From assembly GCF_024734405.1 (NCBI RefSeq), contig NZ_CP059556.1, positions 5,022,001-5,086,000 of the forward strand: 64,000 bases of DNA, given 5' to 3'. Shown here in pieces: positions 1 through 64,000 of the stretch. Position numbers and translations under genes: made by a program. The stretch is from Saccharopolyspora gregorii. Lineage in GTDB: Bacteria > Actinomycetota > Actinomycetes > Mycobacteriales > Pseudonocardiaceae. The notes under the pieces are model-generated. The model searched no databases. It saw only the letters and a program-made list of their open reading frames with translations, and was not told the DNA's origin. Each line of letters opens with the position of its first letter. Within the stretch, counting starts at the first letter, position 1.

Positions 1-684
1 GCGCGCACCCTCACCGCGGGCGCGCCGCGGGTCGCGTCGGTGTGCACCGGAGCGTTCCTGCTGGCGGAGCTGGGCCTGCTCGACGGGCGCCGGGCCACCA
101 CCCACTGGCGGCACGCGGACGCGCTGGCGCGGCGGCATCCCGCGGTGCGCGTCGAACCGGACGCCATCCACGTGCGCGACGGGCGCTACACCACCTCCGC
201 GGGCATCAGCGCGGGCATCGATCTGGCGCTGGCGCTGGTGGAGGACGACCACGGGGCGGAGGTCGCCCGGCACATCGCGCGGGAGATGGTCGTGTTCCTG
301 CACCGGCCGGGCGGCCAGTCGCAGTACTCGACGGCGACCGCCCCGCCCCCGGCGCGGGCCGCGCAGCTGCGCGCGGTGCTCGACGCGGTGCTCGGCGACC
401 CGGCCGGGGATCACCGCCCGGCGCCGATGGCGCGGGCCGCGGCCGTCAGCACCCGGCACCTGAGCAGGTTGTTCCGCGCGGAGCTGGGGACGACGCCGGC
501 GCGCTGGGTCGAACGCGTCCGGCTGGACCGGGCGCAGCGGCTGCTGCTGGACGGGCACTCGGTCACCTCGGCGGCCCGGGACAGCGGGTTGGGTTCGGAC
601 GAGGCGCTGCGCCGCGCGTTCACCCGGCACCTGGGCACCACGCCGACGGACTACCGCAGGCGGTTCGGGTCCACCCGCGGCTGA
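1..684 (+). CDS. GlxA-type AraC-family transcriptional regulator (5' end missing)
   Basis: The frame is open from base 1, so the start lies before the window; 227 codons are visible. The first part matches the C-terminal half of a DJ-1/PfpI (class I amidotransferase-like) domain, with the family signature VCTGAFLLAELGLLDGRRAT followed by THWRHAD. The last about 100 residues form an AraC double helix-turn-helix (RHLSRLFRAELGTTPARWVERVR, then SLGSDEALRRAF-like second helix and GTTPTDYRRRF). GlxA-type proteins are DNA-binding regulators whose DJ-1 domain senses an unknown ligand. The gene converges on the XRE-cupin gene with only 3 nt between stop codons. Target genes cannot be inferred from this fragment. 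Confidence 0.9.
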   Translation, partial: ARTLTAGAPRVASVCTGAFLLAELGLLDGRRATTHWRHADALARRHPAVRVEPDAIHVRDGRYTTSAGISAGIDLALALVEDDHGAEVARHIAREMVVFLHRPGGQSQYSTATAPPPARAAQLRAVLDAVLGDPAGDHRPAPMARAAAVSTRHLSRLFRAELGTTPARWVERVRLDRAQRLLLDGHSVTSAARDSGLGSDEALRRAFTRHLGTTPTDYRRRFGSTRG

Positions 685-687
685 TCG

Positions 688-1251
688 TCAGGGCAGCACC
701 ACGGTCATGACCAGTTCGCAGGTCTCTTCGCCCGCGCCGCGGTAGCCGTGCGGGACGTCGGCGTCGAAGGTGGCGGTGCACCCGGCGGGCACCTCGTGCT
801 CGGCGCCGTCGACGACCAGGAGCATCCGGCCGGAGAGCACGGTGACGGTCTCCACGACACCGGCCTGGTGGGGGTGGCTGGGGTAGTCCTCGCCGGGTTC
901 CAGCCGCCAGCGCCAGATCTCGGTGGGCGCGGGGCCGCGCGCGGTGAGCACGAGGCGGGCCTCGCCGCCGCGCTCCCCGGTCCACAGCGGTTCGACGGAG
1001 GCGGCGTCCACCACGCGCACGCGGCTCGACGCGGCGCCCTGGACCAGGTCGGACACCGGGACGCCGAGGGTGTCGGCGAGGCGCACCAGGGTGCCCAGGT
1101 TCGGGTTGCCCTGCGCGCGTTCCAGGCTCACCAGCGCGCCCTTGCTGACCTGGGCGCGGCGGCCGAGTTCTTCCAGGGACAGGCCGGCGCGGGTGCGGGC
1201 GGCCCGGACGTTCTGCGCGACCGTGCGCAGCGCGGCCTCCGACTCGGGCAT
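688..1251 (-). CDS. XRE-family regulator with C-terminal cupin domain
   Basis: This 187-residue protein has an N-terminal lambda-repressor-type helix-turn-helix (about residues 10-65, GLSLEELGRRAQVSKGALVSLERAQGNPNL) and a C-terminal cupin barrel (about 105-185, with SHPHQAGVVETVTVLSGRM and VPAGCTATFDADVPHGYRG). This architecture is common in one-component regulators that bind a small ligand in the cupin. The start at 1251 is chosen because AAGGTGAG lies just upstream; a GTG at 1284 is an alternative. It is divergent from an EamA exporter with three direct repeats between them, so it probably controls that exporter and itself. The ligand is unknown. Confidence 0.9.
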   Translation of the reverse strand: MPESEAALRTVAQNVRAARTRAGLSLEELGRRAQVSKGALVSLERAQGNPNLGTLVRLADTLGVPVSDLVQGAASSRVRVVDAASVEPLWTGERGGEARLVLTARGPAPTEIWRWRLEPGEDYPSHPHQAGVVETVTVLSGRMLLVVDGAEHEVPAGCTATFDADVPHGYRGAGEETCELVMTVVLP

Positions 1252-1264
1252 CTGCTCACCTTCC

Positions 1265-1342
1265 GGTCGTTTGATTGCACTCACAGGTCGTTCGGTTGAC
1301 AGGAAGCGGACTGTTCGCTGTACGGTGCGGTCGTTCCGTTGA
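1265..1342. promoter_or_regulatory. Three direct repeats in divergent XRE/EamA promoter
   Basis: The motif GGTCGTT followed by a TTGA-like end occurs at 1265-1278 (imperfect second half), 1286-1299 and 1329-1342; the last two copies differ at one base. The starts are 21 and 43 nt apart, close to two and four helical turns, so a bound protein would sit on one face of the DNA. A possible promoter for the exporter, TTGACA (1296-1301) and TACGGT (1321-1326), lies among them with a long 19-nt spacer. The natural candidate binder is the adjacent XRE-cupin regulator; this is inference. Confidence 0.5.
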
Positions 1343-1359
1343 ACCGTAAGGGATGTGCT

Positions 1360-2190
1360 GTGCTCGCTCTACTGCTGGCCCTCGGCAGCTCGCTCGCGTA
1401 CGGGTGCGCCGACTTCCTCGGCGGCGTCGGCGCCCGCGGCGCCCACGTGCTGCGGACCGTGGTGATCGCCGCCCCGGCCAGCCTCGCCGTCGAACTCGCG
1501 CTGTGGCCGCTGCTCGGCGCCTCCTTCAGCCCCGGAGCCCTCGGCTGGGGCGCCGCCTCGGGCGTCGTGTCGGCGGCCGCGTTCGCGCTGCTCTACCGGA
1601 CGCTGGCGATCGGGCCGATGAACGTGCTCTCCCCGGTCACCGCGCTCGTCTCGGCCGGGCTGCCGGTCGCGGTGGGCCTGCTGCAGGGCGAGCGGCTGGC
1701 GCTCGCCGGTGGGATCGGTCTCGCGCTGGCGCTGATCGCCGTGGTGCTGGTCAGCGCGGGGCCCGGTGCCGGGCGGCCGTCCCGCGGGGCGCTGCTGCTG
1801 GCGTTCGGAGCGGGGGCCGCGATCGCGCTGCAGCTGGTGTTCCTGCACCAGGCGCCCGCCGACAGCGGGGTGGCGCCGCTGATCGTCGGCCGCGCCGTGT
1901 CCTCGGCGGTCACGCTGACCGCGGCCGGACTGCTGCACCGCAGGCTCGGGTCCCGGCGGCCGGCGTACGCGGTCTCGGCCGCGGCGGGCGCGCTGGACTC
2001 GGTGGCGAACCTGCTGTTCCTGCTCGCCGCGCGCAGCGGCGACCTCACCGTCGTCGCCGTGATCGTCGCGCTGTACCCGGCGGGCACGGTGCTGCTGGCC
2101 CGCGGCGTCCTCGCCGAACGCGTCCATCCCGGCCAGCTGCTGGGCCTCGGCACCGCGGCCGTCGCGGTCGGCCTGCTGGCCGCCACGTGA
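1360..2190 (+). CDS. EamA/DMT-family exporter
   Basis: This is a 276-residue integral membrane protein with about ten hydrophobic segments in two halves, the layout of the drug/metabolite transporter superfamily (EamA). Conserved-looking features are the small-residue-rich helices (SSLAYGCADFLGG, VVSAAAFALLYRTLAIGPMN) and the second-half NLLFLLAARSG/GDLTVVAVIVALYPAGTVLLARGVLAERV region. GTG at 1360 is chosen because AGGGA lies 6 nt upstream; a TTG at 1339 is in frame but would place the start inside the third direct repeat. It is divergent from the XRE-cupin gene, its likely regulator. Such proteins often export amino acids or small toxic metabolites, but the substrate here is unknown. Confidence 0.85.
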   Translation: MLALLLALGSSLAYGCADFLGGVGARGAHVLRTVVIAAPASLAVELALWPLLGASFSPGALGWGAASGVVSAAAFALLYRTLAIGPMNVLSPVTALVSAGLPVAVGLLQGERLALAGGIGLALALIAVVLVSAGPGAGRPSRGALLLAFGAGAAIALQLVFLHQAPADSGVAPLIVGRAVSSAVTLTAAGLLHRRLGSRRPAYAVSAAAGALDSVANLLFLLAARSGDLTVVAVIVALYPAGTVLLARGVLAERVHPGQLLGLGTAAVAVGLLAAT

Positions 2191-2199
2191 TCACCGCTT

Positions 2200-2290
2200 C
2201 CGGCGGGGGCGAGCGGCGGAACCCCGCCGGGCCGCGTCCTCCTCCCGCCGGCGGCGAAGCCGCTGAGGTTCCGCCACCCGCCCCCTCCGG
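2200..2290. repeat. Inverted repeat element between convergent genes (copy of a dispersed repeat)
   Basis: Two 24-nt arms, 2200-2223 and 2267-2290, are reverse complements at 21 of 24 positions. A smaller hairpin lies inside (GCGGC-GAA-GCCGC, from 2251). The 17 nt at 2251-2267 and the 20 nt at 2261-2280 both recur exactly in the composite repeat at 30637-30787. Placed between the EamA gene and the converging protease gene, it could act as a bidirectional transcription terminator. Confidence 0.6.
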
Positions 2291-2314
2291 AACAGGAGTG
2301 GAGCGGAAGAGCGA

Positions 2315-3076
2315 TCAACGGGTCGCGATGGTGTTCTCGATCCAGGTTCGGTGGGCGGTGAGGTCGGTGTAGATCCCGGGGCCGCTCGCGCAGTTCGGGT
2401 CGGCGTCGCCGTCGCGGCTGGTCGCCCCGATCAGCTCCCACGCGCCGGGCCGCCCCTTGAGCTGCGGGCCACCGGAATCGAGGATGCAGGCCTGCGCGCC
2501 CTCGGTGGGGCTGTCGGTGCACAGCTCGTTCGCCGGGTCGTAGTTCTCACTGCACCGGTCGTCCGCGACGAGCTCGGTGTCCAGCTCCTGCAGCACGGTC
2601 GGCAGGTCCGGGCATTCGCTGCCGTCCTCGCAGGTCATGCCCCAGCCGAGGATGCGGGTGGGAGTGCCTGCCGGTCCGGCGTCGGCGGCCAGCTCGATCG
2701 GCTGGGCCCGCACCGGGTGGTCGAGCTTCATCACGGCCACGTCGTCGTGGAACGGCTCGTAGGAGAAGTCGGGGTGCGCGATCACCTCGGTGACCTCCGC
2801 GGCCTCCCCCTTCGTGCGGTCGTGGTCGCCGATCCGCACCGAGAGCTGCTGCGGTTCGAGGTTCACCGTGCAGTGCCCGGCGGTGACGATCCAGTCGGGC
2901 GCGATCAGCGAGCCGCCGCAGTAGTGCTGCCCGTCCTTCTGCACGCTCACCATGAACGGGTAGCCCGCGGTGGCGTCGTGCCCGCCGATGATCGCCGATG
3001 CCGCGGGGGTGAACGCCGCGGTCAGCGCGACCGCCCCCGCCGTGCCGAGCAGCGCCGCCTTGCCGAGCTTGACCAT
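2315..3076 (-). CDS. Secreted S1-family (chymotrypsin-fold) serine protease
   Basis: This 253-residue protein has a signal peptide (charged VKLGKAA, hydrophobic stretch, cleavage near ASA at 26-28) followed immediately by the mature N-terminus IIGGH, so there is no long propeptide. The catalytic triad is visible: His in TAGHC (about 69), Asp in HDDVAVMKL and Ser in DSGGP. Six or more cysteines fit extracellular disulfides. Two pocket positions are odd. The residue before DSGGP is Leu where the family has oxyanion-hole Gly193, and the residue at chymotrypsin position 189 is Gln, so trypsin-like Arg/Lys specificity is not expected. AGGAGG lies upstream of the ATG at 3076. Activity is uncertain because of the Leu. 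Confidence 0.9.
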   Translation of the reverse strand: MVKLGKAALLGTAGAVALTAAFTPAASAIIGGHDATAGYPFMVSVQKDGQHYCGGSLIAPDWIVTAGHCTVNLEPQQLSVRIGDHDRTKGEAAEVTEVIAHPDFSYEPFHDDVAVMKLDHPVRAQPIELAADAGPAGTPTRILGWGMTCEDGSECPDLPTVLQELDTELVADDRCSENYDPANELCTDSPTEGAQACILDSGGPQLKGRPGAWELIGATSRDGDADPNCASGPGIYTDLTAHRTWIENTIATR

Positions 3077-3350
3077 GTGGTCCTCCTGGGTGGTCCCGTG
3101 TTCCGATCACCCGCAAAGCTAGGGCCCGGCGACGGCCGCGAGATCACCTCGAAGTCCACGGCGAGGTCGTACTTCCGGGCAAGTGCGCCTCGCCCGGAAG
3201 TCGCACGACGGGCGCCCCGGTGCCCGGCCACCCGCGCCCGGCAGACGACCCGGCAGCAGCCCGCCGGGGGAACGCGCGGAGCCGCTCACCGGATATCCAC
3301 GAACGAGTGAACGAAGCGATTCGCACCGCGCGATCTCCGGACGACGAAAG

Positions 3351-3385
3351 AGCGAAGCCCCAGGCCTGTGACCTGGGGCTTCGCT
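3351..3385 (-). terminator. Rho-independent-type hairpin downstream of tRNA-Asn
   Basis: A perfect 14-bp stem (3351-3364 with 3372-3385) and a 7-nt loop lie 8 nt past the 3' end of the tRNA gene. It can end the tRNA transcript and also shields the protease promoter region. The rest of the 3077-3392 interval contains no gene that I can support. Confidence 0.75.
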
Positions 3386-3392
3386 CGGAAAG

Positions 3393-3465
<73 letters not shown>

Positions 3466-3580
3466 ATATTCGATTTCCATCAGCTCTCGTTCGTGCTGAC
3501 GGGAACCACTCTAGCGCATCGTTCCGGGCCCGTTCACACCCCCCTCCGTTCAAGAACATCGCAGGTGAGCGGGTCCGGGA

Positions 3581-4333
3581 TCAGGGCTTGTGGGCGACGA
3601 CGAAGATCCGCCGGAACGGGAACCACGTGGTGCCGTCGGCACGCGCGGGATAACTGGTGCGCAGCCGGTCGGCGAGCGCGGCGCGGAACCGCTGCCAGTC
3701 CGGCTCGTCCAGCGCGGCGCGCACCGGGCGCAGCGCCGTGCCGGTCACCCATTCCAGGACGGGGTCGGGGCCGCTGAGGCGGTGCGCGTAGGTGGTCTCC
3801 CAGGCGTCGACCTCGGCGCCGAGGTCGGCGAGCACGTCCGCGTACTCCGCGGGCGCGCGCACCGAATCGGCGCGCAGCATCCCGTCGACGTCCCACCCCT
3901 GCTCGGCGAGCACCTCGTGGATGGCGCGGTAGGACGGGGATTCGAAGTTCCCGGGCACCTGGAAGGCGAACGTGGCGCCGTCGGGCAACGCGGGCAGCCA
4001 GCCGCGCAGCAGGTCGACGTGCTCGGGCACCCACTGCAGCACCGCGTTGCACAGCACCACGTCCACGTCCGGCGCGGGCCGCCAGTCCCGCACGTCCTGC
4101 AGCCGGGCGTCGACGCCGTTGCCGCGCGCGGCCTCGACCATCTGCGGCGAGGAATCGGTGGCCTCCACCGCGGCGTCCGGCCAGCGTCCGGTGAGCAGCC
4201 GGGTGAGGTTGCCAGCGCCGCAGCCCAGGTCGACGACGCGGCGGGCGGGTCGCTGCGGCACGCGGGCCAGCAGGTCGTGCGCGGGGCGATCGCGCTGTTC
4301 ACTGAACGACAGGTACTTCCGCGGATCCCACAC
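3581..4333 (-). CDS. tam: Trans-aconitate 2-methyltransferase-like SAM methyltransferase
   Basis: This roughly 250-residue class I methyltransferase has the SAM-binding motif VVDLGCGAGNLTRLL, an acidic EATDSSPQMVEAA motif II and LCNAVLQWVPEH, all in the pattern of Tam. The N-terminus WDPRKYLSFSEQRDRPAHDLL is characteristic. Tam esterifies trans-aconitate, a spontaneous by-product that inhibits aconitase, using S-adenosylmethionine in the cytoplasm. GTG at 4333 is chosen because VWDPRKYL is the usual beginning of the family and because TACTGT lies exactly 7 nt upstream, fitting a leaderless promoter; a TTG at 4360 would run back through a palindrome. The next gene upstream is separated by a short gap. 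Confidence 0.85.
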   Translation of the reverse strand: MWDPRKYLSFSEQRDRPAHDLLARVPQRPARRVVDLGCGAGNLTRLLTGRWPDAAVEATDSSPQMVEAARGNGVDARLQDVRDWRPAPDVDVVLCNAVLQWVPEHVDLLRGWLPALPDGATFAFQVPGNFESPSYRAIHEVLAEQGWDVDGMLRADSVRAPAEYADVLADLGAEVDAWETTYAHRLSGPDPVLEWVTGTALRPVRAALDEPDWQRFRAALADRLRTSYPARADGTTWFPFRRIFVVAHKP

Positions 4334-4340
4334 GGCGCGA

Positions 4341-4357
4341 ACAGTACGACTGTACTG
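4341..4357 (-). promoter_or_regulatory. Palindromic operator overlapping the tam -10 element
   Basis: CAGTAC-GACT-GTACTG (4342-4357) is a perfect 6+4+6 palindrome. The inner arm overlaps TACTGT (4346-4341), which is placed as a -10 hexamer 7 nt before the GTG at 4333. A repressor bound here would block RNA polymerase. No cognate regulator is identifiable. Confidence 0.45.
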
Positions 4358-4382
4358 CAAGGATGTCCAGGTCCCGGAGCTC

Positions 4383-4904
4383 TCAGCGCGACCGGTGCAG
4401 CCGCTCCGCCACCTCCGCCGCCACCGGCGCCAGCGACCGCTCGTCGGTGCCCGGATCGGCGCGCACCTGCAGCACCAACCCGTTGCGGCCCGGCACCTTC
4501 CGCTGCACGAACCGCGCGCCGCCGCCGGGCAGCTCGCGGTGCTCGGTGCTGCGGATCGACCCGGTCACCCGCGTGTGCACGACCTCCGGCAGCGTCCCCG
4601 GTTCGGCGAGCCGCAGGCGCAGCGGGCGCAGGTCCCGCAGCAGCACCGCGTCCCCCGCCGACCCGCACTCCACCGCCTCGACCACGATCAGCACGCCGTC
4701 CCGCCAGGTCGCCTTGCTCACCAGGTGCCAGCCCAGCAGCCTCCCCTCCGGCAGCCACAGCCCGAGGTGCGTGGCGACCAGCGGCCCGTCCGCCGCGCGC
4801 GCCACCGCCAGCACCCGCTCGTCGGCGCCGAGCGCACCGGCGAAGTCGGCGGGCACCTCGGCGGTGCCGGACAACCGGGCGGCGAACCGGCGCAGCCAGG
4901 TCAT
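4383..4904 (-). CDS. Conserved hypothetical protein coupled to dnaG
   Basis: This 173-residue soluble protein follows dnaG with a TGATG overlap (the dnaG stop shares one base with its ATG), so it is probably translationally coupled. I do not recognise a named domain. The sequence is rich in arginine and beta-type stretches (GPLVATHLGLWLPEGRLLGWHLVSKATWRDGVLIV, VVHTRVTGSIRSTEHRELPGG), with a C-terminal VAAEVAERLHRSR helix. No signal peptide or membrane segment is seen. Hypothetical genes beside dnaG occur in other actinobacteria, but I infer no function. A role linked to replication is only suggested by position. Confidence 0.75.
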   Translation of the reverse strand: MTWLRRFAARLSGTAEVPADFAGALGADERVLAVARAADGPLVATHLGLWLPEGRLLGWHLVSKATWRDGVLIVVEAVECGSAGDAVLLRDLRPLRLRLAEPGTLPEVVHTRVTGSIRSTEHRELPGGGARFVQRKVPGRNGLVLQVRADPGTDERSLAPVAAEVAERLHRSR

Positions 4905-6796
4905 CACAACGCGCCCGAAGCCTGGTGCAGCAACGACTGCCGGTACTGCTCCAGCGCCAGCATGTCGCCGAACAGCGAGTTGTACTCGTCCGGGTTCTCC
5001 GTCGGCGAGGTGCGCTGCACCCGCGACTTGATGTCCGCGATCTGGCGCCCCACCATGATCTCCTGCAGCCGGGCGATCACCCCCGCCACGTAGCGCGGGT
5101 CCTCCTCCGACTTCGTGTCCAGCGCCTCCACCGCCAGCAGCGTGAGCAGCCGCCGCGTCACCTCGTCCTGGCACTCGCGGCCCACCGCGTCCACCAGTCC
5201 CGCCCCGGACAGGCCGGACATGGTGCCGCCCGCCGCGACGATCGCCTGGTGCAGCTCGGCGTAGACCGGTTCGGTGAACGCCTCCTCCGGCAGCGAGTCG
5301 TAGACCGGGCCGGACAGCGCGGGCACCTGCAGCGCCAGCTTCAACGTCTCCCGCTGGCACCAGCGCGGGTCGTCCCGGCGCGGCCGCGGCGGCAGCTCCA
5401 CGTCCATGCCCAGCGACCCCTGGTCGGGGTTGCGCGGCGCGCGGCGGCGCTGCGGCTTGGCCGGCGCGCCCGCGGACTCGCGGACCCGGCGCACGATCTG
5501 GTTCTCGTCGTTCCAACCGACCCAGCCGGACAGCTGCACTGCGTAGCCGTCGCGGCGCTCCACGTCCTTGATCTGCGCCACCAGCGGGACGGTGCGCTTG
5601 AGCGCCTCCACCCGGCCGTCCACCGAATCGAGGTCGTACTCGGTGAGCAGGCTGCGGATCGCGAACTCGAACAGCGGCTTGCGCCGCGCCACCAGGTCCC
5701 GCACCGCGGTGTCGCCGCTGGCCTGGCGCAGCTCGCACGGGTCCATGCCGTCCGGAGTGATCGCCACGTAGGTCTGGGTCGCGAACTGCTGCTCGCCGTC
5801 GAAGGCCTTCAGCGCCGCCTTCTGCCCGGCCGCGTCCCCGTCGAAGGTGAAGATGACCTCGCCGCGGAACGCGTTGTCGTCCATCATCAGCCGCCGCAGC
5901 ACCGAGATGTGGTCGTCGCCGAACGCCGTACCGCAGGACGCGATCGCCGTCGGCACGCCCGCCAGGTGCATCGCCATCACGTCGGTGTAGCCCTCGACGA
6001 CCACCGCCTGGTGCCGCTTCGCGATCTCCCGCTTGGCCAGGTCGATGCCGAACAGCACCTGCGACTTGTTGAAGATCGGGGTGGCGGAGGTGTTGACGTA
6101 CTTCGCCTCGATCGGGTCGTCGTCGTGGATGCGGCGCGCACCGAAACCGACCACGTCCCCGGCCAGGTCCTTCAACGGCCACAGCAGCCTGCGGTGGAAC
6201 CGGTCCAGCGGGCCGCGCCTGCCCTCCTTCGACAGGCCGCATTTGTACAGCTCGTCGAGCTCGAAGCCCTTGGCCAGCAGGTGTTTGGTCAGCTTGTCCC
6301 AGCCGGACGGGGCGAAACCGCAGCCGAAGCGGGTCGCGGCGGCCTCGTCGAAACCGCGCTCGGCGAGGTACTCGCGGCCCGGCAGCGCCTCCGGCGAACG
6401 CAGGTGCTCGGCGTAGAACTCGGCGGCGAGGCGGTGCGCCTCCACCATCCGCGCACGGGTGCCGCGGTCCCGCTTCGGGCCCGGCGTCCCGCCCTCGTAG
6501 GTGAGCTGCACCCCGGCCCGGTCGGCCAGCCGCTCCACGGATTCGACGAAACCCAGGTGCTCGGACTTCATGAGGAAGGCGATGACGTCGCCGCCCTCAC
6601 CGCAGCCGAAGCAGTGGAAGGTGCCGTGGCTCGGGCGCACGTTGAACGACGGGGTCTTCTCGTCGTGGAACGGGCACAGGCCCTTCAGAGCACCGCCGCC
6701 GGCGTTGCGCAACGCCACGTACTCGCCGACGACCTCGTCGATCCGGATGCGGTCACGAACCTCGGCGACATCGCTATCTCGGATCCTTCCAGCCAC
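4904..6796 (-). CDS. dnaG: DNA primase
   Basis: This 630-residue primase lays RNA primers for lagging-strand synthesis. Domains in order: the CHC2 zinc ribbon with Cys41, His44, Cys62, Cys65; the RNA-polymerase core with the TOPRIM fold, whose catalytic Glu is in EGYTDVMAMHLAG and whose acidic pair is in FDGDAAGQKAA; and the C-terminal helicase-binding region ending SLLHQASGAL. Length and order are normal for actinobacterial DnaG. The GTG at 6796 is preceded by TAGACT with a 6-nt gap, so the message may be leaderless. It is divergent from the ECF41 sigma gene and is followed without a gap by a hypothetical gene. Confidence 0.98.
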   Translation of the reverse strand: MAGRIRDSDVAEVRDRIRIDEVVGEYVALRNAGGGALKGLCPFHDEKTPSFNVRPSHGTFHCFGCGEGGDVIAFLMKSEHLGFVESVERLADRAGVQLTYEGGTPGPKRDRGTRARMVEAHRLAAEFYAEHLRSPEALPGREYLAERGFDEAAATRFGCGFAPSGWDKLTKHLLAKGFELDELYKCGLSKEGRRGPLDRFHRRLLWPLKDLAGDVVGFGARRIHDDDPIEAKYVNTSATPIFNKSQVLFGIDLAKREIAKRHQAVVVEGYTDVMAMHLAGVPTAIASCGTAFGDDHISVLRRLMMDDNAFRGEVIFTFDGDAAGQKAALKAFDGEQQFATQTYVAITPDGMDPCELRQASGDTAVRDLVARRKPLFEFAIRSLLTEYDLDSVDGRVEALKRTVPLVAQIKDVERRDGYAVQLSGWVGWNDENQIVRRVRESAGAPAKPQRRRAPRNPDQGSLGMDVELPPRPRRDDPRWCQRETLKLALQVPALSGPVYDSLPEEAFTEPVYAELHQAIVAAGGTMSGLSGAGLVDAVGRECQDEVTRRLLTLLAVEALDTKSEEDPRYVAGVIARLQEIMVGRQIADIKSRVQRTSPTENPDEYNSLFGDMLALEQYRQSLLHQASGAL

Positions 6797-6861
6797 CCCG
6801 CCAGTCTAGGCGTCGCGCACGACACACCGACGGGTGTCCCCGCGGGGCGCACAATCGGCGC

Positions 6862-7779
6862 ATGGCCAACGCCGGTCCGGAACTCGCCGCCGAGTTCGAC
6901 GCCCACCGCGCGCGGCTGGTCGCGCTCGCCTACCGGCTCACCGGCGGGCTCGCCGACGCCGAGGACGCCGTGCAGGAGGCCTGGCTGCGGCTGGCCCGCG
7001 AACCCGGTGAGATCCGCGACCTCGGCGCCTGGCTGAGCACCGTCGTCGGCCGGCTCTGCCTGGACAAGGTGCGCTCCGCCGCGCACCGGCGGGAGCGGTA
7101 CGTGGGGCCGTGGCTGCCCGAACCGGTGGTGAGCCCGCTGGGCGCGCCCGATCCGCAGGACGTGGTGACCGGCCGCGAGGAACTGCGGATGGCGGCGCTG
7201 CGGCTGCTGCACGAACTGCCCGCCGAGCAGCGGTTCGCGTTCGTGCTGCACGACGGGTTCCAGGTGCCGTTCGGCGAGATCGCCGACCTGCTCGGCTGCC
7301 CGGCCGCCACCGCCCGCCAGTACGCGTCCCGGGCGCGGCGGTCCCTGGCCGAGGGCACCCCGCCGCGCGCGCCGCTGCCCCGGCAGCAGGAGGTCGTCGA
7401 CCGGTTCATGGCCGCGGTGACCAGCGGTGACGTGGCCGAGCTGACCCGGCTGCTGCACCCGCGGGCGGCGCTCTACGGCGACGGCGGCGGGCAGGCGTCC
7501 ACCGCCCGGCGGCCCGTCGTGGGCGCGGACAAGATCTCCCGGTTCCTGCTGGGGCTGGTGGCCAAGTACGGCACCGCCTCGCTCGCCGGATCGTTCCCGG
7601 TGCTGGTCAACGGCGATCTCGGCGTGTTCGTGCCGGGCGACCCGGACGACCCGACCGGACGCACCTCGTTCCGGCGGGTGCTGGTGTTCACCGTGGCCGG
7701 TGACCGGATCGCGGAGCTGCACGACCTGGTGAGCCCGGACAAGCTGGCGCACCTCGACCCGGCCGCCTTCGATTCCTGA
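6862..7779 (+). CDS. ECF41-type RNA polymerase sigma factor with SnoaL-like C-terminal domain
   Basis: This 305-residue sigma factor has region 2 (AYRLTGGLADAEDAVQEAWLRL), region 4 (PFGEIADLLGCPAATARQYASRARR) and a fused NTF2/SnoaL-like domain that is diagnostic of group ECF41 (SigJ-like). The group motifs are visible: WLPEP at 84-88 in the interdomain linker, DGGG at about 206-209 and SPDKL near 291-295 (family NPDKL). In this group the extra domain acts as a built-in regulator instead of a separate anti-sigma factor. CACAAT lies 6 nt before the ATG, suggesting a leaderless transcript. The converging gene is an AhpD-like oxidoreductase, the typical ECF41 partner, and carries a matching promoter. 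Confidence 0.93.
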   Translation: MANAGPELAAEFDAHRARLVALAYRLTGGLADAEDAVQEAWLRLAREPGEIRDLGAWLSTVVGRLCLDKVRSAAHRRERYVGPWLPEPVVSPLGAPDPQDVVTGREELRMAALRLLHELPAEQRFAFVLHDGFQVPFGEIADLLGCPAATARQYASRARRSLAEGTPPRAPLPRQQEVVDRFMAAVTSGDVAELTRLLHPRAALYGDGGGQASTARRPVVGADKISRFLLGLVAKYGTASLAGSFPVLVNGDLGVFVPGDPDDPTGRTSFRRVLVFTVAGDRIAELHDLVSPDKLAHLDPAAFDS

Positions 7780-7783
7780 TCGA

Positions 7784-7815
7784 GGGCCGCGCCCCGCCGG
7801 ACGGGGACGCGGCCC
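7784..7815. terminator. Bidirectional terminator between convergent ECF41 genes
   Basis: A GC-rich hairpin (GGGCCGCG-CCCCG against CGGGG-CGCGGCCC, one bulged A) fills the 41-nt gap between the sigma-factor stop and the stop of the converging AhpD-like gene. Confidence 0.65.
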
Positions 7816-7820
7816 GCGCC

Positions 7821-8387
7821 TCACGGCATCGGCACCCGGCACGCCTCGCCGGAGGCGAAGCCCTGCGCGGTGAGGCCCAGCGCGTGGTTCATGCGGGTCC
7901 GCTGGTTCTCCAGCGCGATCAGGTAGGTCAGCTCCAGCAGGCCCCGGTGGCCGAGCCTGCGGTCCAGCTCCGCGACCTGCTCGTCGGTCACCCGCACCGG
8001 CAGCTCGGTCATCGCGTCCGCGTACTCGACGACCAGCCGGTCCAGCTCGGTGAACCGCGGGGAGGTGCGGTGGTCGTCGATCTCCCGCAGCCGCGCCACG
8101 TCCAGGCCCGCGTCGCGCTGCAGCATCGTGCCGAAGTCCACGCACCACGAGCAGCCGATGCGGGTCGCGGTCCGGAACACGGCCAGCTCCCGCAGGCTTG
8201 CCGGCAGCACCCGCGCCGCCCGGTCCACCGCCAGTTCCGCGGTGCAGGACGCCAGCAGCAGGCCTCGGTGGTGCCCGAGCACCGCCATCGGGTCCGGGAC
8301 CGCACCGAAGCGGCGGCGGGCGTAGCGGTAGGCGAGCTTCGTCAGCAGTCCCGCCCGCCGAGCGGGCAGGCGTTCGATCCGCGGCAT
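7821..8387 (-). CDS. AhpD-like / carboxymuconolactone decarboxylase family protein
   Basis: This 188-residue all-alpha protein has the redox motif CSWC (in RIGCSWCVDFGTMLQRDAGL), typical of AhpD-like proteins of the carboxymuconolactone decarboxylase (CMD) family, together with conserved LRELAVFRTA and a C-terminal ALENQRTRMNHALGL. Family members are peroxidases or relatives of decarboxylases; the substrate here is unknown. ATG at 8387 is chosen because GGGAG lies 5 nt upstream. ECF41 sigma genes are usually paired with a CMD, oxidoreductase or epimerase gene, and this gene has an ECF41-type promoter at 8438-8464, so it is very probably the direct target of the neighbouring sigma factor. Confidence 0.88.
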   Translation of the reverse strand: MPRIERLPARRAGLLTKLAYRYARRRFGAVPDPMAVLGHHRGLLLASCTAELAVDRAARVLPASLRELAVFRTATRIGCSWCVDFGTMLQRDAGLDVARLREIDDHRTSPRFTELDRLVVEYADAMTELPVRVTDEQVAELDRRLGHRGLLELTYLIALENQRTRMNHALGLTAQGFASGEACRVPMP

Positions 8388-8437
8388 GATCACTCCCGGT
8401 GGTCCCCGCCCGCCGGATGCGGGCGATCCACCACCGG

Positions 8438-8464
8438 GACGGGCGAGCGACCCGGAACGTGACA
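8438..8464 (-). promoter_or_regulatory. ECF41-type promoter (TGTCACG-N16-CGTC)
   Basis: On the minus strand TGTCACG (8464-8458) is followed, after exactly 16 nt, by CGTC (8441-8438), about 50 nt before the AhpD-like start codon. This matches the published ECF41 consensus TGTCACA-N16-CGTC at all but one base. The linked sigma factor belongs to that group. Confidence 0.8.
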
Positions 8465-8516
8465 GCGCGCAGGGGAACGGCGCCTCCCCGAAGCGGAAGC
8501 GCCGTCCACCTCCGGG

Positions 8517-9614
8517 TCAGGACGGGTCGGTGACGCGGGCGAGGAAGTAGACCGCACCGGATTCGCGGTGGCGGACCAGGAACAGGAACGGGCGGTCCAC
8601 CCGCACCCGGATCGGGTCGGGTTCGCGGACGATCGCGGTCAGCCGCATCATCGCCGCGGTCGCCGCCGCGCCTTCCAGCCCGGCCTCGTCCACGCGCAGC
8701 ACCGCCTGGTGCACGATCGCCGAGATCTTCAGCGGTGCCTCGGTGAGCGCGCTGAAGTCCGCGCCCGGGGTGAACGCGGTGCGCACGCCGAGCGCACCGA
8801 GCGGTTCGGTGAGCTCCGCTTCCGCGGTGACGTCGAAGCGCGGCAGGAACAGCTCCACTCGCTGGTCGCGGCGCTGCGCCAGCAGTGCGTCCAGGTCGGC
8901 GGCGCTCAGCTCCGGTTCCGCGGTGGCGAGGTCCTCGTCGGGCAGCAGGAGCACGGCCTCCGCTCCGCCCGCGGCGGGCAGCGCGATCGCCTGCCAGCCG
9001 CCGGCCGCGGCGTACCCGAGGCTGCGAGTGGTGGTCATCGTCGGTACCGCCCGCTGCCCGCCGGGCGCGTGGAACGGCTGCTCGGTGGTCCGCTTCGCGT
9101 CGAAGGCCTCCCGCCAGGACACCTTCAGGTAGAGCGCGTTGACCAGGGCGGCGACCGTCTCGGGGTCGACGGCGCCCGGATCGAGCAGCTCCGGGATGAG
9201 GTCGCGCGTCGTCTCCGCCACGTCGGCGTTGATCAGTCGCCGGGCGCCGTCGGGGTCGTCGCGGAACGGGGCGGTGCGGACGGCGCTGCCGGACCACTGC
9301 CCCAAGGTGCGCAGGAACTCCTCGCGCACCGGGAGCCCGTCGTGCGCCCACAGCGTGTTGGCGACCGCCAGCACCGGCGCTTCCGCCGAGCCGGTCGCGG
9401 ACAGGTCCGCGGCCGGGGACAGCGCCCCGCGCACGGCTTCCGGATCGGGGGCGCGCAGCGCGGTCAGCAGTTCGTCCCGGGTGTCGCCCGCCGCGGCCGC
9501 GGTGGCCAGGCCGAGCGCGCTGGCCACCGAGTACGGGGACCAGGTGAACGATCGGTCCGGCGCGGGGGCGAGCCGGTGGTGCAGGGCCAGGCTGAAGTCG
9601 AGGTGCTCGGTCAC
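8517..9614 (-). CDS. Serpin-family serine protease inhibitor
   Basis: This 365-residue protein spans the whole serpin fold: SFTWSPYSVASALGLATAAAAGDTRDEL near the N-terminus, VNALYLKVSWREAFD, and the C-terminal VDRPFLFLVRHRESGAVYFLARV. The reactive-centre loop hinge is EAGLEGAAATAA; small residues at P12-P9 indicate an inhibitory serpin able to insert its loop. By alignment to antitrypsin, P1 falls on Thr and P1' on Ala (RLTA), with an Arg at P3, so the target would be elastase- or subtilisin-like unless the loop length differs. There is no signal peptide, so it should act in the cytoplasm. The GTG start at 9614 has only a weak ribosome-binding site. The upstream 9615-9855 holds no gene that I can support. 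Confidence 0.93.
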   Translation of the reverse strand: MTEHLDFSLALHHRLAPAPDRSFTWSPYSVASALGLATAAAAGDTRDELLTALRAPDPEAVRGALSPAADLSATGSAEAPVLAVANTLWAHDGLPVREEFLRTLGQWSGSAVRTAPFRDDPDGARRLINADVAETTRDLIPELLDPGAVDPETVAALVNALYLKVSWREAFDAKRTTEQPFHAPGGQRAVPTMTTTRSLGYAAAGGWQAIALPAAGGAEAVLLLPDEDLATAEPELSAADLDALLAQRRDQRVELFLPRFDVTAEAELTEPLGALGVRTAFTPGADFSALTEAPLKISAIVHQAVLRVDEAGLEGAAATAAMMRLTAIVREPDPIRVRVDRPFLFLVRHRESGAVYFLARVTDPS

Positions 9615-9855
9615 GGCCGGGTGGGCTCCGTTCGGCGCGGCGGCGGTTCGGGGAGGATCTCCCCCGCCGAGTCTGCCACTCCGCGCGGGCCGCGGGCCGG
9701 TCCTGGCGACTTCCAGCGCCCGCCGCTGCGAACGCGTTCGCCGACGGCGGAGTGACCGACCTCGGCCGGCGATCCCTCGCGGGACGGCGTCGTCGCGACC
9801 GCGGGCGGAATCGCCGCGGCGCGGTGCCGCGCTTCGGCCGCCCTCGCGGGTCCGG

Positions 9856-10041
9856 CTAGCTGACGGATTCCTCGATGTCCGACAAGCCCATGAGGCGCAG
9901 TTCCTGCGCGATGTACTCGGCCGCCCGGCGCGCTTCGGGGTCGCGCCAGCGCAGGTCGTTCACCCAGTCCGCGAGGTTGTCGGTGTTCACGTAGGGCTCG
10001 CCGTCGACGACGAGCTTCTGGATGTAGTGCCGGTTCGGCAT
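9856..10041 (-). CDS. Small conserved-looking protein, function unknown
   Basis: This 61-residue acidic protein begins MPNRHYIQKLVVDGEPYVN and ends GLSDIEESVS. AAGGAGAG lies 6 nt before the ATG at 10041, a strong ribosome-binding site that fixes this start. The sequence predicts short strands followed by a long helix (PEARRAAEYIAQELRLMGL), with no cysteine cluster or membrane segment. I do not recognise the family. It lies downstream of dgt but is separated from it by a strong hairpin, so it is probably transcribed alone. Confidence 0.65.
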   Translation of the reverse strand: MPNRHYIQKLVVDGEPYVNTDNLADWVNDLRWRDPEARRAAEYIAQELRLMGLSDIEESVS

Positions 10042-10097
10042 CGAGGCTCTCCTTGCGGCGCGGGGACGGGTCGGGGGTCGCGCCACCTGCACAGCAA

Positions 10098-10133
10098 GTC
10101 GGCCGTTCGGGTCGGGGGTCCCGAACGGCCGAC
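10098..10133 (-). terminator. Terminator hairpin downstream of dgt
   Basis: A perfect 14-bp stem (10098-10111 with 10120-10133) with an 8-nt G-rich loop lies about 60 nt beyond the dgt stop codon and isolates the small gene that follows. Confidence 0.75.
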
Positions 10134-10191
10134 ACGCTGCGTGAACACTATGCCGGACGACCGGGCGTACGCACCCCCGATCGGACCTATT

Positions 10192-11469
10192 TCACACAGA
10201 CTTGGTGTCTCTGTGTACATGGCGTGCATGCCAGGACACCGCCTGCGCATCGGTCAACGACGCCACCTGGTCCAGCACCACCCGCAACCGCTGCGCATCG
10301 TCCGACGCCGCCGACCACGCCGGGGCCAACGCCGGGTCCAGCGACTCCGGGGCTCGCGCCGCCAGCACCGCGACCAGCTCCGCCAGCAGCTCCCGCTGCC
10401 GCTCCTGCATCCGCAACCGGCGCGGATCGCTGAGCACGAAGTGCACCGCCACCGCCTTGAGCACCGCCACCTCGGCCGCCACCTCGCGCGGCACCACCAC
10501 GTCCGCCGCGTACCGGGTCAACGGCCCGGCACCGAACGCCTCCACGGTGCCCGTCACCGCCGCCGAGGTGAACCGGCCGACGAGTTCGCTGGTCAACCGC
10601 TTCAACGCCACCTGCGCGGCCAAGGTGCCGTCGTAGTCGGCGACCGCGGCCACCGCGGGCAGCACCGCCAGCCCACCCGCCGCCGCGTCCAGCTCACCCG
10701 CATCGCCGTCCGCCCAGAAGTGCTTCGCCGCCAGCCGCACGATCTCCGAGCGCTCCTCCGGCCGGGACAGCTCGTGCAGCGAGATGCGGCCCGAGTGCAC
10801 CCCGTCCTCCACGTCGTGCACCGAATAGGCCACGTCGTCGGCCCAGTCCATGATCTGCGCCTCCAGGCAGCGGCGTTCTCCCACCGCGCCCTGCCGCATC
10901 CAGCCGAACACCGCCAGGTCGTCCGGGTAGGCGCCGAACTTCACCTGCCCCGGCCGGCGCGGCCACGGGTACTTCGTCGCCGCGTCCAAGCAGGCCCGGG
11001 TCAGGTTCAGCCCGCTGCCCGCACCCGGCTCGCCCGGCAGCTTCGGCTCCAACCTGGTCAGGATCCGCAAGGTCTGCGCGTTGCCCTCGAACCCGCCGCA
11101 GGCGCCCGCGAGCTCGTCCAACGCCTGCTCGCCGTTGTGCCCGAACGGCGGATGACCGATGTCGTGCGCCAACCCGGCAGTGTCCACCAGGTCCGGGTCC
11201 GCGCCCAGCGTCACCGCGATGCCGCGGCCGATCTGCGCGACCTCCAGCGAATGCGTCAGCCGGGTGCGCGGCACATCGCCCTCTTCCGGGCCCATCACCT
11301 GCGTCTTCCCGGCCAGCCTGCGCAGCGCGGCCGAGTGCAGCACCCGCGCCCGGTCCCGGGCGAACGGGCTGCGCGCCTCCCGGTGCGCGCCGGGGAAGGC
11401 CGCCTTCGGCGCTTCGGGGGCCGACCGGGCCAGGTCGTGCTCGTCGTAGCCGGGGCACAAGTCGTTCAC
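10192..11469 (-). CDS. dgt: Deoxyguanosinetriphosphate triphosphohydrolase-like protein
   Basis: This 425-residue HD-domain hydrolase removes triphosphate from dGTP or other dNTPs and tunes the nucleotide pool. The metal-binding HD signature is clear: His in [12 protein letters not shown], then [20 protein letters not shown], and the later Asp in [16 protein letters not shown]. The length is typical of the actinobacterial branch. Dgt lies near dnaG in other actinomycetes; here a serpin/ECF41 segment separates them. The GTG start at 11469 has TAAGCT 7 nt upstream, so the transcript may be leaderless. Substrate preference cannot be read from the sequence. Confidence 0.95.
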
Positions 11470-11539
11470 CGCGCCCAGCTTACGGCCTACCCCCGCCCTG
11501 CCAGCCGGAACGCGGCGGCAACGGCCGGTGAACGCCGGG

Positions 11540-12196
11540 TCAGCTCAAGCGGCCGCTGAGGACCTCGGCCGGGGCGTGCGTCAGCCGGTAGTACAGCAGG
11601 CCACCGGTCTCCCGGAAGATGTAGTGGAACTGCGTCGCCCGGGTCTGCACCATCGGCCCCGAACGGGTCGGCGACGCCCACGCGTCCAACCCGAAATCAC
11701 CGGCCATCGTGCGGGCGCGCAACGAGTGCCACGGGTCGCTGACGATCAGCGCCGAGCTCCAGCCGCGTTCCCGCGCCAAGGTCGCGACCGCCTTCATGCT
11801 GCCCAGGGTGTCCGCCCCGGTCTCCACGTCGGTGATCTTGTTCTCGGGCACGCCCTGCTCGGCCAGCCACAGCCGGCCCGTCTCCGCCTCGGTGTACTCG
11901 TCGCCGACCTGGCTGCCGCCGACGGTCACCACGTGCTCGGTCAGGCCCTGCTCGTAGAGCTCCAGGGCCTGCTCCAGCCGCGCGCGCAGCACCGGGGTGG
12001 GCTTGCCGTGGTACTGGGCCGCTCCCAGCACCACGATCATGTCCACCGGGCGGCGGTCGTCGCTGCGCGCCACCTGCCACACGCGGAAACCGGTACCGCC
12101 CAGCAGCAGCAGCACCATCAGCGCCGCACCGAGCACGGTGCGGCGCAGCACCCGGCCGGTGCTGGAACCACGGGGGGCGGTACCGGTCTCAGTCAT
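11540..12196 (-). CDS. SanA/YdcF-like DUF218 membrane protein
   Basis: This 218-residue protein has a short cytoplasmic N-terminus, one membrane helix (about residues 15-35, [17 protein letters not shown]) and an extracellular DUF218 domain. Family hallmarks are [26 protein letters not shown], a glycine-rich [17 protein letters not shown], the [29 protein letters not shown] block and ENK-type acidic positions. DUF218 proteins such as SanA are linked to cell-envelope integrity, but no enzyme activity is firmly known. It sits alone between dgt and glyS, in the same direction. Confidence 0.85.
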
Positions 12197-12221
12197 GGGC
12201 TCGTTCCGGTGCCGGGGCCGC

Positions 12222-13613
<1,392 letters not shown>

Positions 13614-14148
13614 TCCGGAATCTCAGGTCGAGGGACTCGACGATTGCTTCGGGCCGAGGCTCGACCGCGCGGGTCGGGCTCGGCGGGGGCTCCATCTGCG
13701 AGCGGGCCCGGCGGCGCTGCGCCGGTCCCCGCCGCTCGTTCCGGTCGGGGGCTCCGGGGCCTGCACCTCCCCGGGGTCGGTGAGGTCCTCCCGGCATCGG
13801 AGTCCGGCTTCCGACGATCTCCGATGCTGCGCAGGCCGCACCTGCGCACGCGTCCCGTTCCTGGGGTTTCCCAGCGTACCGATGAGGTCGCTCGCACCGG
13901 CGGCCCCACCCGCCTCCCGCGCGCCGCGGGACGGTCCCGGTCACCCGTCCGGTGCGGTCAGCGGTGCTGCGCTGGCGCGATCGCGCCCGCCCCGGGCCGC
14001 TCCCGCGAGGTGCCTACCCGTTTCGCCCGACCCGTAGGATGGGCCGTGGCAGAGGGCACCGCCGCGCCCCGCGCGGGACGCGTCCTCCGCAGCACCGCCG
14101 ACCGGACCGCCGGTGCGGCAGCACTCCAGGCACGCCGGAAAGGACACC
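13614..14148. other. Intergenic region between glyS and smtB, with structured glyS leader
   Basis: No gene is supported in these 535 nt. For glyS a possible -10 TACGCT lies near 13877-13882 on the minus strand, which would give a leader of about 260 nt. That leader contains a perfect 9-bp stem (13794-13802 with 13819-13827) and other short GC hairpins. The T-box core sequence (AGGGTGG followed by ACCGCG) is absent. For smtB a possible promoter is TGCCTA (14011-14016) and TAGGAT (14035-14040). Both promoters are low-confidence reads. Confidence 0.35.
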
Positions 14149-14652
14149 ATGCCCGCCGTCAGCCCCGATCCCCTCGCCGGATCGACCGGCTCCGAGCCGG
14201 TCGAGATCGCGTCGGCGGCCGGGACGGCGAGCGGCCACCCGGACCGCGCCGAGGAGCACGTGCACTCGCCGGAGCGCGAGGCGCCGCGCCTGGTCCCGGT
14301 GCACGACCAGCAGACCCTGGTCGAAGCCGGGGAGCTGCTGCGGGCGCTGGCCGCGCCGGTGCGCATCGCGATCGTGCTGCAGCTGCGCACGGCCGAGCGG
14401 TGCGTGCACGAGCTGGTGGAGGCGCTCGGCGTCACCCAGCCGCTGATCAGCCAGCACCTGCGGGTGCTGAAGTCCGCGGGGGTCGTGCACGGGGAGCGGC
14501 ACGGGCGCGAGGTCGTGTACCGCCTGGTCGACGAGCACCTGGCGCACATCGTCGTGGACGCCGCCACGCACGCGGAGGAGCTCTCCGGAACCCGTCCGCG
14601 CGGACGCGGCGCACGTCCGGCCCCCGAGAACGAGGAAACGGAGACAGCGTGA
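14149..14652 (+). CDS. smtB: ArsR/SmtB-family zinc-responsive repressor
   Basis: This 167-residue winged-helix protein has the ArsR core LRALAAPVRIAIVLQLRTAERCVHELVEALGVTQPLISQHLRVLKSAGVV. The alpha-5 metal site is visible as DEHLAHIVVDAATHAEE, giving the D-x-H-x10-H-x2-E pattern used by SmtB-type zinc sensors. A His-containing N-terminal extension of about 50 residues precedes the core. AAAGGA lies 4 nt before the ATG. The next gene overlaps by 4 nt and encodes a Fur-family protein, reproducing the smtB-zur operon of mycobacteria, in which zinc releases SmtB and allows zur expression. Confidence 0.92.
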   Translation: MPAVSPDPLAGSTGSEPVEIASAAGTASGHPDRAEEHVHSPEREAPRLVPVHDQQTLVEAGELLRALAAPVRIAIVLQLRTAERCVHELVEALGVTQPLISQHLRVLKSAGVVHGERHGREVVYRLVDEHLAHIVVDAATHAEELSGTRPRGRGARPAPENEETETA

Positions 14653-15068
14653 CCACCGGTGAGCGTTCCGCGGCCGGCGTGCCGGGCCTGCGGGCAACCA
14701 AGCAGCGGGCGGCGGTCTCCCGCCTGCTCAGCGAGGTCGACGACTTCCGGTCGGCGCAGGACCTGCACGAGCAGTTGCGGCGCCGCGGCGAGGGCATCGG
14801 CTTGACCACCGTCTACCGCACCCTGCAGACCTTGGCCGACGCCGGCGAGATCGACGTGCTGCGCACCGACTCGGGCGAGGCGATCTACCGCCGCTGCTCC
14901 GCCGAGCACCACCACCACTTGGTGTGCCGGCACTGCGGCCGGACCGTGGAGGTCGCGGACCCGCCGGTGGAGGCGTGGGCGGAGCGGATCGCGGGCGAGC
15001 ACGGCTTCTCGAACGTGGGTCACACCGTCGAGATCATCGGCGTGTGCCCGGAGTGCGCCGCCGAGTGA
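14649..15068 (+). CDS. zur: Fur-family zinc uptake regulator
   Basis: This 139-residue Fur-family protein has a winged helix (LRATKQRAAVSRLLSEVDDFRSAQDLHEQLRRRGEGIGLTTVYRTLQTLADAGEI) and a dimerisation domain with AEHHHHLVCRHCG and CPEC, the structural zinc cysteines, plus further histidines for the sensory site. Its GTG overlaps the smtB stop codon (GTGA), indicating translational coupling. Zur binds zinc and represses zinc-uptake genes and zinc-free ribosomal protein paralogues. The assignment to Zur instead of Fur rests mainly on the smtB and glyS context. Confidence 0.9.
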   Translation: MTTGERSAAGVPGLRATKQRAAVSRLLSEVDDFRSAQDLHEQLRRRGEGIGLTTVYRTLQTLADAGEIDVLRTDSGEAIYRRCSAEHHHHLVCRHCGRTVEVADPPVEAWAERIAGEHGFSNVGHTVEIIGVCPECAAE

Positions 15069-15075
15069 GCCCCGC

Positions 15076-15861
15076 TCAGTACTCGTAGGGGTCGTCCGGC
15101 GCCGGGATGCCGCGGGCCCCGGTGATGTCGAAGGTCGGCACCTGGCCGTTCGCCTCGGTCGCGCTGCCCGCCCGCAGCGTGCCGGTCGCCTCGATCCAGC
15201 TGTCCTGCGGGGTGGTCGCGAGCGCGTCCGCGGCGGGTCCGGCCAGGTCGATCAGCACCGGTGAGGCGTCGGCCGCGCAGCAGCTGATCCGCATCCGCGC
15301 GAGCTGGGTCCGCGCCGGGCCGTCCGCCGGGTGCACCACGAAGCCGCGCAGCCGCACGGCCCGCTGCTCCAGCGCACCGCTGCCGTCCCACACGACGCGG
15401 GTGATGAACTCCGAGACGCTCAGCTCCGGTGCCGGCCCCGGCGGCAGCTCGTCGAACAGGGCGCTCGCCCCGGTGGGCCGCTCGGGTGCCGCGGTCTGCT
15501 GGCCGCGGCCGATGGAGTCGGCGCCCAGCGCGGGCGGGGCGACCAGGAAGATCGCGAACACCGGGAGCAGCAGCATCCACGGGCTCCGGCCGCGGTGCTC
15601 GTGCGCGGCGTGCTCGGCCGGCTCGTGCTCGTGCGGTTCGGGCGGGGCGGCGAACGGGTCGTCCGCCCGCGCCCTGGCCCGCGCCGCCCGGATGTCGCGC
15701 ACGATGGCGACGGCGGCCAGCAGCACCATCACCACCCCGGTGCCGATCAGCCACGGGAACAGCGCCGGTTTGACGTACCGCAGGTAGGTTCCGGTGAGCG
15801 CGATCTTGAGCAGGGCGCCGCCGAGCAGCACCAGCAGCAGGTTCTGCGTTTCGCGCCGCAT
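15076..15861 (-). CDS. TIGR03943/DUF1980-family membrane-anchored partner protein
   Basis: This 261-residue protein has two N-terminal membrane helices (about 6-50), a His/Glu-rich loop (PEPHEHEPAEHAAHEHRG), another hydrophobic segment (WMLLLPVFAIFLVAPPALGADS) and an extracytoplasmic OB-like domain with SEFITRVVWDG and RISCCAADASPVLIDLAG. This is the YcgQ-like family, almost always paired with the permease encoded just upstream. The permease stop and this ATG overlap (TGATG). The histidine-rich loop and the position beside zur suggest a link to metal handling, but the activity is unknown. It converges on zur with a 7-nt gap. Confidence 0.85.
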   Translation of the reverse strand: MRRETQNLLLVLLGGALLKIALTGTYLRYVKPALFPWLIGTGVVMVLLAAVAIVRDIRAARARARADDPFAAPPEPHEHEPAEHAAHEHRGRSPWMLLLPVFAIFLVAPPALGADSIGRGQQTAAPERPTGASALFDELPPGPAPELSVSEFITRVVWDGSGALEQRAVRLRGFVVHPADGPARTQLARMRISCCAADASPVLIDLAGPAADALATTPQDSWIEATGTLRAGSATEANGQVPTFDITGARGIPAPDDPYEY

Positions 15862-16925
15862 CACGCGCCTCCCAGCAGCAGCAGGCCGACCAGCACCGAA
15901 CTGGCGACGGCGACCACGAACGTCAGCGGGGCGAACCGGAGGGCGAAGGACCGGCCGAAGGTGCCCGCCTGCAGGGCGATGAGCTTGATGTCCACGGCGG
16001 GCCCCACGACCAGGAACACCAGCTTCGGGATCAGCGGCATCCCGGCCATCGCGGCGGCGACGAACGCGTCCGCCTCGCTGCACAGCGCCAGCACCACCGC
16101 GAGCACCGCCATCACCAGCACGCCGAGCACCAGCTGCCCGCCCAGCGAGCTCGTCCACTCCGCCGGGACCAGGACGTTGAACACCGCGGAGGTGAGCCCG
16201 CCGAGCACCAGGAACCCGCCGGCTTCGACCAGGTCGTGCCGGGCGGTCTCGGCGAACAGCGCCCACCGGCCCGCACCGCCCGGTGCGCGCCGCTCGGCCC
16301 GCCGCAGCGCGCGGTCGGCGATCCACTCGGCCTTGCCCACGCGCAGCCACAGCCAGCCCATCGCGCACGCGGTCAGCAGCGACCCGAGGAACCGGGCGAG
16401 CACCATCATCGGGTCACCGGGGAACGCGACCGCGGTCGAGACCAGCACGACGGGGTTCACCGCAGGCGCAGCGAGCAGGAACGCCAGCGCCGCGGCGGGT
16501 GCGATGCCCTGCTGCATCAACCGGCGGGCCACCGGCACGGAGGCGCACTCGCACCCGGGCAGCGCCACCCCGGCCAGCCCGGCGACCGGCACCGCGGCGC
16601 CGGGGCGCCCGGGCAGCATCCTGCGCAGCGCGCTCGGCGGCACGAACGCGGCGATCGCCCCGCTGATCAGCACGCCGAGCACCAGGAACGGCAGCGCCTG
16701 CACGCACACCGCGACGAACACGGTCGATCCGGTGCGCAGCCCCGGCACGTCCAGCAGCGCGCTGAGCTGCGCCTGGAACAGCAGCGCGAGCAGCAGCAGC
16801 ACGCACAGCACTTCCATCGAGGTGACCCGGCGGCGCCGCACCGGACCACCGCTCGGACTCCCCGGGTCGCTCCCCGGGCGGAGGGTCGTGGTCACCGGCT
16901 CATCGTGCCAGCCGCACATGACCAT
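15861..16925 (-). CDS. ArsP_1/DUF318-family permease
   Basis: This polytopic membrane protein of about 354 residues has eight or more hydrophobic segments and the family signatures GCECASVPVARRLMQQGIAPAAALAFLLAAPAVNPVVL and LCSEADAFVAAAMAGMPL. The PGCECAS cysteine motif and the LCSEADAF motif are typical of PF03773 permeases (YcgR-like); some relatives export organoarsenicals, while the pair with a DUF1980 partner is of uncertain function. ATG at 16925 has AGG 8 nt upstream; GTG at 16895 is also possible and would leave a Zur-like motif upstream of the gene. It forms an operon with the DUF1980 partner. Confidence 0.8.
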   Translation of the reverse strand: MVMCGWHDEPVTTTLRPGSDPGSPSGGPVRRRRVTSMEVLCVLLLLALLFQAQLSALLDVPGLRTGSTVFVAVCVQALPFLVLGVLISGAIAAFVPPSALRRMLPGRPGAAVPVAGLAGVALPGCECASVPVARRLMQQGIAPAAALAFLLAAPAVNPVVLVSTAVAFPGDPMMVLARFLGSLLTACAMGWLWLRVGKAEWIADRALRRAERRAPGGAGRWALFAETARHDLVEAGGFLVLGGLTSAVFNVLVPAEWTSSLGGQLVLGVLVMAVLAVVLALCSEADAFVAAAMAGMPLIPKLVFLVVGPAVDIKLIALQAGTFGRSFALRFAPLTFVVAVASSVLVGLLLLGGA

Positions 16926-16933
16926 CGTTGCCA
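16917..16933 (-). promoter_or_regulatory. Weak Zur-box-like sequence at permease start
   Basis: TGGCAACGATGGTCATG on the minus strand matches the actinobacterial Zur box pattern TGAAAATGATTTTCATG at 12 of 17 positions. It covers the ATG candidates at 16925 and 16919, so if real the gene would start at GTG 16895. The match is modest. Confidence 0.2.
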
Positions 16934-17136
16934 CCTGTCCTGGCCCCGGGGCCACCGGTTCCCACCCGCTCGGGCGGCCGATCACCCGTTCCGGCCCGCG
17001 GATCGGCGACCGGAGGTGATCTCCGGTGGCGCGGTTCACCCCGGATCACCCGGGTTCGGCCGTATCCGGCGAAGTCCGGGCCGCCCGGCGCCGACTCGCC
17101 GCCCGCGTGTCGGCCGAACCGGCCCCGCGCAGCACG

Positions 17137-17175
17137 ACGCCCCACCCGGAACCGGCGCGGTTCCAGGTGGGGCGT
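17137..17175 (-). terminator. Terminator downstream of the uppS-linked YbjN-like gene
   Basis: A hairpin of ACGCCCCACC and GGAACC paired with GGTTCC and GGTGGGGCGT, with one internal mismatch, lies just past the stop codon. The remaining 16934-17136 has no gene that I can support. Confidence 0.7.
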
Positions 17176-17190
17176 GCGCGGTACGGCGGT

Positions 17191-17628
17191 TCAGTCGGCG
17201 GCCGGGGTGTCCTCTTCGACCTCGGTGAGCAGCTCACCGCGCAGCTGCGACGCGGTCGACACGACCAGCATCAGCAGCGTGCCCAGCGGCTGCTGCTCCA
17301 TGCCCTCGGCGGGGAACGCGTAGCGCAGCGTCACGTCCATGCCGCGCTCGGTGCGCACCACGCCGAGCGTGCCGAACAGGCCCTGCCCGGCACGTTCCGC
17401 GGCCGACTGCGCCAGCTTCTCGTCCAGCGGCAGGTCCCACGCCACGACGCAGGTCAGGCTCAGCACGGTCAGGCCCTCGGCGAGCTGCATCGCCTGCACC
17501 GCGCACGGCACGTCGCCGTGCCGCAGCGTCAACGCGCCGTCGTCGTCGACGTTCACCTCGTGGTAGGTCTCCAGCGCCTCTTTCGCCGCGGTCAGCAGTT
17601 CCGCGGTAGTGGCGGCCTCCTGGGTCAT
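17191..17628 (-). CDS. YbjN-fold (secretion-chaperone-like) small protein
   Basis: This 145-residue acidic protein shows alternating strands and helices with the pattern of YbjN/SseB-chaperone-like domains ([73 protein letters not shown] and a C-terminal helix [17 protein letters not shown]). No signal peptide is present. It overlaps the uppS stop by 4 nt (ATGA), so it is the last gene of the recO-acetyltransferase-uppS operon. Mycobacteria have a hypothetical gene in the same place. The specific role is unknown. Confidence 0.7.
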
Positions 17629-18473
17629 GAGATGCCCTCCTGGGCGGTTTCAGTGGTGCTCTCGTCCTGCGCGGCACGATCGACGGCGCCGCCGAAGCGC
17701 CGGTCTCGGCGTGCGTACTGCTCGCACGCGCGCCACAGGTGGCGACGATCCACGTCGGGGAACAGGGTGTCTTGGAACACCAATTCGGCGTATGCGGACT
17801 GCCAGAGCAGGAAGTTGGAAGTGCGTTGCTCCCCGGACGGCCGGATGAACAGGTCGACGTCGGGCATCTCCGATTGGTAGAGGTGCCGGGACACGGTCCG
17901 CTCGTCCACCTTCTCTGGATTGATCTTGCCTGCGGCGGCCAGCCGGGCGATCTCACGAGCGGCGTCGCCCACCTCGGCCCGGCCACCATAGTTCACGCAC
18001 ATGGTCAAGTTCATGACTTCGTTGCCACGAGTGCGCTCTTCCGCGGCCTGGAGCGTGTTCACGACGCTGCGCCACAGCCGCGGCTTGCGACCGGCCCAGC
18101 GCACCCGCACGCCGAGCTCGTCGAGCTCGTCGACGCGCCGGGCGATGACGTCGCGGTTGAAGCCCATGAGGAACTTGACCTCCTCCGGGCTGCGCTTCCA
18201 GTTCTCGGTGGAGAAGGCGTACAGCGACAGCCACTTCACGCCGATCTCGATGGCCCCCCTGGCGAGCTCCAGCACGACCTGCTCGCCCCGCTTGTGCCCC
18301 TCGACCCGGGGCAGTCCGCGTTCGTTGGCCCAGCGACCGTTGCCGTCCATCACGATGGCCACGTGCCGCGGCACCAGCTCGGGCGGCAGGGCGGGCGGGG
18401 TCGCACCGGAAGCGTGCGGGGCAGGCGCCTTCACGCTCGGGTCGTCGCTACCGCGTCCACGGCGTCGCAGCAT
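17625..18473 (-). CDS. uppS: Isoprenyl (polyprenyl) diphosphate synthase, cis-type
   Basis: This 282-residue cis-prenyltransferase elongates farnesyl or geranyl diphosphate with isopentenyl diphosphate to the lipid carrier for cell-wall precursors. Signatures are [27 protein letters not shown] (catalytic Asp and the substrate loop), [18 protein letters not shown] and the C-terminal [30 protein letters not shown] short disordered N-terminal extension precedes the core. AAGGAG is present upstream of the ATG. Chain length (C50 or C55) cannot be told from the sequence. Confidence 0.96.
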
Positions 18474-18527
18474 GTGTGCCTTCTCCTTTGCTCTGCGGCC
18501 GGGCGCCCATTCTCCCGGACCCGCATG

Positions 18528-19127
18528 TCACCCGTTCAGTGGTGTCCCGTAGCGGACTTCGAGCCGGGTGTCCGACGGCAGCCGGACCATCCCGATTCGC
18601 TGGTAGAACGCTTGCGCCCGGGTGTTGCTCGGGTTCACGCCGAGCTGCACGCCCGGTGATCCGGCGCGCGCCAGCTGCTGGAACACCGCCTGCATCAACC
18701 GCTTTCCCATGCCCTGCCCGCGGACTCCGGCGACCAGGTTGATGTGCAGGTGCGAGGGGAACCGGTCCAGCTGCGCGGGCAGCATCAGCCGCGGCCGGTG
18801 CAGAAACGCGCGCAGCTGGCTGTCCGCGTCGCGGCCGTCCACCACCCGCGAGGAGGGGTGGCTGGCGGCGAACCGCGGTGCCCACTCCAGCTGCCAGCGC
18901 GCGTAGAACTCCTCGGTGTGCAGCGCGGCGACGACGTAGCCGAGCACGGTGCCGCGGCCTTCCACGACGAAGGCCAGTTCGGGGTGCAGCAGCAGGTAGG
19001 GGTCGGCGAAGACGTGGGCGACCAGGTCGGGCTCCCGCAGGATGTGGTGCACGGGTTCGCCGCCGTCGCCGGTGGCCACGCAGATCCGGTGCACCGCTTC
19101 GGCGTCCCGGGGGCGCCAGCTGCGCAC
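18528..19127 (-). CDS. GNAT-family acetyltransferase (OGA C-terminal-like)
   Basis: This 199-residue protein begins VRSWRPRDAEAVHRI and has the acetyl-CoA-binding motif HINLVAGVRGQGMGKRLMQAV (Q/RxxGxG/A) followed by GVQLGVNPSNTRAQAFYQRIGM. This pattern resembles the GNAT domain found at the C-terminus of O-GlcNAcase and its free-standing bacterial relatives. The target is unknown. The start is ambiguous: GTG at 19127 is given, while a TTG at 19133 would overlap the recO stop codon. Position between recO and uppS suggests co-transcription only. Confidence 0.8.
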   Translation of the reverse strand: MRSWRPRDAEAVHRICVATGDGGEPVHHILREPDLVAHVFADPYLLLHPELAFVVEGRGTVLGYVVAALHTEEFYARWQLEWAPRFAASHPSSRVVDGRDADSQLRAFLHRPRLMLPAQLDRFPSHLHINLVAGVRGQGMGKRLMQAVFQQLARAGSPGVQLGVNPSNTRAQAFYQRIGMVRLPSDTRLEVRYGTPLNG

Positions 19128-19129
19128 GA

Positions 19130-20077
19130 TCAACCGGTGGCCCCGTCCGCCGTTCCCGGGATCGCGGTGGCCCGGTGGACAGGATCCGCTGCGGCCGACT
19201 CCCCAGCGACCGGTTCCCCGACGGCCGACTCCGCTCCGGCCGATTCCGCTGCGGCCGATCCGGCAGCGGTCGTTTCCTCGGCGGTGGGTTCCTCCTCCAC
19301 CACCGCCGCGCGTTCGCGGATGAGCTCGGGCACCACCGGGCGGTGTTCCTGGCGCTCCACCAGCGGCAACGAGCGCAGCTGCCGCTCCAGGTGCCACTGC
19401 AGGTGCGCGGCGACGAGCCCGCTGCCCTCCCGGCGCACCTGCTCGGTGGTCCGCTCGGCGGCCGGCCAGTCGCCGTGCATGAGCGCTTCGAGCAGCGGCA
19501 GCGTCTGCTGCGCGGGGCGCGCCGAGCCGGTGGGGCGGCAGTTCACGCACATCGCACCGCCGCCCTGCACGTTGAACGCGGCGTGCGGGCCCGCCTCCCC
19601 GCAGCGCGCGCACTCGCTGAGCGCGGGGGCCCAGCCCGCGTAGGACATGGCGCGCAGCAGGAACGCGTCGAGCACCAGCGACGGGTCCCGCTCCCGCCCG
19701 GACAGCGCCCGCAGCGCGCCGGTGACCAGCAGGTACAGCCGCAGCACCGGTTCGCCTTCCTCGGCGGCGAGCCGGTCCACGGTCTCCAGCACGGCGCAGC
19801 CCGCGGTGTAGCGCTGGTAGTCGTCCACGATGTGCACGCCGAACGCGTCCAGCGTCTGCACCTGGGTGATCACGTCGAGGGTGCGCCCGGTGTGCAGCTG
19901 CACGTCCACGTGGCAGAAGGGTTCGACGCGGGCCCCGAAGCGCGAGGTGGTGCGGCGCACGCCCTTGGCGACGGCGCGCACCTTGCCGAAGCGGCGGGTG
20001 AGCAGGGTGATGATCCGGTCGGCCTCACCCAGCTTGTGGACCCGCAGCACGACGCCGGTATCCCGGTAGAGGCTCAC
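19130..20077 (-). CDS. recO: DNA repair protein RecO
   Basis: This 315-residue RecO loads RecA on gapped DNA with RecR. The N-terminal OB fold begins MSLYRDTGVVLRVHKLGEADRIITLLTRRFGKVRAVAKGVRRTTSRFG, and the zinc-binding pair ECARCG...CVNC lies near the middle. The last about 65 residues are an Ala/Glu/Pro-rich tail with degenerate ESA and AAES repeats that looks disordered and is not part of the family core. The gene leads an operon with the acetyltransferase, uppS and YbjN-like genes. Confidence 0.95.
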   Translation of the reverse strand: MSLYRDTGVVLRVHKLGEADRIITLLTRRFGKVRAVAKGVRRTTSRFGARVEPFCHVDVQLHTGRTLDVITQVQTLDAFGVHIVDDYQRYTAGCAVLETVDRLAAEEGEPVLRLYLLVTGALRALSGRERDPSLVLDAFLLRAMSYAGWAPALSECARCGEAGPHAAFNVQGGGAMCVNCRPTGSARPAQQTLPLLEALMHGDWPAAERTTEQVRREGSGLVAAHLQWHLERQLRSLPLVERQEHRPVVPELIRERAAVVEEEPTAEETTAAGSAAAESAGAESAVGEPVAGESAAADPVHRATAIPGTADGATG

Positions 20078-20153
20078 CCCGCCATCGTCCCACTACCGGG
20101 CGACCCGGCTGCTCCGGGTGAGCGTCCGGCCGGAACGCCGGGTGCCCGCGGGA

Positions 20154-20573
20154 TCAGGCCCGCAGCGCCTCGAAACCGGGGAGGTTGCGCACCACGCCCC
20201 ACACCACGGCGGCGGCCAGCACCGCGTTCGCCGCCCAGCGGCCGGGGCGGCCGACCAGCCAGGCCGACGGGATGCCGCGGACCTCCTGGCGCGCCGAGGC
20301 GATCAGGAACAGCACCGCCACCGGCAGCACGACCACCAGGGCGAAGGCGTTCAGGTCGACGGCGCGCGCCAGGTCGCCGTGCAGCAGCGCGCCGAGCATC
20401 CGGCTGCCGCCGCAGAACGGGCAGTCGAAGCCGGTGAGGAACAGCAGCGGGCAGGGCAGCGGGACGAGTCCGGCGCTCAGCACCAAGCCGAGCGCCCCGG
20501 CTCCCGCCGCGAGGCGGGTCGTCCGGGGCGCGCGACGAAGCGGGGAGGTGGCCGCTCGCAGCAGCCCGCTCAC
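20154..20573 (-). CDS. DUF2752 membrane protein
   Basis: This 139-residue protein has three hydrophobic segments and the DUF2752 motif FDCPFCGGSRMLGALLHGDLARA, in which the CPFCGG cysteines face the membrane surface. Function is unknown. It lies 7 nt downstream of an RDD protein gene in the same direction, an association I recall from actinomycetes, so the two are probably co-expressed. Confidence 0.88.
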   Translation of the reverse strand: MSGLLRAATSPLRRAPRTTRLAAGAGALGLVLSAGLVPLPCPLLFLTGFDCPFCGGSRMLGALLHGDLARAVDLNAFALVVVLPVAVLFLIASARQEVRGIPSAWLVGRPGRWAANAVLAAAVVWGVVRNLPGFEALRA

Positions 20574-20580
20574 TCGATGC

Positions 20581-21438
20581 TCACCACTGCTGCGGCGGCT
20601 GCTGCTGCTGCGGGTAACCGGGCTGCTGCTGGCCCGGGTAACCGCCCTGCTGGGGGTAACCGCCCTGCTGCGGGTAACCGGGCTGCGCCGGGTAGCCGGG
20701 CTGCTGCGGGTAGCCGCCGGTCGGCGCGGGGTCGGCCGGGACGACGACGGACTTGACGATCTTGTCGGCCCAGGTCTGGTTCTTCTGCTCCCACAGCGGG
20801 GCGAGGAAGCCGATCGAGCAGGGCAGCCCGTCCAGGATGTGGCAGAGCTGGCGCAGGAACGCGCCGCCGAAGCCGAGGGGCTGCCCGGTCTCCTCGCTGA
20901 CGGTCTTGATCTTGACGATCTTCTGCCCGATGGTCTGCCCGGTGGTCCCGCGCTTGTAGCAGAGGTTCCAGATGTTGAACGCCATCGCGATCAGCCCGAA
21001 GATTCCGAGGACCGTGTACACGGTGCTGATCATGGACAGCGCTTCGGCTTCGGTGGTGATCGACGAAGCGGAGCCCATGACGCTCGCGAAGGTGATCCCG
21101 TAGACGATCAAGTAGGGCACGCCGACGAGCGCCCCGTCGATCAGGTACCCCAGCACCCGGGTCCCCCACTCGGAGAACGGACCGGGGTGCCCGTAGCCGT
21201 AGCCCGGCTGCCCGTACGGCTGCTGGGGCTGCTGCCCGTAGCCCGGCTGGCCGTACGGCTGCTGGCCGTACGGCTGCTGGCCGTACGGCTGCTGGCCGTA
21301 GGGCGCGGGCTGTTGCGGCATCGGGCCGGACTGCGGATAGGGCTGCTGGGGCTGGCCTCCCGACTGCGGGTACGGCTGTTGCCCGTAGGGCTGCTGCGGC
21401 TGCGGGCCGGACGGCGGCCCGCCATACGGGTTGGTCAC
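20581..21438 (-). CDS. RDD-family membrane protein with Gln/Pro/Tyr-rich tails
   Basis: This 285-residue protein has a central RDD domain of about 150 residues (WGTRVLGYLIDGALVGVPYLIVYG, several membrane helices, TGQTIGQKIVKIKTV and the RQLCHILDGLPC segment) flanked by low-complexity tails. The N-terminal tail repeats GQQPY units and the C-terminal tail repeats GYPQQ. The tails look disordered and cytoplasmic and may mediate clustering. RDD proteins are small membrane proteins of mostly unknown function, some acting as ion exchangers. The coding DNA of the N-terminal tail holds exact 15-nt tandem repeats. Confidence 0.88.
   Translation of the reverse strand: MTNPYGGPPSGPQPQQPYGQQPYPQSGGQPQQPYPQSGPMPQQPAPYGQQPYGQQPYGQQPYGQPGYGQQPQQPYGQPGYGYGHPGPFSEWGTRVLGYLIDGALVGVPYLIVYGITFASVMGSASSITTEAEALSMISTVYTVLGIFGLIAMAFNIWNLCYKRGTTGQTIGQKIVKIKTVSEETGQPLGFGGAFLRQLCHILDGLPCSIGFLAPLWEQKNQTWADKIVKSVVVPADPAPTGGYPQQPGYPAQPGYPQQGGYPQQGGYPGQQQPGYPQQQQPPQQW
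21251..21295. repeat. Exact 15-nt tandem repeat x3 in RDD gene
   Basis: The unit CCGTACGGCTGCTGG occurs three times in succession (21251, 21266, 21281), encoding GQQPY-type units of the N-terminal tail. Copy number could vary by slippage without a frameshift, since the unit is a multiple of three. Confidence 0.85.
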
Positions 21439-21572
21439 GGAGACAATCCTTCGATCGGGTGGAATGGCAGCGCTCTGAGGAGGCCGGGCAGGAAATTACC
21501 CGAGCGCAACTCGCCACCGCGGCCGATCCGGGAAATCTTGCGCAGTCCGTTGCGAAGTCGAACTCCGCGGGA

Positions 21573-22490
21573 TCAGAATCCCAGCCTCCGCAGCTGCTTC
21601 GGGTCGCGCTGCCAGTCCTTGGCGACCTTCACGTGCAGGTCCAGGTAGATCTTGCTGCCCAGCAGCTTCTGGATGTGCTGGCGAGCGTTGGACCCGACCT
21701 CGCGCAGCCGCTCGCCCTTGCGGCCGATCACGATCGACTTCTGGCTCTGCCGCTCCACGTAGACGATCGCGTGCACGTCCACCAGGTCGTCGCGGTCCTT
21801 GCGCTGGTTCATCTCCTCGATGCGGACGGCCAGCGAGTGCGGGAGCTCGTCGCGCACGCCTTCCAACGCGGCCTCGCGGATCATCTCCGCGATCAGCGTC
21901 TCCTCCGGCTCGTCGGTGAGCTCGCCGTCCGGGTACAGCTGCGGGCCTTCCGGCAGGTGGCCCACCAGCAGGTCACCGAGGGTGTCCATCTGGTAGGAGT
22001 CCACAGCGGACACCGGGACCAGATCGGCGAAGTCCATCACCTGCTGCAGGGCGAGCAGCTGCTCGGCGACCTGCTGCTTGGTGGCCAGGTCGGTCTTGGT
22101 GATGACGCCGAGCACCGGGGTGCGGCGGGCGACCTTCTTGAGCTGCTCGGCGATGAACTTGTCGCCGGGCCCGACCTTCTGGTCCGCGGGCACGCAGAAC
22201 CCGACGACGTCCACTTCGGACCAGGTCTCGTAGACGAGGTCGTTGAGCCGCTGGCCGAGCAGGGTGCGCGGCCGGTGCAGGCCCGGCGTGTCCACGATGA
22301 TCAGCTGGGCGTCGGGCCGGTGCACGATCCCGCGGATCGCGTGGCGGGTGGTCTGGGGCTTGCTGGAGGTGATCGCCACCTTCGAACCGACCAGCGCGTT
22401 GGTCAGCGTGGACTTGCCGGCGTTGGGGCGGCCGACGAAGCACGCGAACCCGGAGCGGTGTTCGGCGGGGGCATCTGGAGTGCTGCTCAC
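21573..22490 (-). CDS. era: GTPase Era
   Basis: This 305-residue GTPase assists maturation of 16S rRNA and the small ribosomal subunit. G1 is GRPNAGKST, G3 is DTPG (VDTPGLHRP), G4 is TKTD, and the C-terminal KH domain contains SIVIGRKGERLREVGSNARQHIQKLLGSKIYL. GTG at 22490 is chosen because GACAAT sits exactly 6 nt upstream, as in a leaderless promoter, and because the GTPase core begins soon after. It lies in the conserved block ybeY-CBS protein-deaminase-like-era. Confidence 0.96.
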   Translation of the reverse strand: MSSTPDAPAEHRSGFACFVGRPNAGKSTLTNALVGSKVAITSSKPQTTRHAIRGIVHRPDAQLIIVDTPGLHRPRTLLGQRLNDLVYETWSEVDVVGFCVPADQKVGPGDKFIAEQLKKVARRTPVLGVITKTDLATKQQVAEQLLALQQVMDFADLVPVSAVDSYQMDTLGDLLVGHLPEGPQLYPDGELTDEPEETLIAEMIREAALEGVRDELPHSLAVRIEEMNQRKDRDDLVDVHAIVYVERQSQKSIVIGRKGERLREVGSNARQHIQKLLGSKIYLDLHVKVAKDWQRDPKQLRRLGF

Positions 22491-22569
22491 CCGCCCATTG
22501 TCGCCGGACGACGAGGTGAGCGGCCCACCCGCCCCGGCGGAGGCGGCGGGCGGACCGTTCACCAGGTGT

Positions 22570-22923
22570 TCAGCGCAGCACGCCCCGGACCTCGCCCGCG
22601 GCGTCGGCGCGCAGCACCGGCGCGGCGGCGGTGAGGTCGCGGACGGCGGCGACGGAGTCGGCGGAGACCTCGGCGGCATCGGTGACGACGGCGGCCGCCT
22701 CCAGCCCTTCGGCACCGCTGGCGGCCGCGGTGGCCACCGCCACCTGCAGCGCGGTCAGCCGCAGCGAGGGCAGCTCGACGGTGCAGGCGGCGTAGGTGCG
22801 GCCGTCGGTGTCGCGGACCGCGGCGCCTTCGGCGGCGCCGGTGCGCGCGCGGGCCGACCGGGCCAGCGTCACGATCTTGGCGTCCTCGGCGTCCAGTTCC
22901 TGCGGGGGCGCTTGCTCAGCCAC
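22570..22923 (-). CDS. Cytidine deaminase-like protein lacking catalytic residues
   Basis: This 117-residue protein has the size and secondary-structure order of a cytidine deaminase subunit (DGRTYAACTVELPSLRLTALQVAVATAAASG, then a strand AAAVVTD), but the catalytic CAE-type motif reads TAL and no PCxxC zinc motif is present. It is therefore likely a non-catalytic relative. A gene at this position, between the CBS-domain protein and era, is a recurring feature of actinobacteria as I recall. The GTG at 22923 overlaps the end of the CBS gene by 8 nt. Function is unknown. Confidence 0.75.
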   Translation of the reverse strand: MAEQAPPQELDAEDAKIVTLARSARARTGAAEGAAVRDTDGRTYAACTVELPSLRLTALQVAVATAAASGAEGLEAAAVVTDAAEVSADSVAAVRDLTAAAPVLRADAAGEVRGVLR

Positions 22924-24241
22924 GGGTGCTGCTTCCTTCCTGGTCGGCACCGCGGTGCGATGCGGGCTCGCCGTTCGCGCGGCGCACGAGCAGCGCGTTG
23001 ATGCGGATGCGGCCGCGGTGGTCCTTGCCGCCTTCGGCGCGCAACCGGAGTCCTTCGATCTCGGCTTCGGCACCGGGCAGCGGGACCCGGCCGAGGCGCT
23101 GGGCGAGCAGGCCGCCGACGGTCTCCACCTCGGATCCGTCCAGCTCCACCCCGCACAGCGCGCCGAGGTCCTCCACCGGCAGCCGGGAGGAGACCCGGAC
23201 GGTGCCGTCCTCCAGGTGCTCGATCGGGCGGTGCTCCTCCAGGTCGGACTCGTCGGTGATCTCTCCGACGATCTCCTCGATCACGTCCTCGATGGTAAGC
23301 AAGCCCGCGGTGCCGCCGTACTCGTCGACGGCGATGGCCAGGTGGCTGCGGGACAGCTGCATCTCCTTGAGCAGCTCGTCGAGGCGCTTGGTGTCCGGCA
23401 CGAAGCTCGCCGGGCGCATCAGCTCGCCCAGCTCCGGCCCCGGCTGGTTCAGGTCGCCGCCGTCGGCGAGGGCCTGGGTGAGGTCGCGCAACGTCACCAC
23501 GCCCACCACGTCGTCCACGCTGTCGCCGATCACCGGCACCCGGGAGAACCCGGAGCGCAGGCACAGCGCGAGGGCTTGGCGGGCGGACTTGGCGCGTTCG
23601 ATCCAGACGATCTCGGTGCGGGGCACCATCACCTCGCGGGCGATGGTGTCGCCGAACTCGAACACCGAGTGGATCATCTCGCGTTCCCCGGCGGCGACGA
23701 CGCCGCGCTCCCCGGCCAGGTCGACCAGCTCGCGCAGCTCCACCTCCGAGGAGAACGGGCCCTCGCGGAACCCGCGCCCGGGGGTGAGGCCGTTGCCGAT
23801 CAGGATCAGCAGCCGGGTCAGCGGGTTCAGCACCCGCGCCAGCACCCGCACCGGCGCCGCGACCAGCAGGCCGACCCCGTACGGGTGCTGCCTGCCGATG
23901 GTGCGCGGGCCGACGCCGACCAGCACGTACGAGACCACCAGCATGATCAGGATCGCGAGCAGCGCCGCCAACGCGTCCGACTCCACCACGCGCAGCACCA
24001 CGACCGCGACCAGCACGGTGGCGCCCAGCTCGCAGGCCAGCCGCAGCAGGATCAGCAGGTTGACGTGCCGCGGACGGTCCTCCAGCACCAACGCCAGCTG
24101 CCTGGCCCCGCTGCGGTTCTCCCGCAGCAGCTCCTCCACCCGGGCGCGGGAGGCGCTGCCGACGGCCGCGTCGGCGGCGGCGAACACCCCGGCTCCCAGG
24201 ACCAGCAGCACAGCCCACACCAGCAGTGCGGCCGAACTCAT
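22916..24241 (-). CDS. CNNM/CorC-type transmembrane CBS-domain protein
   Basis: This 441-residue protein has an N-terminal DUF21/CNNM membrane domain (about residues 1-180, four hydrophobic segments; PRTIGRQHPYGVGLLVAAPV), a CBS pair (REVMVPRTEIVWIERAKSARQALAL..., RVPVIGDSVDDVVGVVTLRDL and LAIAVDEYGGTAGLLTIEDVIEEIVGEI) and a CorC/HlyC domain at the end. Relatives are linked to Mg2+ or Co2+ efflux. It lies 14 nt downstream of ybeY in the phoH-ybeY operon. Confidence 0.93.
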   Translation of the reverse strand: MSSAALLVWAVLLVLGAGVFAAADAAVGSASRARVEELLRENRSGARQLALVLEDRPRHVNLLILLRLACELGATVLVAVVVLRVVESDALAALLAILIMLVVSYVLVGVGPRTIGRQHPYGVGLLVAAPVRVLARVLNPLTRLLILIGNGLTPGRGFREGPFSSEVELRELVDLAGERGVVAAGEREMIHSVFEFGDTIAREVMVPRTEIVWIERAKSARQALALCLRSGFSRVPVIGDSVDDVVGVVTLRDLTQALADGGDLNQPGPELGELMRPASFVPDTKRLDELLKEMQLSRSHLAIAVDEYGGTAGLLTIEDVIEEIVGEITDESDLEEHRPIEHLEDGTVRVSSRLPVEDLGALCGVELDGSEVETVGGLLAQRLGRVPLPGAEAEIEGLRLRAEGGKDHRGRIRINALLVRRANGEPASHRGADQEGSSTRG

Positions 24242-24255
24242 CTGCGCGTTCCCCC

Positions 24256-24813
24256 TCAGTCGCGGGGGACCTCGGGCGCGGTGCCCGGGTCCAGTCCCAC
24301 GGTTCCCAGCACGCGGGAGTCCGCGTCGTGCTGCGCGGCGGCCCGCTCGGCCTCGTCCCGAGCGGTCCGGTAGTCGGCGAGGATCCGGTTCTGCAGCCCG
24401 AACATCTCGCGCTCCTCCTCCGGCTCCGCGTGGTCGTAGCCGAGCAGGTGCAGCACCCCGTGCACCGTGAGCAGGTGCAGTTCGTCGATCAGCGGATGCC
24501 CGGCCTTGCGGGCCTGGTCCTTCGCGAACGCGGGGCACAGCACGATGTCGCCGAGCAGCGCGGGCCCGGAACCGGCCGCGTCCGGGCGGCGGGACGAGTC
24601 GTACTCGTCCATCGGGAAGGCCATCACGTCGGTCGGGCCGGGCAGGTCCATCCAGCGCTCGTGCAGGTCGGACATGACGTTCAGCTCGACCAGCACGATG
24701 GACAGCTCGGCGAGCTGGCTGACGCTCATCCGGTCCAGCGCGTAGCGGGCGACGGACACGATGGTGCCCTCGTCGACCTCGACCCCGGATTCGTTGGCGA
24801 TTTCGATGCTCAT
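24256..24813 (-). CDS. ybeY: Endoribonuclease YbeY (rRNA maturation factor)
   Basis: This 185-residue protein has the metal-binding motif [11 protein letters not shown] and the upstream [10 protein letters not shown] segment, the defining features of YbeY, a zinc-dependent RNase for 16S rRNA 3' maturation and ribosome quality control. A C-terminal tail of about 40 residues extends past the family core. The ATG overlaps the phoH stop (ATGA). Confidence 0.96.
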
Positions 24814-26024
24814 GCGTGTTCCCGGAACTGACCGCCGCGGCCGGAGCGGCGCGGGAACTGCTCGGAGTCCGCGTCCTGCTCGGCCTGCCAGCGGTCGTAG
24901 GCGTTGACAATGTCGGTGACCAGGCGGTGACGGACCACGTCCCCGCTGTCGAGCACGGCGAAGTGCACGTCGTCGACCCCGTCGAGGATCTCGCGGACGA
25001 CCTTCAGGCCGCTGCGCTGCCCACCGGGCAGGTCGACCTGGGTGACGTCGCCGGTGACCACGATGCGGGAGCCGAACCCGAGCCGGGTCAGGAACATCTT
25101 CATCTGCTCCGGCGTGGTGTTCTGCGCTTCGTCGAGGATGATGAACGCGTCGTTGAGGGTGCGCCCGCGCATGTACGCCAGCGGCGCGACCTCGATGGTG
25201 CCCGCCTGGGTGAGCCGCGGCACCGACTCGGGGTCGATCATGTCGTGCAGCGCGTCGTACAACGGCCGCAGGTACGGGTCGATCTTCTCGTACAGCGTGC
25301 CCGGCAGGTAGCCGAGCCGCTCCCCCGCCTCGACCGCGGGCCTGGTCAGGATGATCCGGTTGACCTGCTTGGCCTGCAGCGCCTGCACTGCCTTCGCCAT
25401 CGCCAGGTAGGTCTTGCCGGTGCCCGCGGGACCGATGCCGAACACCACGGTGTTCTGGTCGATCGCGTCCACGTAGTGCTTCTGGTTCAGCGTCTTCGGG
25501 CGGATCGTGCGGCCCCGCCGGGACAGGATGTCCAGGCTGAGCACCGCGGCGGGCGATTCACCGCTGTCGGCCGAGAGCATGCCCACCACGCGGCGCACGG
25601 CATCCGGGCCGAGCTGGCCGCCCTTGTCCACCACGGTGATGAGCTCGGAGAACACCCGTTCGCCGAAGGCCACGTCAGCCGGGTCGCCGGTGAGGGTGAC
25701 CTCGTTGCCGCGCACGTGCACGTCGGCGGTGAGGAGTTCCTCGACGACCCGCAGGTTCGCGTCGCGGGTGCCGACCAGCGCGAGCACCGCGCTGTCCGGG
25801 ACCGTCACCTTCGACCGCACCGAACGGTCGCGCGCGTGCTGCGCGGACAGGTGCTGGGCGGAGAGGTTCGACTGCTCGGGTTCCGGGCCGGTGCCGGTCG
25901 GCGTCGTGCCGTTCCGGGCGGTCGTGTCCTGCTCGGTCCCGTCCTGCGGTACGCGGTCCTGCTGGTCGTCCCTGGACTGCTGCTGTCCGGACTGGGCGGA
26001 TCCACCCGCTGCGATTCCGGCCAC
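24810..26024 (-). CDS. phoH: PhoH-family ATPase
   Basis: This 404-residue protein has a low-complexity Gln/Asp-rich N-terminal region (1-70), an RNA-binding-like middle ([32 protein letters not shown]) and the PhoH ATPase domain with Walker A GPAGTGKT and Walker [10 protein letters not shown] plus [10 protein letters not shown]. PhoH proteins are superfamily 1-like RNA helicases or ATPases linked to RNA metabolism. The stop overlaps ybeY. The GTG start at 26024 has a poor ribosome-binding site and the true start could be further inside, before the middle domain. Confidence 0.93.
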
Positions 26025-26140
26025 GTGTGTTCGGGCCTGCTTTCTGCGCTCGGCGCGCGAAGTCGGTCGTCTTTCCCGCTATCGATGGTAGAGCAACCGG
26101 CGAGGCGGTTGCGCCGCCGATCCGGCCGCCCGGCGGCGTC

Positions 26141-26512
26141 CTAGCCCTTGATCGGGCCGCCGGTGAGGCCGCCGAGCGGTTCGCCGCCCAGCAGGTGCAG
26201 GTGCACGTGGAAGATGGTCTGCCCGGCGTCCTCGTTGGTGTTGAACAGCAGCCGGTACCCGGATTCGGCGATGCCCTCGCGCTCGGCGATCTCCCCGGCC
26301 ACCCGCACCAGCTCGGCCAGCAGGTCCGGCTCGGCGGTGGCGAGCTCGGCGGCGTTGCGGTAGCGGGTCTTCGGCACCACGAGCACGTGGGTGGGCGCCT
26401 GCGGGTTGATGTCGCGGATCGCGAGGACCCGCTCGGAGTCGTGGACGACGTCCGCGGGGATCTCGCCGGCGATGATGCGCAGGAACAGGGAGTCCAGGTC
26501 GCTGTCGGTCAT
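26141..26512 (-). CDS. HIT-family protein (histidine triad hydrolase)
   Basis: This 123-residue protein has the HIT motif HVHLHLLGG preceded by NTNEDAGQTIFHVHLH and the N-terminal IIAGEIPADVVHDSERVLAIRDINPQAPTHVLVVPK. HINT-type members hydrolyse nucleoside phosphoramidates or AMP conjugates. ATG at 26512 is fixed by the family start and by TAGCCT lying exactly 7 nt upstream, a leaderless arrangement. It precedes phoH by 116 nt. The gene usually found upstream in actinobacteria, rsmE, is not here. Confidence 0.93.
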   Translation of the reverse strand: MTDSDLDSLFLRIIAGEIPADVVHDSERVLAIRDINPQAPTHVLVVPKTRYRNAAELATAEPDLLAELVRVAGEIAEREGIAESGYRLLFNTNEDAGQTIFHVHLHLLGGEPLGGLTGGPIKG

Positions 26513-26596
26513 GCCGGGAAGGCTATCCGCCGGGAACGGCCCCGCGGGCGAACGCCCCTGCTCCGGGACCGCCGCGGGGAGATCCCCCGACCGGAT

Positions 26597-26725
26597 GCCG
26601 CGCCGTAGTGGGGCTGGGGGTTGCCCGGCTACGGCGCGGCCTCGCCGGACCGAGGGGGGGTTGTCCGGCGAGCGCCCGGTTGGGCTCGCTCCGCGAGCCA
26701 CCTAGGGGGTCGACCCGTGACCCCC
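26597..26725. repeat. Array of four consecutive hairpins in the HIT-dnaJ gap
   Basis: Within 130 nt lie four perfect stems: 12 bp (26597-26608 with 26629-26640), 10 bp (26641-26650 with 26663-26672), 7 bp (26683-26689 with 26693-26699) and 7 bp (26705-26711 with 26719-26725). The first two abut each other and have G-rich loops, and GGGGGTTG followed by CCGGC occurs in both with one base difference. I see no protein-coding signal in 26513-26937. Candidates are a structured leader or small RNA, a protein-binding array, or a decayed repeat element. Confidence 0.6.
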
Positions 26726-26876
26726 AGGCGTGTGCTTCACGGTAACCCCACGTCACCCGGCCGCGCTGGAAAACGCACGAACCCGTGATCCCGGCTCCGA
26801 TCCGGTGAGGCACCACCGCCGGGACGGCGCAGTCCGCGAACACCCGGCGAACCGCCCTGACCAGCACTGGTGCCGT

Positions 26877-26898
26877 GCGGGGCGGCGGACCGCCCCGC
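26877..26898 (-). terminator. Terminator downstream of dnaJ
   Basis: GCGGGGCGG-CGGA-CCGCCCCGC is a perfect 9-bp stem with a tetraloop, about 40 nt past the dnaJ stop. It should end the hemW-hrcA-dnaJ transcript before the hairpin array. Confidence 0.7.
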
Positions 26899-26937
26899 CA
26901 CATCACGATCCGGACTCGGCCCCGGCCGGGAGCGGGC

Positions 26938-28110
26938 TCACTTGTGGCCGAAGGACTTGAAGCGGGAGAAGAGGCCCTGGCGCTGCCCGTTCCCGTTCGC
27001 GGTCACCGTCGGCTCCGGCTGCTCCTCGCCGCGCAGCGCCGCGAGCTGCCGCAGCAGTTCGGCCTGCCCCTCGTCGAGCCGGGTCGGCACCTGGACGTCG
27101 AGGTGCACGTGCAGGTCGCCGTGCCCGCTGACCCGCCCGTTGGAGCGCAGCTTCGGCAACCCGCGGCCGGTGAGCACGTGCTCGGTGCCGGGCTGGGTGC
27201 CGGGTTCGACGGTGAGCTCCTCGGTGCCGTCCAGGGTCTCCAGGGTGAGCACCGTGCCCAGCGCCGCCGCGGTCATCGGCACTTCGACGTTGCAGTGCAG
27301 GTCGGCGCCGTCGCGGATGAACCGCTCGTGCGGCAGTTCCTCCACTTCGACGAACAGGTCGCCCGCCGGACCGCCGCCGGGGCCCACTTCGCCCTCACCG
27401 GCGAGCCGCACCCGCATGCCGTCGCCGACACCCGCGGGGATCTTCACGGTGATGGTGCGGCGTTCGCGCACCCGGCCGTCGCCGCCGCACTGCTGGCACG
27501 GGTCGGTGATGACCTCGCCGAAGCCGCGGCACACCGGGCAGGGGCGGGAGGTCATGACCTGGCCGAGGAAGGAGCGCTGCACGGACTGGACCTCGCCGCG
27601 GCCACCGCAGGTGTCGCAGGTCGAGGGCGCGCTGCCCGCGCGGGAGCCACCGCCGTCGCAGGAGTCGCACAGCACCGCGGTGTCCACGGTGATGTCCCGG
27701 TTCACGCCGCTGGCGCACTCCTCCAGGGTGAGTTCGAGCCGCAGCAGCGCGTCGGATCCGGGCTGGACCCGGCTGCGCGGGCCGCGGCCGCCGCCTCCGC
27801 CGCCGGAGCCGCCGAAGAAGGCGTCCATGATGTCGCCGAGACCGCCGAACCCGGCGAACGGGTCGCCACCCATGCCGCCGTCGCCACCGCCCTGCGAGAG
27901 CGGGTCGCCGCCGAGGTCCACGACCTGGCGCTTCTTCGGGTCGGACAGCACCTCGTAGGCGGTCGTCACATCGCGGAACCGCTCCTGGGCACCGGCTTCC
28001 TGGTTCACGTCGGGGTGCAATTCCCGGGCGAGCTTGCGGTACGCGCGCTTGATCTGCTCCGGCGTAGCGTCCTTGGCCACCCCGAGGGTCCCGTAATAGT
28101 CCCTGGCCAC
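26938..28110 (-). CDS. dnaJ: Chaperone protein DnaJ (second-type, HrcA-linked)
   Basis: This 390-residue type I DnaJ stimulates DnaK. Domains: J domain (1-70, [12 protein letters not shown] with HPD), Gly-rich region (about 85-120), zinc domain with four CxxCxGxG-type repeats ([32 protein letters not shown]) and the C-terminal substrate domain ([21 protein letters not shown]). The position directly after hrcA marks it as the paralogue outside the dnaK operon. It starts with GTG at 28110. Confidence 0.96.
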
Positions 28111-28175
28111 CTTGTGCGTTCTTCCTCTGCTCGGTCTGCGAGTTCAGCGGGTGGATCCATTCACCCGGTCAGGCG

Positions 28176-29198
28176 TCAACGGCCTGCCAGGATCTCACCC
28201 ACGTAAGCGGCAACGGCACGCACCGCCGCCATGGTTCCCGGATAGTCCATCCGGGTGGGGCCGACGACACCCATGCCACCCAGCACCATCCCATGCGTGC
28301 CGTAGCCGGTGGACACCACCGAGGTGGTCTGCATCTCCGCGGCCTCGTTCTCCATCCCGATGCGCACCGTCACGGTCCGCGAGTCGCGGGCCGCCGCGAG
28401 CAGCTTCAGCACCACGACCTGCTCCTCCAGCGCTTCGAGCACTTGGCGCAGCGAGTTGGGGAAGTCGGTGACGTTGCGGGTCAGGTTGGGGGTGCCGCCG
28501 AGCACCATGCGTTCCTCGGGATGTTCCACGAGGGATTCGATGAGCACGCTGGCGACGCGGGTCATGGCGTCGCGCAGTTCGGGCGGTGATTGGTCGGGCA
28601 GTTCGGCCACGGCCGCCGAGGCGTCCGCGAGCCGCTTCTCGGTCATCGCCGAGTTCAGCACGTTGCGCATCCGCGCCACGTCGTCGTCGCTGATCACGTC
28701 GCCGAGGTCGACCATCCGCTGGTCCACCCGGCCGGTGTCGGTGATGAGCACCAGCATCAGGCGGGCCGGGGTGATGGTGACGACCTCGACGTGGCGCACC
28801 GTGGAGCGGGTCAGCGTGGGGTACTGCACGACGGCGACCTGCTGGGTGAGCTGCGCGAGCAGCCGCACGCTGCGGCGCATCACGTCGTCGAGGTCGAGGG
28901 CGCCCTCCAGGAAGGCGCCGATGGCCCGCCGCTCGGCCGCGGTGAGCGGTTTGATCTCGTGCAGCCGGTCCACGAACAGCCGGTACCCGGCGTCGGTCGG
29001 CACGCGTCCGGCGCTGGTGTGCGGCTGGACGATGAGGCCTTCCTCCTCCAGGGCGGCCATGTCGTTGCGCACGGTGGCGCTGGAGACGCCCAGGTTGTGC
29101 CGGTCGACCAGGGCCTTGGACCCGACCGGTTCGTTCGTCGACACGAAGTCGGCCACGATCGCCCGCAGGACCTCGAACCGCCGTTGATCGGCGTTCAC
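28176..29198 (-). CDS. hrcA: Heat-inducible transcription repressor HrcA
   Basis: This 340-residue repressor has an N-terminal winged helix ([55 protein letters not shown]) and GAF-like C-terminal parts ([55 protein letters not shown]). HrcA represses groEL-type operons at CIRCE elements. GTG at 29198 is chosen because GGAGGTG lies 5 nt upstream. I found no CIRCE inverted repeat in its own promoter, so it does not appear to be autoregulated by that route. A possible -10 TAAACT is at 29258-29253. Confidence 0.96.
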
Positions 29199-29334
29199 CT
29201 CGTCACCTCCGCATCGCGCCACGCCGCGCACCGCTCGCGGTGCTCACCGTCGAGTTTACGGTCCTCGAACCCGTGTTCCGACGCCGCGAGCCGGGCGGGG
29301 CCGCACCCGCCGGGCAGCGGGGGTGGGAGAACGG

Positions 29335-30561
29335 TCACAGCAGGCGCTGGACGACGGCGTCGGCGAGCAGCCTGCCGCGGTCGGTGAGCGCGCAGCGGCC
29401 GGCGTCGAGCGCGTCGGCGCGCAGCAGCCCGTCGGCGACGGCCTCCTTCGCGGCGAGCACGCCGTCGGAGGTGAGCGCGGACGTGGGGACGCCTTCGGCG
29501 ACGCGCAGCTCCAGCATGATCCGCTCGATGCGCCGGTCCTCGTCGTCGAGCAGTTCGCGGGCGTGCGCGGGCGAGCGGCCGTCGGCGAGCAGTGCCGAGT
29601 AGCGGCCGGGGTGCTTAACGTTCCACCAGCGCACGCCGCCGACGTGGCTGTGCGCGCCGGGTCCGGCGCCCCACCAGTCGCCGCCCCGCCAGTAGCCGAG
29701 GTTGTGCGCGCAGCGCGCGGACTCGCCGGTGGCCCAGTTGGAGACCTCGTACCAGCCCAGCCCGGCGCCGGACAGCGTCGAGTCGATGATCTCGTAGCGG
29801 TCGGCGAGCACGTCCTCGTCCGGCATCGGCAGCTCGCCGCGGCGGACCTTGCGGGCCATCGCGGTGCCGTCCTCGACGATCAGCGAGTAGGCGGAGACGT
29901 GGTCGACCCCGGCGTCGAGCACCGCGGCCAGCGAGGCGCGCAGGTCGTCGTCGCTCTCACCCGGGGTGCCGTAGATGAGGTCGAGGTTGACGTGCTCGAA
30001 CCCGGCGGCCCGCGCTTCCTTCGCGGCGTCGGCCGCGCGCCCGGGGGTGTGGTTGCGCTCCAGGATGCGCAGCACGTGCGCGGCGGCGGACTGCATGCCC
30101 AGCGACACCCGGTCGTAACCGCCGGCGCGGAGGGCGGCGAAGAACTCGGGCGAGGTCGACTCGGGGTTGGACTCGGTGGTGACCTCCGCGTCGGCGGTGA
30201 GCCCGAAGGAGTTCCGGACGGCGGTCAGCACGGCCGCGAGCCGTTCGGCGCCGAGCAGCGAGGGGGTGCCGCCGCCGACGAACACGGTCTGCGCGGCGGG
30301 CACGGTCCCGCCGCCCGCGGCGAGCACCCGGGCGCCGAGGTCGAGTTCGGCGCGCAGCGCTTCCAGCCAGTCCCCGAAGCCACCGGCGGGCCCGAGCTCG
30401 TCGGCGGTGTAGGTGTTGAAGTCGCAGTAGCCGCAGCGGGTGGCGCAGAACGGGACGTGCACGTACACGCCGAACGGCCGCTCGCCGAGCCCGTTCAGGG
30501 CGCTGGCGGGCAGTGACCCGTCCGACGGAGCCGGCTCACCCGGCGGAAGCTGCGAAGGCAC
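29335..30561 (-). CDS. hemW: Heme chaperone HemW (radical SAM)
   Basis: This protein of about 408 residues has the radical SAM cluster motif CATRCGYC (C-x3-C-x2-C), followed by FVGGGTPSLL and EVTTESNPES, all typical of HemW/HemN-like proteins. The C-terminal HemN domain starts near ELRVAEGVPTS. HemW binds heme and delivers it to respiratory targets; it is often misnamed coproporphyrinogen oxidase. The start is uncertain: GTG at 30561 is given, but earlier in-frame codons exist. It heads the hemW-hrcA-dnaJ series and is divergent from the sulfite reductase operon. Confidence 0.92.
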   Translation of the reverse strand: MPSQLPPGEPAPSDGSLPASALNGLGERPFGVYVHVPFCATRCGYCDFNTYTADELGPAGGFGDWLEALRAELDLGARVLAAGGGTVPAAQTVFVGGGTPSLLGAERLAAVLTAVRNSFGLTADAEVTTESNPESTSPEFFAALRAGGYDRVSLGMQSAAAHVLRILERNHTPGRAADAAKEARAAGFEHVNLDLIYGTPGESDDDLRASLAAVLDAGVDHVSAYSLIVEDGTAMARKVRRGELPMPDEDVLADRYEIIDSTLSGAGLGWYEVSNWATGESARCAHNLGYWRGGDWWGAGPGAHSHVGGVRWWNVKHPGRYSALLADGRSPAHARELLDDEDRRIERIMLELRVAEGVPTSALTSDGVLAAKEAVADGLLRADALDAGRCALTDRGRLLADAVVQRLL

Positions 30562-30636
30562 ACCCCCAGTCTCCCAAACCCCGAGACCACCCCGGCCCAA
30601 CCCCAGCTGAGAGCACTTCCAGCCTTCCTCTTGTCA

Positions 30637-30787
30637 GCGGCGAAGCCGCTGAGCAGCGACCACGCACGCAGCAGGACCCCCCGCGGGTTCTCAGCGCTTT
30701 CCTCGCGAGGAAAGCGATTTCTCCTGTGGCGGAGCCACCGGTGAAATCGATCCCGCAGCGAGGGAAGCGCTGAGGTTCCGCCACCCG
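30637..30787. repeat. Composite inverted-repeat element (dispersed repeat family)
   Basis: This region nests several dyads: a 7-bp hairpin around GAA (30637-30652), a perfect 22-nt palindrome (30695-30716, CGCTTTCCTCG and its complement), a stem CGATTTC/GAAATCG enclosing GTGGC/GCCAC, and outer 17-nt arms at 30690-30706 and 30758-30774 with one mismatch. Its 30637-30653 and 30768-30787 segments are exact copies of parts of the element at 2251-2280. It lies in the divergent hemW/sulfite reductase region. Within 30562-30886 I see no gene. Confidence 0.65.
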
Positions 30788-30849
30788 ACCAGCTCAGCAA
30801 GGTTCCTCGGACAACCCTTTTTAACCCACGTCTCAGTATTCGGTTGATG

Positions 30850-30879
30850 TTGGACCACAGGGTGGACGCGTGGCACGCT
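30850..30879 (+). promoter_or_regulatory. Promoter of the cysteine leader peptide
   Basis: TTGGAC (30850-30855) and CACGCT (30874-30879) are 18 nt apart, and the ATG of the leader peptide begins 7 nt after the -10 hexamer. This predicts a transcript starting at or next to the A of the ATG (leaderless). Confidence 0.5.
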
Positions 30880-30886
30880 GGCCGTC

Positions 30887-30976
30887 ATGGGTGCGCCTGC
30901 GAAGTTGCTGCTGGTCGCTCGTCGCTACGTGGATCTGCGACGAGTCTCCAGCGCGCTGTGCCGTTCCACGGGCTGA
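30887..30976 (+). CDS. Putative cysteine-responsive leader peptide
   Basis: A 29-codon frame encodes MGAPAKLLLVARRYVDLRRV followed by SSALCRSTG. The core VARRYVDLRRVSSALCR matches the pattern of small leader peptides I recall in front of sulfur-assimilation genes in Streptomyces and relatives; mycobacterial leaderless ORFs with cysteine codons attenuate cysteine operons. Here one Cys codon lies five codons before the stop. A 9-bp hairpin follows 25 nt after the stop codon, before the sulfite reductase gene. The likely role is translational sensing of cysteine supply in cis, not a free peptide function. Confidence 0.7.
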   Translation: MGAPAKLLLVARRYVDLRRVSSALCRSTG

Positions 30977-30986
30977 TCCCGCCGCT

Positions 30987-31045
30987 GCGTTCCGAACTGT
31001 CCAGTCGGCGCCGGGAGCACGCCGACTGCGAACGCCCCTTCTTCC
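30987..31045 (+). promoter_or_regulatory. Attenuator-like hairpin before sulfite reductase
   Basis: A perfect 9-bp stem (31002-31010 with 31020-31028, CAGTCGGCG and complement) can extend with GCGTTC (30987-30992) and GAACGC (31030-31035), and is followed by a pyrimidine-rich CCCTTCTTCC. It sits between the leader peptide and the sulfite reductase ribosome-binding site (GGAGG at 31091-31095). Confidence 0.55.
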
Positions 31046-31102
31046 GTGGGCTCCGCGCGGTGTGGTCGCGAGCGCCTCATCCACCACCACGGAGGTCGGG
31101 CC

Positions 31103-32815
31103 ATGGTCCCCCCGACGGAAGCTCAGAGCCGCACCGAGCGCCGCACCCCAGCCCGCAAGGGCAAGACGCGTGGTGAGGGGCAGTGGGCGCTCGGCTACCG
31201 GGAGCCGTTGAACGCCAACGAGCGGTCGAAGAAGGACGACAACCCGCTCAACGTCCGCCACCGCATCGAGACGATCTACCAGCACGGCGGGTTCGATTCG
31301 ATCGACCCGGCCGACCTGCGCGGCCGGTTCCGCTGGTGGGGCCTGTACACGCAGCGCGCCGAGGGCATCCCGGGCGCGCGCACGGGCACGATCGAACCGG
31401 AGGAGCTCGACGCCTCCTACTTCATGATGCGGGTGCGCGTGGACGGCGGGGCACTGACCACGGAGCAGCTGCGGGTGATCGGCGAGATCTCGCAGACCTA
31501 CGCCCGGGACACCGCGGACATCACCGACCGGCAGAACATCCAGCTGCACTGGATCCGGGTCGAGGACGTGCCCACGATCTGGGAGAAGCTGGAGGCGGTG
31601 GGCCTCTACACGACGGAGGCGTGCGGGGACTGCCCGCGCGTGCTGCTGGGTTCGCCGGTGGCGGGGGTGGCCGCGGACGAGATCATCGACGCCACCCCGG
31701 CGATCAAGGAGATCACCGAGCGCTACATCGGGGACAAGTCGCTGTCCAACCTGCCGCGGAAGTTCAAGACCGCGATCAGCGGGTCGCCGCGCTGGGACAC
31801 GGTCCCCGAGATCAACGACATCTCGCTGGTCGGCGTGGTGCACCCGGAGCACGGCCCCGGTTTCGACCTGTGGGTCGGCGGCGGGCTGTCGACGAACCCG
31901 AAGCTGGCGGTGCGGCTGGGCGCGTGGGTGCCGATCGAGGAGGCCGCCGAGGTCTGGCACGCGGTGACCTCCCTGTTCCGCGACTACGGCTACCGCAGGC
32001 TGCGGCACCGGGCCCGGTTGAAGTTCCTGGTGGACGACTGGGGCGCGGAGAAGACGCGGCAGGTCATCGAGGACGAGTACCTGGGCCGCAAGCTGCTGGA
32101 CGGGCCCGCGCCGGAGACGCCGGGCGGCCACCGCGACCACCTCGGGGTGAACCCGCAGGTCGACGGCAACTTCTACGTGGGCGTGAAGTCGCAGGCGGGC
32201 CGGGTCAGCGGGTCGACCCTGGTGGAGATCGCGAAGGCCGCGGAGCGCGTCGGCTCGTCCCGGGTGCGCACCACGGTGGAGCAGAACCTGCTGGTGCTGG
32301 ACGTGCCGCAGCAGCAGGTCGACGGCCTGGTGTCGGACCTGGCGGGGCTGGGCCTGCACAGCGCCCCGACGCCGTGGCGGCGCAACGTGATGGCGTGCAC
32401 GGGCATCGAGTTCTGCAAGCTGGCGATCGTCGAGACCAAGCAGCGCGCCATCGACCTGATCGGTGATCTGGAGCAGCGGCTGGCGGACGTGCAGGGCGAC
32501 GTCCGGGACCCGGTGACGATCAACCTGAACGGCTGCCCGAACGCGTGCGCCCGCACGCAGACCGCGGACATCGGCCTCAAGGGGCAGATGGTGCGCGACG
32601 ACGAGGGCAACCAGGTGGAGGGCTTCCAGGTGCACCTGGGCGGCGGGCTCGGCCTGGACGCCGGGTTCGGCCGCAAGATCCGCGGGCACAAGGTGACCTC
32701 GGCGGACCTCGGCGACTACGTGGAGCGCCTGGTGCGCAACTACCTGGGCCAGCGCACGGACGGCGAGCGCTTCGCCCAGTGGGTGGCGCGGGCCGACGAG
32801 GACGCGCTCAAGTGA
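31103..32815 (+). CDS. sir: Ferredoxin-dependent assimilatory sulfite reductase
   Basis: This 570-residue siroheme and [4Fe-4S] enzyme reduces sulfite to sulfide with electrons from ferredoxin. The cluster cysteines are visible as CTGIEFC and, 40 residues later, NGCPNACAR; substrate-binding arginines lie in GLYTQRAEGIPGARTG and TDRQNIQLHWIR. The two sulfite/nitrite reductase repeats are complete. ATG at 31103 has GGAGG 7 nt upstream. It heads an operon with a Zn-ribbon protein, cysH, cysD, cysN and a chelatase, which supports sulfite rather than nitrite as substrate. Relatives in mycobacteria are called SirA or NirA. Confidence 0.95.
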   Translation: MVPPTEAQSRTERRTPARKGKTRGEGQWALGYREPLNANERSKKDDNPLNVRHRIETIYQHGGFDSIDPADLRGRFRWWGLYTQRAEGIPGARTGTIEPEELDASYFMMRVRVDGGALTTEQLRVIGEISQTYARDTADITDRQNIQLHWIRVEDVPTIWEKLEAVGLYTTEACGDCPRVLLGSPVAGVAADEIIDATPAIKEITERYIGDKSLSNLPRKFKTAISGSPRWDTVPEINDISLVGVVHPEHGPGFDLWVGGGLSTNPKLAVRLGAWVPIEEAAEVWHAVTSLFRDYGYRRLRHRARLKFLVDDWGAEKTRQVIEDEYLGRKLLDGPAPETPGGHRDHLGVNPQVDGNFYVGVKSQAGRVSGSTLVEIAKAAERVGSSRVRTTVEQNLLVLDVPQQQVDGLVSDLAGLGLHSAPTPWRRNVMACTGIEFCKLAIVETKQRAIDLIGDLEQRLADVQGDVRDPVTINLNGCPNACARTQTADIGLKGQMVRDDEGNQVEGFQVHLGGGLGLDAGFGRKIRGHKVTSADLGDYVERLVRNYLGQRTDGERFAQWVARADEDALK

Positions 32816-32985
32816 CGTCCGGACCGGAAGGCGGGGCCGCCCCGGAGGGCCGGGCGGTCCCGTTCTACTGCCCGTATTGCGGGGACGAGGAGCTGGTTCC
32901 GCAGGCCGAACCCGCGGGCGCCTGGAAGTGCGAGGCGTGCCTGCGGGTGTTCACCGTTCGGCTCGTCGGACTGGCGAGCGGCTGA
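32812..32985 (+). CDS. Small zinc-ribbon protein of the sulfur operon
   Basis: This 57-residue protein begins at GTG 32812, overlapping the sulfite reductase stop (GTGA). It has a clear zinc ribbon: CPYCG at about 20-24 and CEAC about 20 residues later, followed by LRVFTVRLVGL. Small hypothetical genes occupy the same place in sulfur operons of other actinomycetes. Translational coupling to the reductase suggests a role in its assembly or electron delivery, but no function is established. Confidence 0.8.
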   Translation: MTSGPEGGAAPEGRAVPFYCPYCGDEELVPQAEPAGAWKCEACLRVFTVRLVGLASG

Positions 32986-33000
32986 GGAGACGGAGATCCC

Positions 33001-33738
33001 ATGACTGCCGAGACCACCACCGACTTCCCCACCGGCCTGGGCGTGCGCCGCAGCGATGAGGAGCTGCGCGCGCTGGTCGAGGAGGCCGCCCCGCGGCTGG
33101 CGGAGGCGAGCGCCGAGGAGGCGCTGCGCTGGGCCGCGGACACCTTCGGCGACGGCCTGATCGTCGCCTCGAACATGCAGGACGCGGTGCTGGTGGACCT
33201 GGCGGCGAAGGCGCAGCCGGGAGTCGACGTGCTGTTCCTGGAGACCGGCTACCACTTCGCCGAGACGATCGGCACCCGCGACGCGGTCGCCCAGGTCTAC
33301 GACGTGAACATCGTCGACGCGAAGGCGGAGCAGTCGGTCGCCGAGCAGGACGCCGCGGAGGGCCCGAAGCTGCACGACCGCGACCCGGGCCGCTGCTGCT
33401 TCCTGCGCAAGGTGGTGCCGCTGCGCAACACGCTGGCCCGCTACGAGGCGTGGGTGACCGGCGTGCGCCGGGTGGAGGCCCCGACCCGGGCGGGCACGCC
33501 GATCGTGACCTGGGACGACCGCAACGGCCTGGTCAAGATCAACCCGATCGCGCCGTGGAGCGACGAGGAGATGGACTCCTACATCGAGCGGCACGGGGTG
33601 CTGGTGAACCCGCTGGTGCCCGCCGGCTACCCGTCGATCGGCTGCGCGCCGTGCACGGCGAAGCCCGCGCCGGGTGCCGATCCGCGCAGCGGCCGCTGGG
33701 CGGGCACGTCGAAGACCGAATGCGGCCTGCACGGCTGA
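33001..33738 (+). CDS. cysH: Adenylylsulfate (APS) reductase
   Basis: This 245-residue enzyme reduces APS to sulfite. The [4Fe-4S] cysteines are present as RCCFLRKV and IGCAPCTAK, which distinguishes APS reductases from PAPS reductases, and the catalytic Cys is in the C-terminal TSKTECGLHG. The PP-loop-like N-terminal part has FGDGLIVASNMQDAVLVDL. GAGGAGACGGAG precedes the ATG. The iron-sulfur APS type fits the absence of cysC, since no PAPS is needed. Confidence 0.96.
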   Translation: MTAETTTDFPTGLGVRRSDEELRALVEEAAPRLAEASAEEALRWAADTFGDGLIVASNMQDAVLVDLAAKAQPGVDVLFLETGYHFAETIGTRDAVAQVYDVNIVDAKAEQSVAEQDAAEGPKLHDRDPGRCCFLRKVVPLRNTLARYEAWVTGVRRVEAPTRAGTPIVTWDDRNGLVKINPIAPWSDEEMDSYIERHGVLVNPLVPAGYPSIGCAPCTAKPAPGADPRSGRWAGTSKTECGLHG

Positions 33739-33784
33739 TCACCGCGCAGCGCCCACTGAGCAAGCACACCCGGAGAGGATGGGT

Positions 33785-34735
33785 ATGACCGCCGAGCCGC
33801 AGCTCGACCTGCCGCAGGACCCGGTGTCCACGGGGGCACCTCCGCAGGTCGACAACCTGGACGCCTTGGAGTCCGAGGCCATCCACATCTTCCGCGAGGT
33901 GGCCGGGGAGTTCGACCGCCCGGTGATCCTGTTCTCCGGTGGCAAGGACTCGACGGTGCTGGTGCACCTGGCGATCAAGGCGTTCCGGCCGGCGCCCGTG
34001 CCGTTCCCGCTGCTGCACGTGGACACCGGGCACAACTTCGACGAGGTCATCGAGTTCCGGGACCGGCTCGTGGCGGAGCACGACCTGCGGCTGGTGGTGT
34101 CCTCGGTGCAGGACTACATCGACGACGGCAGGCTCGCCGAGCGCCCGGACGGCATCCGCAACCCGCTGCAGACGACGCCGCTGCTGGACGGGATCACCGA
34201 GAACAAGTTCGACGCGGTCTTCGGCGGCGGCAGGCGCGACGAGGAGCGGGCGCGGGCGAAGGAGCGCATCTTCAGCCTGCGCAACGCCTTCGGCCAGTGG
34301 GACCCGCGGCGGCAGCGCCCGGAGCTGTGGAACCTCTACAACGGCAGGCACCGGCCCGGTGAGCACGTGCGGGTGTTCCCGCTGTCGAACTGGACGGAGC
34401 TCGACATCTGGCGCTACATCCAGCGCGAGAAGATCGCCCTGCCGGAGATCTACTACGCGCACCGCCGCCAGGTGCACCTGCGCGACGGCATGTGGCTGAC
34501 CTCGGGCCCGTGGGGCGGGCCGCGCGAGGGCGAGACCGTCGAGGAGAAGGTCGTGCGGTACCGCACGGTCGGCGACGGCTCGTGCACCGGCGCGGTGGAG
34601 TCCGAGGCGTACACGGTGGACGACGTGATCGCGGAGGTCGCCGCGAGCCGGCTCACCGAGCGCGGCGCGACGCGGGCCGACGACCGGATGTCGGAGGCCG
34701 CGATGGAGGACCGCAAGCGGGAGGGCTACTTCTGA
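33785..34735 (+). CDS. cysD: Sulfate adenylyltransferase subunit 2
   Basis: This 316-residue ATP-pyrophosphatase-type subunit makes APS from sulfate and ATP. The PP-loop is ILFSGGKDSTVLVHLA; downstream ENKFDAVFGGGRRDEERARAKERIFS and the C-terminal RKREGYF are standard. ATG at 33785 is chosen because GGAGAGG lies 6 nt upstream; an ATG at 33779 touches that site. The stop codon overlaps cysN by one base. Confidence 0.96.
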   Translation: MTAEPQLDLPQDPVSTGAPPQVDNLDALESEAIHIFREVAGEFDRPVILFSGGKDSTVLVHLAIKAFRPAPVPFPLLHVDTGHNFDEVIEFRDRLVAEHDLRLVVSSVQDYIDDGRLAERPDGIRNPLQTTPLLDGITENKFDAVFGGGRRDEERARAKERIFSLRNAFGQWDPRRQRPELWNLYNGRHRPGEHVRVFPLSNWTELDIWRYIQREKIALPEIYYAHRRQVHLRDGMWLTSGPWGGPREGETVEEKVVRYRTVGDGSCTGAVESEAYTVDDVIAEVAASRLTERGATRADDRMSEAAMEDRKREGYF

Positions 34736-36081
34736 TGACCGAGACCACGACCCGCACCGCACCGGATTCCGGCACCGAGGTGGTGCTGCCGGTGCACACG
34801 GACCTGCTGCGGCTGGCCACGGCCGGTTCGGTGGACGACGGGAAGTCGACGCTGGTGGGCAGGCTGCTGCACGACACGAAGTCGGTGCTGGCGGACCAGC
34901 TGGACGCGGTGCACCGGGCCAGCGCGGACCGCGGGCTGCAGACCCCGGACCTGTCGCTGCTGGTGGACGGGCTGCGCGCGGAGCGCGAGCAGGGCATCAC
35001 GATCGACGTGGCCTACCGGTACTTCGCCACGCCGCAGCGGAGCTTCGTGCTGGCCGACACCCCGGGACACGTGCAGTACACCCGCAACACGGTGACCGGC
35101 GCGTCGACGGCGCAGCTGGCGATCCTGCTGGTGGACGCGCGCAAGGGCGTCATCGAGCAGACCCGCAGGCACGCGGCGGTGCTGGCGCTGCTCGGCGTGC
35201 CGCGGCTGGTGCTGGCCATCAACAAGATCGACATGGTGGACTTCGACGCCGCGGTGCACGAGCGGATCGCCGCCGAGTTCGCCGGGCACGCCCGCGCGCT
35301 GGGCTACGCCGACGACGCGGTGCGCACCATCCCGGTGTCGGCGCTGCACGGCGACAACGTGGTGGAGCGCTCGGCGAACACGCCCTGGTACTCGGGCCCG
35401 TCCCTGCTGGAGCACCTGGAGACGGTGCCGGTGGCCCCGGACCCGTTCGACGCGCCGTTCCGGATGCCGGTGCAGTACGTGATCCGGCCGCGCACGGCGG
35501 AGCACCCGGACTACCGCGGCTACGCGGGCCAGGTCGCGGCCGGCGTGGTGGCGCAGGGCGACGAGGTCGTGGTGCTGCCCGCGGGCATCCGCACCCGGGT
35601 GTCCCAGGTGGACACCCCGGACGGTCCGGCGCCGCGGGCGGCGGCGGGGCGTTCGGTGACGCTGCTGCTGGAGGACGACGTGGACCTGTCCCGGGGCGAT
35701 CTGATCGCCGCCGCGGACTCGGCGCCGCGGGTCACCGACGAGCTCGACGCGACCGTGTGCTGGCTGGCGGAGAAGCCGTTGCAGCCGGGCGCCCGGGTGC
35801 TGGTCAAGCACGGCACCCGCACCGTGCAGGCGATGGTGACCGAGCTGTCGGCGCGCTTCGACGAGCAGGAGCTGGTCGCGGTGGACGCCCCGGATTCGCT
35901 GGCGCTCAACGAGATCGGCCGGGTCCAGCTGCGCACCGCGGAGCCGCTGCCGATCGACGAGTACGCGGCGTCGCGGCGCACCGGCTCCTTCCTGGTGATC
36001 GATCCGGCGGACGGCACCACGCTGGCCGCCGGGCTGATCGGGCTGCCGCTGGCTCCGCTGGCGGCGGCGGTCGCGAGCTGA
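34735..36081 (+). CDS. cysN: Sulfate adenylyltransferase subunit 1 (GTPase)
   Basis: This 448-residue EF-Tu-like GTPase drives APS synthesis by CysD. G1 is GSVDDGKST, G3 is DTPGH, G4 is NKID, and the switch region EREQGITIDVAYRYF is present. Domains II and III follow (MPVQYVIRPRTAEHPDYRGYAGQVAAGVV, RTVQAMVTELSARFDEQEL). There is no C-terminal APS kinase (CysC) domain; the protein ends after domain III. The TGATG junction couples it to cysD. Confidence 0.96.
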   Translation: MTETTTRTAPDSGTEVVLPVHTDLLRLATAGSVDDGKSTLVGRLLHDTKSVLADQLDAVHRASADRGLQTPDLSLLVDGLRAEREQGITIDVAYRYFATPQRSFVLADTPGHVQYTRNTVTGASTAQLAILLVDARKGVIEQTRRHAAVLALLGVPRLVLAINKIDMVDFDAAVHERIAAEFAGHARALGYADDAVRTIPVSALHGDNVVERSANTPWYSGPSLLEHLETVPVAPDPFDAPFRMPVQYVIRPRTAEHPDYRGYAGQVAAGVVAQGDEVVVLPAGIRTRVSQVDTPDGPAPRAAAGRSVTLLLEDDVDLSRGDLIAAADSAPRVTDELDATVCWLAEKPLQPGARVLVKHGTRTVQAMVTELSARFDEQELVAVDAPDSLALNEIGRVQLRTAEPLPIDEYAASRRTGSFLVIDPADGTTLAAGLIGLPLAPLAAAVAS

Positions 36082-36086
36082 TCCGG

Positions 36087-36842
36087 TTGGCACCGGCGCT
36101 GGTGGCCGTCGCGCACGGCAGCCGGGACCCGCGTTCGGCGCGCACCGTCCACGCCTTGCTGGACGTGGTGCGCGCCGAGCGCCCGGACCTGGACGTGCGC
36201 GCGGCCTTCCTGGACCTGTCCGCGCCGCGGGTGGGCGACGTGCTCGCCGCGGTGCGCGCCGACGGGCACCGCGAGGCGGTGGTGGTGCCGCTGCTGCTGG
36301 GCAGCGCGTTCCACGCGAAGGTGGACCTGCCCGCAGTGCTGGCCGAGGCGGGCGCGCGGCTGCCCGGGCTGCGGCTGCGCACGGCGGACGTGCTCGGGCC
36401 GGACCCGCTGCTGGAGTCGGCCGCGCTGGACCGGCTGCGGGAGGCGGGCGTCGACGGCGGCGATCCGGAGCTCGGCGTGGTGCTGGCCGGGGTCGGTTCG
36501 GCGCACGCCCCGGCGAACCGGCTCGTCGCCCAGGTCGCCGAGCGGTGGCAGGCGCGGCATTCGTGGGCGGGCGCGGTCGCCGCGTTCGCCACCGCCGCCG
36601 AGCCGGACGTCCCGGCGGCGATCGCGCGGCTCCGGGAGCGCGGTGCCCGGCGGATCGCCGTCGGGTTCTGGTTCCTGGCGCCGGGACTGCTGACCGACCG
36701 GGTCGTGGACGCGGCTCGCGCGCACGCCCCGGACGCGCTGATCGGCGCACCGATGGCGGCGGCGGGAACCGTCGCCGAGCTCGTGCTGACCCGCTACCGC
36801 GAAGTGCTCGACCGCACCGAGCTCGGTTCCGGCGCGGCCTGA
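36087..36842 (+). CDS. Sirohydrochlorin ferrochelatase (CbiX/SirB-like)
   Basis: This protein of about 251 residues has the chelatase motifs VAVAHGSRDPRS (catalytic His) and PLLLGSAFHAKVDLP (second His), followed by a matching second half, GVVLAGVGSAHAPANRL. It inserts iron into sirohydrochlorin to complete siroheme, the cofactor of the sulfite reductase at the head of this operon. The start is uncertain: TTG at 36087, only 5 nt after cysN, is given; a GTG 21 nt further in is an alternative. Cobalt chelation cannot be excluded, but the context favours siroheme. Confidence 0.88.
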   Translation: MAPALVAVAHGSRDPRSARTVHALLDVVRAERPDLDVRAAFLDLSAPRVGDVLAAVRADGHREAVVVPLLLGSAFHAKVDLPAVLAEAGARLPGLRLRTADVLGPDPLLESAALDRLREAGVDGGDPELGVVLAGVGSAHAPANRLVAQVAERWQARHSWAGAVAAFATAAEPDVPAAIARLRERGARRIAVGFWFLAPGLLTDRVVDAARAHAPDALIGAPMAAAGTVAELVLTRYREVLDRTELGSGAA

Positions 36843-37293
36843 ACCCCGCTGCCCGCGCCGCGTTCGGCGCAGCGCGCACCGCCGGGTGGCGCAGCCGTCC
36901 CGCGCGTTCGTGCGGAATTCCGCCGAGTCCGGCCCCGCGCGCCCGTGCGCGGGCAGGATGCGGCCCGTGCGGCCGGCGAGCACGGGCGCACCACAGTCCC
37001 GGCGGCGGCGGGAAACCCCGACCTCCGGCCGTCGCCGGGCGGCCCGTTTCGTCCGCTGCCTCCCCGTTCCTCCCACCTCCGGCGGATAGCGGGATCGCTG
37101 ACTCAGGGTGTTTTGGCGGAACACTAAACTTCACCCCAAGTGGCCATGAGAGAGTGCGGATCAACTACGCGACGGCGGCGCGTCGCAGCGCAGCCGAGCG
37201 GAATCGCGGCGCGAAACCACACTTTCGGGTGAGCCAGTGAACCTCGGCGGCAAGGATCAAGGTGCAACGACAAGTCGGGGGCGTGTGCGGGAG
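36843..37293. other. Intergenic region upstream of the ADP-ribosylglycohydrolase genes
   Basis: I see no gene in these 451 nt. The part from 37100 to 37200 is noticeably less GC-rich than its surroundings and probably holds the promoter. It contains an inverted repeat GTGTT-N7-AACAC (37108-37124) and TAAACT (37125-37130) as a possible -10. No matching -35 is evident. The 36843-37100 part looks like spacer sequence. Confidence 0.4.
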
Positions 37294-40200
37294 ATGAACA
37301 CCCAGCAGCCGAGCCGGCCGGTGATCACGCCGGCCATGCGCGAACAGGCCGCCAAGCAGCCGAACACCTGGCTGTACGTGGTGGATCCGATCTTCAGCGA
37401 CCCCAGCTCCGAAGTCCCGCCCTGGGGCTTCATCGGCGGCTACCGGGTCGACGCGCGCGGTGAGCTCACCGAGGACTTCTCGTCCAACCCGAACTACCGC
37501 CCCTCCCCCGTCGCGCTGCGGCTGCCCGCGCCGACCAACGACGTCGAACGCGCCCTGCAGCTGACCACCACCGGCTACGCGCAGGCGCCCACCCTGTTCG
37601 CCGCGCTGCTGGACGCCGAGCTGATCCTGTTCGCGCAGCCGCAGGGCAGCGGGCTGTTCACGATGGACCACGAGTCCGGCAGGCGGCAGCTGCAGCTGTT
37701 CACCTCCGAGGGCTACCTGCCCGCGAACTGGACCAGCTGGCAGCGGATGACCGGCAGGCAGCTCGTCGAGCGCGGCCCCACCGGCATGGACCTGCAGATC
37801 AACCCGACCAGCCAGGTCAAGGCGCGCATCCCCGGCGAGGACCTGATCAAGGCCGCCGGCGGGCCCAGCACCCCCGCACCGCCCGCGTCCTTCGCCGCCC
37901 CGTCCGCGCCCGTCGCGCCCGCCGCCCCCGCGACCCCGCCGACCGCCCCCGCCGCACCGAGCGCCCCCGCCGCACCTCCCGCCGACGTCACGCAGCCCGC
38001 GAAGGTTCCCGGGGCCGCGCAGCAGGCCCCCGACCCGATCAGCAGCGACCACGGGCAGCGGTTCCTCGGCAGCATGCTGGCCGCGGCCGCCGGGGACGCG
38101 CTGGGCGGCCCCGTCGAGACCTATCCGGTGGAGCGGATCCGCAGCCGCTTCGGCGAGCGCGGCATCACCGACTACGACCGCACGGGCGAGCACTCGGGCG
38201 AGTTCACCGACGACACCCAGCTGATCCTGTTCACGCTGGAAGGGCTGATCCGCGGGCACGTCGCCACCCGCGGCGGCGCCACCGGCGGCCCGCTGCCCGC
38301 GGTGCAGCTGGCCTATCAGCGCTGGTTGCACACCCAGGGCCACGCGTGGGCGCGCGTGGCGGGCCCGTTCGCCGAGCAGCACCCGGAACCGACCGGCTGG
38401 CTCGTCGCCGAACGCGACCTGTTCGCGGTGCGCTCGCCGAACGCCGAGTGCATCACCGCGCTGCGCGAGTTCGCCACGCACGGCCGCCCCGGCACGTTCC
38501 AGCGCCCGATCAACGACTCGGACGACAACACCGGCGTGGTGCGCGCCGCGCCGTTCGCGCTGTGGTCCGAGGACCCGCGCGAGGTGTTCCGGCTCGCCGC
38601 CGCGGGGGCCGCGCTGACCTGCGCGAAGCCCAGCGGCTACCTGCCCGCCGGGGTGCTGGCGGTGCTGGTGCACCGGCTGCTGCGCGGCGAGTCGCTGCCG
38701 GACGCGCTGACCCTGGCCCGCGAGCTGCTCGCCGAGTGCGAGGGGCACCAGCAGACCGAACGGCTGCTGCTGGTCGCCGAAGACCTCGCCGCGCAGGGCG
38801 CTCCCACCGCGGAGCAGCTCAAGGACCTGCTCGGCGGTGGCTGGAGCGGGCACGAGGCGCTGGCCATCGCGGTCTGCGCGGCGCTGAGCCACGACGGTGT
38901 CGGCCCGGCCGTGATGGCCGCGGTGAACCACTCCGGCGACAGCGATTCGACCGGCGCGATCTGCGGCGCGATCGTCGGCGCCCGGCACGGTGCGTCCGCG
39001 CTGCCCGGCGTGTGGCTGCGGGACCTCGGGCAGCGGGAGACCGTCGAGAAGTTGACCGCGGACGCGCTGGTCGAGTTCGGCCCGCAGCCGCGCACCGACG
39101 AGACGTGGGCGCAGCGGTACCCGGCGGCGAAGGACTTGATCGACCTGGAGTTCCCGGCGGAGCTGCCGCGCTCGGCGCGGACGGGCACCGCCGGGTCGCC
39201 GAGCACGACACCGGAGAAGACCGCCGGGTCGCCGAGCACGGCGTCCGAGAAGAGCGGCGAGCAGTCGAGCACGACACCGGAGAAGACCGGCGAGCAGTCG
39301 AACTCGGGGCCGGAGAAGACCGCGGAGCAGCCGGGCTCGGCGCGGGAGGGCGCGACCGAGCGCACCACCGAGCAGCCCGCGATCCGGGACGAGGCGTCGG
39401 CGCCGGAGGAGTCCGCGCCGGTGGCCAGGTTCCCGATCCCGGGCGGTGCCGCGCGCAGCGGCGACGAGCAGCCGGCCACGGCCGGGAAACCCGCACCGGA
39501 GTCCACTTCGGACGGACCGGCGGGCCTCGCCCCCGGTGGCCGCACCCCGGCGGTGCCCGATGGGACCGCCGAGGACGCCGGCGCGGTTTCGGAGGAGGAC
39601 GCGCAGCCCGAGCAGGACTCGGCCCCGGAGCGGGCCGACGCTCCGGAGCGGACCGAGAAGCCCGCGCGAACCGGGAAACCCGAGCAGACCCCGAAGCCCG
39701 AACAAGCCGAGCAGCCCCAGCAGGACGAGCAGCCCCAGCAGGACGCGAAGTCCGAGCGGAGCACCGCCGACCAGGCCGCGCCGGACGCCCCGGCCGCCGC
39801 ACCGCTGCCCACGATGGGTTCCTGGCCCGCGACCTCCTCGAACGGCCGCGACGGCGCCGCCGAGCAGGACGGGACCACGGCCGGGAGCGAGACCGCCGAG
39901 CCCGGGTCCGCCGACGAGGCCGCGGCGCACGCCCGCGGTGCGGCGCAGCAGCCGGCGGCGCCGCTGACCGAGCGGATCGCGATGCCGCGGTCCGGCCCGG
40001 CCACCCGGAACTCCGGCGGTGCGCCGCAGCCGGCCGCGAAGCAGCCACCGGTCACCACCACCCGCGAACTCGCCGAGCCCGCCACCGAACGCGGCGCCCG
40101 CATCCTCGGCTGCCTGCTCGGCGGCGCGGTCGGCGACGCCCTCGGCTACCCGGTGGAGGACGACTCCATCGAAAAGATCCGCGCCGACCACGGCGCGGCG

Positions 40201-42825
40201 GGCGTGGTCGACTTCGCCGACGCGCACCGCCCCGGCGGATCGATCAGCGACGACACCCAGCTGACCCTGTTCACCACCGACGGCCTCATCCGCGCCTCGA
40301 TCCGCCGCAGGCTCTACGACGAGACCGATCCGGCGCAGCAGGTGCAGCACGCCTACCAGCGCTGGCTGCACACCCAGGGCTTCGACTGGAAGGACGCGGG
40401 CGGGCCGATCGCGGTGACGCCGCCGGACGGCTGGCTGATCCGGGAGAAGGGCCTGTTCGTGCGCCGCGCGCCCGGCGCCACCTGCGTGCAGGCGCTGCAC
40501 GGCTACGCCACCAGCGGGCGGCTGGGCACCTTGACGAACCGGATCAACGACTCGAAGGGCTGCGGCGGCGTGATGCGCGCGGCGCCCGCCGGGTTCTGGT
40601 CCGACGATCCGGCCGAGACGTTCCGGGTGGGCGCGGCCACCGCGGCGCTGACCCACGGGCACCCGAGCGGGTTCCTGCCCGCCGGAGCGCTCGCGGTGAT
40701 CGTGGCGCAGCTGCTCGGCGGCCGGTCGTTGCCGGAGGCGGTGGACCGGGCGCTGACCGAGCTGTCCGGCTGGGAAGGGCACGAGGAGACCACCAGCGCG
40801 TTGCGCCGCGCGATCGAGCTGGCCACCGAGGGCACGCCGACGCCGGAGCAGATCCAGCACCGGCTCGGCGACGGCCGGGTCGGCGAGCAGGCGCTGGCCA
40901 TCGCGGTGTGCGCCGCGCTGGCGCGCCCGTTCTCCTACACCGACGCGGTCGTGCTGGCCGCGAACCACTCCGGTGACAGCGACGCGACCGCCTCGATCTG
41001 CGGCAACATCATGGGCACCGCGCACATGGCGAGCGCGATCCCGGAGAACTGGCGGCAGCGGGTGGAGCTCGGCGAGGTCGTCGAGCAGCTGGCGCGGGAT
41101 GCCACCGAGGAGTTCGGCGAGCACCCGCCGTCGGTGCCGGAGTGGCTGCGCCGCTACCCGGCGGGCAGCTCCCCCGCTGCGGGTTCGGACGGCGCGGCCG
41201 CTGCGGGTTCGGACGGCGCCGCCGCTGCGGGTTCGGACGGCGCCGCCGCGAAGCCGGAGCGCGAGTCCGCGCGGCCCGCCCCGGAGACGGCGGCCGAGCA
41301 GACCATGGTGATGGCGCCCATCCCCGCCGTGCCCGACGAACCCCCGGCGAGCGCGCCCGCGGCGAAGCCGGCGACCTCGGCGGGGCCGAAGGGGAGCGCA
41401 TCCGAACCGGCGGCGAGCGCCCCCGAACGGGCCGCGGAACGGGGCGAGGCCGCAGCGCCCGCATCGGCGGCGCCGGTCGCCGCAGCACCGGCCGTCCCCG
41501 AGTCCCCGACAGCTTCCGAAACCCCGGCCGAGACCCCCGCCGACCCCGCGGACGAGGATCCCGGCGACGGCCTCAACGACGAGGAGCTGCGGCTGCTCGC
41601 CGCGTGGCGCAAGTTCCGCGACGGCGAGGACGACACGCCCAACGACCTCTCCGAGGGCCTGCACAAGCTGCTGCAGGAGGCGTTCGGCCCGGAGCGCGCC
41701 GCGCAGCTGGTCGCCGCGAACGAGGCCGACGGCGAGCTGCCCGCGGAGGTCCCCGCCGAGCTGGACCGCCTGGACCGGCTCGCCGGTTGCGCGCTCGGCG
41801 TGGTCGCCGGTGACGCGCTGGGCGCCCCGTGGACCTTCCTGTCGCAGCGGGCGATCCTGCGCCGCAACCCGGACGGGGTGCGCGAGCTCGCCGAGCACCT
41901 GGGTGGCCGCGGCCTGTCCACCTCGATCGGCCAGCAGTCGGTGTTCCTGCTCGACGGGCTGCTCCGCTCGTCCGTCCACAAGGGACTGAACAGGCCGGGT
42001 CCGTCGACCGCCGAACTGGTCCGCGGCACCCTCCAGCACTGGGTGATCGCCCAGGGCGCCCCGGTCGAACCGGCCGTGCAGCCCGCGGAGCTCGTCGGGC
42101 AGCCCGCGCTCGGCGCGCAGCGCTTCCCCGACGAAGCGGGCGTCACCGCGCTGGCCACCTGGGACGGGCGGAGCCCGGTGCCGACGCCGAGCACGCCGCC
42201 GAACCAGGCCACCGGCGCGGCCGCGGCCGCCCGCGGCGCCGTCGTCGGCCTGCACGCCGACAGCCCGGGCGCGGCAGTCGAACTCGGCATCGCCACCGGG
42301 GTGCTCACCCACGGCCACCCGGACGGCTACCTGCCCGCCGCCGCCGTCGCCGGGATGGTCGCCGCGCTGTCCGCCGGGCAGACCCTCGCCGAGAGCGCGC
42401 ACACCACGCTCACCGAGCTGAAGGCCTGGGAGGGCAGCGAGAACACGGTGCGGGCGCTGCGCGACGCGCTGACCCTCGCCGAGCACGGCCCGGTCCCGGT
42501 GCCCGCGCTGGAGAAGCTCGGCGCGGGCAGGCACGCGCCCGCCGCGCTCGGCGTCGCGGTCGCCGCCGCGCTGACGCACCCGGATTCGTTCGCCGACGCC
42601 GTCGCGCTCGCCGCCTCCCATTCCGGGGACAGCGCGGCCACCGCGGCGCTGTGCGGCGGACTGCTGGGCGCCGCGCGCGGTGCGGCGGAGATCCCCGCGG
42701 AATGGCTCGATCAGCTGGAACTGCACGAGCAGGTGCAGCGGCTCGTCGCCGACGCCGGGCGGGTCGAGACCGATCTCGTCCCGGACGGCACGGCGCCGGA
42801 CTGGACCCGGCGATACACGCAGTAA
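37294..42825 (+). CDS. SseB-like protein with three ADP-ribosylglycohydrolase domains
   Basis: This 1843-residue protein has an SseB-like N-terminal domain (about 10-190, NTWLYVVDPIFSDPSSEVPPWG), an Ala/Pro linker and three ARH/DraG-type domains. ARH1 (about 250-620) has metal motifs TDDT at 305-308 and GDSD at 548-551; ARH2 (about 930-1290) has SDDT at 985-988 and GDSD at 1227-1230. ARH3 (about 1490-1840) has TSIG in place of DDT at 1543-1546 and GDSA at 1778-1781, so it lacks metal ligands. Domains are joined by long Glu/Pro/Ala-rich linkers with coding repeats. ARH enzymes remove ADP-ribose from proteins or nucleic acids. GTG at 37237 is an alternative start. No signal peptide. Confidence 0.88.
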   Translation: MNTQQPSRPVITPAMREQAAKQPNTWLYVVDPIFSDPSSEVPPWGFIGGYRVDARGELTEDFSSNPNYRPSPVALRLPAPTNDVERALQLTTTGYAQAPTLFAALLDAELILFAQPQGSGLFTMDHESGRRQLQLFTSEGYLPANWTSWQRMTGRQLVERGPTGMDLQINPTSQVKARIPGEDLIKAAGGPSTPAPPASFAAPSAPVAPAAPATPPTAPAAPSAPAAPPADVTQPAKVPGAAQQAPDPISSDHGQRFLGSMLAAAAGDALGGPVETYPVERIRSRFGERGITDYDRTGEHSGEFTDDTQLILFTLEGLIRGHVATRGGATGGPLPAVQLAYQRWLHTQGHAWARVAGPFAEQHPEPTGWLVAERDLFAVRSPNAECITALREFATHGRPGTFQRPINDSDDNTGVVRAAPFALWSEDPREVFRLAAAGAALTCAKPSGYLPAGVLAVLVHRLLRGESLPDALTLARELLAECEGHQQTERLLLVAEDLAAQGAPTAEQLKDLLGGGWSGHEALAIAVCAALSHDGVGPAVMAAVNHSGDSDSTGAICGAIVGARHGASALPGVWLRDLGQRETVEKLTADALVEFGPQPRTDETWAQRYPAAKDLIDLEFPAELPRSARTGTAGSPSTTPEKTAGSPSTASEKSGEQSSTTPEKTGEQSNSGPEKTAEQPGSAREGATERTTEQPAIRDEASAPEESAPVARFPIPGGAARSGDEQPATAGKPAPESTSDGPAGLAPGGRTPAVPDGTAEDAGAVSEEDAQPEQDSAPERADAPERTEKPARTGKPEQTPKPEQAEQPQQDEQPQQDAKSERSTADQAAPDAPAAAPLPTMGSWPATSSNGRDGAAEQDGTTAGSETAEPGSADEAAAHARGAAQQPAAPLTERIAMPRSGPATRNSGGAPQPAAKQPPVTTTRELAEPATERGARILGCLLGGAVGDALGYPVEDDSIEKIRADHGAAGVVDFADAHRPGGSISDDTQLTLFTTDGLIRASIRRRLYDETDPAQQVQHAYQRWLHTQGFDWKDAGGPIAVTPPDGWLIREKGLFVRRAPGATCVQALHGYATSGRLGTLTNRINDSKGCGGVMRAAPAGFWSDDPAETFRVGAATAALTHGHPSGFLPAGALAVIVAQLLGGRSLPEAVDRALTELSGWEGHEETTSALRRAIELATEGTPTPEQIQHRLGDGRVGEQALAIAVCAALARPFSYTDAVVLAANHSGDSDATASICGNIMGTAHMASAIPENWRQRVELGEVVEQLARDATEEFGEHPPSVPEWLRRYPAGSSPAAGSDGAAAAGSDGAAAAGSDGAAAKPERESARPAPETAAEQTMVMAPIPAVPDEPPASAPAAKPATSAGPKGSASEPAASAPERAAERGEAAAPASAAPVAAAPAVPESPTASETPAETPADPADEDPGDGLNDEELRLLAAWRKFRDGEDDTPNDLSEGLHKLLQEAFGPERAAQLVAANEADGELPAEVPAELDRLDRLAGCALGVVAGDALGAPWTFLSQRAILRRNPDGVRELAEHLGGRGLSTSIGQQSVFLLDGLLRSSVHKGLNRPGPSTAELVRGTLQHWVIAQGAPVEPAVQPAELVGQPALGAQRFPDEAGVTALATWDGRSPVPTPSTPPNQATGAAAAARGAVVGLHADSPGAAVELGIATGVLTHGHPDGYLPAAAVAGMVAALSAGQTLAESAHTTLTELKAWEGSENTVRALRDALTLAEHGPVPVPALEKLGAGRHAPAALGVAVAAALTHPDSFADAVALAASHSGDSAATAALCGGLLGAARGAAEIPAEWLDQLELHEQVQRLVADAGRVETDLVPDGTAPDWTRRYTQ
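39193..39324. repeat. 33-nt coding repeat x4 in first ARH linker
   Basis: Four degenerate 33-nt units (starts 39193, 39226, 39259, 39292) encode 11-residue blocks of the type GSPSTTPEKTA, GSPSTASEKSG, EQSSTTPEKTG and EQSNSGPEKTA, inside the disordered linker between ARH1 and ARH2. Confidence 0.75.
41176..41247. repeat. 24-nt coding repeat x3 in second ARH linker
   Basis: Three nearly identical 24-nt units (starts 41176, 41200, 41224) encode AAGSDGAA blocks between ARH2 and ARH3. The copies differ at about one base, so the duplication is recent. Confidence 0.8.
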
Positions 42826-42835
42826 CGTTGCTCAG

Positions 42836-45259
42836 GTGAAGGATTCTCGCGACGGGCTCACCGAGGCGGAACGGGCGTTGCTGGCGGCGTACCGGGAGCG
42901 GCGCCGGGCGGCGGCGCCGGACGCGCCGCCCGCGACCGCCGCGGAGCCCGGCCCGGAATCCGGCGCGCCGCGCACCGGGCCCGCCGACGCGGACGAGCGG
43001 GTGCTGCTGGAGCGGTGGCGCTCCTGGCGCGACCGGCCGTTGACCCGGCCGCCGTGGTTCGCCGCGCTGCGCCAGCGCATCGGCACCGACCCGGCACCGC
43101 CGGTGCCCGCCACCGGCCTCGCCGACGACTCCGGTTACCGGCCGGACGCGGCGAGCCGGTTCGCCGGGATGCTGCTGGGCGCGGCGAGCGCCGAGCACGC
43201 CGCCACCGGCCGGATCGGCGAGCGCACCACGGCACTGCTGTTCGCGCTGGAAGGCGTGATCCGCGCGCACACCGCGCTGCGCGCGCACGGCGCCACCGAC
43301 CTCACCACGTTCGTCCTCAATGGACTGCAGCGCTGGTTGCACACCCGGGGCGTCCCCTGGCAGGACTGCGTCGCCGAACCCGCGGGCGAACCCGACGGCT
43401 GGCTCGTCGAACAGCGGGAACTGCACGGCGACACCGTCGACGACCGGGCGCTGCTGACGGCGCTGACCCGCATCGCCGCCGGGGGCCGCGCCTCCGCGCA
43501 CGCCGCCGGCGCCGGTGCGGTACCGCTGGGCGCGGTGGCCGCGCTGTGGTCCGGCAGCGAGGTGTTCGGCACCGCCGCGAACCTCGCCGCGCTCACCCAC
43601 GGCCACCCCGACGGCAACCGCCCCGCCGGGGCGCTCGGCGTCGCGATCTCGTTGCTGCTGCGGGGGAATCCGCTGACCGCAGCCCTGGACGGCGCGCTCG
43701 CCGCCTGGGAACCGGCCGACTCCCGGCCCGCGCTGCTCGACCGCGCCCTGCACCTCGGCAGCACCAGCCCCGTCGGGTTCGTCCCGGGCGCCGCGCAGCT
43801 CGACGCGATGAGCCCCGGCCGGACCGGCACCGAAGCGCTCGCCGCGGCGCTGCGCATCACCGCCGCCTGCCCCGACGACTTCACCGCCGCCATCGCCGCC
43901 GCCACCGACCACGCCGGCGACACCCGCAGCACCGCGGTGCTGTGCGGCCAGCTGCTCGGCGCCGCGCACGGGCCCGCCGCGATCCCCTTACCCGGCACGG
44001 GGAAACCGGCCGTGCTCGCCGCGCTCGAACGGCTCGCCGAGGACGCCGCCGCCGAATTCGGCCCTTACCCGGACGAATCCGAGGAATGGCTGCGCCGCTA
44101 CCCCGTCGGTGCCCCCGCCCACGAACCCGATCGGCGAAGGAGCCTGCACGCCGTGCCCAGACTCGCCGCGTCCAGAGACCGCTTCCTCGGCGCCGTGCTC
44201 GGCTGCGCCATCGGCGAAGCCCTCGGCACCCCCGTCGCCGGGGACAGCTGGGACGAGATCCGGGACCGGCACGGGCCGCAGGGCCTGCGCAACTACGTGC
44301 CCGCCGGGCACCCCGCGGGCAGGCTCGGCAGCGACACCCAGCTGCTGCTGTTCTCCCTCGAAGGCACCATCCGCGCCGGGGTGAGCCGCCGCAGCGGCGA
44401 CGTGCCCGACCCGTCGCGGCACATCCAGCACGCCTACCAGCGCTGGCTGCACACCCAGCACCTCAGCTGGGGCCGCGCCGCGGGCGAATTCCTCAAGCAC
44501 ACCCCCGCGCCGGACGGCTGGCTGGTGGGGCACCGCGCGCTGTTCCAGACCCGCAACCCGGGGCGCACCATGATGCGCACGCTCATCGCCTTCGCCAAGG
44601 GGCAGCAGCCGATGGGCACCCCGGAACGCCCGGTCAGCGACTCGCAGGGCAGCACCGCGGTGATGCGCGCCGTCCCGGCCGCGCTGTGGAGCTCCGACCC
44701 GTCCGAGGTGTTCCGCGTCGGCCAGAACACCGCCGCGCTCACCCACGGCGACCCGGTCGCCTACCTCAGCGCGGGCACCCTCGCCTTCCTGGTGTCCCGG
44801 CTGCTCGACGGGCGCGAGCTCGCGGCCGCCGTCGACGAGGCGCTCGACGAGCTCAGCGGGCACCGCGGTCACCAGGACGTCACCCGCAAGGTCTCCGCGG
44901 CGGTCCGCTACGCCGCCTCCGCCGAGACCACGCCCACCCACTTGGAGAGCGGGATCGGCAACGGGTGGAGCGCCGCCGACGCGCTCGGCATCGGGCTGTA
45001 CGCGGCACTCGTCGCCGACGGGGACATCGACGTGGCGCTGCCGCTGGCGGTGAACCACTCCGGCAACTCGGCCACCACCGGCGCGGTCTGCGGCAGCCTC
45101 GTCGGCGCCCAGTCCGGGGCGGCGAAGATCCCCGACCGCTGGCGCACCGAACTGGAGCTGCACGACGTCATCGAGCAGCTCGCGCACGACGCGAGCCTCG
45201 AATTCGGGCCGCACCCGCCGGAAGCGGCCGACTGGACCACCCGGTACCCGCCCACCTGA
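42836..45259 (+). CDS. Two-domain ADP-ribosylglycohydrolase-like protein, both sites degenerate
   Basis: This 807-residue protein starts 10 nt after the previous gene. A charged N-terminus (DGLTEAERALLAAYRERRR, LLERWRSWRD) precedes two ARH-type domains. In the first (about 105-430) the DDT motif is RTT (130-132) and GDSD is GDTR (361-364). In the second (about 445-800) DDT is SDT (499-501) and GDSD is GNSA (743-746). The family motif AYQRWLHTQ is kept in the second and QRWLHTRG in the first, so the fold is retained while metal ligands are lost. GTG at 42836 is preceded by TAACGT with a 7-nt gap that includes the upstream stop codon, so it may have its own leaderless promoter. Confidence 0.88.
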   Translation: MKDSRDGLTEAERALLAAYRERRRAAAPDAPPATAAEPGPESGAPRTGPADADERVLLERWRSWRDRPLTRPPWFAALRQRIGTDPAPPVPATGLADDSGYRPDAASRFAGMLLGAASAEHAATGRIGERTTALLFALEGVIRAHTALRAHGATDLTTFVLNGLQRWLHTRGVPWQDCVAEPAGEPDGWLVEQRELHGDTVDDRALLTALTRIAAGGRASAHAAGAGAVPLGAVAALWSGSEVFGTAANLAALTHGHPDGNRPAGALGVAISLLLRGNPLTAALDGALAAWEPADSRPALLDRALHLGSTSPVGFVPGAAQLDAMSPGRTGTEALAAALRITAACPDDFTAAIAAATDHAGDTRSTAVLCGQLLGAAHGPAAIPLPGTGKPAVLAALERLAEDAAAEFGPYPDESEEWLRRYPVGAPAHEPDRRRSLHAVPRLAASRDRFLGAVLGCAIGEALGTPVAGDSWDEIRDRHGPQGLRNYVPAGHPAGRLGSDTQLLLFSLEGTIRAGVSRRSGDVPDPSRHIQHAYQRWLHTQHLSWGRAAGEFLKHTPAPDGWLVGHRALFQTRNPGRTMMRTLIAFAKGQQPMGTPERPVSDSQGSTAVMRAVPAALWSSDPSEVFRVGQNTAALTHGDPVAYLSAGTLAFLVSRLLDGRELAAAVDEALDELSGHRGHQDVTRKVSAAVRYAASAETTPTHLESGIGNGWSAADALGIGLYAALVADGDIDVALPLAVNHSGNSATTGAVCGSLVGAQSGAAKIPDRWRTELELHDVIEQLAHDASLEFGPHPPEAADWTTRYPPT

Positions 45260-45334
45260 CGCACCGCCGGGCCCGCCCGGAACCGCTCGTCTCGGCACGC
45301 CGGAACGCCCGCGGCAGGCGGTAACGTGCGGCGC

Positions 45335-46108
45335 ATGGCCGACGAACTCGTGCACCGCAGCACCGCATCCGGCGTCGCGACGATCACCCTCGACTCCCCG
45401 CACAACCGCAACGCGCTGTCCGCGCAGCTGCGCCGAGAACTCCGCGAGCACTTGGCGGCGGCGCTCGCCGAGGACGCGGTGCGGGTGATCGTGCTCGACC
45501 ACACCGGGCCGGTGTTCTGCGCCGGGATGGACCTCAAGGAATCCCGGTCCGCCGACGCCGGCGACCAAGGCGTGCGGGAACTCCCCGAACTGCTCGACAC
45601 CTTGTGGACCAGCCCGAAACCGGTCATCGCCAAGCTCGCGGGACCGGCCAGGGCCGGTGGCGCGGGCATCGTCGCGGCCTGCGACCTGGCGGTCGCCGCC
45701 GACACCGCGACGTTCGGGTTCTCCGAAGTCCGCATCGGCGTGGTGCCCGCGGTGATCTCGCTGACCGTGCTGCCCCGGCTGCAGCCGCGCGCCGCGCACG
45801 AGCTGTTCCTGACCGGGGAGAACTTCGACGCCGAACGCGCCGTGCGGATCGGGCTGCTCAACTCGGCGGTGCCCGCGGACCGGCTCGACGCCGAGGTCGC
45901 CCGCTACGCCGAGATGCTGGCGAAGGGCGCACCGCACGCGCTGGCCGCGACGAAGGCGCTGCTGCGCCGCCCCCGTTCCGCCGACATCGGCGCGGACTTC
46001 GACGAGGTGCTGGAGCTCTCCGCCCGGCACTTCGCCTCCGACGAAGGCCAGGAGGGCATCCGGGCCTTCGCCGAGAAGCGCCCCGCCGCCTGGGTCCCGC
46101 GGGACTGA
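45335..46108 (+). CDS. Enoyl-CoA hydratase/isomerase family protein
   Basis: This 257-residue crotonase has HNRNALSAQLRRELREHL, the oxyanion-hole motif FCAGMDLKE and KLAGPARAGGAGIVAACDLAVAADTATFGFSEVRIGVVPAVIS. The usual catalytic Glu pair is partly changed (GGAGIVAACD keeps no Glu at the first position, while FSEVRIG provides one acidic residue), so substrate and exact reaction are unclear. ATG at 45335 has TAACGT exactly 7 nt upstream, indicating a leaderless transcript separate from the ARH genes. It converges on a barstar-like gene. Confidence 0.88.
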   Translation: MADELVHRSTASGVATITLDSPHNRNALSAQLRRELREHLAAALAEDAVRVIVLDHTGPVFCAGMDLKESRSADAGDQGVRELPELLDTLWTSPKPVIAKLAGPARAGGAGIVAACDLAVAADTATFGFSEVRIGVVPAVISLTVLPRLQPRAAHELFLTGENFDAERAVRIGLLNSAVPADRLDAEVARYAEMLAKGAPHALAATKALLRRPRSADIGADFDEVLELSARHFASDEGQEGIRAFAEKRPAAWVPRD

Positions 46109-46118
46109 GCGCGGGGCT

Positions 46119-46481
46119 TCAGTCGCGGGTGAGGACGGTGGCGAAGGCGCGGCCGCAGACGGGCTTGCTCGCCGCGTCCCGCAGCACCGTGTTGATCTTC
46201 TCGTAGGCCTTGGGGTCGTGCTGCGCCAGGTTCTGCGCCCCGGCCCAGATGAGGACGTGCTCGCCCTCCGGCAGCCAGGACAGGTCGGTCAGGCAGTCGT
46301 AGAGCGCGTCCAGGTTGCGCCCCGCCCACTCCGGGAACGACAGCACCGCCGCGATGCCGTCCAGCGCGGTGCGCTTGCTGACCAGATCGCTCCCATCGAG
46401 CACGTGCACGGCCGCGCCGCGCCGCTCGGCGTCCTCGGCCGCCGTCTTCGCACTCACTCCAGGCTGCTCCAGCTCGCTCAC
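46119..46481 (-). CDS. Barstar-family ribonuclease inhibitor
   Basis: This 120-residue acidic protein matches barstar: VHVLDGSDLVSKRTALDGIAAVLSFPEWAGRNLDALYDCLTDLSWLPEGEHVLIWAGAQ, with the FP-W-GRN-DAL-D-L-D pattern of the family. Barstar binds and blocks a barnase-type RNase. GTG at 46481 is chosen because AAGGAG lies 6 nt upstream; ATGs at 46541 and 46526 would include non-conserved sequence. No RNase toxin is encoded in the window, so this is an orphan inhibitor, possibly protecting against imported toxins. A promoter may be TTGACG (46548-46543) with a weak -10. Confidence 0.85.
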   Translation of the reverse strand: MSELEQPGVSAKTAAEDAERRGAAVHVLDGSDLVSKRTALDGIAAVLSFPEWAGRNLDALYDCLTDLSWLPEGEHVLIWAGAQNLAQHDPKAYEKINTVLRDAASKPVCGRAFATVLTRD

Positions 46482-46615
46482 CGCCGGCTCCTTCCGGAAG
46501 ACCTGAGGCTTTTTCGTCGCAAACATCCCACTCAACCACACACGTCAACAACCAGGAACAACGTTCGTTCACCGCAATGCCGCGGCGATGCGCCGCGGCC
46601 GGGCCGCCCGCGCCA

Positions 46616-46846
46616 TCACGCGGGCGAGGTGGGCGGTCCGCTTCCGGCGGGAGCCCGCCACGGCGCCGCTCCCGAAGAATCCGGCAGAACGGGCACAGCC
46701 TGCCACACGGTCGCGGAGCCACCGGCGGGCGGCATCGCCGTGCCGTGCGCCGCGGCTCCCTGCTGCACGAACCAGCCGATGACCACGAGGGCGATCAGCC
46801 CGATGAGAGCGACCGTGATGCGCTTGCGCGAGGTCAACCGGTTCAT
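46616..46846 (-). CDS. Small single-pass membrane protein
   Basis: This 76-residue protein has a basic N-terminus (NRLTSRKR), one membrane helix (about 10-27, TVALIGLIALVVIGWFV) and an extracytoplasmic Ala/Pro-rich tail. It overlaps the preceding small membrane gene by 4 nt (ATGA), so the two are co-translated. I do not recognise a family. Confidence 0.6.
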   Translation of the reverse strand: MNRLTSRKRITVALIGLIALVVIGWFVQQGAAAHGTAMPPAGGSATVWQAVPVLPDSSGAAPWRAPAGSGPPTSPA

Positions 46847-47064
46847 GGCACGTCCGTTCCGCGCGGGGTCCGCACCGGCGGTTCGGCGTCGCGCACGCGC
46901 GTCAGCCGTGCGCCGATCCCATCGATGGCCCGGTCGAGGAAGCGCGCCAGGTACCAGCACACCGGCAGCAGCACGACCAGGACCAAGGTCACCAGCAGCG
47001 GGTACCAGAGCTGGACGAGCCACAGCTCGACGCCGTCCCACCACTCGAACAGCCAGTCCATCAC
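46843..47064 (-). CDS. Small Trp-rich membrane protein
   Basis: This 73-residue protein begins MMDWLFEWWDGVELWLVQLW, followed by a membrane helix (YPLLVTLVLVVLLPVCWYLA) and a basic/acidic C-terminal tail. The GTG at 47064 has TACTCT 8 nt upstream (possible leaderless start); ATG at 47061 is in frame. It is bicistronic with the next small membrane gene. The amphipathic Trp-rich N-terminus suggests an interfacial helix. Function is unknown. Confidence 0.6.
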   Translation of the reverse strand: MMDWLFEWWDGVELWLVQLWYPLLVTLVLVVLLPVCWYLARFLDRAIDGIGARLTRVRDAEPPVRTPRGTDVP

Positions 47065-47163
47065 GAGGCGCCAGAGTACGCCGGGACTCCGCGGCCTTCA
47101 CCCCGCCCCGGCCCGGCCGCGCGCGCCCGGGAGGCGCGGGCGCGCGGACCGGCCCGCGGAGGC

Positions 47164-48096
47164 TCAGGAAGTGCCGGTGACCTCGGTCGACGGGTTCTCG
47201 GCGCGCTCGGCCGCCGCCGAGCGCTCCCGGATGGAGCGGATGATCGCGCCGAAGTCGTAGCCGCCGCCGCCCTCCTCGTTGAACCGCTGGTACAGCTCGG
47301 TCGCCAACCGCCCGATCGCCGCGTCGGTGCCACTCTGCTCGGCCGCGGACTCGGCCAGCTTCAGGTCCTTGAGCATCAGCGCCGCGGAGAAGCCCGGTTC
47401 GTAGTCGTGGTCGGCCCGGCTGGTCTCCACCAGGCCCGGGACCGGGCAGTTCGTGGTCAGCGCCCAGCACTGGCCGGTGGAGATCGACGCGACGTCGTAG
47501 AGCGCCTGGTTGCTCAGGCCGAGCCGCTCGCCGAGCACGAACGCCTCCCCCACCGCGATCATCGACGCGCCCAGCACCAGGTTGTTGCACATCTTGGTGA
47601 CCTGGCCGTTGCCCGGGCCACCGCAGTGGATGACCTTGCGGGCCATCGGCGCCAGCAGCGGTTCCGCCCGCTGGAAGTGCTCCTCCGCACCGCCGACCAT
47701 GAACGTCAGCGTGCCCGCCTCCGCGCCCGCGGTGCCGCCGGAGACCGGGGCGTCCAGCGAGCCGAACCCGGCCGTCCCGGCCAGCGCGTGCGCGGCGCGG
47801 GCGTCGGCGACGTCGACCGTGGAGGAGTCGACCAGCAGCGCCCCCGGCTCCACCGCGGGCAGCACCTGCTCGTAGCAGTCCAGCAGGTGCTTGCCGCCCG
47901 GCAGCATCGTGATCACCGCTTCGGCGCCGGTCACGGCCTCGACCGCCGAGCCGACCACGGTCACCCCGTTCGCCCGCGCCGCCTCCAGCGCCGCCGGGGC
48001 CAGGTCGAACCCGCGCACCACGTGCCCGGCCGCGACCAGGTTCGCCGACATCGGGCCGCCCATGTGGCCCAGCCCGATGAATCCGATGACAGCCAT
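47164..48096 (-). CDS. mmsB: 3-hydroxyisobutyrate dehydrogenase
   Basis: This 310-residue NAD-dependent beta-hydroxyacid dehydrogenase has the Rossmann motif GFIGLGHMGGPMSANL, the substrate motif DAPVSGGTAGAEAGTL and the catalytic Lys region GNGQVTKMCNNLVLG. It oxidises 3-hydroxyisobutyrate to methylmalonate semialdehyde in valine degradation. ATG at 48096 is preferred because AGGAGGGA then lies at normal spacing; ATG at 48102 is too close. It is the last gene of the mmsA-acyl-CoA dehydrogenase-hydrolase-mmsB operon. Confidence 0.95.
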   Translation of the reverse strand: MAVIGFIGLGHMGGPMSANLVAAGHVVRGFDLAPAALEAARANGVTVVGSAVEAVTGAEAVITMLPGGKHLLDCYEQVLPAVEPGALLVDSSTVDVADARAAHALAGTAGFGSLDAPVSGGTAGAEAGTLTFMVGGAEEHFQRAEPLLAPMARKVIHCGGPGNGQVTKMCNNLVLGASMIAVGEAFVLGERLGLSNQALYDVASISTGQCWALTTNCPVPGLVETSRADHDYEPGFSAALMLKDLKLAESAAEQSGTDAAIGRLATELYQRFNEEGGGGYDFGAIIRSIRERSAAAERAENPSTEVTGTS

Positions 48097-48150
48097 TGTC
48101 ATTCCCTCCTGCGGGGTGCGGTGGTCGAGCCGGGCCCGGGGCCCGGCGGC

Positions 48151-49197
48151 TCAGCCGGACAGGCCGAGCTCGCCCTGCTCGAGCGGGGCGAAGAAGCGCT
48201 GGACGTGCTCCTCGGTGACCTCGTCCAGGGCGTTCGGCGACCACTTCGGGTCGCGGTCCTTGTCCACGAGGGTGGCGCGCACGCCTTCCACGAAGTCGCC
48301 CGCGGTCAGGCAGCGCAGCGCGATCCGGAACTCCTGGTCCAGCGCCGCCTCCAGCGTCTCCGGCCTGCTGCGCAGCGCGCGCAGCGTCACCTTCAGCGAG
48401 GTCGGCGACTTCGTCCCGATCGCGGCGGCGGCGTCCGCGGCGGCCTGCTCGGGGCGGGCGCGCAGCCGGGCGAGGATCTCGGCGACGTCGTCGGCCGCGT
48501 AGGCCTCGTCGATCCACTCCCGCTGCGCGGCCACCGGCGACTCCGGCGGGGCCGTCGCGAACCTGGCCAGCGCCGCGTCCACGTCACCGCTGGTGAGCGC
48601 CTTGACCAGGTCGTCGATGCGCTCGCTGGGCAGGTGGTGGTCGGCCAGGCCGAGCGCCACCGCGTCCGCGCCGCCGATCGGCGCACCGGTCAACGCCAGG
48701 TGCGTGCCCAGCTCACCGGGGGCGTGCGAGAGCAGGAAGGTGCCGCCGACGTCGGGCACGAAACCGATGCCGACCTCCGGCATGCCGACCTTGGAGCGCT
48801 CGGTGACGACCCGGTGCGAACCGTGCGCGGAGATGCCGACGCCGCCGCCCATGCACACCCCGTCCATCAGCCCCACCACGGGCTTCGGGTAGTGCGCGAG
48901 CATCGAGTTGAGCCGGTACTCCTCGCTCCAGAACGCGGTCGGGAGCTCCGCGTCCCCGGCCTTCGCCGCGTCGTGCAGCGCCCGGATGTCGCCGCCCGCG
49001 CACAGCCCGCGCTCGCCTGCGCCCTCGACGAGCACCGCCCGCACCTGCTCGTCGGTGCGCCACCGCCGCAGCGCTGCGGTCATCTCGCGCACCATCTCCA
49101 GGGTGAGCGAGTTGATCGCCTTGGGGCGGTTGAGGGTGATGCGTCCGAGCGCGCCCTCGACGCTGAGCAGAACCTGCTCCGGGGCGGGTGTTGTCAT
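48151..49197 (-). CDS. 3-hydroxyisobutyryl-CoA hydrolase (crotonase family)
   Basis: This 348-residue protein has the crotonase core (NSLTLEMVREMTAALRRW, CAGGDIRALHDAA, GVCMGGGVGISAHGSHRVVTERSKVGMPEVGIGFVPDVGGTFLLSH) and the longer C-terminal part specific to 3-hydroxyisobutyryl-CoA hydrolases (SPTSLKVTLRALRS, EFRIALRCLTAGDFVEGVRATLVDKDRDPKW). It frees 3-hydroxyisobutyrate from CoA. Its ATG overlaps the acyl-CoA dehydrogenase stop (ATGA), so the two are coupled. The typical valine-operon position supports this function over simple hydration. Confidence 0.92.
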   Translation of the reverse strand: MTTPAPEQVLLSVEGALGRITLNRPKAINSLTLEMVREMTAALRRWRTDEQVRAVLVEGAGERGLCAGGDIRALHDAAKAGDAELPTAFWSEEYRLNSMLAHYPKPVVGLMDGVCMGGGVGISAHGSHRVVTERSKVGMPEVGIGFVPDVGGTFLLSHAPGELGTHLALTGAPIGGADAVALGLADHHLPSERIDDLVKALTSGDVDAALARFATAPPESPVAAQREWIDEAYAADDVAEILARLRARPEQAAADAAAAIGTKSPTSLKVTLRALRSRPETLEAALDQEFRIALRCLTAGDFVEGVRATLVDKDRDPKWSPNALDEVTEEHVQRFFAPLEQGELGLSG

Positions 49198-50384
49198 GAT
49201 GCCGACTCCAGCAGTCCACGGGAAATGATCAGTCGCATGATCTCGTTGGTGCCTTCGAGGATCTGGTGCACCCGCAGGTCGCGAACGATCTTCTCGAGGC
49301 CGTACTCGGCAAGGTATCCGTATCCGCCGTGGATCTGAAGCGCCTCGTTCGCCACGGTGAAGCCCACGTCGGTCGCGAGCCGCTTGGCCATCGCGCACAG
49401 CCGGGTCGCGTCCGGGTCGCGGGCGTCCAGCGCCCACGCCGCGCGCCACAGCAGCATCCGGGCGGCCTCCAGCTCGGTGGCCATGTCGGCGAGCTTGAAC
49501 TGCAGCGCCTGGAACTCGCTGAGCTTGGCGCCGAACGCGGTGCGCTCCCGCACGTAGCCGAGGCTGCGGTCCAGCGCGTCCCGCGCCCCGCCGAGCGAGC
49601 AGGCCGCGATGCTGAGCCTGCCGCCGTCCAGCCCGGCCATCGCGATCTTGAACCCGATGCCTTCGGGACCGAGTCGCTGCGCCGCGGGCACCCGCACGCC
49701 GTCGAGCACGACCTGCCGGGTGGGCTGCGCGTTCCAGCCCATCTTCCGCTCGTTCGGGCCGAACGAGAGCCCGGCGGCGTCGCCCTCGACGATGAACGTG
49801 GAGATGCCCTTCGCCCCGTCCTCGCCGGTGCGCGCCATCACCACGTACACGTCCGAGCTGCCGCCGCCGGAGATGAACTGCTTCACCCCGGTCAGCAGGT
49901 AGTCGTCGCCGTCGCGCACCGCGCGGGTCCGCAGCGCCGCCGCGTCCGACCCCGCCTCCGGTTCGGTGAGGCAGTAGCTGGCGCGGGCGGTCAGCGAGCA
50001 CAGCGGCGGCAGCCAGCGGGCGCGCTGCTCGTCGTCGCCGAAGCGGTCGATCATCCCGGCGACCATGTTGTGGATCGACAGGTACGCCGCCACGGACGGG
50101 TCGCCCGCGGCGAGCTCCTCGAAGATGAGCGCCGAGTCGAACCGGCCCAGGCCGGTGCCGCCGCAGGCCTCGTCGACGTAGACGCCGCCGATGCCGAGCT
50201 CGCCCGCGGCGCGCAGCACGTCGACCGGGAAGTGCTTGTCCTGGTCCCACTGCACGGCGTGCGGGGCGAGCTGCTCGGCCGCGAACTCGCGGGCCAGCTG
50301 CTGGATGGCCCGCTGGTCCTCGGTCAGCGCGAACGGGGACACCACGCCGGAGGGGCCGGGAACCGCTGCTACCGACACGTCCAC
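49194..50384 (-). CDS. Acyl-CoA dehydrogenase, probable isobutyryl-CoA dehydrogenase
   Basis: This 396-residue flavoenzyme has the acyl-CoA dehydrogenase signatures ASYCLTEPEAGSDAAALRTRA and QIHGGYGYLAEYGLEKIVRDLRVHQILEGTNEIMRL, the latter containing the C-terminal catalytic-base region. The operon with mmsA, the hydrolase and mmsB points to oxidation of isobutyryl-CoA to methacrylyl-CoA. GTG is the start at 50384. The hydratase for the following step is not next to it; the crotonase at 45335 or a gene elsewhere could provide it. Confidence 0.93.
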   Translation of the reverse strand: MDVSVAAVPGPSGVVSPFALTEDQRAIQQLAREFAAEQLAPHAVQWDQDKHFPVDVLRAAGELGIGGVYVDEACGGTGLGRFDSALIFEELAAGDPSVAAYLSIHNMVAGMIDRFGDDEQRARWLPPLCSLTARASYCLTEPEAGSDAAALRTRAVRDGDDYLLTGVKQFISGGGSSDVYVVMARTGEDGAKGISTFIVEGDAAGLSFGPNERKMGWNAQPTRQVVLDGVRVPAAQRLGPEGIGFKIAMAGLDGGRLSIAACSLGGARDALDRSLGYVRERTAFGAKLSEFQALQFKLADMATELEAARMLLWRAAWALDARDPDATRLCAMAKRLATDVGFTVANEALQIHGGYGYLAEYGLEKIVRDLRVHQILEGTNEIMRLIISRGLLESAS

Positions 50385-50447
50385 TCCTCACCTTCGAGAG
50401 TCCGGTCCCGGGCGGGCGCACCGCGGTGGCCCGCCCGGGGCGCGGGG

Positions 50448-51947
<1,500 letters not shown>

Positions 51948-52017
51948 ACCGCACCGCACCTTTCGCCGTTCGCACCGTTGATCCCGGCCTGCCCGCATCG
52001 GCCACCGCTACCGCCGG

Positions 52018-52053
52018 CCGACTCATCCAGTCGGCTTTTAGTCGGGCTTCCAA
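52018..52053 (-). promoter_or_regulatory. Putative mmsA promoter with repeated operator half-sites
   Basis: TTGGAA (52053-52048) and CTGGAT (52030-52025) are 17 nt apart on the minus strand. Within and beside them the hexamer AGTCGG occurs at 52029-52034 and 52040-52045 (11-nt period) and as its complement CCGACT at 52018-52023, giving a 7-bp inverted repeat plus one direct copy. A regulator of branched-chain catabolism may bind. The rest of 51948-52252 shows only a short tandem repeat. Confidence 0.4.
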
Positions 52054-52194
52054 CCTTCGGTGACCCAATCATCAGCGTAGCCGGTGCGGCCGCAACAGGT
52101 GCCGCAGATCACAGCGTTCGAACGGGTGAAGCATCGGCCGGGCGGGGCGAGGGCGGTCCACGGCGGGGCCGGTTCCGTTCCCGGCGGACGCCGC

Positions 52195-52242
52195 TCCCGG
52201 GCCGTGCTGTTCCCGGGCGGTGCTGATCCCGGGCGGTGCCGC
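52195..52242. repeat. 16-nt tandem repeat x3 downstream of the kinase gene
   Basis: The unit TCCCGGGCGGTGCTGA recurs at 52195, 52211 and 52227 with one or two changes per copy, just past the stop of the DAK-family gene. The CCCGGG cores can pair with one another. It may serve as a terminator region. Confidence 0.65.
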
Positions 52243-52252
52243 TCCGGCCGCG

Positions 52253-53956
52253 TCACTCCCGGTCGGACCGCACCGCCGTCGCGATCGTCTCCGCGACCAG
52301 CGCGAACGACAGCGCCCCCGCATCCGGCGTGCCCAGGCCCCGTTCCGCGTTCTCCCGCGCCCGCCCCGCCTTCGGCCGCAGCGACGCCGTCCCGGCCGCC
52401 GCCCGCCGCGCCGCCGTCGCCGCCCGCGCCCACGAGCCCGACTCGGCGAACTCCGCGGCGAACGGCGCGATCGCGTCCACCATCGTCTTGTCCCCCGGCC
52501 GCGCACCGCCGGTGCGCACGATCGACTCCGCGAACGCCGCCACCCCCGCGGCCAGCTCCGCCGCCGTCGGCGCGCGCTCGTCGGAGAGCTCGCCCGCGAA
52601 CGCCCGCAACCCGGTGCCCCACAGCACGCCCGAGGTACCGCCCGCCCGCCCGGCCCAGGCGCTGCCCGCCCGCGCCAACGTCGACCGCACCCCCGCACCG
52701 GCCCGCACCGCCAGCGCCGCCGCCTCGTGCGCGGCCGCGGTCCCGCGCACCATGCCGCGACCGTGCCCGCCGTCCGCGACCACCGCGTCGACCCGGCCCA
52801 GCTCACCGGCGTGCTCCTCGACGGCCCGGCGCACCGCGCCGAACACCGCCACCAGGGCCGCCGCGGTCTCCCGCGAATGCGCGCCGGTGCCGGGGTACTC
52901 GGCCCCGCGGGCGAGCCGTTCGAGCACCGCCGAGGGGGCCGAAGGGGCCGGGACCCGGCGGCGGACGCGCTTGCCGTACGCGGGCGTGTCGGCGGAGGCG
53001 CGCCAGAACCGCTCCAGCTCCGCGTCCAGCCAGCTCAGCGTGAGCGAGACGCCCGCCATGTCCAGGCTCGTCACCAGTTCACCGGCCTCCGGCTCCACCG
53101 GTTCCAACCCGGCGCCGCGCAGCCGCCGCGCCACGTCGTTCCACAGCACGAACAGCTCCTCGCGGCCGGTGCTGCCCAGCCCGTTGAGCAGGACGCCGAC
53201 CCGGGAACCGGCATCGGCCGGGGCCTCGGCCAGCAGACCGTCCACCAGGAGCTCCGCGAGCCGGTCGGCCGACGGGAGGTCCAACTCGGAGGAACCGGGC
53301 TCGCCGTGGATGCCCAGCCCCAGGCCCATCTTCCCGGCCGGCACCTCGAACAGCGGCTCGCGCCCGCCGGGCAAGGTGCAGCCCTCGAAGGCGACGCCCA
53401 AGCTGCGGGTGCGGTCGTCGGCCAGCCGCGCGGCCCGCTCCACCTCGTCGAGCGCCAGCCCCTCCTCCGCGGCCGCGCCCGCCACCTTGAACACCGCGAA
53501 CGCACCCGCGATCCCCCGCCGCGCCGACCTCAGCCCGGCGGGCGCCGAGGCCACGTCGTCGGTGACCACCGCGGTGCGGCAGTCGATGCCGTCCAGCCGC
53601 AACCGCTCCTGCGCGGCACCGAACCCGGCACCGTCTCCCGCGTAGTTGCCGAGGACGAACAGCACCCCGGCACCGCAGTGCACCGCGCGGGCGACCGACA
53701 GCACCGCCCGCGGCGACGGCGGGGCGAACACGCCGCCCACCACGGCACCATCGGCGAAACCCGGCCCGACCAAGCCGAAGAACGCCGGGTAGTGCCCGGC
53801 TCCGCCGCCGACGACCACCGCCACCTTGCCCTCGTCCGCGGGCACCGCCCGCACCACGCCGCCCTCGACCCGGCGCACCTGATCCGCGTGCAGATCGCAG
53901 AACCCGGCGAGCGCGTCCTCGGCGAACGAGGCCGGGTCGTCGAACAAGCGCGTCAT
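52253..53956 (-). CDS. DhaKL-type (dihydroxyacetone/erythrulose) kinase
   Basis: This 567-residue fused kinase has an N-terminal DhaK domain with VVVGGGAGHYPAFFGLVGPGF (HYP replaces the HEP of dihydroxyacetone kinases, as I recall in erythrulose kinases) and the His that binds the ketone covalently in GLGIHGEPG (about 213). The C-terminal DhaL domain reads VVADGGHGRGM near 394, where the family has GDGDHG: the second metal-binding Asp is Gly. This may weaken ATP binding. It is the last gene of an operon with a GntP permease, an SDR and an isomerase, so the substrate is probably the keto product of the SDR. Confidence 0.88.
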   Translation of the reverse strand: MTRLFDDPASFAEDALAGFCDLHADQVRRVEGGVVRAVPADEGKVAVVVGGGAGHYPAFFGLVGPGFADGAVVGGVFAPPSPRAVLSVARAVHCGAGVLFVLGNYAGDGAGFGAAQERLRLDGIDCRTAVVTDDVASAPAGLRSARRGIAGAFAVFKVAGAAAEEGLALDEVERAARLADDRTRSLGVAFEGCTLPGGREPLFEVPAGKMGLGLGIHGEPGSSELDLPSADRLAELLVDGLLAEAPADAGSRVGVLLNGLGSTGREELFVLWNDVARRLRGAGLEPVEPEAGELVTSLDMAGVSLTLSWLDAELERFWRASADTPAYGKRVRRRVPAPSAPSAVLERLARGAEYPGTGAHSRETAAALVAVFGAVRRAVEEHAGELGRVDAVVADGGHGRGMVRGTAAAHEAAALAVRAGAGVRSTLARAGSAWAGRAGGTSGVLWGTGLRAFAGELSDERAPTAAELAAGVAAFAESIVRTGGARPGDKTMVDAIAPFAAEFAESGSWARAATAARRAAAGTASLRPKAGRARENAERGLGTPDAGALSFALVAETIATAVRSDRE

Positions 53957-54046
53957 CGTTCCCTCACTGGGTCACCGGCGGGCGCTCCCGCGCCGGCTAC
54001 CAGGGTGCGGTGCGCGGACACCGCCGCGCCGGATGACCTTCCCGCC

Positions 54047-55384
54047 TCACAGCACCAGGTCCGCGGCCAGCACCAGCAGCAGCGCCACCACCGACATGAT
54101 CGACTGCGCGACCGTGTACACCTGGAACGCGCCGCGGGTGGACAGGCCCAGCATGGTGCGGAACATCCAGAAGGTGTTGTCGCTGACGTGCCCGCCGAAG
54201 CTCGCCCCCGCCGCCGCGGCCAGCGCCACCAGCACCGCGGGGGTGTCCAGACCGCCCACCACCGGCGCCAGCAGGGTCGCCGCCGTGATCGCCGCGACCG
54301 AACCCGAACCCTGCGCCAGCCGCAGCAGCGCCGCCACCAGCCACGCCAGCAGCAGCGGCGAAGCGCTGCCCGCGTGGAACATCCCGGAGACCACGTCGCC
54401 CACGCCGGTCCTGCTGATCACCTCGCCGAGCGACCCCGCCACGCCGGTGAACAGCAGGATCGTGCCGCTCGTGGACGCACCCCTCGTCAGCGCCCGCTCC
54501 ACGGCATCGCGGGACAGCGTCCACGCGGTCAGCGCGCACCCGATCAGCAGACCGATCAGCAGCGCCACCACCGGATCCGCCAGGAACGAGATCCAGCCGA
54601 TAGCCGCGCCCGCCGTCTCCGTCACCGTGCCCAGCACGATCAGCGCCAGCGGCACCAGCACCGGCAGCACCAGCACGACCAGCGGCAGGGTGCGGCGTGG
54701 CGATTCCTCCGGGGCCACGTCCATGCCCTGGAACCCGTCCCCGGCCGACGCCTCGTCCTTGGCCGGGTCCCAGGTGCGGCGCATCAACCTGCCGTGCAGG
54801 AACACCGAGATGATGATCGCGAGCACCCCGATCCCGATGCCGCACACCAACATCGCGCCCAACCCGACGCCGAGCGAGCCGCTGACCGCCAGCGCCGCCG
54901 CTCCCGGCAACACCATCAGCAGGCCCACCTCCAGGCCGATCGCCAGCGAACCGCCGACGGCGGCCACGCTCGCCCCGGTGCGCGCCGCCACCGAGCGGGC
55001 GATCGGCGCCAGCATCACCAGCGCCACGTCGAAGTAGATCGCCGGGAACACGACACCGGAGGACAGGCCCAGCGCGTACGGCGACCGGGACTTCCCGAAC
55101 GCCTTCAGGAACAGCTCGACGATGCGCTGCAACGTCCCCGTCGCCGACAGCAGCGATCCGAGCAGCACGCCGAACCCGATGATCAGGCCGACCTCCGCCA
55201 TCAGACCGCCGAAGCCGTCCGTGACGGCCTTCGCCGTGCCCTCGAACCCGAGGCCGGTGGCCAGCCCCAGGTACAGCGAGCCGAGCACCAGCACGATGAC
55301 CGGGTTGAGCCGCGCCCCGACGATCAGGGCGACGATGCCGACGACCGCGATCGTCGTGTGCAGCAGCAGGAGGGAGGGGGCCAT
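54047..55384 (-). CDS. GntP-family sugar-acid permease
   Basis: This 445-residue membrane protein has about 12 hydrophobic segments and GntP hallmarks: GLMAEVGLIIGFGVLLGSLLSATGTLQRI, SSGVVFPAIYFDVALVMLAPIA, AQGSGSVAAITAATLLAPV and GGHVSDNTFWMFRTMLGLS. GntP permeases take up gluconate or related hydroxy acids with protons. GGAG precedes the ATG at 55384. It is transcribed with the kinase, SDR and isomerase genes; this suggests that the operon substrate enters as an acid. Confidence 0.93.
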   Translation of the reverse strand: MAPSLLLLHTTIAVVGIVALIVGARLNPVIVLVLGSLYLGLATGLGFEGTAKAVTDGFGGLMAEVGLIIGFGVLLGSLLSATGTLQRIVELFLKAFGKSRSPYALGLSSGVVFPAIYFDVALVMLAPIARSVAARTGASVAAVGGSLAIGLEVGLLMVLPGAAALAVSGSLGVGLGAMLVCGIGIGVLAIIISVFLHGRLMRRTWDPAKDEASAGDGFQGMDVAPEESPRRTLPLVVLVLPVLVPLALIVLGTVTETAGAAIGWISFLADPVVALLIGLLIGCALTAWTLSRDAVERALTRGASTSGTILLFTGVAGSLGEVISRTGVGDVVSGMFHAGSASPLLLAWLVAALLRLAQGSGSVAAITAATLLAPVVGGLDTPAVLVALAAAAGASFGGHVSDNTFWMFRTMLGLSTRGAFQVYTVAQSIMSVVALLLVLAADLVL

Positions 55385-55484
55385 GTTCGCTCCGTGATCC
55401 TCGTCGTTGAGGCGGTGCCGCGGGCGGGACGTGAGCTTCCACGAGCACGTCCCCGCACGTCGCGGCGGGTCGGTCCGGGACGCG

Positions 55485-56249
55485 TCAGTTGATGTGCGAG
55501 CCACCGTTGATGTCGAAGGTGGCGCCGGTGATGTAGCCGACGTCCTCCCCGGCCAGGAACGCGATCGTCGCGGCGACGTCGCCGGTCCGGCCGTTGCGGC
55601 CCACCGGCACGTCGGCGATCAGCTCCTCCTTGCGCTCCCCGGTGAGCAGGCCACCGGTGATGTCGGTGTCGATCAGCCCGGGGGTGACGGCGTTGACGAC
55701 CACCCCGTTCGGCCCGACCTCCCTGGCCAGCGCCCTGGTGAGGCCGAGCACGGCGGCCTTCGCCGCGGAGTAGTGCGAGCCGCCGAACACGCCGCCGCCG
55801 CGCTGCGCGCTGACCGAGGACACGTTGACGATGCGGCCGTAGCCCCGCTCGACCAGGCCGGGCAGCACCCGCTGGGTCACCAGGTACGTGCCGGTGACGT
55901 TGACCTTGAACACCAGGTCCCACTCGGCGGGCGCGATGTCCAGGAAGCGGGTCGGCCGGGTGATGCCCGCGTTGTTGACCAGCGCGGCGATCGGGGGCAG
56001 CTCCGAGTTCTCGACGGCGGTGACCGCGGCGTCCACCGAGTCCTGGTCGGTGACGTCGGCCCGCACGCCCAGGGCGCGCACGCCGTGCTCGGCCGCGACC
56101 AGCGAGGCCGTGGCCTCGGCGGCGGCGCCGTCGAGGTCCAGCACGGCGATGTCGAAACCGGCGGCGGCCAGCCTGCGGGCGGTCTCCCGGCCGATGCCGC
56201 GCTCCGAGCCGGCTCCGGTGATCAGGGCGGTGCGGGCGGTGTCGGACAT
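55485..56249 (-). CDS. Short-chain dehydrogenase/reductase of the GntR-controlled operon
   Basis: This 254-residue classical SDR has the cofactor motif TGAGSERGIG, NNAGI, catalytic Ser in NVSSVSAQ and YSAAK, and VTPGLIDTDIT. The C-terminal ATFDINGGSHIN is the usual end of the family. Asp at the end of beta-2 (VLDLDG) favours NAD over NADP. AGGAGG lies 6 nt upstream of the ATG. In context it probably oxidises the imported hydroxy compound to a ketone for the isomerase or kinase. Confidence 0.92.
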   Translation of the reverse strand: MSDTARTALITGAGSERGIGRETARRLAAAGFDIAVLDLDGAAAEATASLVAAEHGVRALGVRADVTDQDSVDAAVTAVENSELPPIAALVNNAGITRPTRFLDIAPAEWDLVFKVNVTGTYLVTQRVLPGLVERGYGRIVNVSSVSAQRGGGVFGGSHYSAAKAAVLGLTRALAREVGPNGVVVNAVTPGLIDTDITGGLLTGERKEELIADVPVGRNGRTGDVAATIAFLAGEDVGYITGATFDINGGSHIN

Positions 56250-56426
56250 GCGGGTCCTCCTGAGTTCGGTCCGGTGCGGCGCCGGGGCCGGTGCCGCGAG
56301 TCGTGGGTGCCGCTCGTGCGGCGGGGGGTCGCAGGTGGAGATGGGTTGCCGCGCGTTGCGGCGGATCGGGACGGGGTGCCACGAGTCGTTGCCGGGCGCC
56401 CGCCGCGTGGTGGCTCGGTGCCGCGG

Positions 56427-57233
56427 TCAGAGCAGCGCGGTGATCGCGTCCTTCGCGGCGGCGGCCGCGGCGGGGCGTTCCTGCTCGCGCACGTCGTGCG
56501 TTTCGAGTTCCAGCACGTACCGGCCGCCGTAGCCGGCCTTCCGCAGCGCCCGGACCACCCCGGCGAAGTCGGCGCGGCCGCGGCCGATGCTGAGGTTGAT
56601 GTCGCCGGGCTCGGCGTCGCGCAGGTGCACGTGCTCGATGCGCTCGGCGAAGTCCCCGGCGAACGCGACCTCGTCGAAACCGCCCGCCACCACGTGGCTG
56701 ACGTCGAACACGAACCCGGCCGACTCGGCGGGAACTCGCTCCAGCAGCGCGGCCGCGCGGTCCGCGGTGTGGCAGAAGCGGAAGTGGTGCAGCCCTTCGA
56801 CCAGCAGCCGCACCCCGTGCTCCGCCGCGAGGTCGCCGAGCGAGCGCAGGCCGCGCGCGATCCGGTCGAGGTCGGTCCGCTCGTCCGCGAACGGCTCCCG
56901 CTGCTGCGCGCCGCAGGGCACGATGACCGCCGCGTCCAGCTCGGCCGCGAGCTCCACGAGCCCCCGCCCGGCGGTGAGCAGGTCCCGCTCGTCGAGCCGC
57001 GGATCGTTGAGCGGGCCGGGGTCGACGTTGATCGCCCAGGTGCGCAGCCCGGAACCCCGCACGAGCTCCACGAGGTCGTCCACGGGCCCGGTCAGCGGAG
57101 TGGGGATGTGGTCGCACACGCCGGGCAGGCCGCCGAGGTCGATGCCGTCGAAGCCGAGTTCGCGGATGGTCACGAGCGCCTCGGCCACCGGCAGCCGCCG
57201 GAACGAGATCGTCGAACAGCCCAGCTCCGGCAT
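56427..57233 (-). CDS. Xylose isomerase-like TIM-barrel sugar isomerase/epimerase
   Basis: This 268-residue protein begins MPELGCSTISFRRLPVAEAL and has the AP endonuclease 2/xylose isomerase fold, with metal-ligand candidates Glu in LLVEGLHH, Asp and His in FVFDVSHVVAGG, HVHLRD and the terminal Glu in YVLELETHD. Relatives isomerise or epimerise keto sugars and sugar acids such as hydroxypyruvate or tetronates. AAGGAG precedes the ATG at 57233. It is the first gene of the operon, divergent from gntR. The gap of 177 nt before the SDR contains short imperfect GTGCCGCGAG repeats but no gene. Confidence 0.88.
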   Translation of the reverse strand: MPELGCSTISFRRLPVAEALVTIRELGFDGIDLGGLPGVCDHIPTPLTGPVDDLVELVRGSGLRTWAINVDPGPLNDPRLDERDLLTAGRGLVELAAELDAAVIVPCGAQQREPFADERTDLDRIARGLRSLGDLAAEHGVRLLVEGLHHFRFCHTADRAAALLERVPAESAGFVFDVSHVVAGGFDEVAFAGDFAERIEHVHLRDAEPGDINLSIGRGRADFAGVVRALRKAGYGGRYVLELETHDVREQERPAAAAAAKDAITALL

Positions 57234-57266
57234 CTGCCTCACTCCTTCGTGCGTCAGGTAGCGCAC

Positions 57267-57303
57267 AGTTAACGACGCGTTGAGTCGACTGTCAACAGTC
57301 GAC
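57267..57303 (-). promoter_or_regulatory. Near-consensus promoter with palindromic GntR operator
   Basis: On the minus strand TTGACA (57295-57290) and TTAACT (57272-57267) are exactly 17 nt apart, pointing to the isomerase operon. A perfect palindrome GTCGACTGT-CA-ACAGTCGAC (57284-57303) covers the -35. This is the layout of a GntR-type repressor site, and gntR is the divergent gene. The gntR promoter may use TACGAT (57330-57335). Confidence 0.75.
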
Positions 57304-57368
57304 CGTTATTCGCCGACCCGGCCGTGGACTACGATGTGCGGGTCAGCGAGCAGAGAGGCGATCCACTG

Positions 57369-58037
57369 GTGTCCCTGGATGTTCCGGCGCTCGGCGGCGT
57401 CGACCGGCAGACCCTGCGCGAGCAGTCGCTGCGCAAGCTGCGCGAGGCGATCAGCAGCGGGCAACTCGAACCCGGCAGGCGACTGATCGAGACCGAGCTC
57501 AGCGAAGCGCTCTCCGTTTCCCGCGGGACCCTGCGCGAAGCCCTCCGCCACCTCGTGCAGGAAGGGCTCGTCGTCGCCGACGAACGCGGCAAGCTGCTGG
57601 TGCGAGCTCTCAGCGGCGCCGAGGTGCGGGACATCTTCGCGGTGCGCGCCGCCCTCGAATCGCTGGCCGTGGAGACGCTGTGCGGCGCCGACGACCGCGC
57701 CGCGATCGTCGGCGAACTGCGCGCGGCCGTCGACCGGCTGCGCGACCTCGGCCAGGACATGGCCGCGCTGGTCGAGGCGGACCTCGCCTTCCACCAGCGG
57801 ATGTGCGAGCTCACCGGCAACGCCGCGCTCGTGCAGTCCTGGCAGCACATCTCCGGGCTGACCCGCGCGACCATCGTGCGCTCCGGCCCGGAGCTGGCGG
57901 TGCGGAACATGGCCTGGCAGCGGCACTCGCCGATCGTCGACGCCATCGAAGCGGGCGACTCCACCCGGGCCCGCGAAGTCGTGCGCGAACACATGCAGGA
58001 GACCGCCGAGCGGATCGTGGCGGTGCTGCGGGACTGA
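57369..58037 (+). CDS. GntR-family (FadR/FCD subgroup) regulator
   Basis: This 222-residue regulator has a winged helix (LREQSLRKLREAISSGQLEPGRRLIETELSEALSVSRGTLREALRHLVQEGLVV) and an all-helical FCD ligand domain (VRAALESLAVETL, EADLAFHQRMCELTGNAALVQSWQHI, DAIEAGDSTRAREVVREHM) with His positions suitable for metal-assisted acid binding. GTG at 57369 is chosen because GAGAGG lies upstream and the helix-turn-helix follows; GTGs at 57339 and 57324 are in frame. FCD regulators usually sense carboxylic acids, matching the GntP permease in the divergent operon it probably represses. Confidence 0.9.
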   Translation: MSLDVPALGGVDRQTLREQSLRKLREAISSGQLEPGRRLIETELSEALSVSRGTLREALRHLVQEGLVVADERGKLLVRALSGAEVRDIFAVRAALESLAVETLCGADDRAAIVGELRAAVDRLRDLGQDMAALVEADLAFHQRMCELTGNAALVQSWQHISGLTRATIVRSGPELAVRNMAWQRHSPIVDAIEAGDSTRAREVVREHMQETAERIVAVLRD

Positions 58038-58095
58038 GGGGCGCGTTCCCCGCGCCCCCCCTGCCGGTGACCGCCGCTGCGCCTATCCTCCCGGC

Positions 58096-59103
58096 ATGGC
58101 TCCAGAGCCGGTGGACGTCTGGGCGATGGCCGACCTGGTCACGCCCTTCGCCGTGCGCACCGCCGCCACGCTGCGCCTGGCCGACATCGTCCAGGACGGC
58201 GAGCTCCCGCTCGACGAGATCGCGAAGCGGTCCGGAGCCGAGGCCGACCCGCTCGGCAGGGTGCTGCGGTACCTGGTGCGGCGCGGGTTGTTCACCGAGC
58301 CGGAACCGGACGTCTTCGGCCCCAACGAGGCCTCCCGCGCCCTCCAGGCCGACGCCCCGGGCGGCAGCCGCGAATGGCTCGACCTGGACGGCGCCGTCGG
58401 CCGCGCCGACCTGGCCTTCGTGGAACTCGTCGAGCAGGTCCGCGGCCACCACGCCGCTTATCCCGCCGCGTTCGGCCGCTCCTTCCGGGAGGACCTCGCG
58501 CACGACCCGCAGCTGTCGGACTCCTTCGACGACCTGATGGAGACCAAGTCCGACGAGCTGGCCCCGGCCATCGCCGCGGCGGTCCCCTGGGAGCGGTTCG
58601 GGCGGGTGACCGACGTGGGCGGTGGCAAGGGCGTGCTGCTCGCCGAACTCCTGGAACGGCACCCGGACCTGCTCGGGACGCTGGTGGACCTGTCCGGCCC
58701 CGCCGGAACCGCGGAGGGGTACCTGGAGTCGCGCGGGGTGCGCGATCGCGCCGAGGTCGTCGTCGGCGACTTCTTCGACCCGCTACCGCCGGGAGCCGAC
58801 GCCTACGTGCTGTGCGACGTCCTCGGGGATTGGGAGGACGCGGACGCGGTGCGGCTGCTCGGCCGGTGCGCCGAAGCCGCCGGCGCGGACGGCCGGGAGG
58901 GCAGCGTGCTCATCATCGAACTCCTGCCGGACCAGGACGGCGAGTTCACCGAGATGGACCTGCGGATGATGGTCTACGTCGGTGGCCGGATGCGCGACCT
59001 CGACCGCACCGAGCGCATCGTCGGCGCGGCCGGGCTGTTCATCGCCTCCGTCACCATGCTCGACGACGGTCACGGCGTCATCGAATGCCTTCCGGACCGG
59101 TGA
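58096..59103 (+). CDS. SAM-dependent O-methyltransferase (plant-type/DnrK-like)
   Basis: This 335-residue protein has an N-terminal dimerisation winged helix (VTPFAVRTAATLRLADIVQDGELPLDEIAKRSGAEADPLGRVLRYLVRRGLF) and a Rossmann methyltransferase domain with VTDVGGGKGVLLAELL, VVGDFFDPLPPGADAYVLCDVLGDWEDADAVRLL and the catalytic-region ELLPDQDGEFTEMDLRMMVYVGG. Such enzymes methylate phenols of natural products; no biosynthetic cluster is seen here. TATCCT lies 6 nt before the ATG (probable leaderless start). Its 3' end overlaps the convergent MOSC gene by 26 nt. Confidence 0.9.
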   Translation: MAPEPVDVWAMADLVTPFAVRTAATLRLADIVQDGELPLDEIAKRSGAEADPLGRVLRYLVRRGLFTEPEPDVFGPNEASRALQADAPGGSREWLDLDGAVGRADLAFVELVEQVRGHHAAYPAAFGRSFREDLAHDPQLSDSFDDLMETKSDELAPAIAAAVPWERFGRVTDVGGGKGVLLAELLERHPDLLGTLVDLSGPAGTAEGYLESRGVRDRAEVVVGDFFDPLPPGADAYVLCDVLGDWEDADAVRLLGRCAEAAGADGREGSVLIIELLPDQDGEFTEMDLRMMVYVGGRMRDLDRTERIVGAAGLFIASVTMLDDGHGVIECLPDR

Positions 59104-59728
59104 GCTCGGCGAGCCCGAGCTTGGCCCGCAACTTTTCCGGCAGGTCGGCGGCGGCCGCGACCACGTGCTCGCGGCGGTCCCGGTCACCCAGGTTCAGCGC
59201 GAGCACGTCGGCGACGGTCACCGCGTGCTCCGGCCTGCTGAGCACGTCGACCGGATCACCCGCGGTGATCTCCCCCGGCTGCTCCACCGCCAGGTAGGCG
59301 CCGGGGCGACCGACCGCCGCGAACCGCTTCACCAGGCCCTTGACCTCCCAGAACCCCGCGAACACCCGGCACGGGTCGCGCGGTGCGGTCACCCGCAGCA
59401 CCGCACCGCCGATCCGCCAGCGCTCCCCCACCAGGGCGGTGCTCGCGTCGCAGCCGACCAGGCTCAGGTTCTCCCCCGCGTTGCCGGGCACCAGTTCCCT
59501 GCCCAGTTCCGCCGACCAGAACCGCAGGTCCTCGACGTCGAAGGCGTAGGCCGCCTGGTACCAGGCGCCGTGGTGCTTGCGGTCCACCACGGCGTCGCCG
59601 TGCACACCGCTCCCGGTGAACCGCACCGGCCCCGGCACCGGTCGCTTGTCGATGCCGGTGCTGCCCATCCGGCCCGTCCACTCGCCGGTCCGCAGGACCG
59701 CGATGTTCACTGACTGCACATGGCCCAC
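59078..59728 (-). CDS. MOSC-domain protein
   Basis: This 216-residue protein has the MOSC pattern: VQSVNIAVLR, TGIDKRPVPGPV, GVHGDAVVDRKHHGAWYQAAYAF, PGNAGENLSLVG and LRVTAPRDPCRVFAGF, with the conserved Cys that binds or transfers sulfur in DPCR. YiiM-like members handle N-hydroxylated substrates or molybdenum-cofactor sulfur. GTG at 59728 has TAGGTT 6 nt upstream, again a leaderless arrangement. It converges on, and overlaps, the O-methyltransferase gene. Confidence 0.9.
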   Translation of the reverse strand: MGHVQSVNIAVLRTGEWTGRMGSTGIDKRPVPGPVRFTGSGVHGDAVVDRKHHGAWYQAAYAFDVEDLRFWSAELGRELVPGNAGENLSLVGCDASTALVGERWRIGGAVLRVTAPRDPCRVFAGFWEVKGLVKRFAAVGRPGAYLAVEQPGEITAGDPVDVLSRPEHAVTVADVLALNLGDRDRREHVVAAAADLPEKLRAKLGLAELTGPEGIR

Positions 59729-59800
59729 CCGGTCAACCTATGTTCGTCCCCGGCTCCGGCGCACGAGGTTTTCCGCCACACGGCCGAGCGGACCGGCAGT

Positions 59801-60853
59801 TCAGCGCAGGCGGGCACCCGCGGCATCGAGCGCGGTCCGAGCCTGCTCGACGAGTTCGCGGACGAGTTCGGCGGCGGGCCGCGGTGTCGCCTGCGCGTAG
59901 GTCTGCCCCGCCCACAGCGACATCGCCTCCGGGTCGTCGGCGCGCCCGGCCGCGCCGCGCACCGGCTTGGTCAGGTGGTGCAGCTGCGGGTAGGCGGCCG
60001 GGGCGTGCGGCCCGTGCTCCCGCAGGAAGCGGTTGACCAGACCCCGCGCCGGACGCCCGCTGAACGCCCTGGTGATCGCGGTGCTCCTGGTGCCCGCCGC
60101 GAGCTCGGCGCGCTGGGTCGGCGCGGTGCCCGCTTCCGCCGACACCAGGAATGCGGTGCCGAGCTGCGCGGCCACCGCGCCGGCCGAGAGCACCGCCGCC
60201 AGATCCGCGCCCGTCACGACACCCCCGGCGCCGACCAGCGGCAGGTCGACCGCCCCGGAGATCGTGCGCAGCGCGCCCAGCAGCCCGTACGGCTCCCCGC
60301 CCGCGGGCGAGTCCGGATCGTCCTCGAACACGCCGCGGTGCCCACCCGCTTCGGAGCCCTGCACGCACAGCAGGTCGGCCCCGACCTCGGCGGCCAGCCG
60401 CGCCTCGTCCGGTGTCGTGACGGTGCAGACCACCTGCGCGCCGACCTCGTGCAACCGGTCCACTGTGGACTTCTCCGGGCGCCCGAAGGTGAACGACACC
60501 ACCGGAACCCGTTCGTCGATCACCAGCTCCACCTTGGCCTGGTACAGGTCGTCGTCCCAGTGACCGGACCCGGCCTGCACGCCGTAGCGCTCGGCCTCGG
60601 CCGCCACCCGCTCCCGGTACTCCGCCAGGTCCAGGTCCCGCCGCGGGCCGGGCACGAACAGGTTCACGCCGAAGGGTTCCGAGCTGAGCTCGCGCACCCG
60701 CCGGATCTGCCCCGCCAGGTCGTCTTCTGCGAGGTAGCCCGCGGCCAGGAAACCGAATCCGCCCGCACCGCCGACCGCGGCCACCAGTTCGGGCGTGGAG
60801 ATCCCGCCCGCCATCGGCGCCGCGATCACCGGTGCGTTCCGCTGCTCGATCAT
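59801..60853 (-). CDS. Nitronate monooxygenase-like flavoprotein
   Basis: This 350-residue TIM-barrel flavoprotein has APMAGGISTPELVAAVGGAGGFGFLAAGY at the N-terminus, VSFTFGRP, CVQGSEAGGHRG (with the catalytic-position His region) and GAGGVVTGADLAAVLSAGAVAAQLGTAF. It belongs to the nitronate monooxygenase/2-nitropropane dioxygenase family, which detoxifies alkyl nitronates. ATG at 60853 is fixed by TAGGGT exactly 7 nt upstream. It lies downstream of nothing on its strand, so it is probably monocistronic. Confidence 0.9.
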   Translation of the reverse strand: MIEQRNAPVIAAPMAGGISTPELVAAVGGAGGFGFLAAGYLAEDDLAGQIRRVRELSSEPFGVNLFVPGPRRDLDLAEYRERVAAEAERYGVQAGSGHWDDDLYQAKVELVIDERVPVVSFTFGRPEKSTVDRLHEVGAQVVCTVTTPDEARLAAEVGADLLCVQGSEAGGHRGVFEDDPDSPAGGEPYGLLGALRTISGAVDLPLVGAGGVVTGADLAAVLSAGAVAAQLGTAFLVSAEAGTAPTQRAELAAGTRSTAITRAFSGRPARGLVNRFLREHGPHAPAAYPQLHHLTKPVRGAAGRADDPEAMSLWAGQTYAQATPRPAAELVRELVEQARTALDAAGARLR

Positions 60854-61143
60854 GTCCCGGACCCTAGTGACGGCCCAGATCACGCGCGAGTGGCGCGCTC
60901 CGCCGGGTCGGACGGATCACACCTCCTCCCACCTGTTCGCATTCCGGCCGTCCGGCCCGGGAATCCGGGTGGTCCCGGATCGAGGCGTTCCCGCGCCACC
61001 ACCGAAGGTCTGCGACCCGCGCCACGAGTGCGCCGGGCGTGTACCGAACGCGAAAACGAGCTGTGAACGACCTTGCCCGCGGCCGCCCCGGCGGCGAATC
61101 TCTTGGCACAGCAAGCGATCGAGCACGAGAACGGGTGATCCTC

Positions 61144-61362
61144 ATGAACACGACCGCCGAACAGACCACCGCCGCCGAGCCCCGCTCGCACGTCCGCCGC
61201 ATCGCGTTCGCCGCGATTGCGGTGCCCGCGCTGATGGTCGGGCTGGCGCTGCCCGCGAACGCCGCGGAGCTCACCCCGATCGCCGAAGCCCTGGACACGA
61301 CCGTGGCCGCCACGCTGTCCTCGCTGGGCGCCGCGCTGGACGCGCTGGGCCTGGCGGCCTGA
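61144..61362 (+). CDS. Small secreted amphipathic peptide precursor
   Basis: This 72-residue protein has a long signal peptide (SHVRRIAFAAIAVPALMVGLALPANA) with likely cleavage after ANA, leaving about 32 residues: AELTPIAEALDTTVAATLSS followed by LGAALDALGLAA. The mature part is predicted as an amphipathic helix with leucine and alanine at regular intervals and net negative charge. There is no Cys, so it is not a bacteriocin of the disulfide type. The ribosome-binding site is weak. The preceding 60854-61143 contains no other gene that I can support. Role unknown. Confidence 0.6.
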   Translation: MNTTAEQTTAAEPRSHVRRIAFAAIAVPALMVGLALPANAAELTPIAEALDTTVAATLSSLGAALDALGLAA

Positions 61363-61424
61363 CCCGGAGCCCGGCCGCCCGGCGCGTGGGCGGCCGGGCA
61401 CCGCGAGCCCCCGGGCACCGGTCC

Positions 61425-61988
61425 TCATGGCCGCAACCCCGCCACCAGGTCGGCGGGGGTCAACTTGACCGGGAACGGCTGCTGCACCTCGAACACCTCG
61501 TCCTCACGCGCGCGGGCGATCCGCTGGTACCCGGACCCGCCCACCAGCTCCCACGCGGTGATCGACGGCTCCTCCAGGTCCGGGTCCACCAGCCAGAAGA
61601 ACCGAGCGCCCAACCGCGCGTAGACCGCCTTCTTCAACGTCGAGTCCTTGATCCTGCTGCTCGCCGAGACCACCTCGACCGCCAGCACCGGGGCGGTGGG
61701 CAGGTTCCGCAGCGTCAGGTCGTCGTGGCGGGCCACCAGGACGTCCGGCCGCAGCTCGGTGAACGGGTCCGGGCGCACCGCGAACGGCGCGGGCAGCACC
61801 CGGTACTCCGCGGTGCAGGCGATGTGCAGCTGCGAGGCCAGCTCCACCACCGCCGCCTGGTGCGGCCAGCCGGGCAGCGCGCTCACCATCAGCTCACCGT
61901 CGACCAGCTCGTACCTGCGGCCGTCCTCCGGGGAACCGTCCAGGTCGTGCACGCTGAACGGCCGTCCCGCCCCCGTCTCGATCCGCAT
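61425..61988 (-). CDS. Uma2-family (DUF820) nuclease-fold protein
   Basis: This 187-residue protein has the DUF820/Uma2 restriction-endonuclease-like fold: RRYELVDGELMVSALPGWPHQAAVVELASQLH, the acidic motif TELRPDVLVAR, LAVEVVSASSRIKDSTLKKAVYARLGARFFWLVDPD. Asp in RPDVLV, Glu in VEVVS and the following Lys form the PD-(D/E)xK site. GAGGTGG lies 5 nt upstream of the ATG at 61988. Uma2 proteins are abundant in actinobacteria and cyanobacteria; their biological target is not known. Confidence 0.88.
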   Translation of the reverse strand: MRIETGAGRPFSVHDLDGSPEDGRRYELVDGELMVSALPGWPHQAAVVELASQLHIACTAEYRVLPAPFAVRPDPFTELRPDVLVARHDDLTLRNLPTAPVLAVEVVSASSRIKDSTLKKAVYARLGARFFWLVDPDLEEPSITAWELVGGSGYQRIARAREDEVFEVQQPFPVKLTPADLVAGLRP

Positions 61989-62111
61989 GATCGCCACCTC
62001 TTCCCGCTCGTCGCTGCGCCCCGGCGGCACGAGCGCCACCGGAACCGGTCTGCGATGAAGAGGGGCCAACCCGCCGTTCTGATACAGCGCTCACCGGAAG
62101 GTGTGAAAACG

Positions 62112-62149
62112 CAGTGGGCGGGAGCCCCCGTTCGGGGACTCCCGCCCAC
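62112..62149. terminator. Strong hairpin upstream of the Uma2 gene
   Basis: A 12-bp stem (62112-62123 with 62138-62149, AGTGGGCGGGAG and complement) continues with CCCCG/CGGGG after one mismatch. It separates aceA from the Uma2 gene. The whole interval 61989-62324 holds no gene and three hairpins. Confidence 0.65.
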
Positions 62150-62203
62150 TCGCACCATTGCGATCACGCACACCCCGCCACAGGGCCGCTGGTGCGTCTG
62201 AGA

Positions 62204-62280
62204 TGAGCGCTCCCGCGACGAGCGCTCAGCCGTGCTGCCGGGTGGGGAACGCGGTTCCGGCCGCCGCGGACCGGAACCGC
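62204..62280 (-). terminator. Double hairpin downstream of aceA
   Basis: Two perfect stems follow the aceA stop: a 10-bp stem (62251-62260 with 62271-62280, GCGGTTCCGG and complement) and a 9-bp stem (62204-62212 with 62220-62228, TGAGCGCTC and complement). They probably terminate the aceA transcript. Confidence 0.65.
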
Positions 62281-62324
62281 CGCCCCCCGCCCGTCCGGCG
62301 CCTCGGCACCGGATCAGGTCGCGA

Positions 62325-63647
<1,323 letters not shown>

Positions 63648-63767
63648 GGTCTTCCCCTTCCGGGATGTTCGTTGCGGCGTTGCTGGACCCAGTCTTGCCG
63701 CAGAACCACCCCGTTCAGCGAAGAAATCCAAGGAAATTTCGGCCCTTTTTCTGCTAGCATCAACGCC

Positions 63768-64000
63768 ATGGCCGAGTTCGCCCCCGAAGAAGACCGCAAT
63801 TTTTCCACCGACCAAGACCTCCTGGTCTTCGGTCAGAGATTGCGCCACCTGCGCCGCGCCGCCGGGCTCACCCTGGTTGAGCTGGGCGAACGCGTCGGCC
63901 GCGCGCCATCTCAGCTGTCCCTGCTGGAGAACGGGCACCGGGAGCCGAAGCTCTCGTTGCTGCGCGCGCTCGCCGACGCCCTGGGCAGCTCGGTGGACGA
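63768..64000 (+). CDS. RamB-like XRE-family regulator of acetate metabolism (3' end missing)
   Basis: Seventy-seven codons are visible before the window ends. After an acidic N-terminus ([19 protein letters not shown]) comes an XRE helix-turn-helix: [55 protein letters not shown]. This is the N-terminus of RamB-type regulators, which in Corynebacterium and Mycobacterium control isocitrate lyase. TAGCAT lies exactly 7 nt before the ATG (leaderless). An 8-nt palindrome GAAATTTC at 63733-63740 sits in the shared intergenic region and is a possible operator. The assignment depends mainly on the divergent aceA gene. Confidence 0.85.

Follow-up and report, generated by a model that had tools for sequence, protein, structure and literature searches.

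A syntenic array of five ADP-ribosylglycohydrolase-fold domains in Saccharopolyspora and related genera, three of them short of metal ligands

The catalytic site of ADP-ribosylglycohydrolases (ARHs) is described in two papers. Human ARH3 holds one Mg ion through Thr76, Asp77, Asp78 and Asp316 and the second through Asp314, Asp316 and Thr317 (PMC8141533), and ARH1 carries the motif E...SDDT...DSDS, in which mutation of a single coordinating residue abolishes activity (PMC6309922). A conserved ARH glutamate is also described, as are Gly130 and His163 of ARH1, two pyrophosphate-touching residues for which absolute conservation in ARH1 and ARH3 is claimed (PMC6309922). In solved ARHs the metal ions contact the distal ribose (PMC8141533, PMC6309922). 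ARH domains also confer immunity to ADP-ribosyltransferase (ART) toxins, as described for the Imm-ARG/Tri1 type (Zhang et al. 2012, PMC3482391). Immunity of this kind is known to be enzymatic, the protein undoing the modification made by the toxin.

The locus analyzed here lies in a window of 64,000 nucleotides, positions 5,022,001-5,086,000 of a genome that forms one contig of 6.34 Mb. Two adjacent genes on the plus strand carry five ARH domains (D1 to D5), as the earlier note had read from the sequence, and each domain is matched by PF03747 with a score far above chance level (D1 210.4, D2 236.2, D3 156.6, D4 87.9 and D5 207.5 bits; cut-off 26.2). PF03747 is the sole Pfam family found on the two genes, on three stretches of gene 1 and two of gene 2. 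The frame of gene 1 opens with a GTG at 37237 and its likely start is the ATG at 37294; gene 2 starts 10 bases past the gene 1 stop. The features, in window coordinates, are as follows.

37294..42825, plus strand: gene 1, N-terminal domain and ARH D1-D3, 1843 aa
37300..37860, plus strand: N-terminal domain (N-domain), NCBIfam NF033532 lone7para_assoc, 139 bits against a cut-off of 85
38056..39123, plus strand: ARH D1; E, TDD and D-D-S give 7/7 metal ligands
39124..40095, plus strand: low-complexity linker D1-D2, 324 aa
40096..41160, plus strand: ARH D2; E, SDD and D-D-A give 6/7 ligands; pocket Cys-Gly and His kept
41161..41772, plus strand: linker D2-D3, 204 aa
about 41572-41715 (position estimated), plus strand: module 'LNDEELRLLAAWRKF...' inside linker D2-D3
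41773..42819, plus strand: ARH D3; 2/7 ligands; His kept
42836..45259, plus strand: gene 2, ARH D4-D5, GTG start, 807 aa
43157..44104, plus strand: ARH D4, without the N-terminal part bearing the conserved Glu; 2/7 ligands; His kept
44177..45250, plus strand: ARH D5; 2/7 ligands; His kept

The D4 match spans PF03747 positions 45-285, the first 44 profile positions, including that of the conserved Glu, being missing. A fold motif, AYQRWLHTQ, had been reported in four of the five domains; it is exact in D1, D2 and D5, whereas D4 reads GLQRWLHTR, so that the figure of four is right only with this variant included, and the D3 counterpart is TLQHWVIAQ. Long linkers had likewise been described between the copies, which holds for gene 1, where the 324 aa between D1 and D2 are the longest among 25 loci, but not for gene 2, where just 24 aa separate D4 from D5. 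Across the whole genome there are 11 PF03747 matches and 8 NF033532 matches, 7 of the latter above cut-off.

Compared with described families, D1 resembles DraG in fold and acidic motifs, and the array scores 123.7 bits against the DraG equivalog TIGR02662, whose cut-off is 337. With Imm-ARG/Tri1 the window domains share the ARH fold; their relatives sit in secretion-linked toxin loci, and their live relatives carry the ARH1-type E...SDDT...DSDS motif. The array differs from that type in having five domains, three without a metal site and none fully canonical in the window, in having no toxin detected adjoining and in its fixed chromosomal place, and its score of 101.7 bits lies well under the cut-off of 490 for the Tri1 equivalog NF041672. 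Vertebrate ARH2/ADPRHL1 and similar proteins, of unknown or non-catalytic role, also take the ARH fold beyond simple hydrolysis, but they are single-domain and eukaryotic. Polyimmunity proteins (Zhang et al. 2012) likewise join several immunity-type domains in one protein, whereas the array repeats one fold, mostly without a catalytic site, and is syntenic over genera. A literature search, made with most subscription journals outside its reach, found no paper on multi-ARH arrays (titles and abstract openings), none joining SseB, the type VII secretion system (T7SS) and actinobacteria, and none matching by name the Listeria ART-ARH pair 8za7 mentioned below.

Each domain was scored at seven metal-ligand positions (ARH3 E41, T76, D77, D78, D314, D316 and T317), the conserved Glu being the one that we take to be numbered Glu41 in ARH3, and a domain was called canonical when it had all seven ligands together with the pocket Gly and His. 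The window counts for D1 to D5 are 7, 6, 2, 2 and 2, with the full set in D1 alone and Ala in place of the Thr/Ser ligand in D2. In the pocket of D1, Cys-Gly is replaced by Asn-Thr and His by Cys; D2 and D4 have both Gly and His, D3 has Ala/His and D5 has Thr/His. D2-D5 thus fall short of the seven-ligand, two-metal site of a catalytic ARH, and D1, D3 and D5 of its Gly/His pyrophosphate contact. The earlier note held that D1 and D2 keep their acidic motifs and that catalysis is limited to these two domains. The acidic residues are indeed in place, but D2 has 6/7 ligands and D1 is without the pocket Gly and His. The second statement is too generous, and two working domains would not, on the residues present, be a safe claim.

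Our array set comprises 26 loci (the window, eight relatives and 17 further genomes). L083 and L089 repeat L054 and L059 and were left out; L058 is counted separately, and L054 and L055, both counted, have identical D1, D2 and D5. Orthologues of D3 and D5 have at most two ligands (26 and 25 loci) and those of D4 at most three (25 loci), with a full set in 0/26, 0/25 and 0/25 for D3, D4 and D5. The lack of a metal site in three domains, read beforehand in the window, is therefore common to several genera, and the proposed check in related genomes finds the metal site of D3-D5 never kept. Judged by these residues, the catalytic sites of D3-D5 appear to have been lost.

For D1, all seven ligands are present in 25/26 loci and six in the other one; for D2, seven are present in 7/26 loci, six in 12, five in 5 and two in 2. 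One possible hypothesis is that D1 (or D2) hydrolyzes a narrow substrate, with the other domains positioning or inhibiting. The D1 ligands are in its favor, as are the 11/26 loci with one or two fully canonical domains and the three canonical ARHs found at the same place in Streptoalloteichus (L093, see below). It is distinctly doubtful, since the pocket His is gone from D1 in 19/26 loci (kept in 7/26), no canonical domain is present in 15/26 loci, the window among these, and none is canonical in L058. A comparison set of 127 full-length domains of other loci, with a minimum of over 280 matched columns each, also speaks against such an enzyme: it includes 78 domains with 7/7 ligands, and Cys, Gly and His are in place in all 78.

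The pocket His is retained in 26/26 D2, 26/26 D3, 25/25 D4 and 25/25 D5, despite the missing ligands of D3-D5, while dead domains of other loci (three ligands or fewer) keep it in just 26/45. This retention would suit a multivalent ADP-ribose reader of the kind proposed in the earlier note, in which the dead domains would use their preserved pockets to capture ADP-ribosylated proteins or nucleotides and D1 or D2 would erase. As the copies are related, the 76/76 His of D3-D5 are not 76 independent events. Against such a reader, the adjoining Gly is kept in 0/26 D3, 2/25 D4 and 2/25 D5, and since the metal ions contact the distal ribose, according to the ARH papers cited above, affinity without metals is uncertain. 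We consider this reading rather unlikely.

In Saccharopolyspora and related genera the array has a constant setting, with the same housekeeping genes on either side. Six window neighbors served as synteny probes: CysH/D/N-like sulfate activation genes (Cys names by inspection) and CbiX upstream, and an enoyl-CoA hydratase and a hydroxyisobutyrate dehydrogenase downstream. The hydratase is present in 28/28 orthologous loci (duplicates and L058 included) and CbiX in 27/28, the remaining locus beginning at a contig end. The 3+2 domain order is found in 25/26 loci; L084 (Halopolyspora) shows gene 1 only. In an IQ-TREE run that took 122 of 258 domains, the copies of D1, D2, D4 and D5 fall into a single clade per domain (UFBoot 98-100), and a further clade (UFBoot 100) unites the D3 copies with a D3-like domain from L058. 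Because each domain clusters with its own orthologues, the duplications are older than these species. The deep placement of D4 and D5 is unstable, differing between the two tree programs: in the FastTree result D4 joins dead ARHs from three loci, L009, L099 and L103, with a support of 0.89 (0.93 for the wider group), and in the IQ-TREE result D4 lies close to D3 (UFBoot 78) and the ARHs of those three loci fall with D1.

All five domains appear to be under purifying selection. For the three closest genome pairs, dN/dS (Nei-Gojobori) is 0.12-0.23 for D1, 0.05-0.12 for D2, 0.11-0.22 for D3, 0.22-0.29 for D4 and 0.07-0.12 for D5; two more distant pairs give 0.22-0.38 (G001-G004) and 0.39-0.66 (G000-G017), perhaps because dS is saturated. 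Canonical domains share 75 columns with a conservation of 95% or more (six ligand columns and 69 others); of these, D5 keeps 0.16 of the ligand columns versus 0.77 of the other 69, and the non-ligand columns are kept at 0.81 in D1, 0.57 in D3 and 0.46 in D4. By this measure D5 is a case of selective loss of the catalytic site, and since selection on D5 is as strong as that on D1, the array is not decaying.

That these are functionless, decaying paralogues was considered and rejected as highly improbable. Such decay would explain the lost catalytic residues and the apparent interruptions in the reading frames of G003 and G005. The close-pair dN/dS (0.05-0.29 over all five domains) and the constancy of the five-domain order speak against it, and the higher values of the distant pairs are tentatively attributed to saturation.

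Two variants mark the ends of a natural site-loss series. In L058 the N-domain is 83% identical to that of the window and shares one open frame with two ARHs that have 2/7 and 1/7 ligands; the hydratase follows directly after gene 1, so gene 2 is absent there. As both L058 ARHs are dead, a function conserved in that locus must be something other than ARH catalysis as its mechanism is known. At the other end, Streptoalloteichus hindustanus (L093) has CysN and CbiX upstream, the hydratase downstream and, between them, two N-domains and three ARHs, each with the full motif set. S. tenebrarius (L094), with the hydratase downstream, has the same three canonical ARHs and four dead ones. The site is thus not non-catalytic everywhere, and the three canonical domains at the same place indicate that activity was probably lost in the array. 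The series, which runs from three canonical ARHs in Streptoalloteichus to none in L058, is open to direct experimental comparison.

The predicted structure of the gene 2 product (mean pLDDT 81.1, pTM 0.57) gives aligned rows that cover mostly D5 (438-794), the identity of D4 resting on its profile match of 87.9 bits. D5 resembles ARH3 (2qty) with Z 34.6 over 294 residues and an rmsd of 2.4. The model also matches the toxin/immunity pair 6dre, which we take to be Tre1-Tri1, with Z 31.6 at residues 440-793 (D5), and the Listeria pair 8za7 with Z 30.1 over the range 136-791, in which D4 and D5 are mixed. Further matches are to chains of algal FtsHi motor complexes (Z 28.0-29.7, ranges across both domains) and, with Z 21.1-21.6, of mitoribosomal small-subunit assemblies. 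Matches of these last two kinds raise the possibility of a structural scaffold without an ADP-ribose role, a large complex built up from ARH folds, and the stable synteny and the dead-only content of L058 would fit it too. We think it unlikely, given the metal ligands that D1 keeps in 25/26 loci and the pocket His in every D2-D5 copy examined.

The wider family points to secretion-linked toxin loci. A second ARH locus of the same genome, at 5.884-5.904 Mb, lies on inspection between the gene for elongation factor G and that for RNA polymerase beta'. One of its products ends in a TNT domain (84.9 bits), another is a dead ARH, and a third, large one matches WXG100_2 below threshold (24.2 bits, cut-off 27). 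EspC-like and YbaB-like products are encoded there too, as are three more ARH domains, one dead and two live, on two additional genes. Among 57 non-orthologous loci from the best 80 of 524, a TNT domain is present in 21 and any of TNT, EspC, WXG or YbaB in 29; N-domain and ARH share one stop-to-stop frame, which may fuse neighboring genes, in 25. An SseB-like domain had been called an unusual partner for ARHs, which is wrong in this clade. As these loci came from a D2-like query and the scan took the best 80 of 524, the occurrence of live beside dead ARHs there is partly selected for.

An association of TNT with ARH is also seen without ARH-based selection. The 60 relatives have 113 TNT domains, at least 12 of them 10 kb or less from a listed ARH, against about one expected by a rough estimate, and 12 is a lower bound because two sub-cut-off TNT rows were dropped and the ARH list is incomplete. 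Split at 94 bits, a value set after viewing the list, at least 12/31 lower-scoring TNT domains are near an ARH versus 0/82 higher-scoring ones; the overall 12/113 is independent of the split. In the IQ-TREE analysis, D1 groups with L058 and the ARHs of eight loci, seven of which have a TNT domain (UFBoot 100), and D2 with the ARHs of eight loci, four of which have one (UFBoot 93). TNT is an NAD glycohydrolase, and an ARH could not reverse that reaction. Around the array itself, with flank genes called by a GC-position script, the TNT, EspC, WXG and YbaB profiles have no match in 19/19 orthologous loci, the window and nine further relatives; the profiles derive from single L009 seeds, which divergent members can escape. 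The ADP-ribosyltransferase writer profiles PF03496 and PF01129 have no match in the genome, a blank that proves nothing, as they are silent in the controls too.

The N-domain, which passes NF033532 (type VII secretion system-associated protein), had been called SseB-like, and this is supported, though weakly at the sequence level, for its C-terminal half. PF07179 (SseB N-terminal) scores 16.5 bits on the window copy (E 0.0099; gathering cut-off 21), but it matches 20/35 members of the N-domain family at E <=1 (best 1.6e-6) and reaches 23.9 bits, above cut-off, on another NF033532 protein of the genome. In an AlphaFold2 model built from 35 sequences (mean pLDDT 91.0), the C-terminal half resembles TTHA0547 (2z0r) with Z 8.4 over 84 residues at an rmsd of 3.0. 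The first half (about residues 9-96) has, among the matches listed, those in rows 6-28, with Z 2.3-3.9, where a Z below 8 may reflect merely a common arrangement; all are ADP-ribosyltransferase or Rhs toxin/immunity entries, the chain being unspecified in three. A profile search of PDB sequences gives eight matches to E 10, all to heat-labile enterotoxin A chains (best E 0.078), and for the N-domain as such Foldseek gives none against the PDB at E <=0.001. The likeness of the first half to ADP-ribosyltransferases is a lead, neither result being significant alone. It enters a speculative and, in our estimation, unlikely reading in which the array splits metal site and pocket across domains, acts as a multivalent binder of a T7SS toxin or an ADP-ribosylated target, and has an N-domain partly descended from ARTs. 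If true, one protein would unite an ART-like relic with ARH modules.

We favor, with a probability of about 0.4, the explanation that the array is a chromosomally fixed, orphan relative of T7SS-locus ARH proteins that works by binding and not by turnover. That all five copies are kept, with three sites broken and two altered, suggests from sequence that the proteins act mainly by binding. The array is probably an offshoot of a toxin-immunity family, and common ancestry with the T7SS-linked ARH stock together with a shift from hydrolysis towards binding would be the most economical account. The N-terminal NF033532/SseB-like domain may dock a T7SS-related partner, and the ARH domains, on long tethers in gene 1, may bind a toxin that ADP-ribosylates or consumes NAD, or the target modified by it. 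Catalysis, if retained, would lie in D1 or D2, and in some species only. A toxin, an ADP-ribosylated target and a structural partner are all possible as the bound partner, and any immunity function of the gene pair is putative. In our judgement, vertical syntenic inheritance, unlike that of polymorphic immunity genes, counts against this best explanation.

Several further observations run counter to the favored explanation: the housekeeping flanks, the absence of a toxin match, the canonical ARHs of L093, the D1 metal ligands in 25/26 loci, the chemistry of TNT and the higher dN/dS of the more distant pairs.

If confirmed, binding by the array would make it a case of protection or regulation by ARH folds through binding alone. 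Across Pseudonocardiaceae, the analysis also links ARH proteins to a T7SS-associated N-domain of which little is described and to a divergent subfamily of TNT domains.

There are two minor observations. A strict search places the 'LLAxWR' module upstream of 30/78 dead orthologous domains and 0/45 with 6-7 ligands; in the other set it precedes 2/67 dead domains, both in L083/L089, which duplicate counted genomes, and it seems array-specific and of little informative value. One N-domain gene of the genome adjoins a papain-fold toxin gene with Imm35.

The genome of the window carries a second locus with ARH domains (L009), with elongation factor G on one side and RNA polymerase genes on the other, and a further locus (L071) with NF033532, the T7SS-associated domain found at the N-terminus of gene 1:

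G000:C1:5884000-5903999, T7SS-like toxin locus (L009) with TNT and ARH domains, EspC, YbaB and a large WXG100-like protein
G000:C1:852500-872000, protein of >2,300 aa, then three genes with four NF033532 domains (L071)

Two of the four ARH domains in L009 are dead, having lost the metal-ligand site. For the >2,300 aa protein of L071, neither Pfam (E up to 0.01) nor NCBIfam gave a match. Among 60 relatives, and with a score cut chosen post hoc, 12 of 31 TNT domains of a lower-scoring subfamily lay near ARH genes, versus 0 of 82 for typical TNT domains. At another locus, a TNT domain shares a single open frame (L107:11636-14512) with a dead ARH, a possible fusion.

The N-domain (37300-37860) of gene 1 has, in its first half, a low-Z resemblance to part of ADP-ribosyltransferase folds, and all eight of the domain's weak PDB profile matches were to heat-labile enterotoxin A chains. 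In algal FtsHi motor complexes (8xks, 8xqw), the gene 2 model matches an ARH-like chain, and another chain weakly matches the N-domain, beside Tic22 rows (Z <5). Their presence together echoes the N-domain/ARH fusion of the window.

In two genomes (L053, L055), orthologous frames look interrupted, between D1 and D2 and within D4, through either sequencing error or real breaks; they were analyzed as found. At the same chromosomal place as the window array, non-orthologous loci of Streptoalloteichus hindustanus (L093) and S. tenebrarius (L094) carry canonical ARHs with doubled N-domains, adjoined in S. tenebrarius by four additional dead ARHs.
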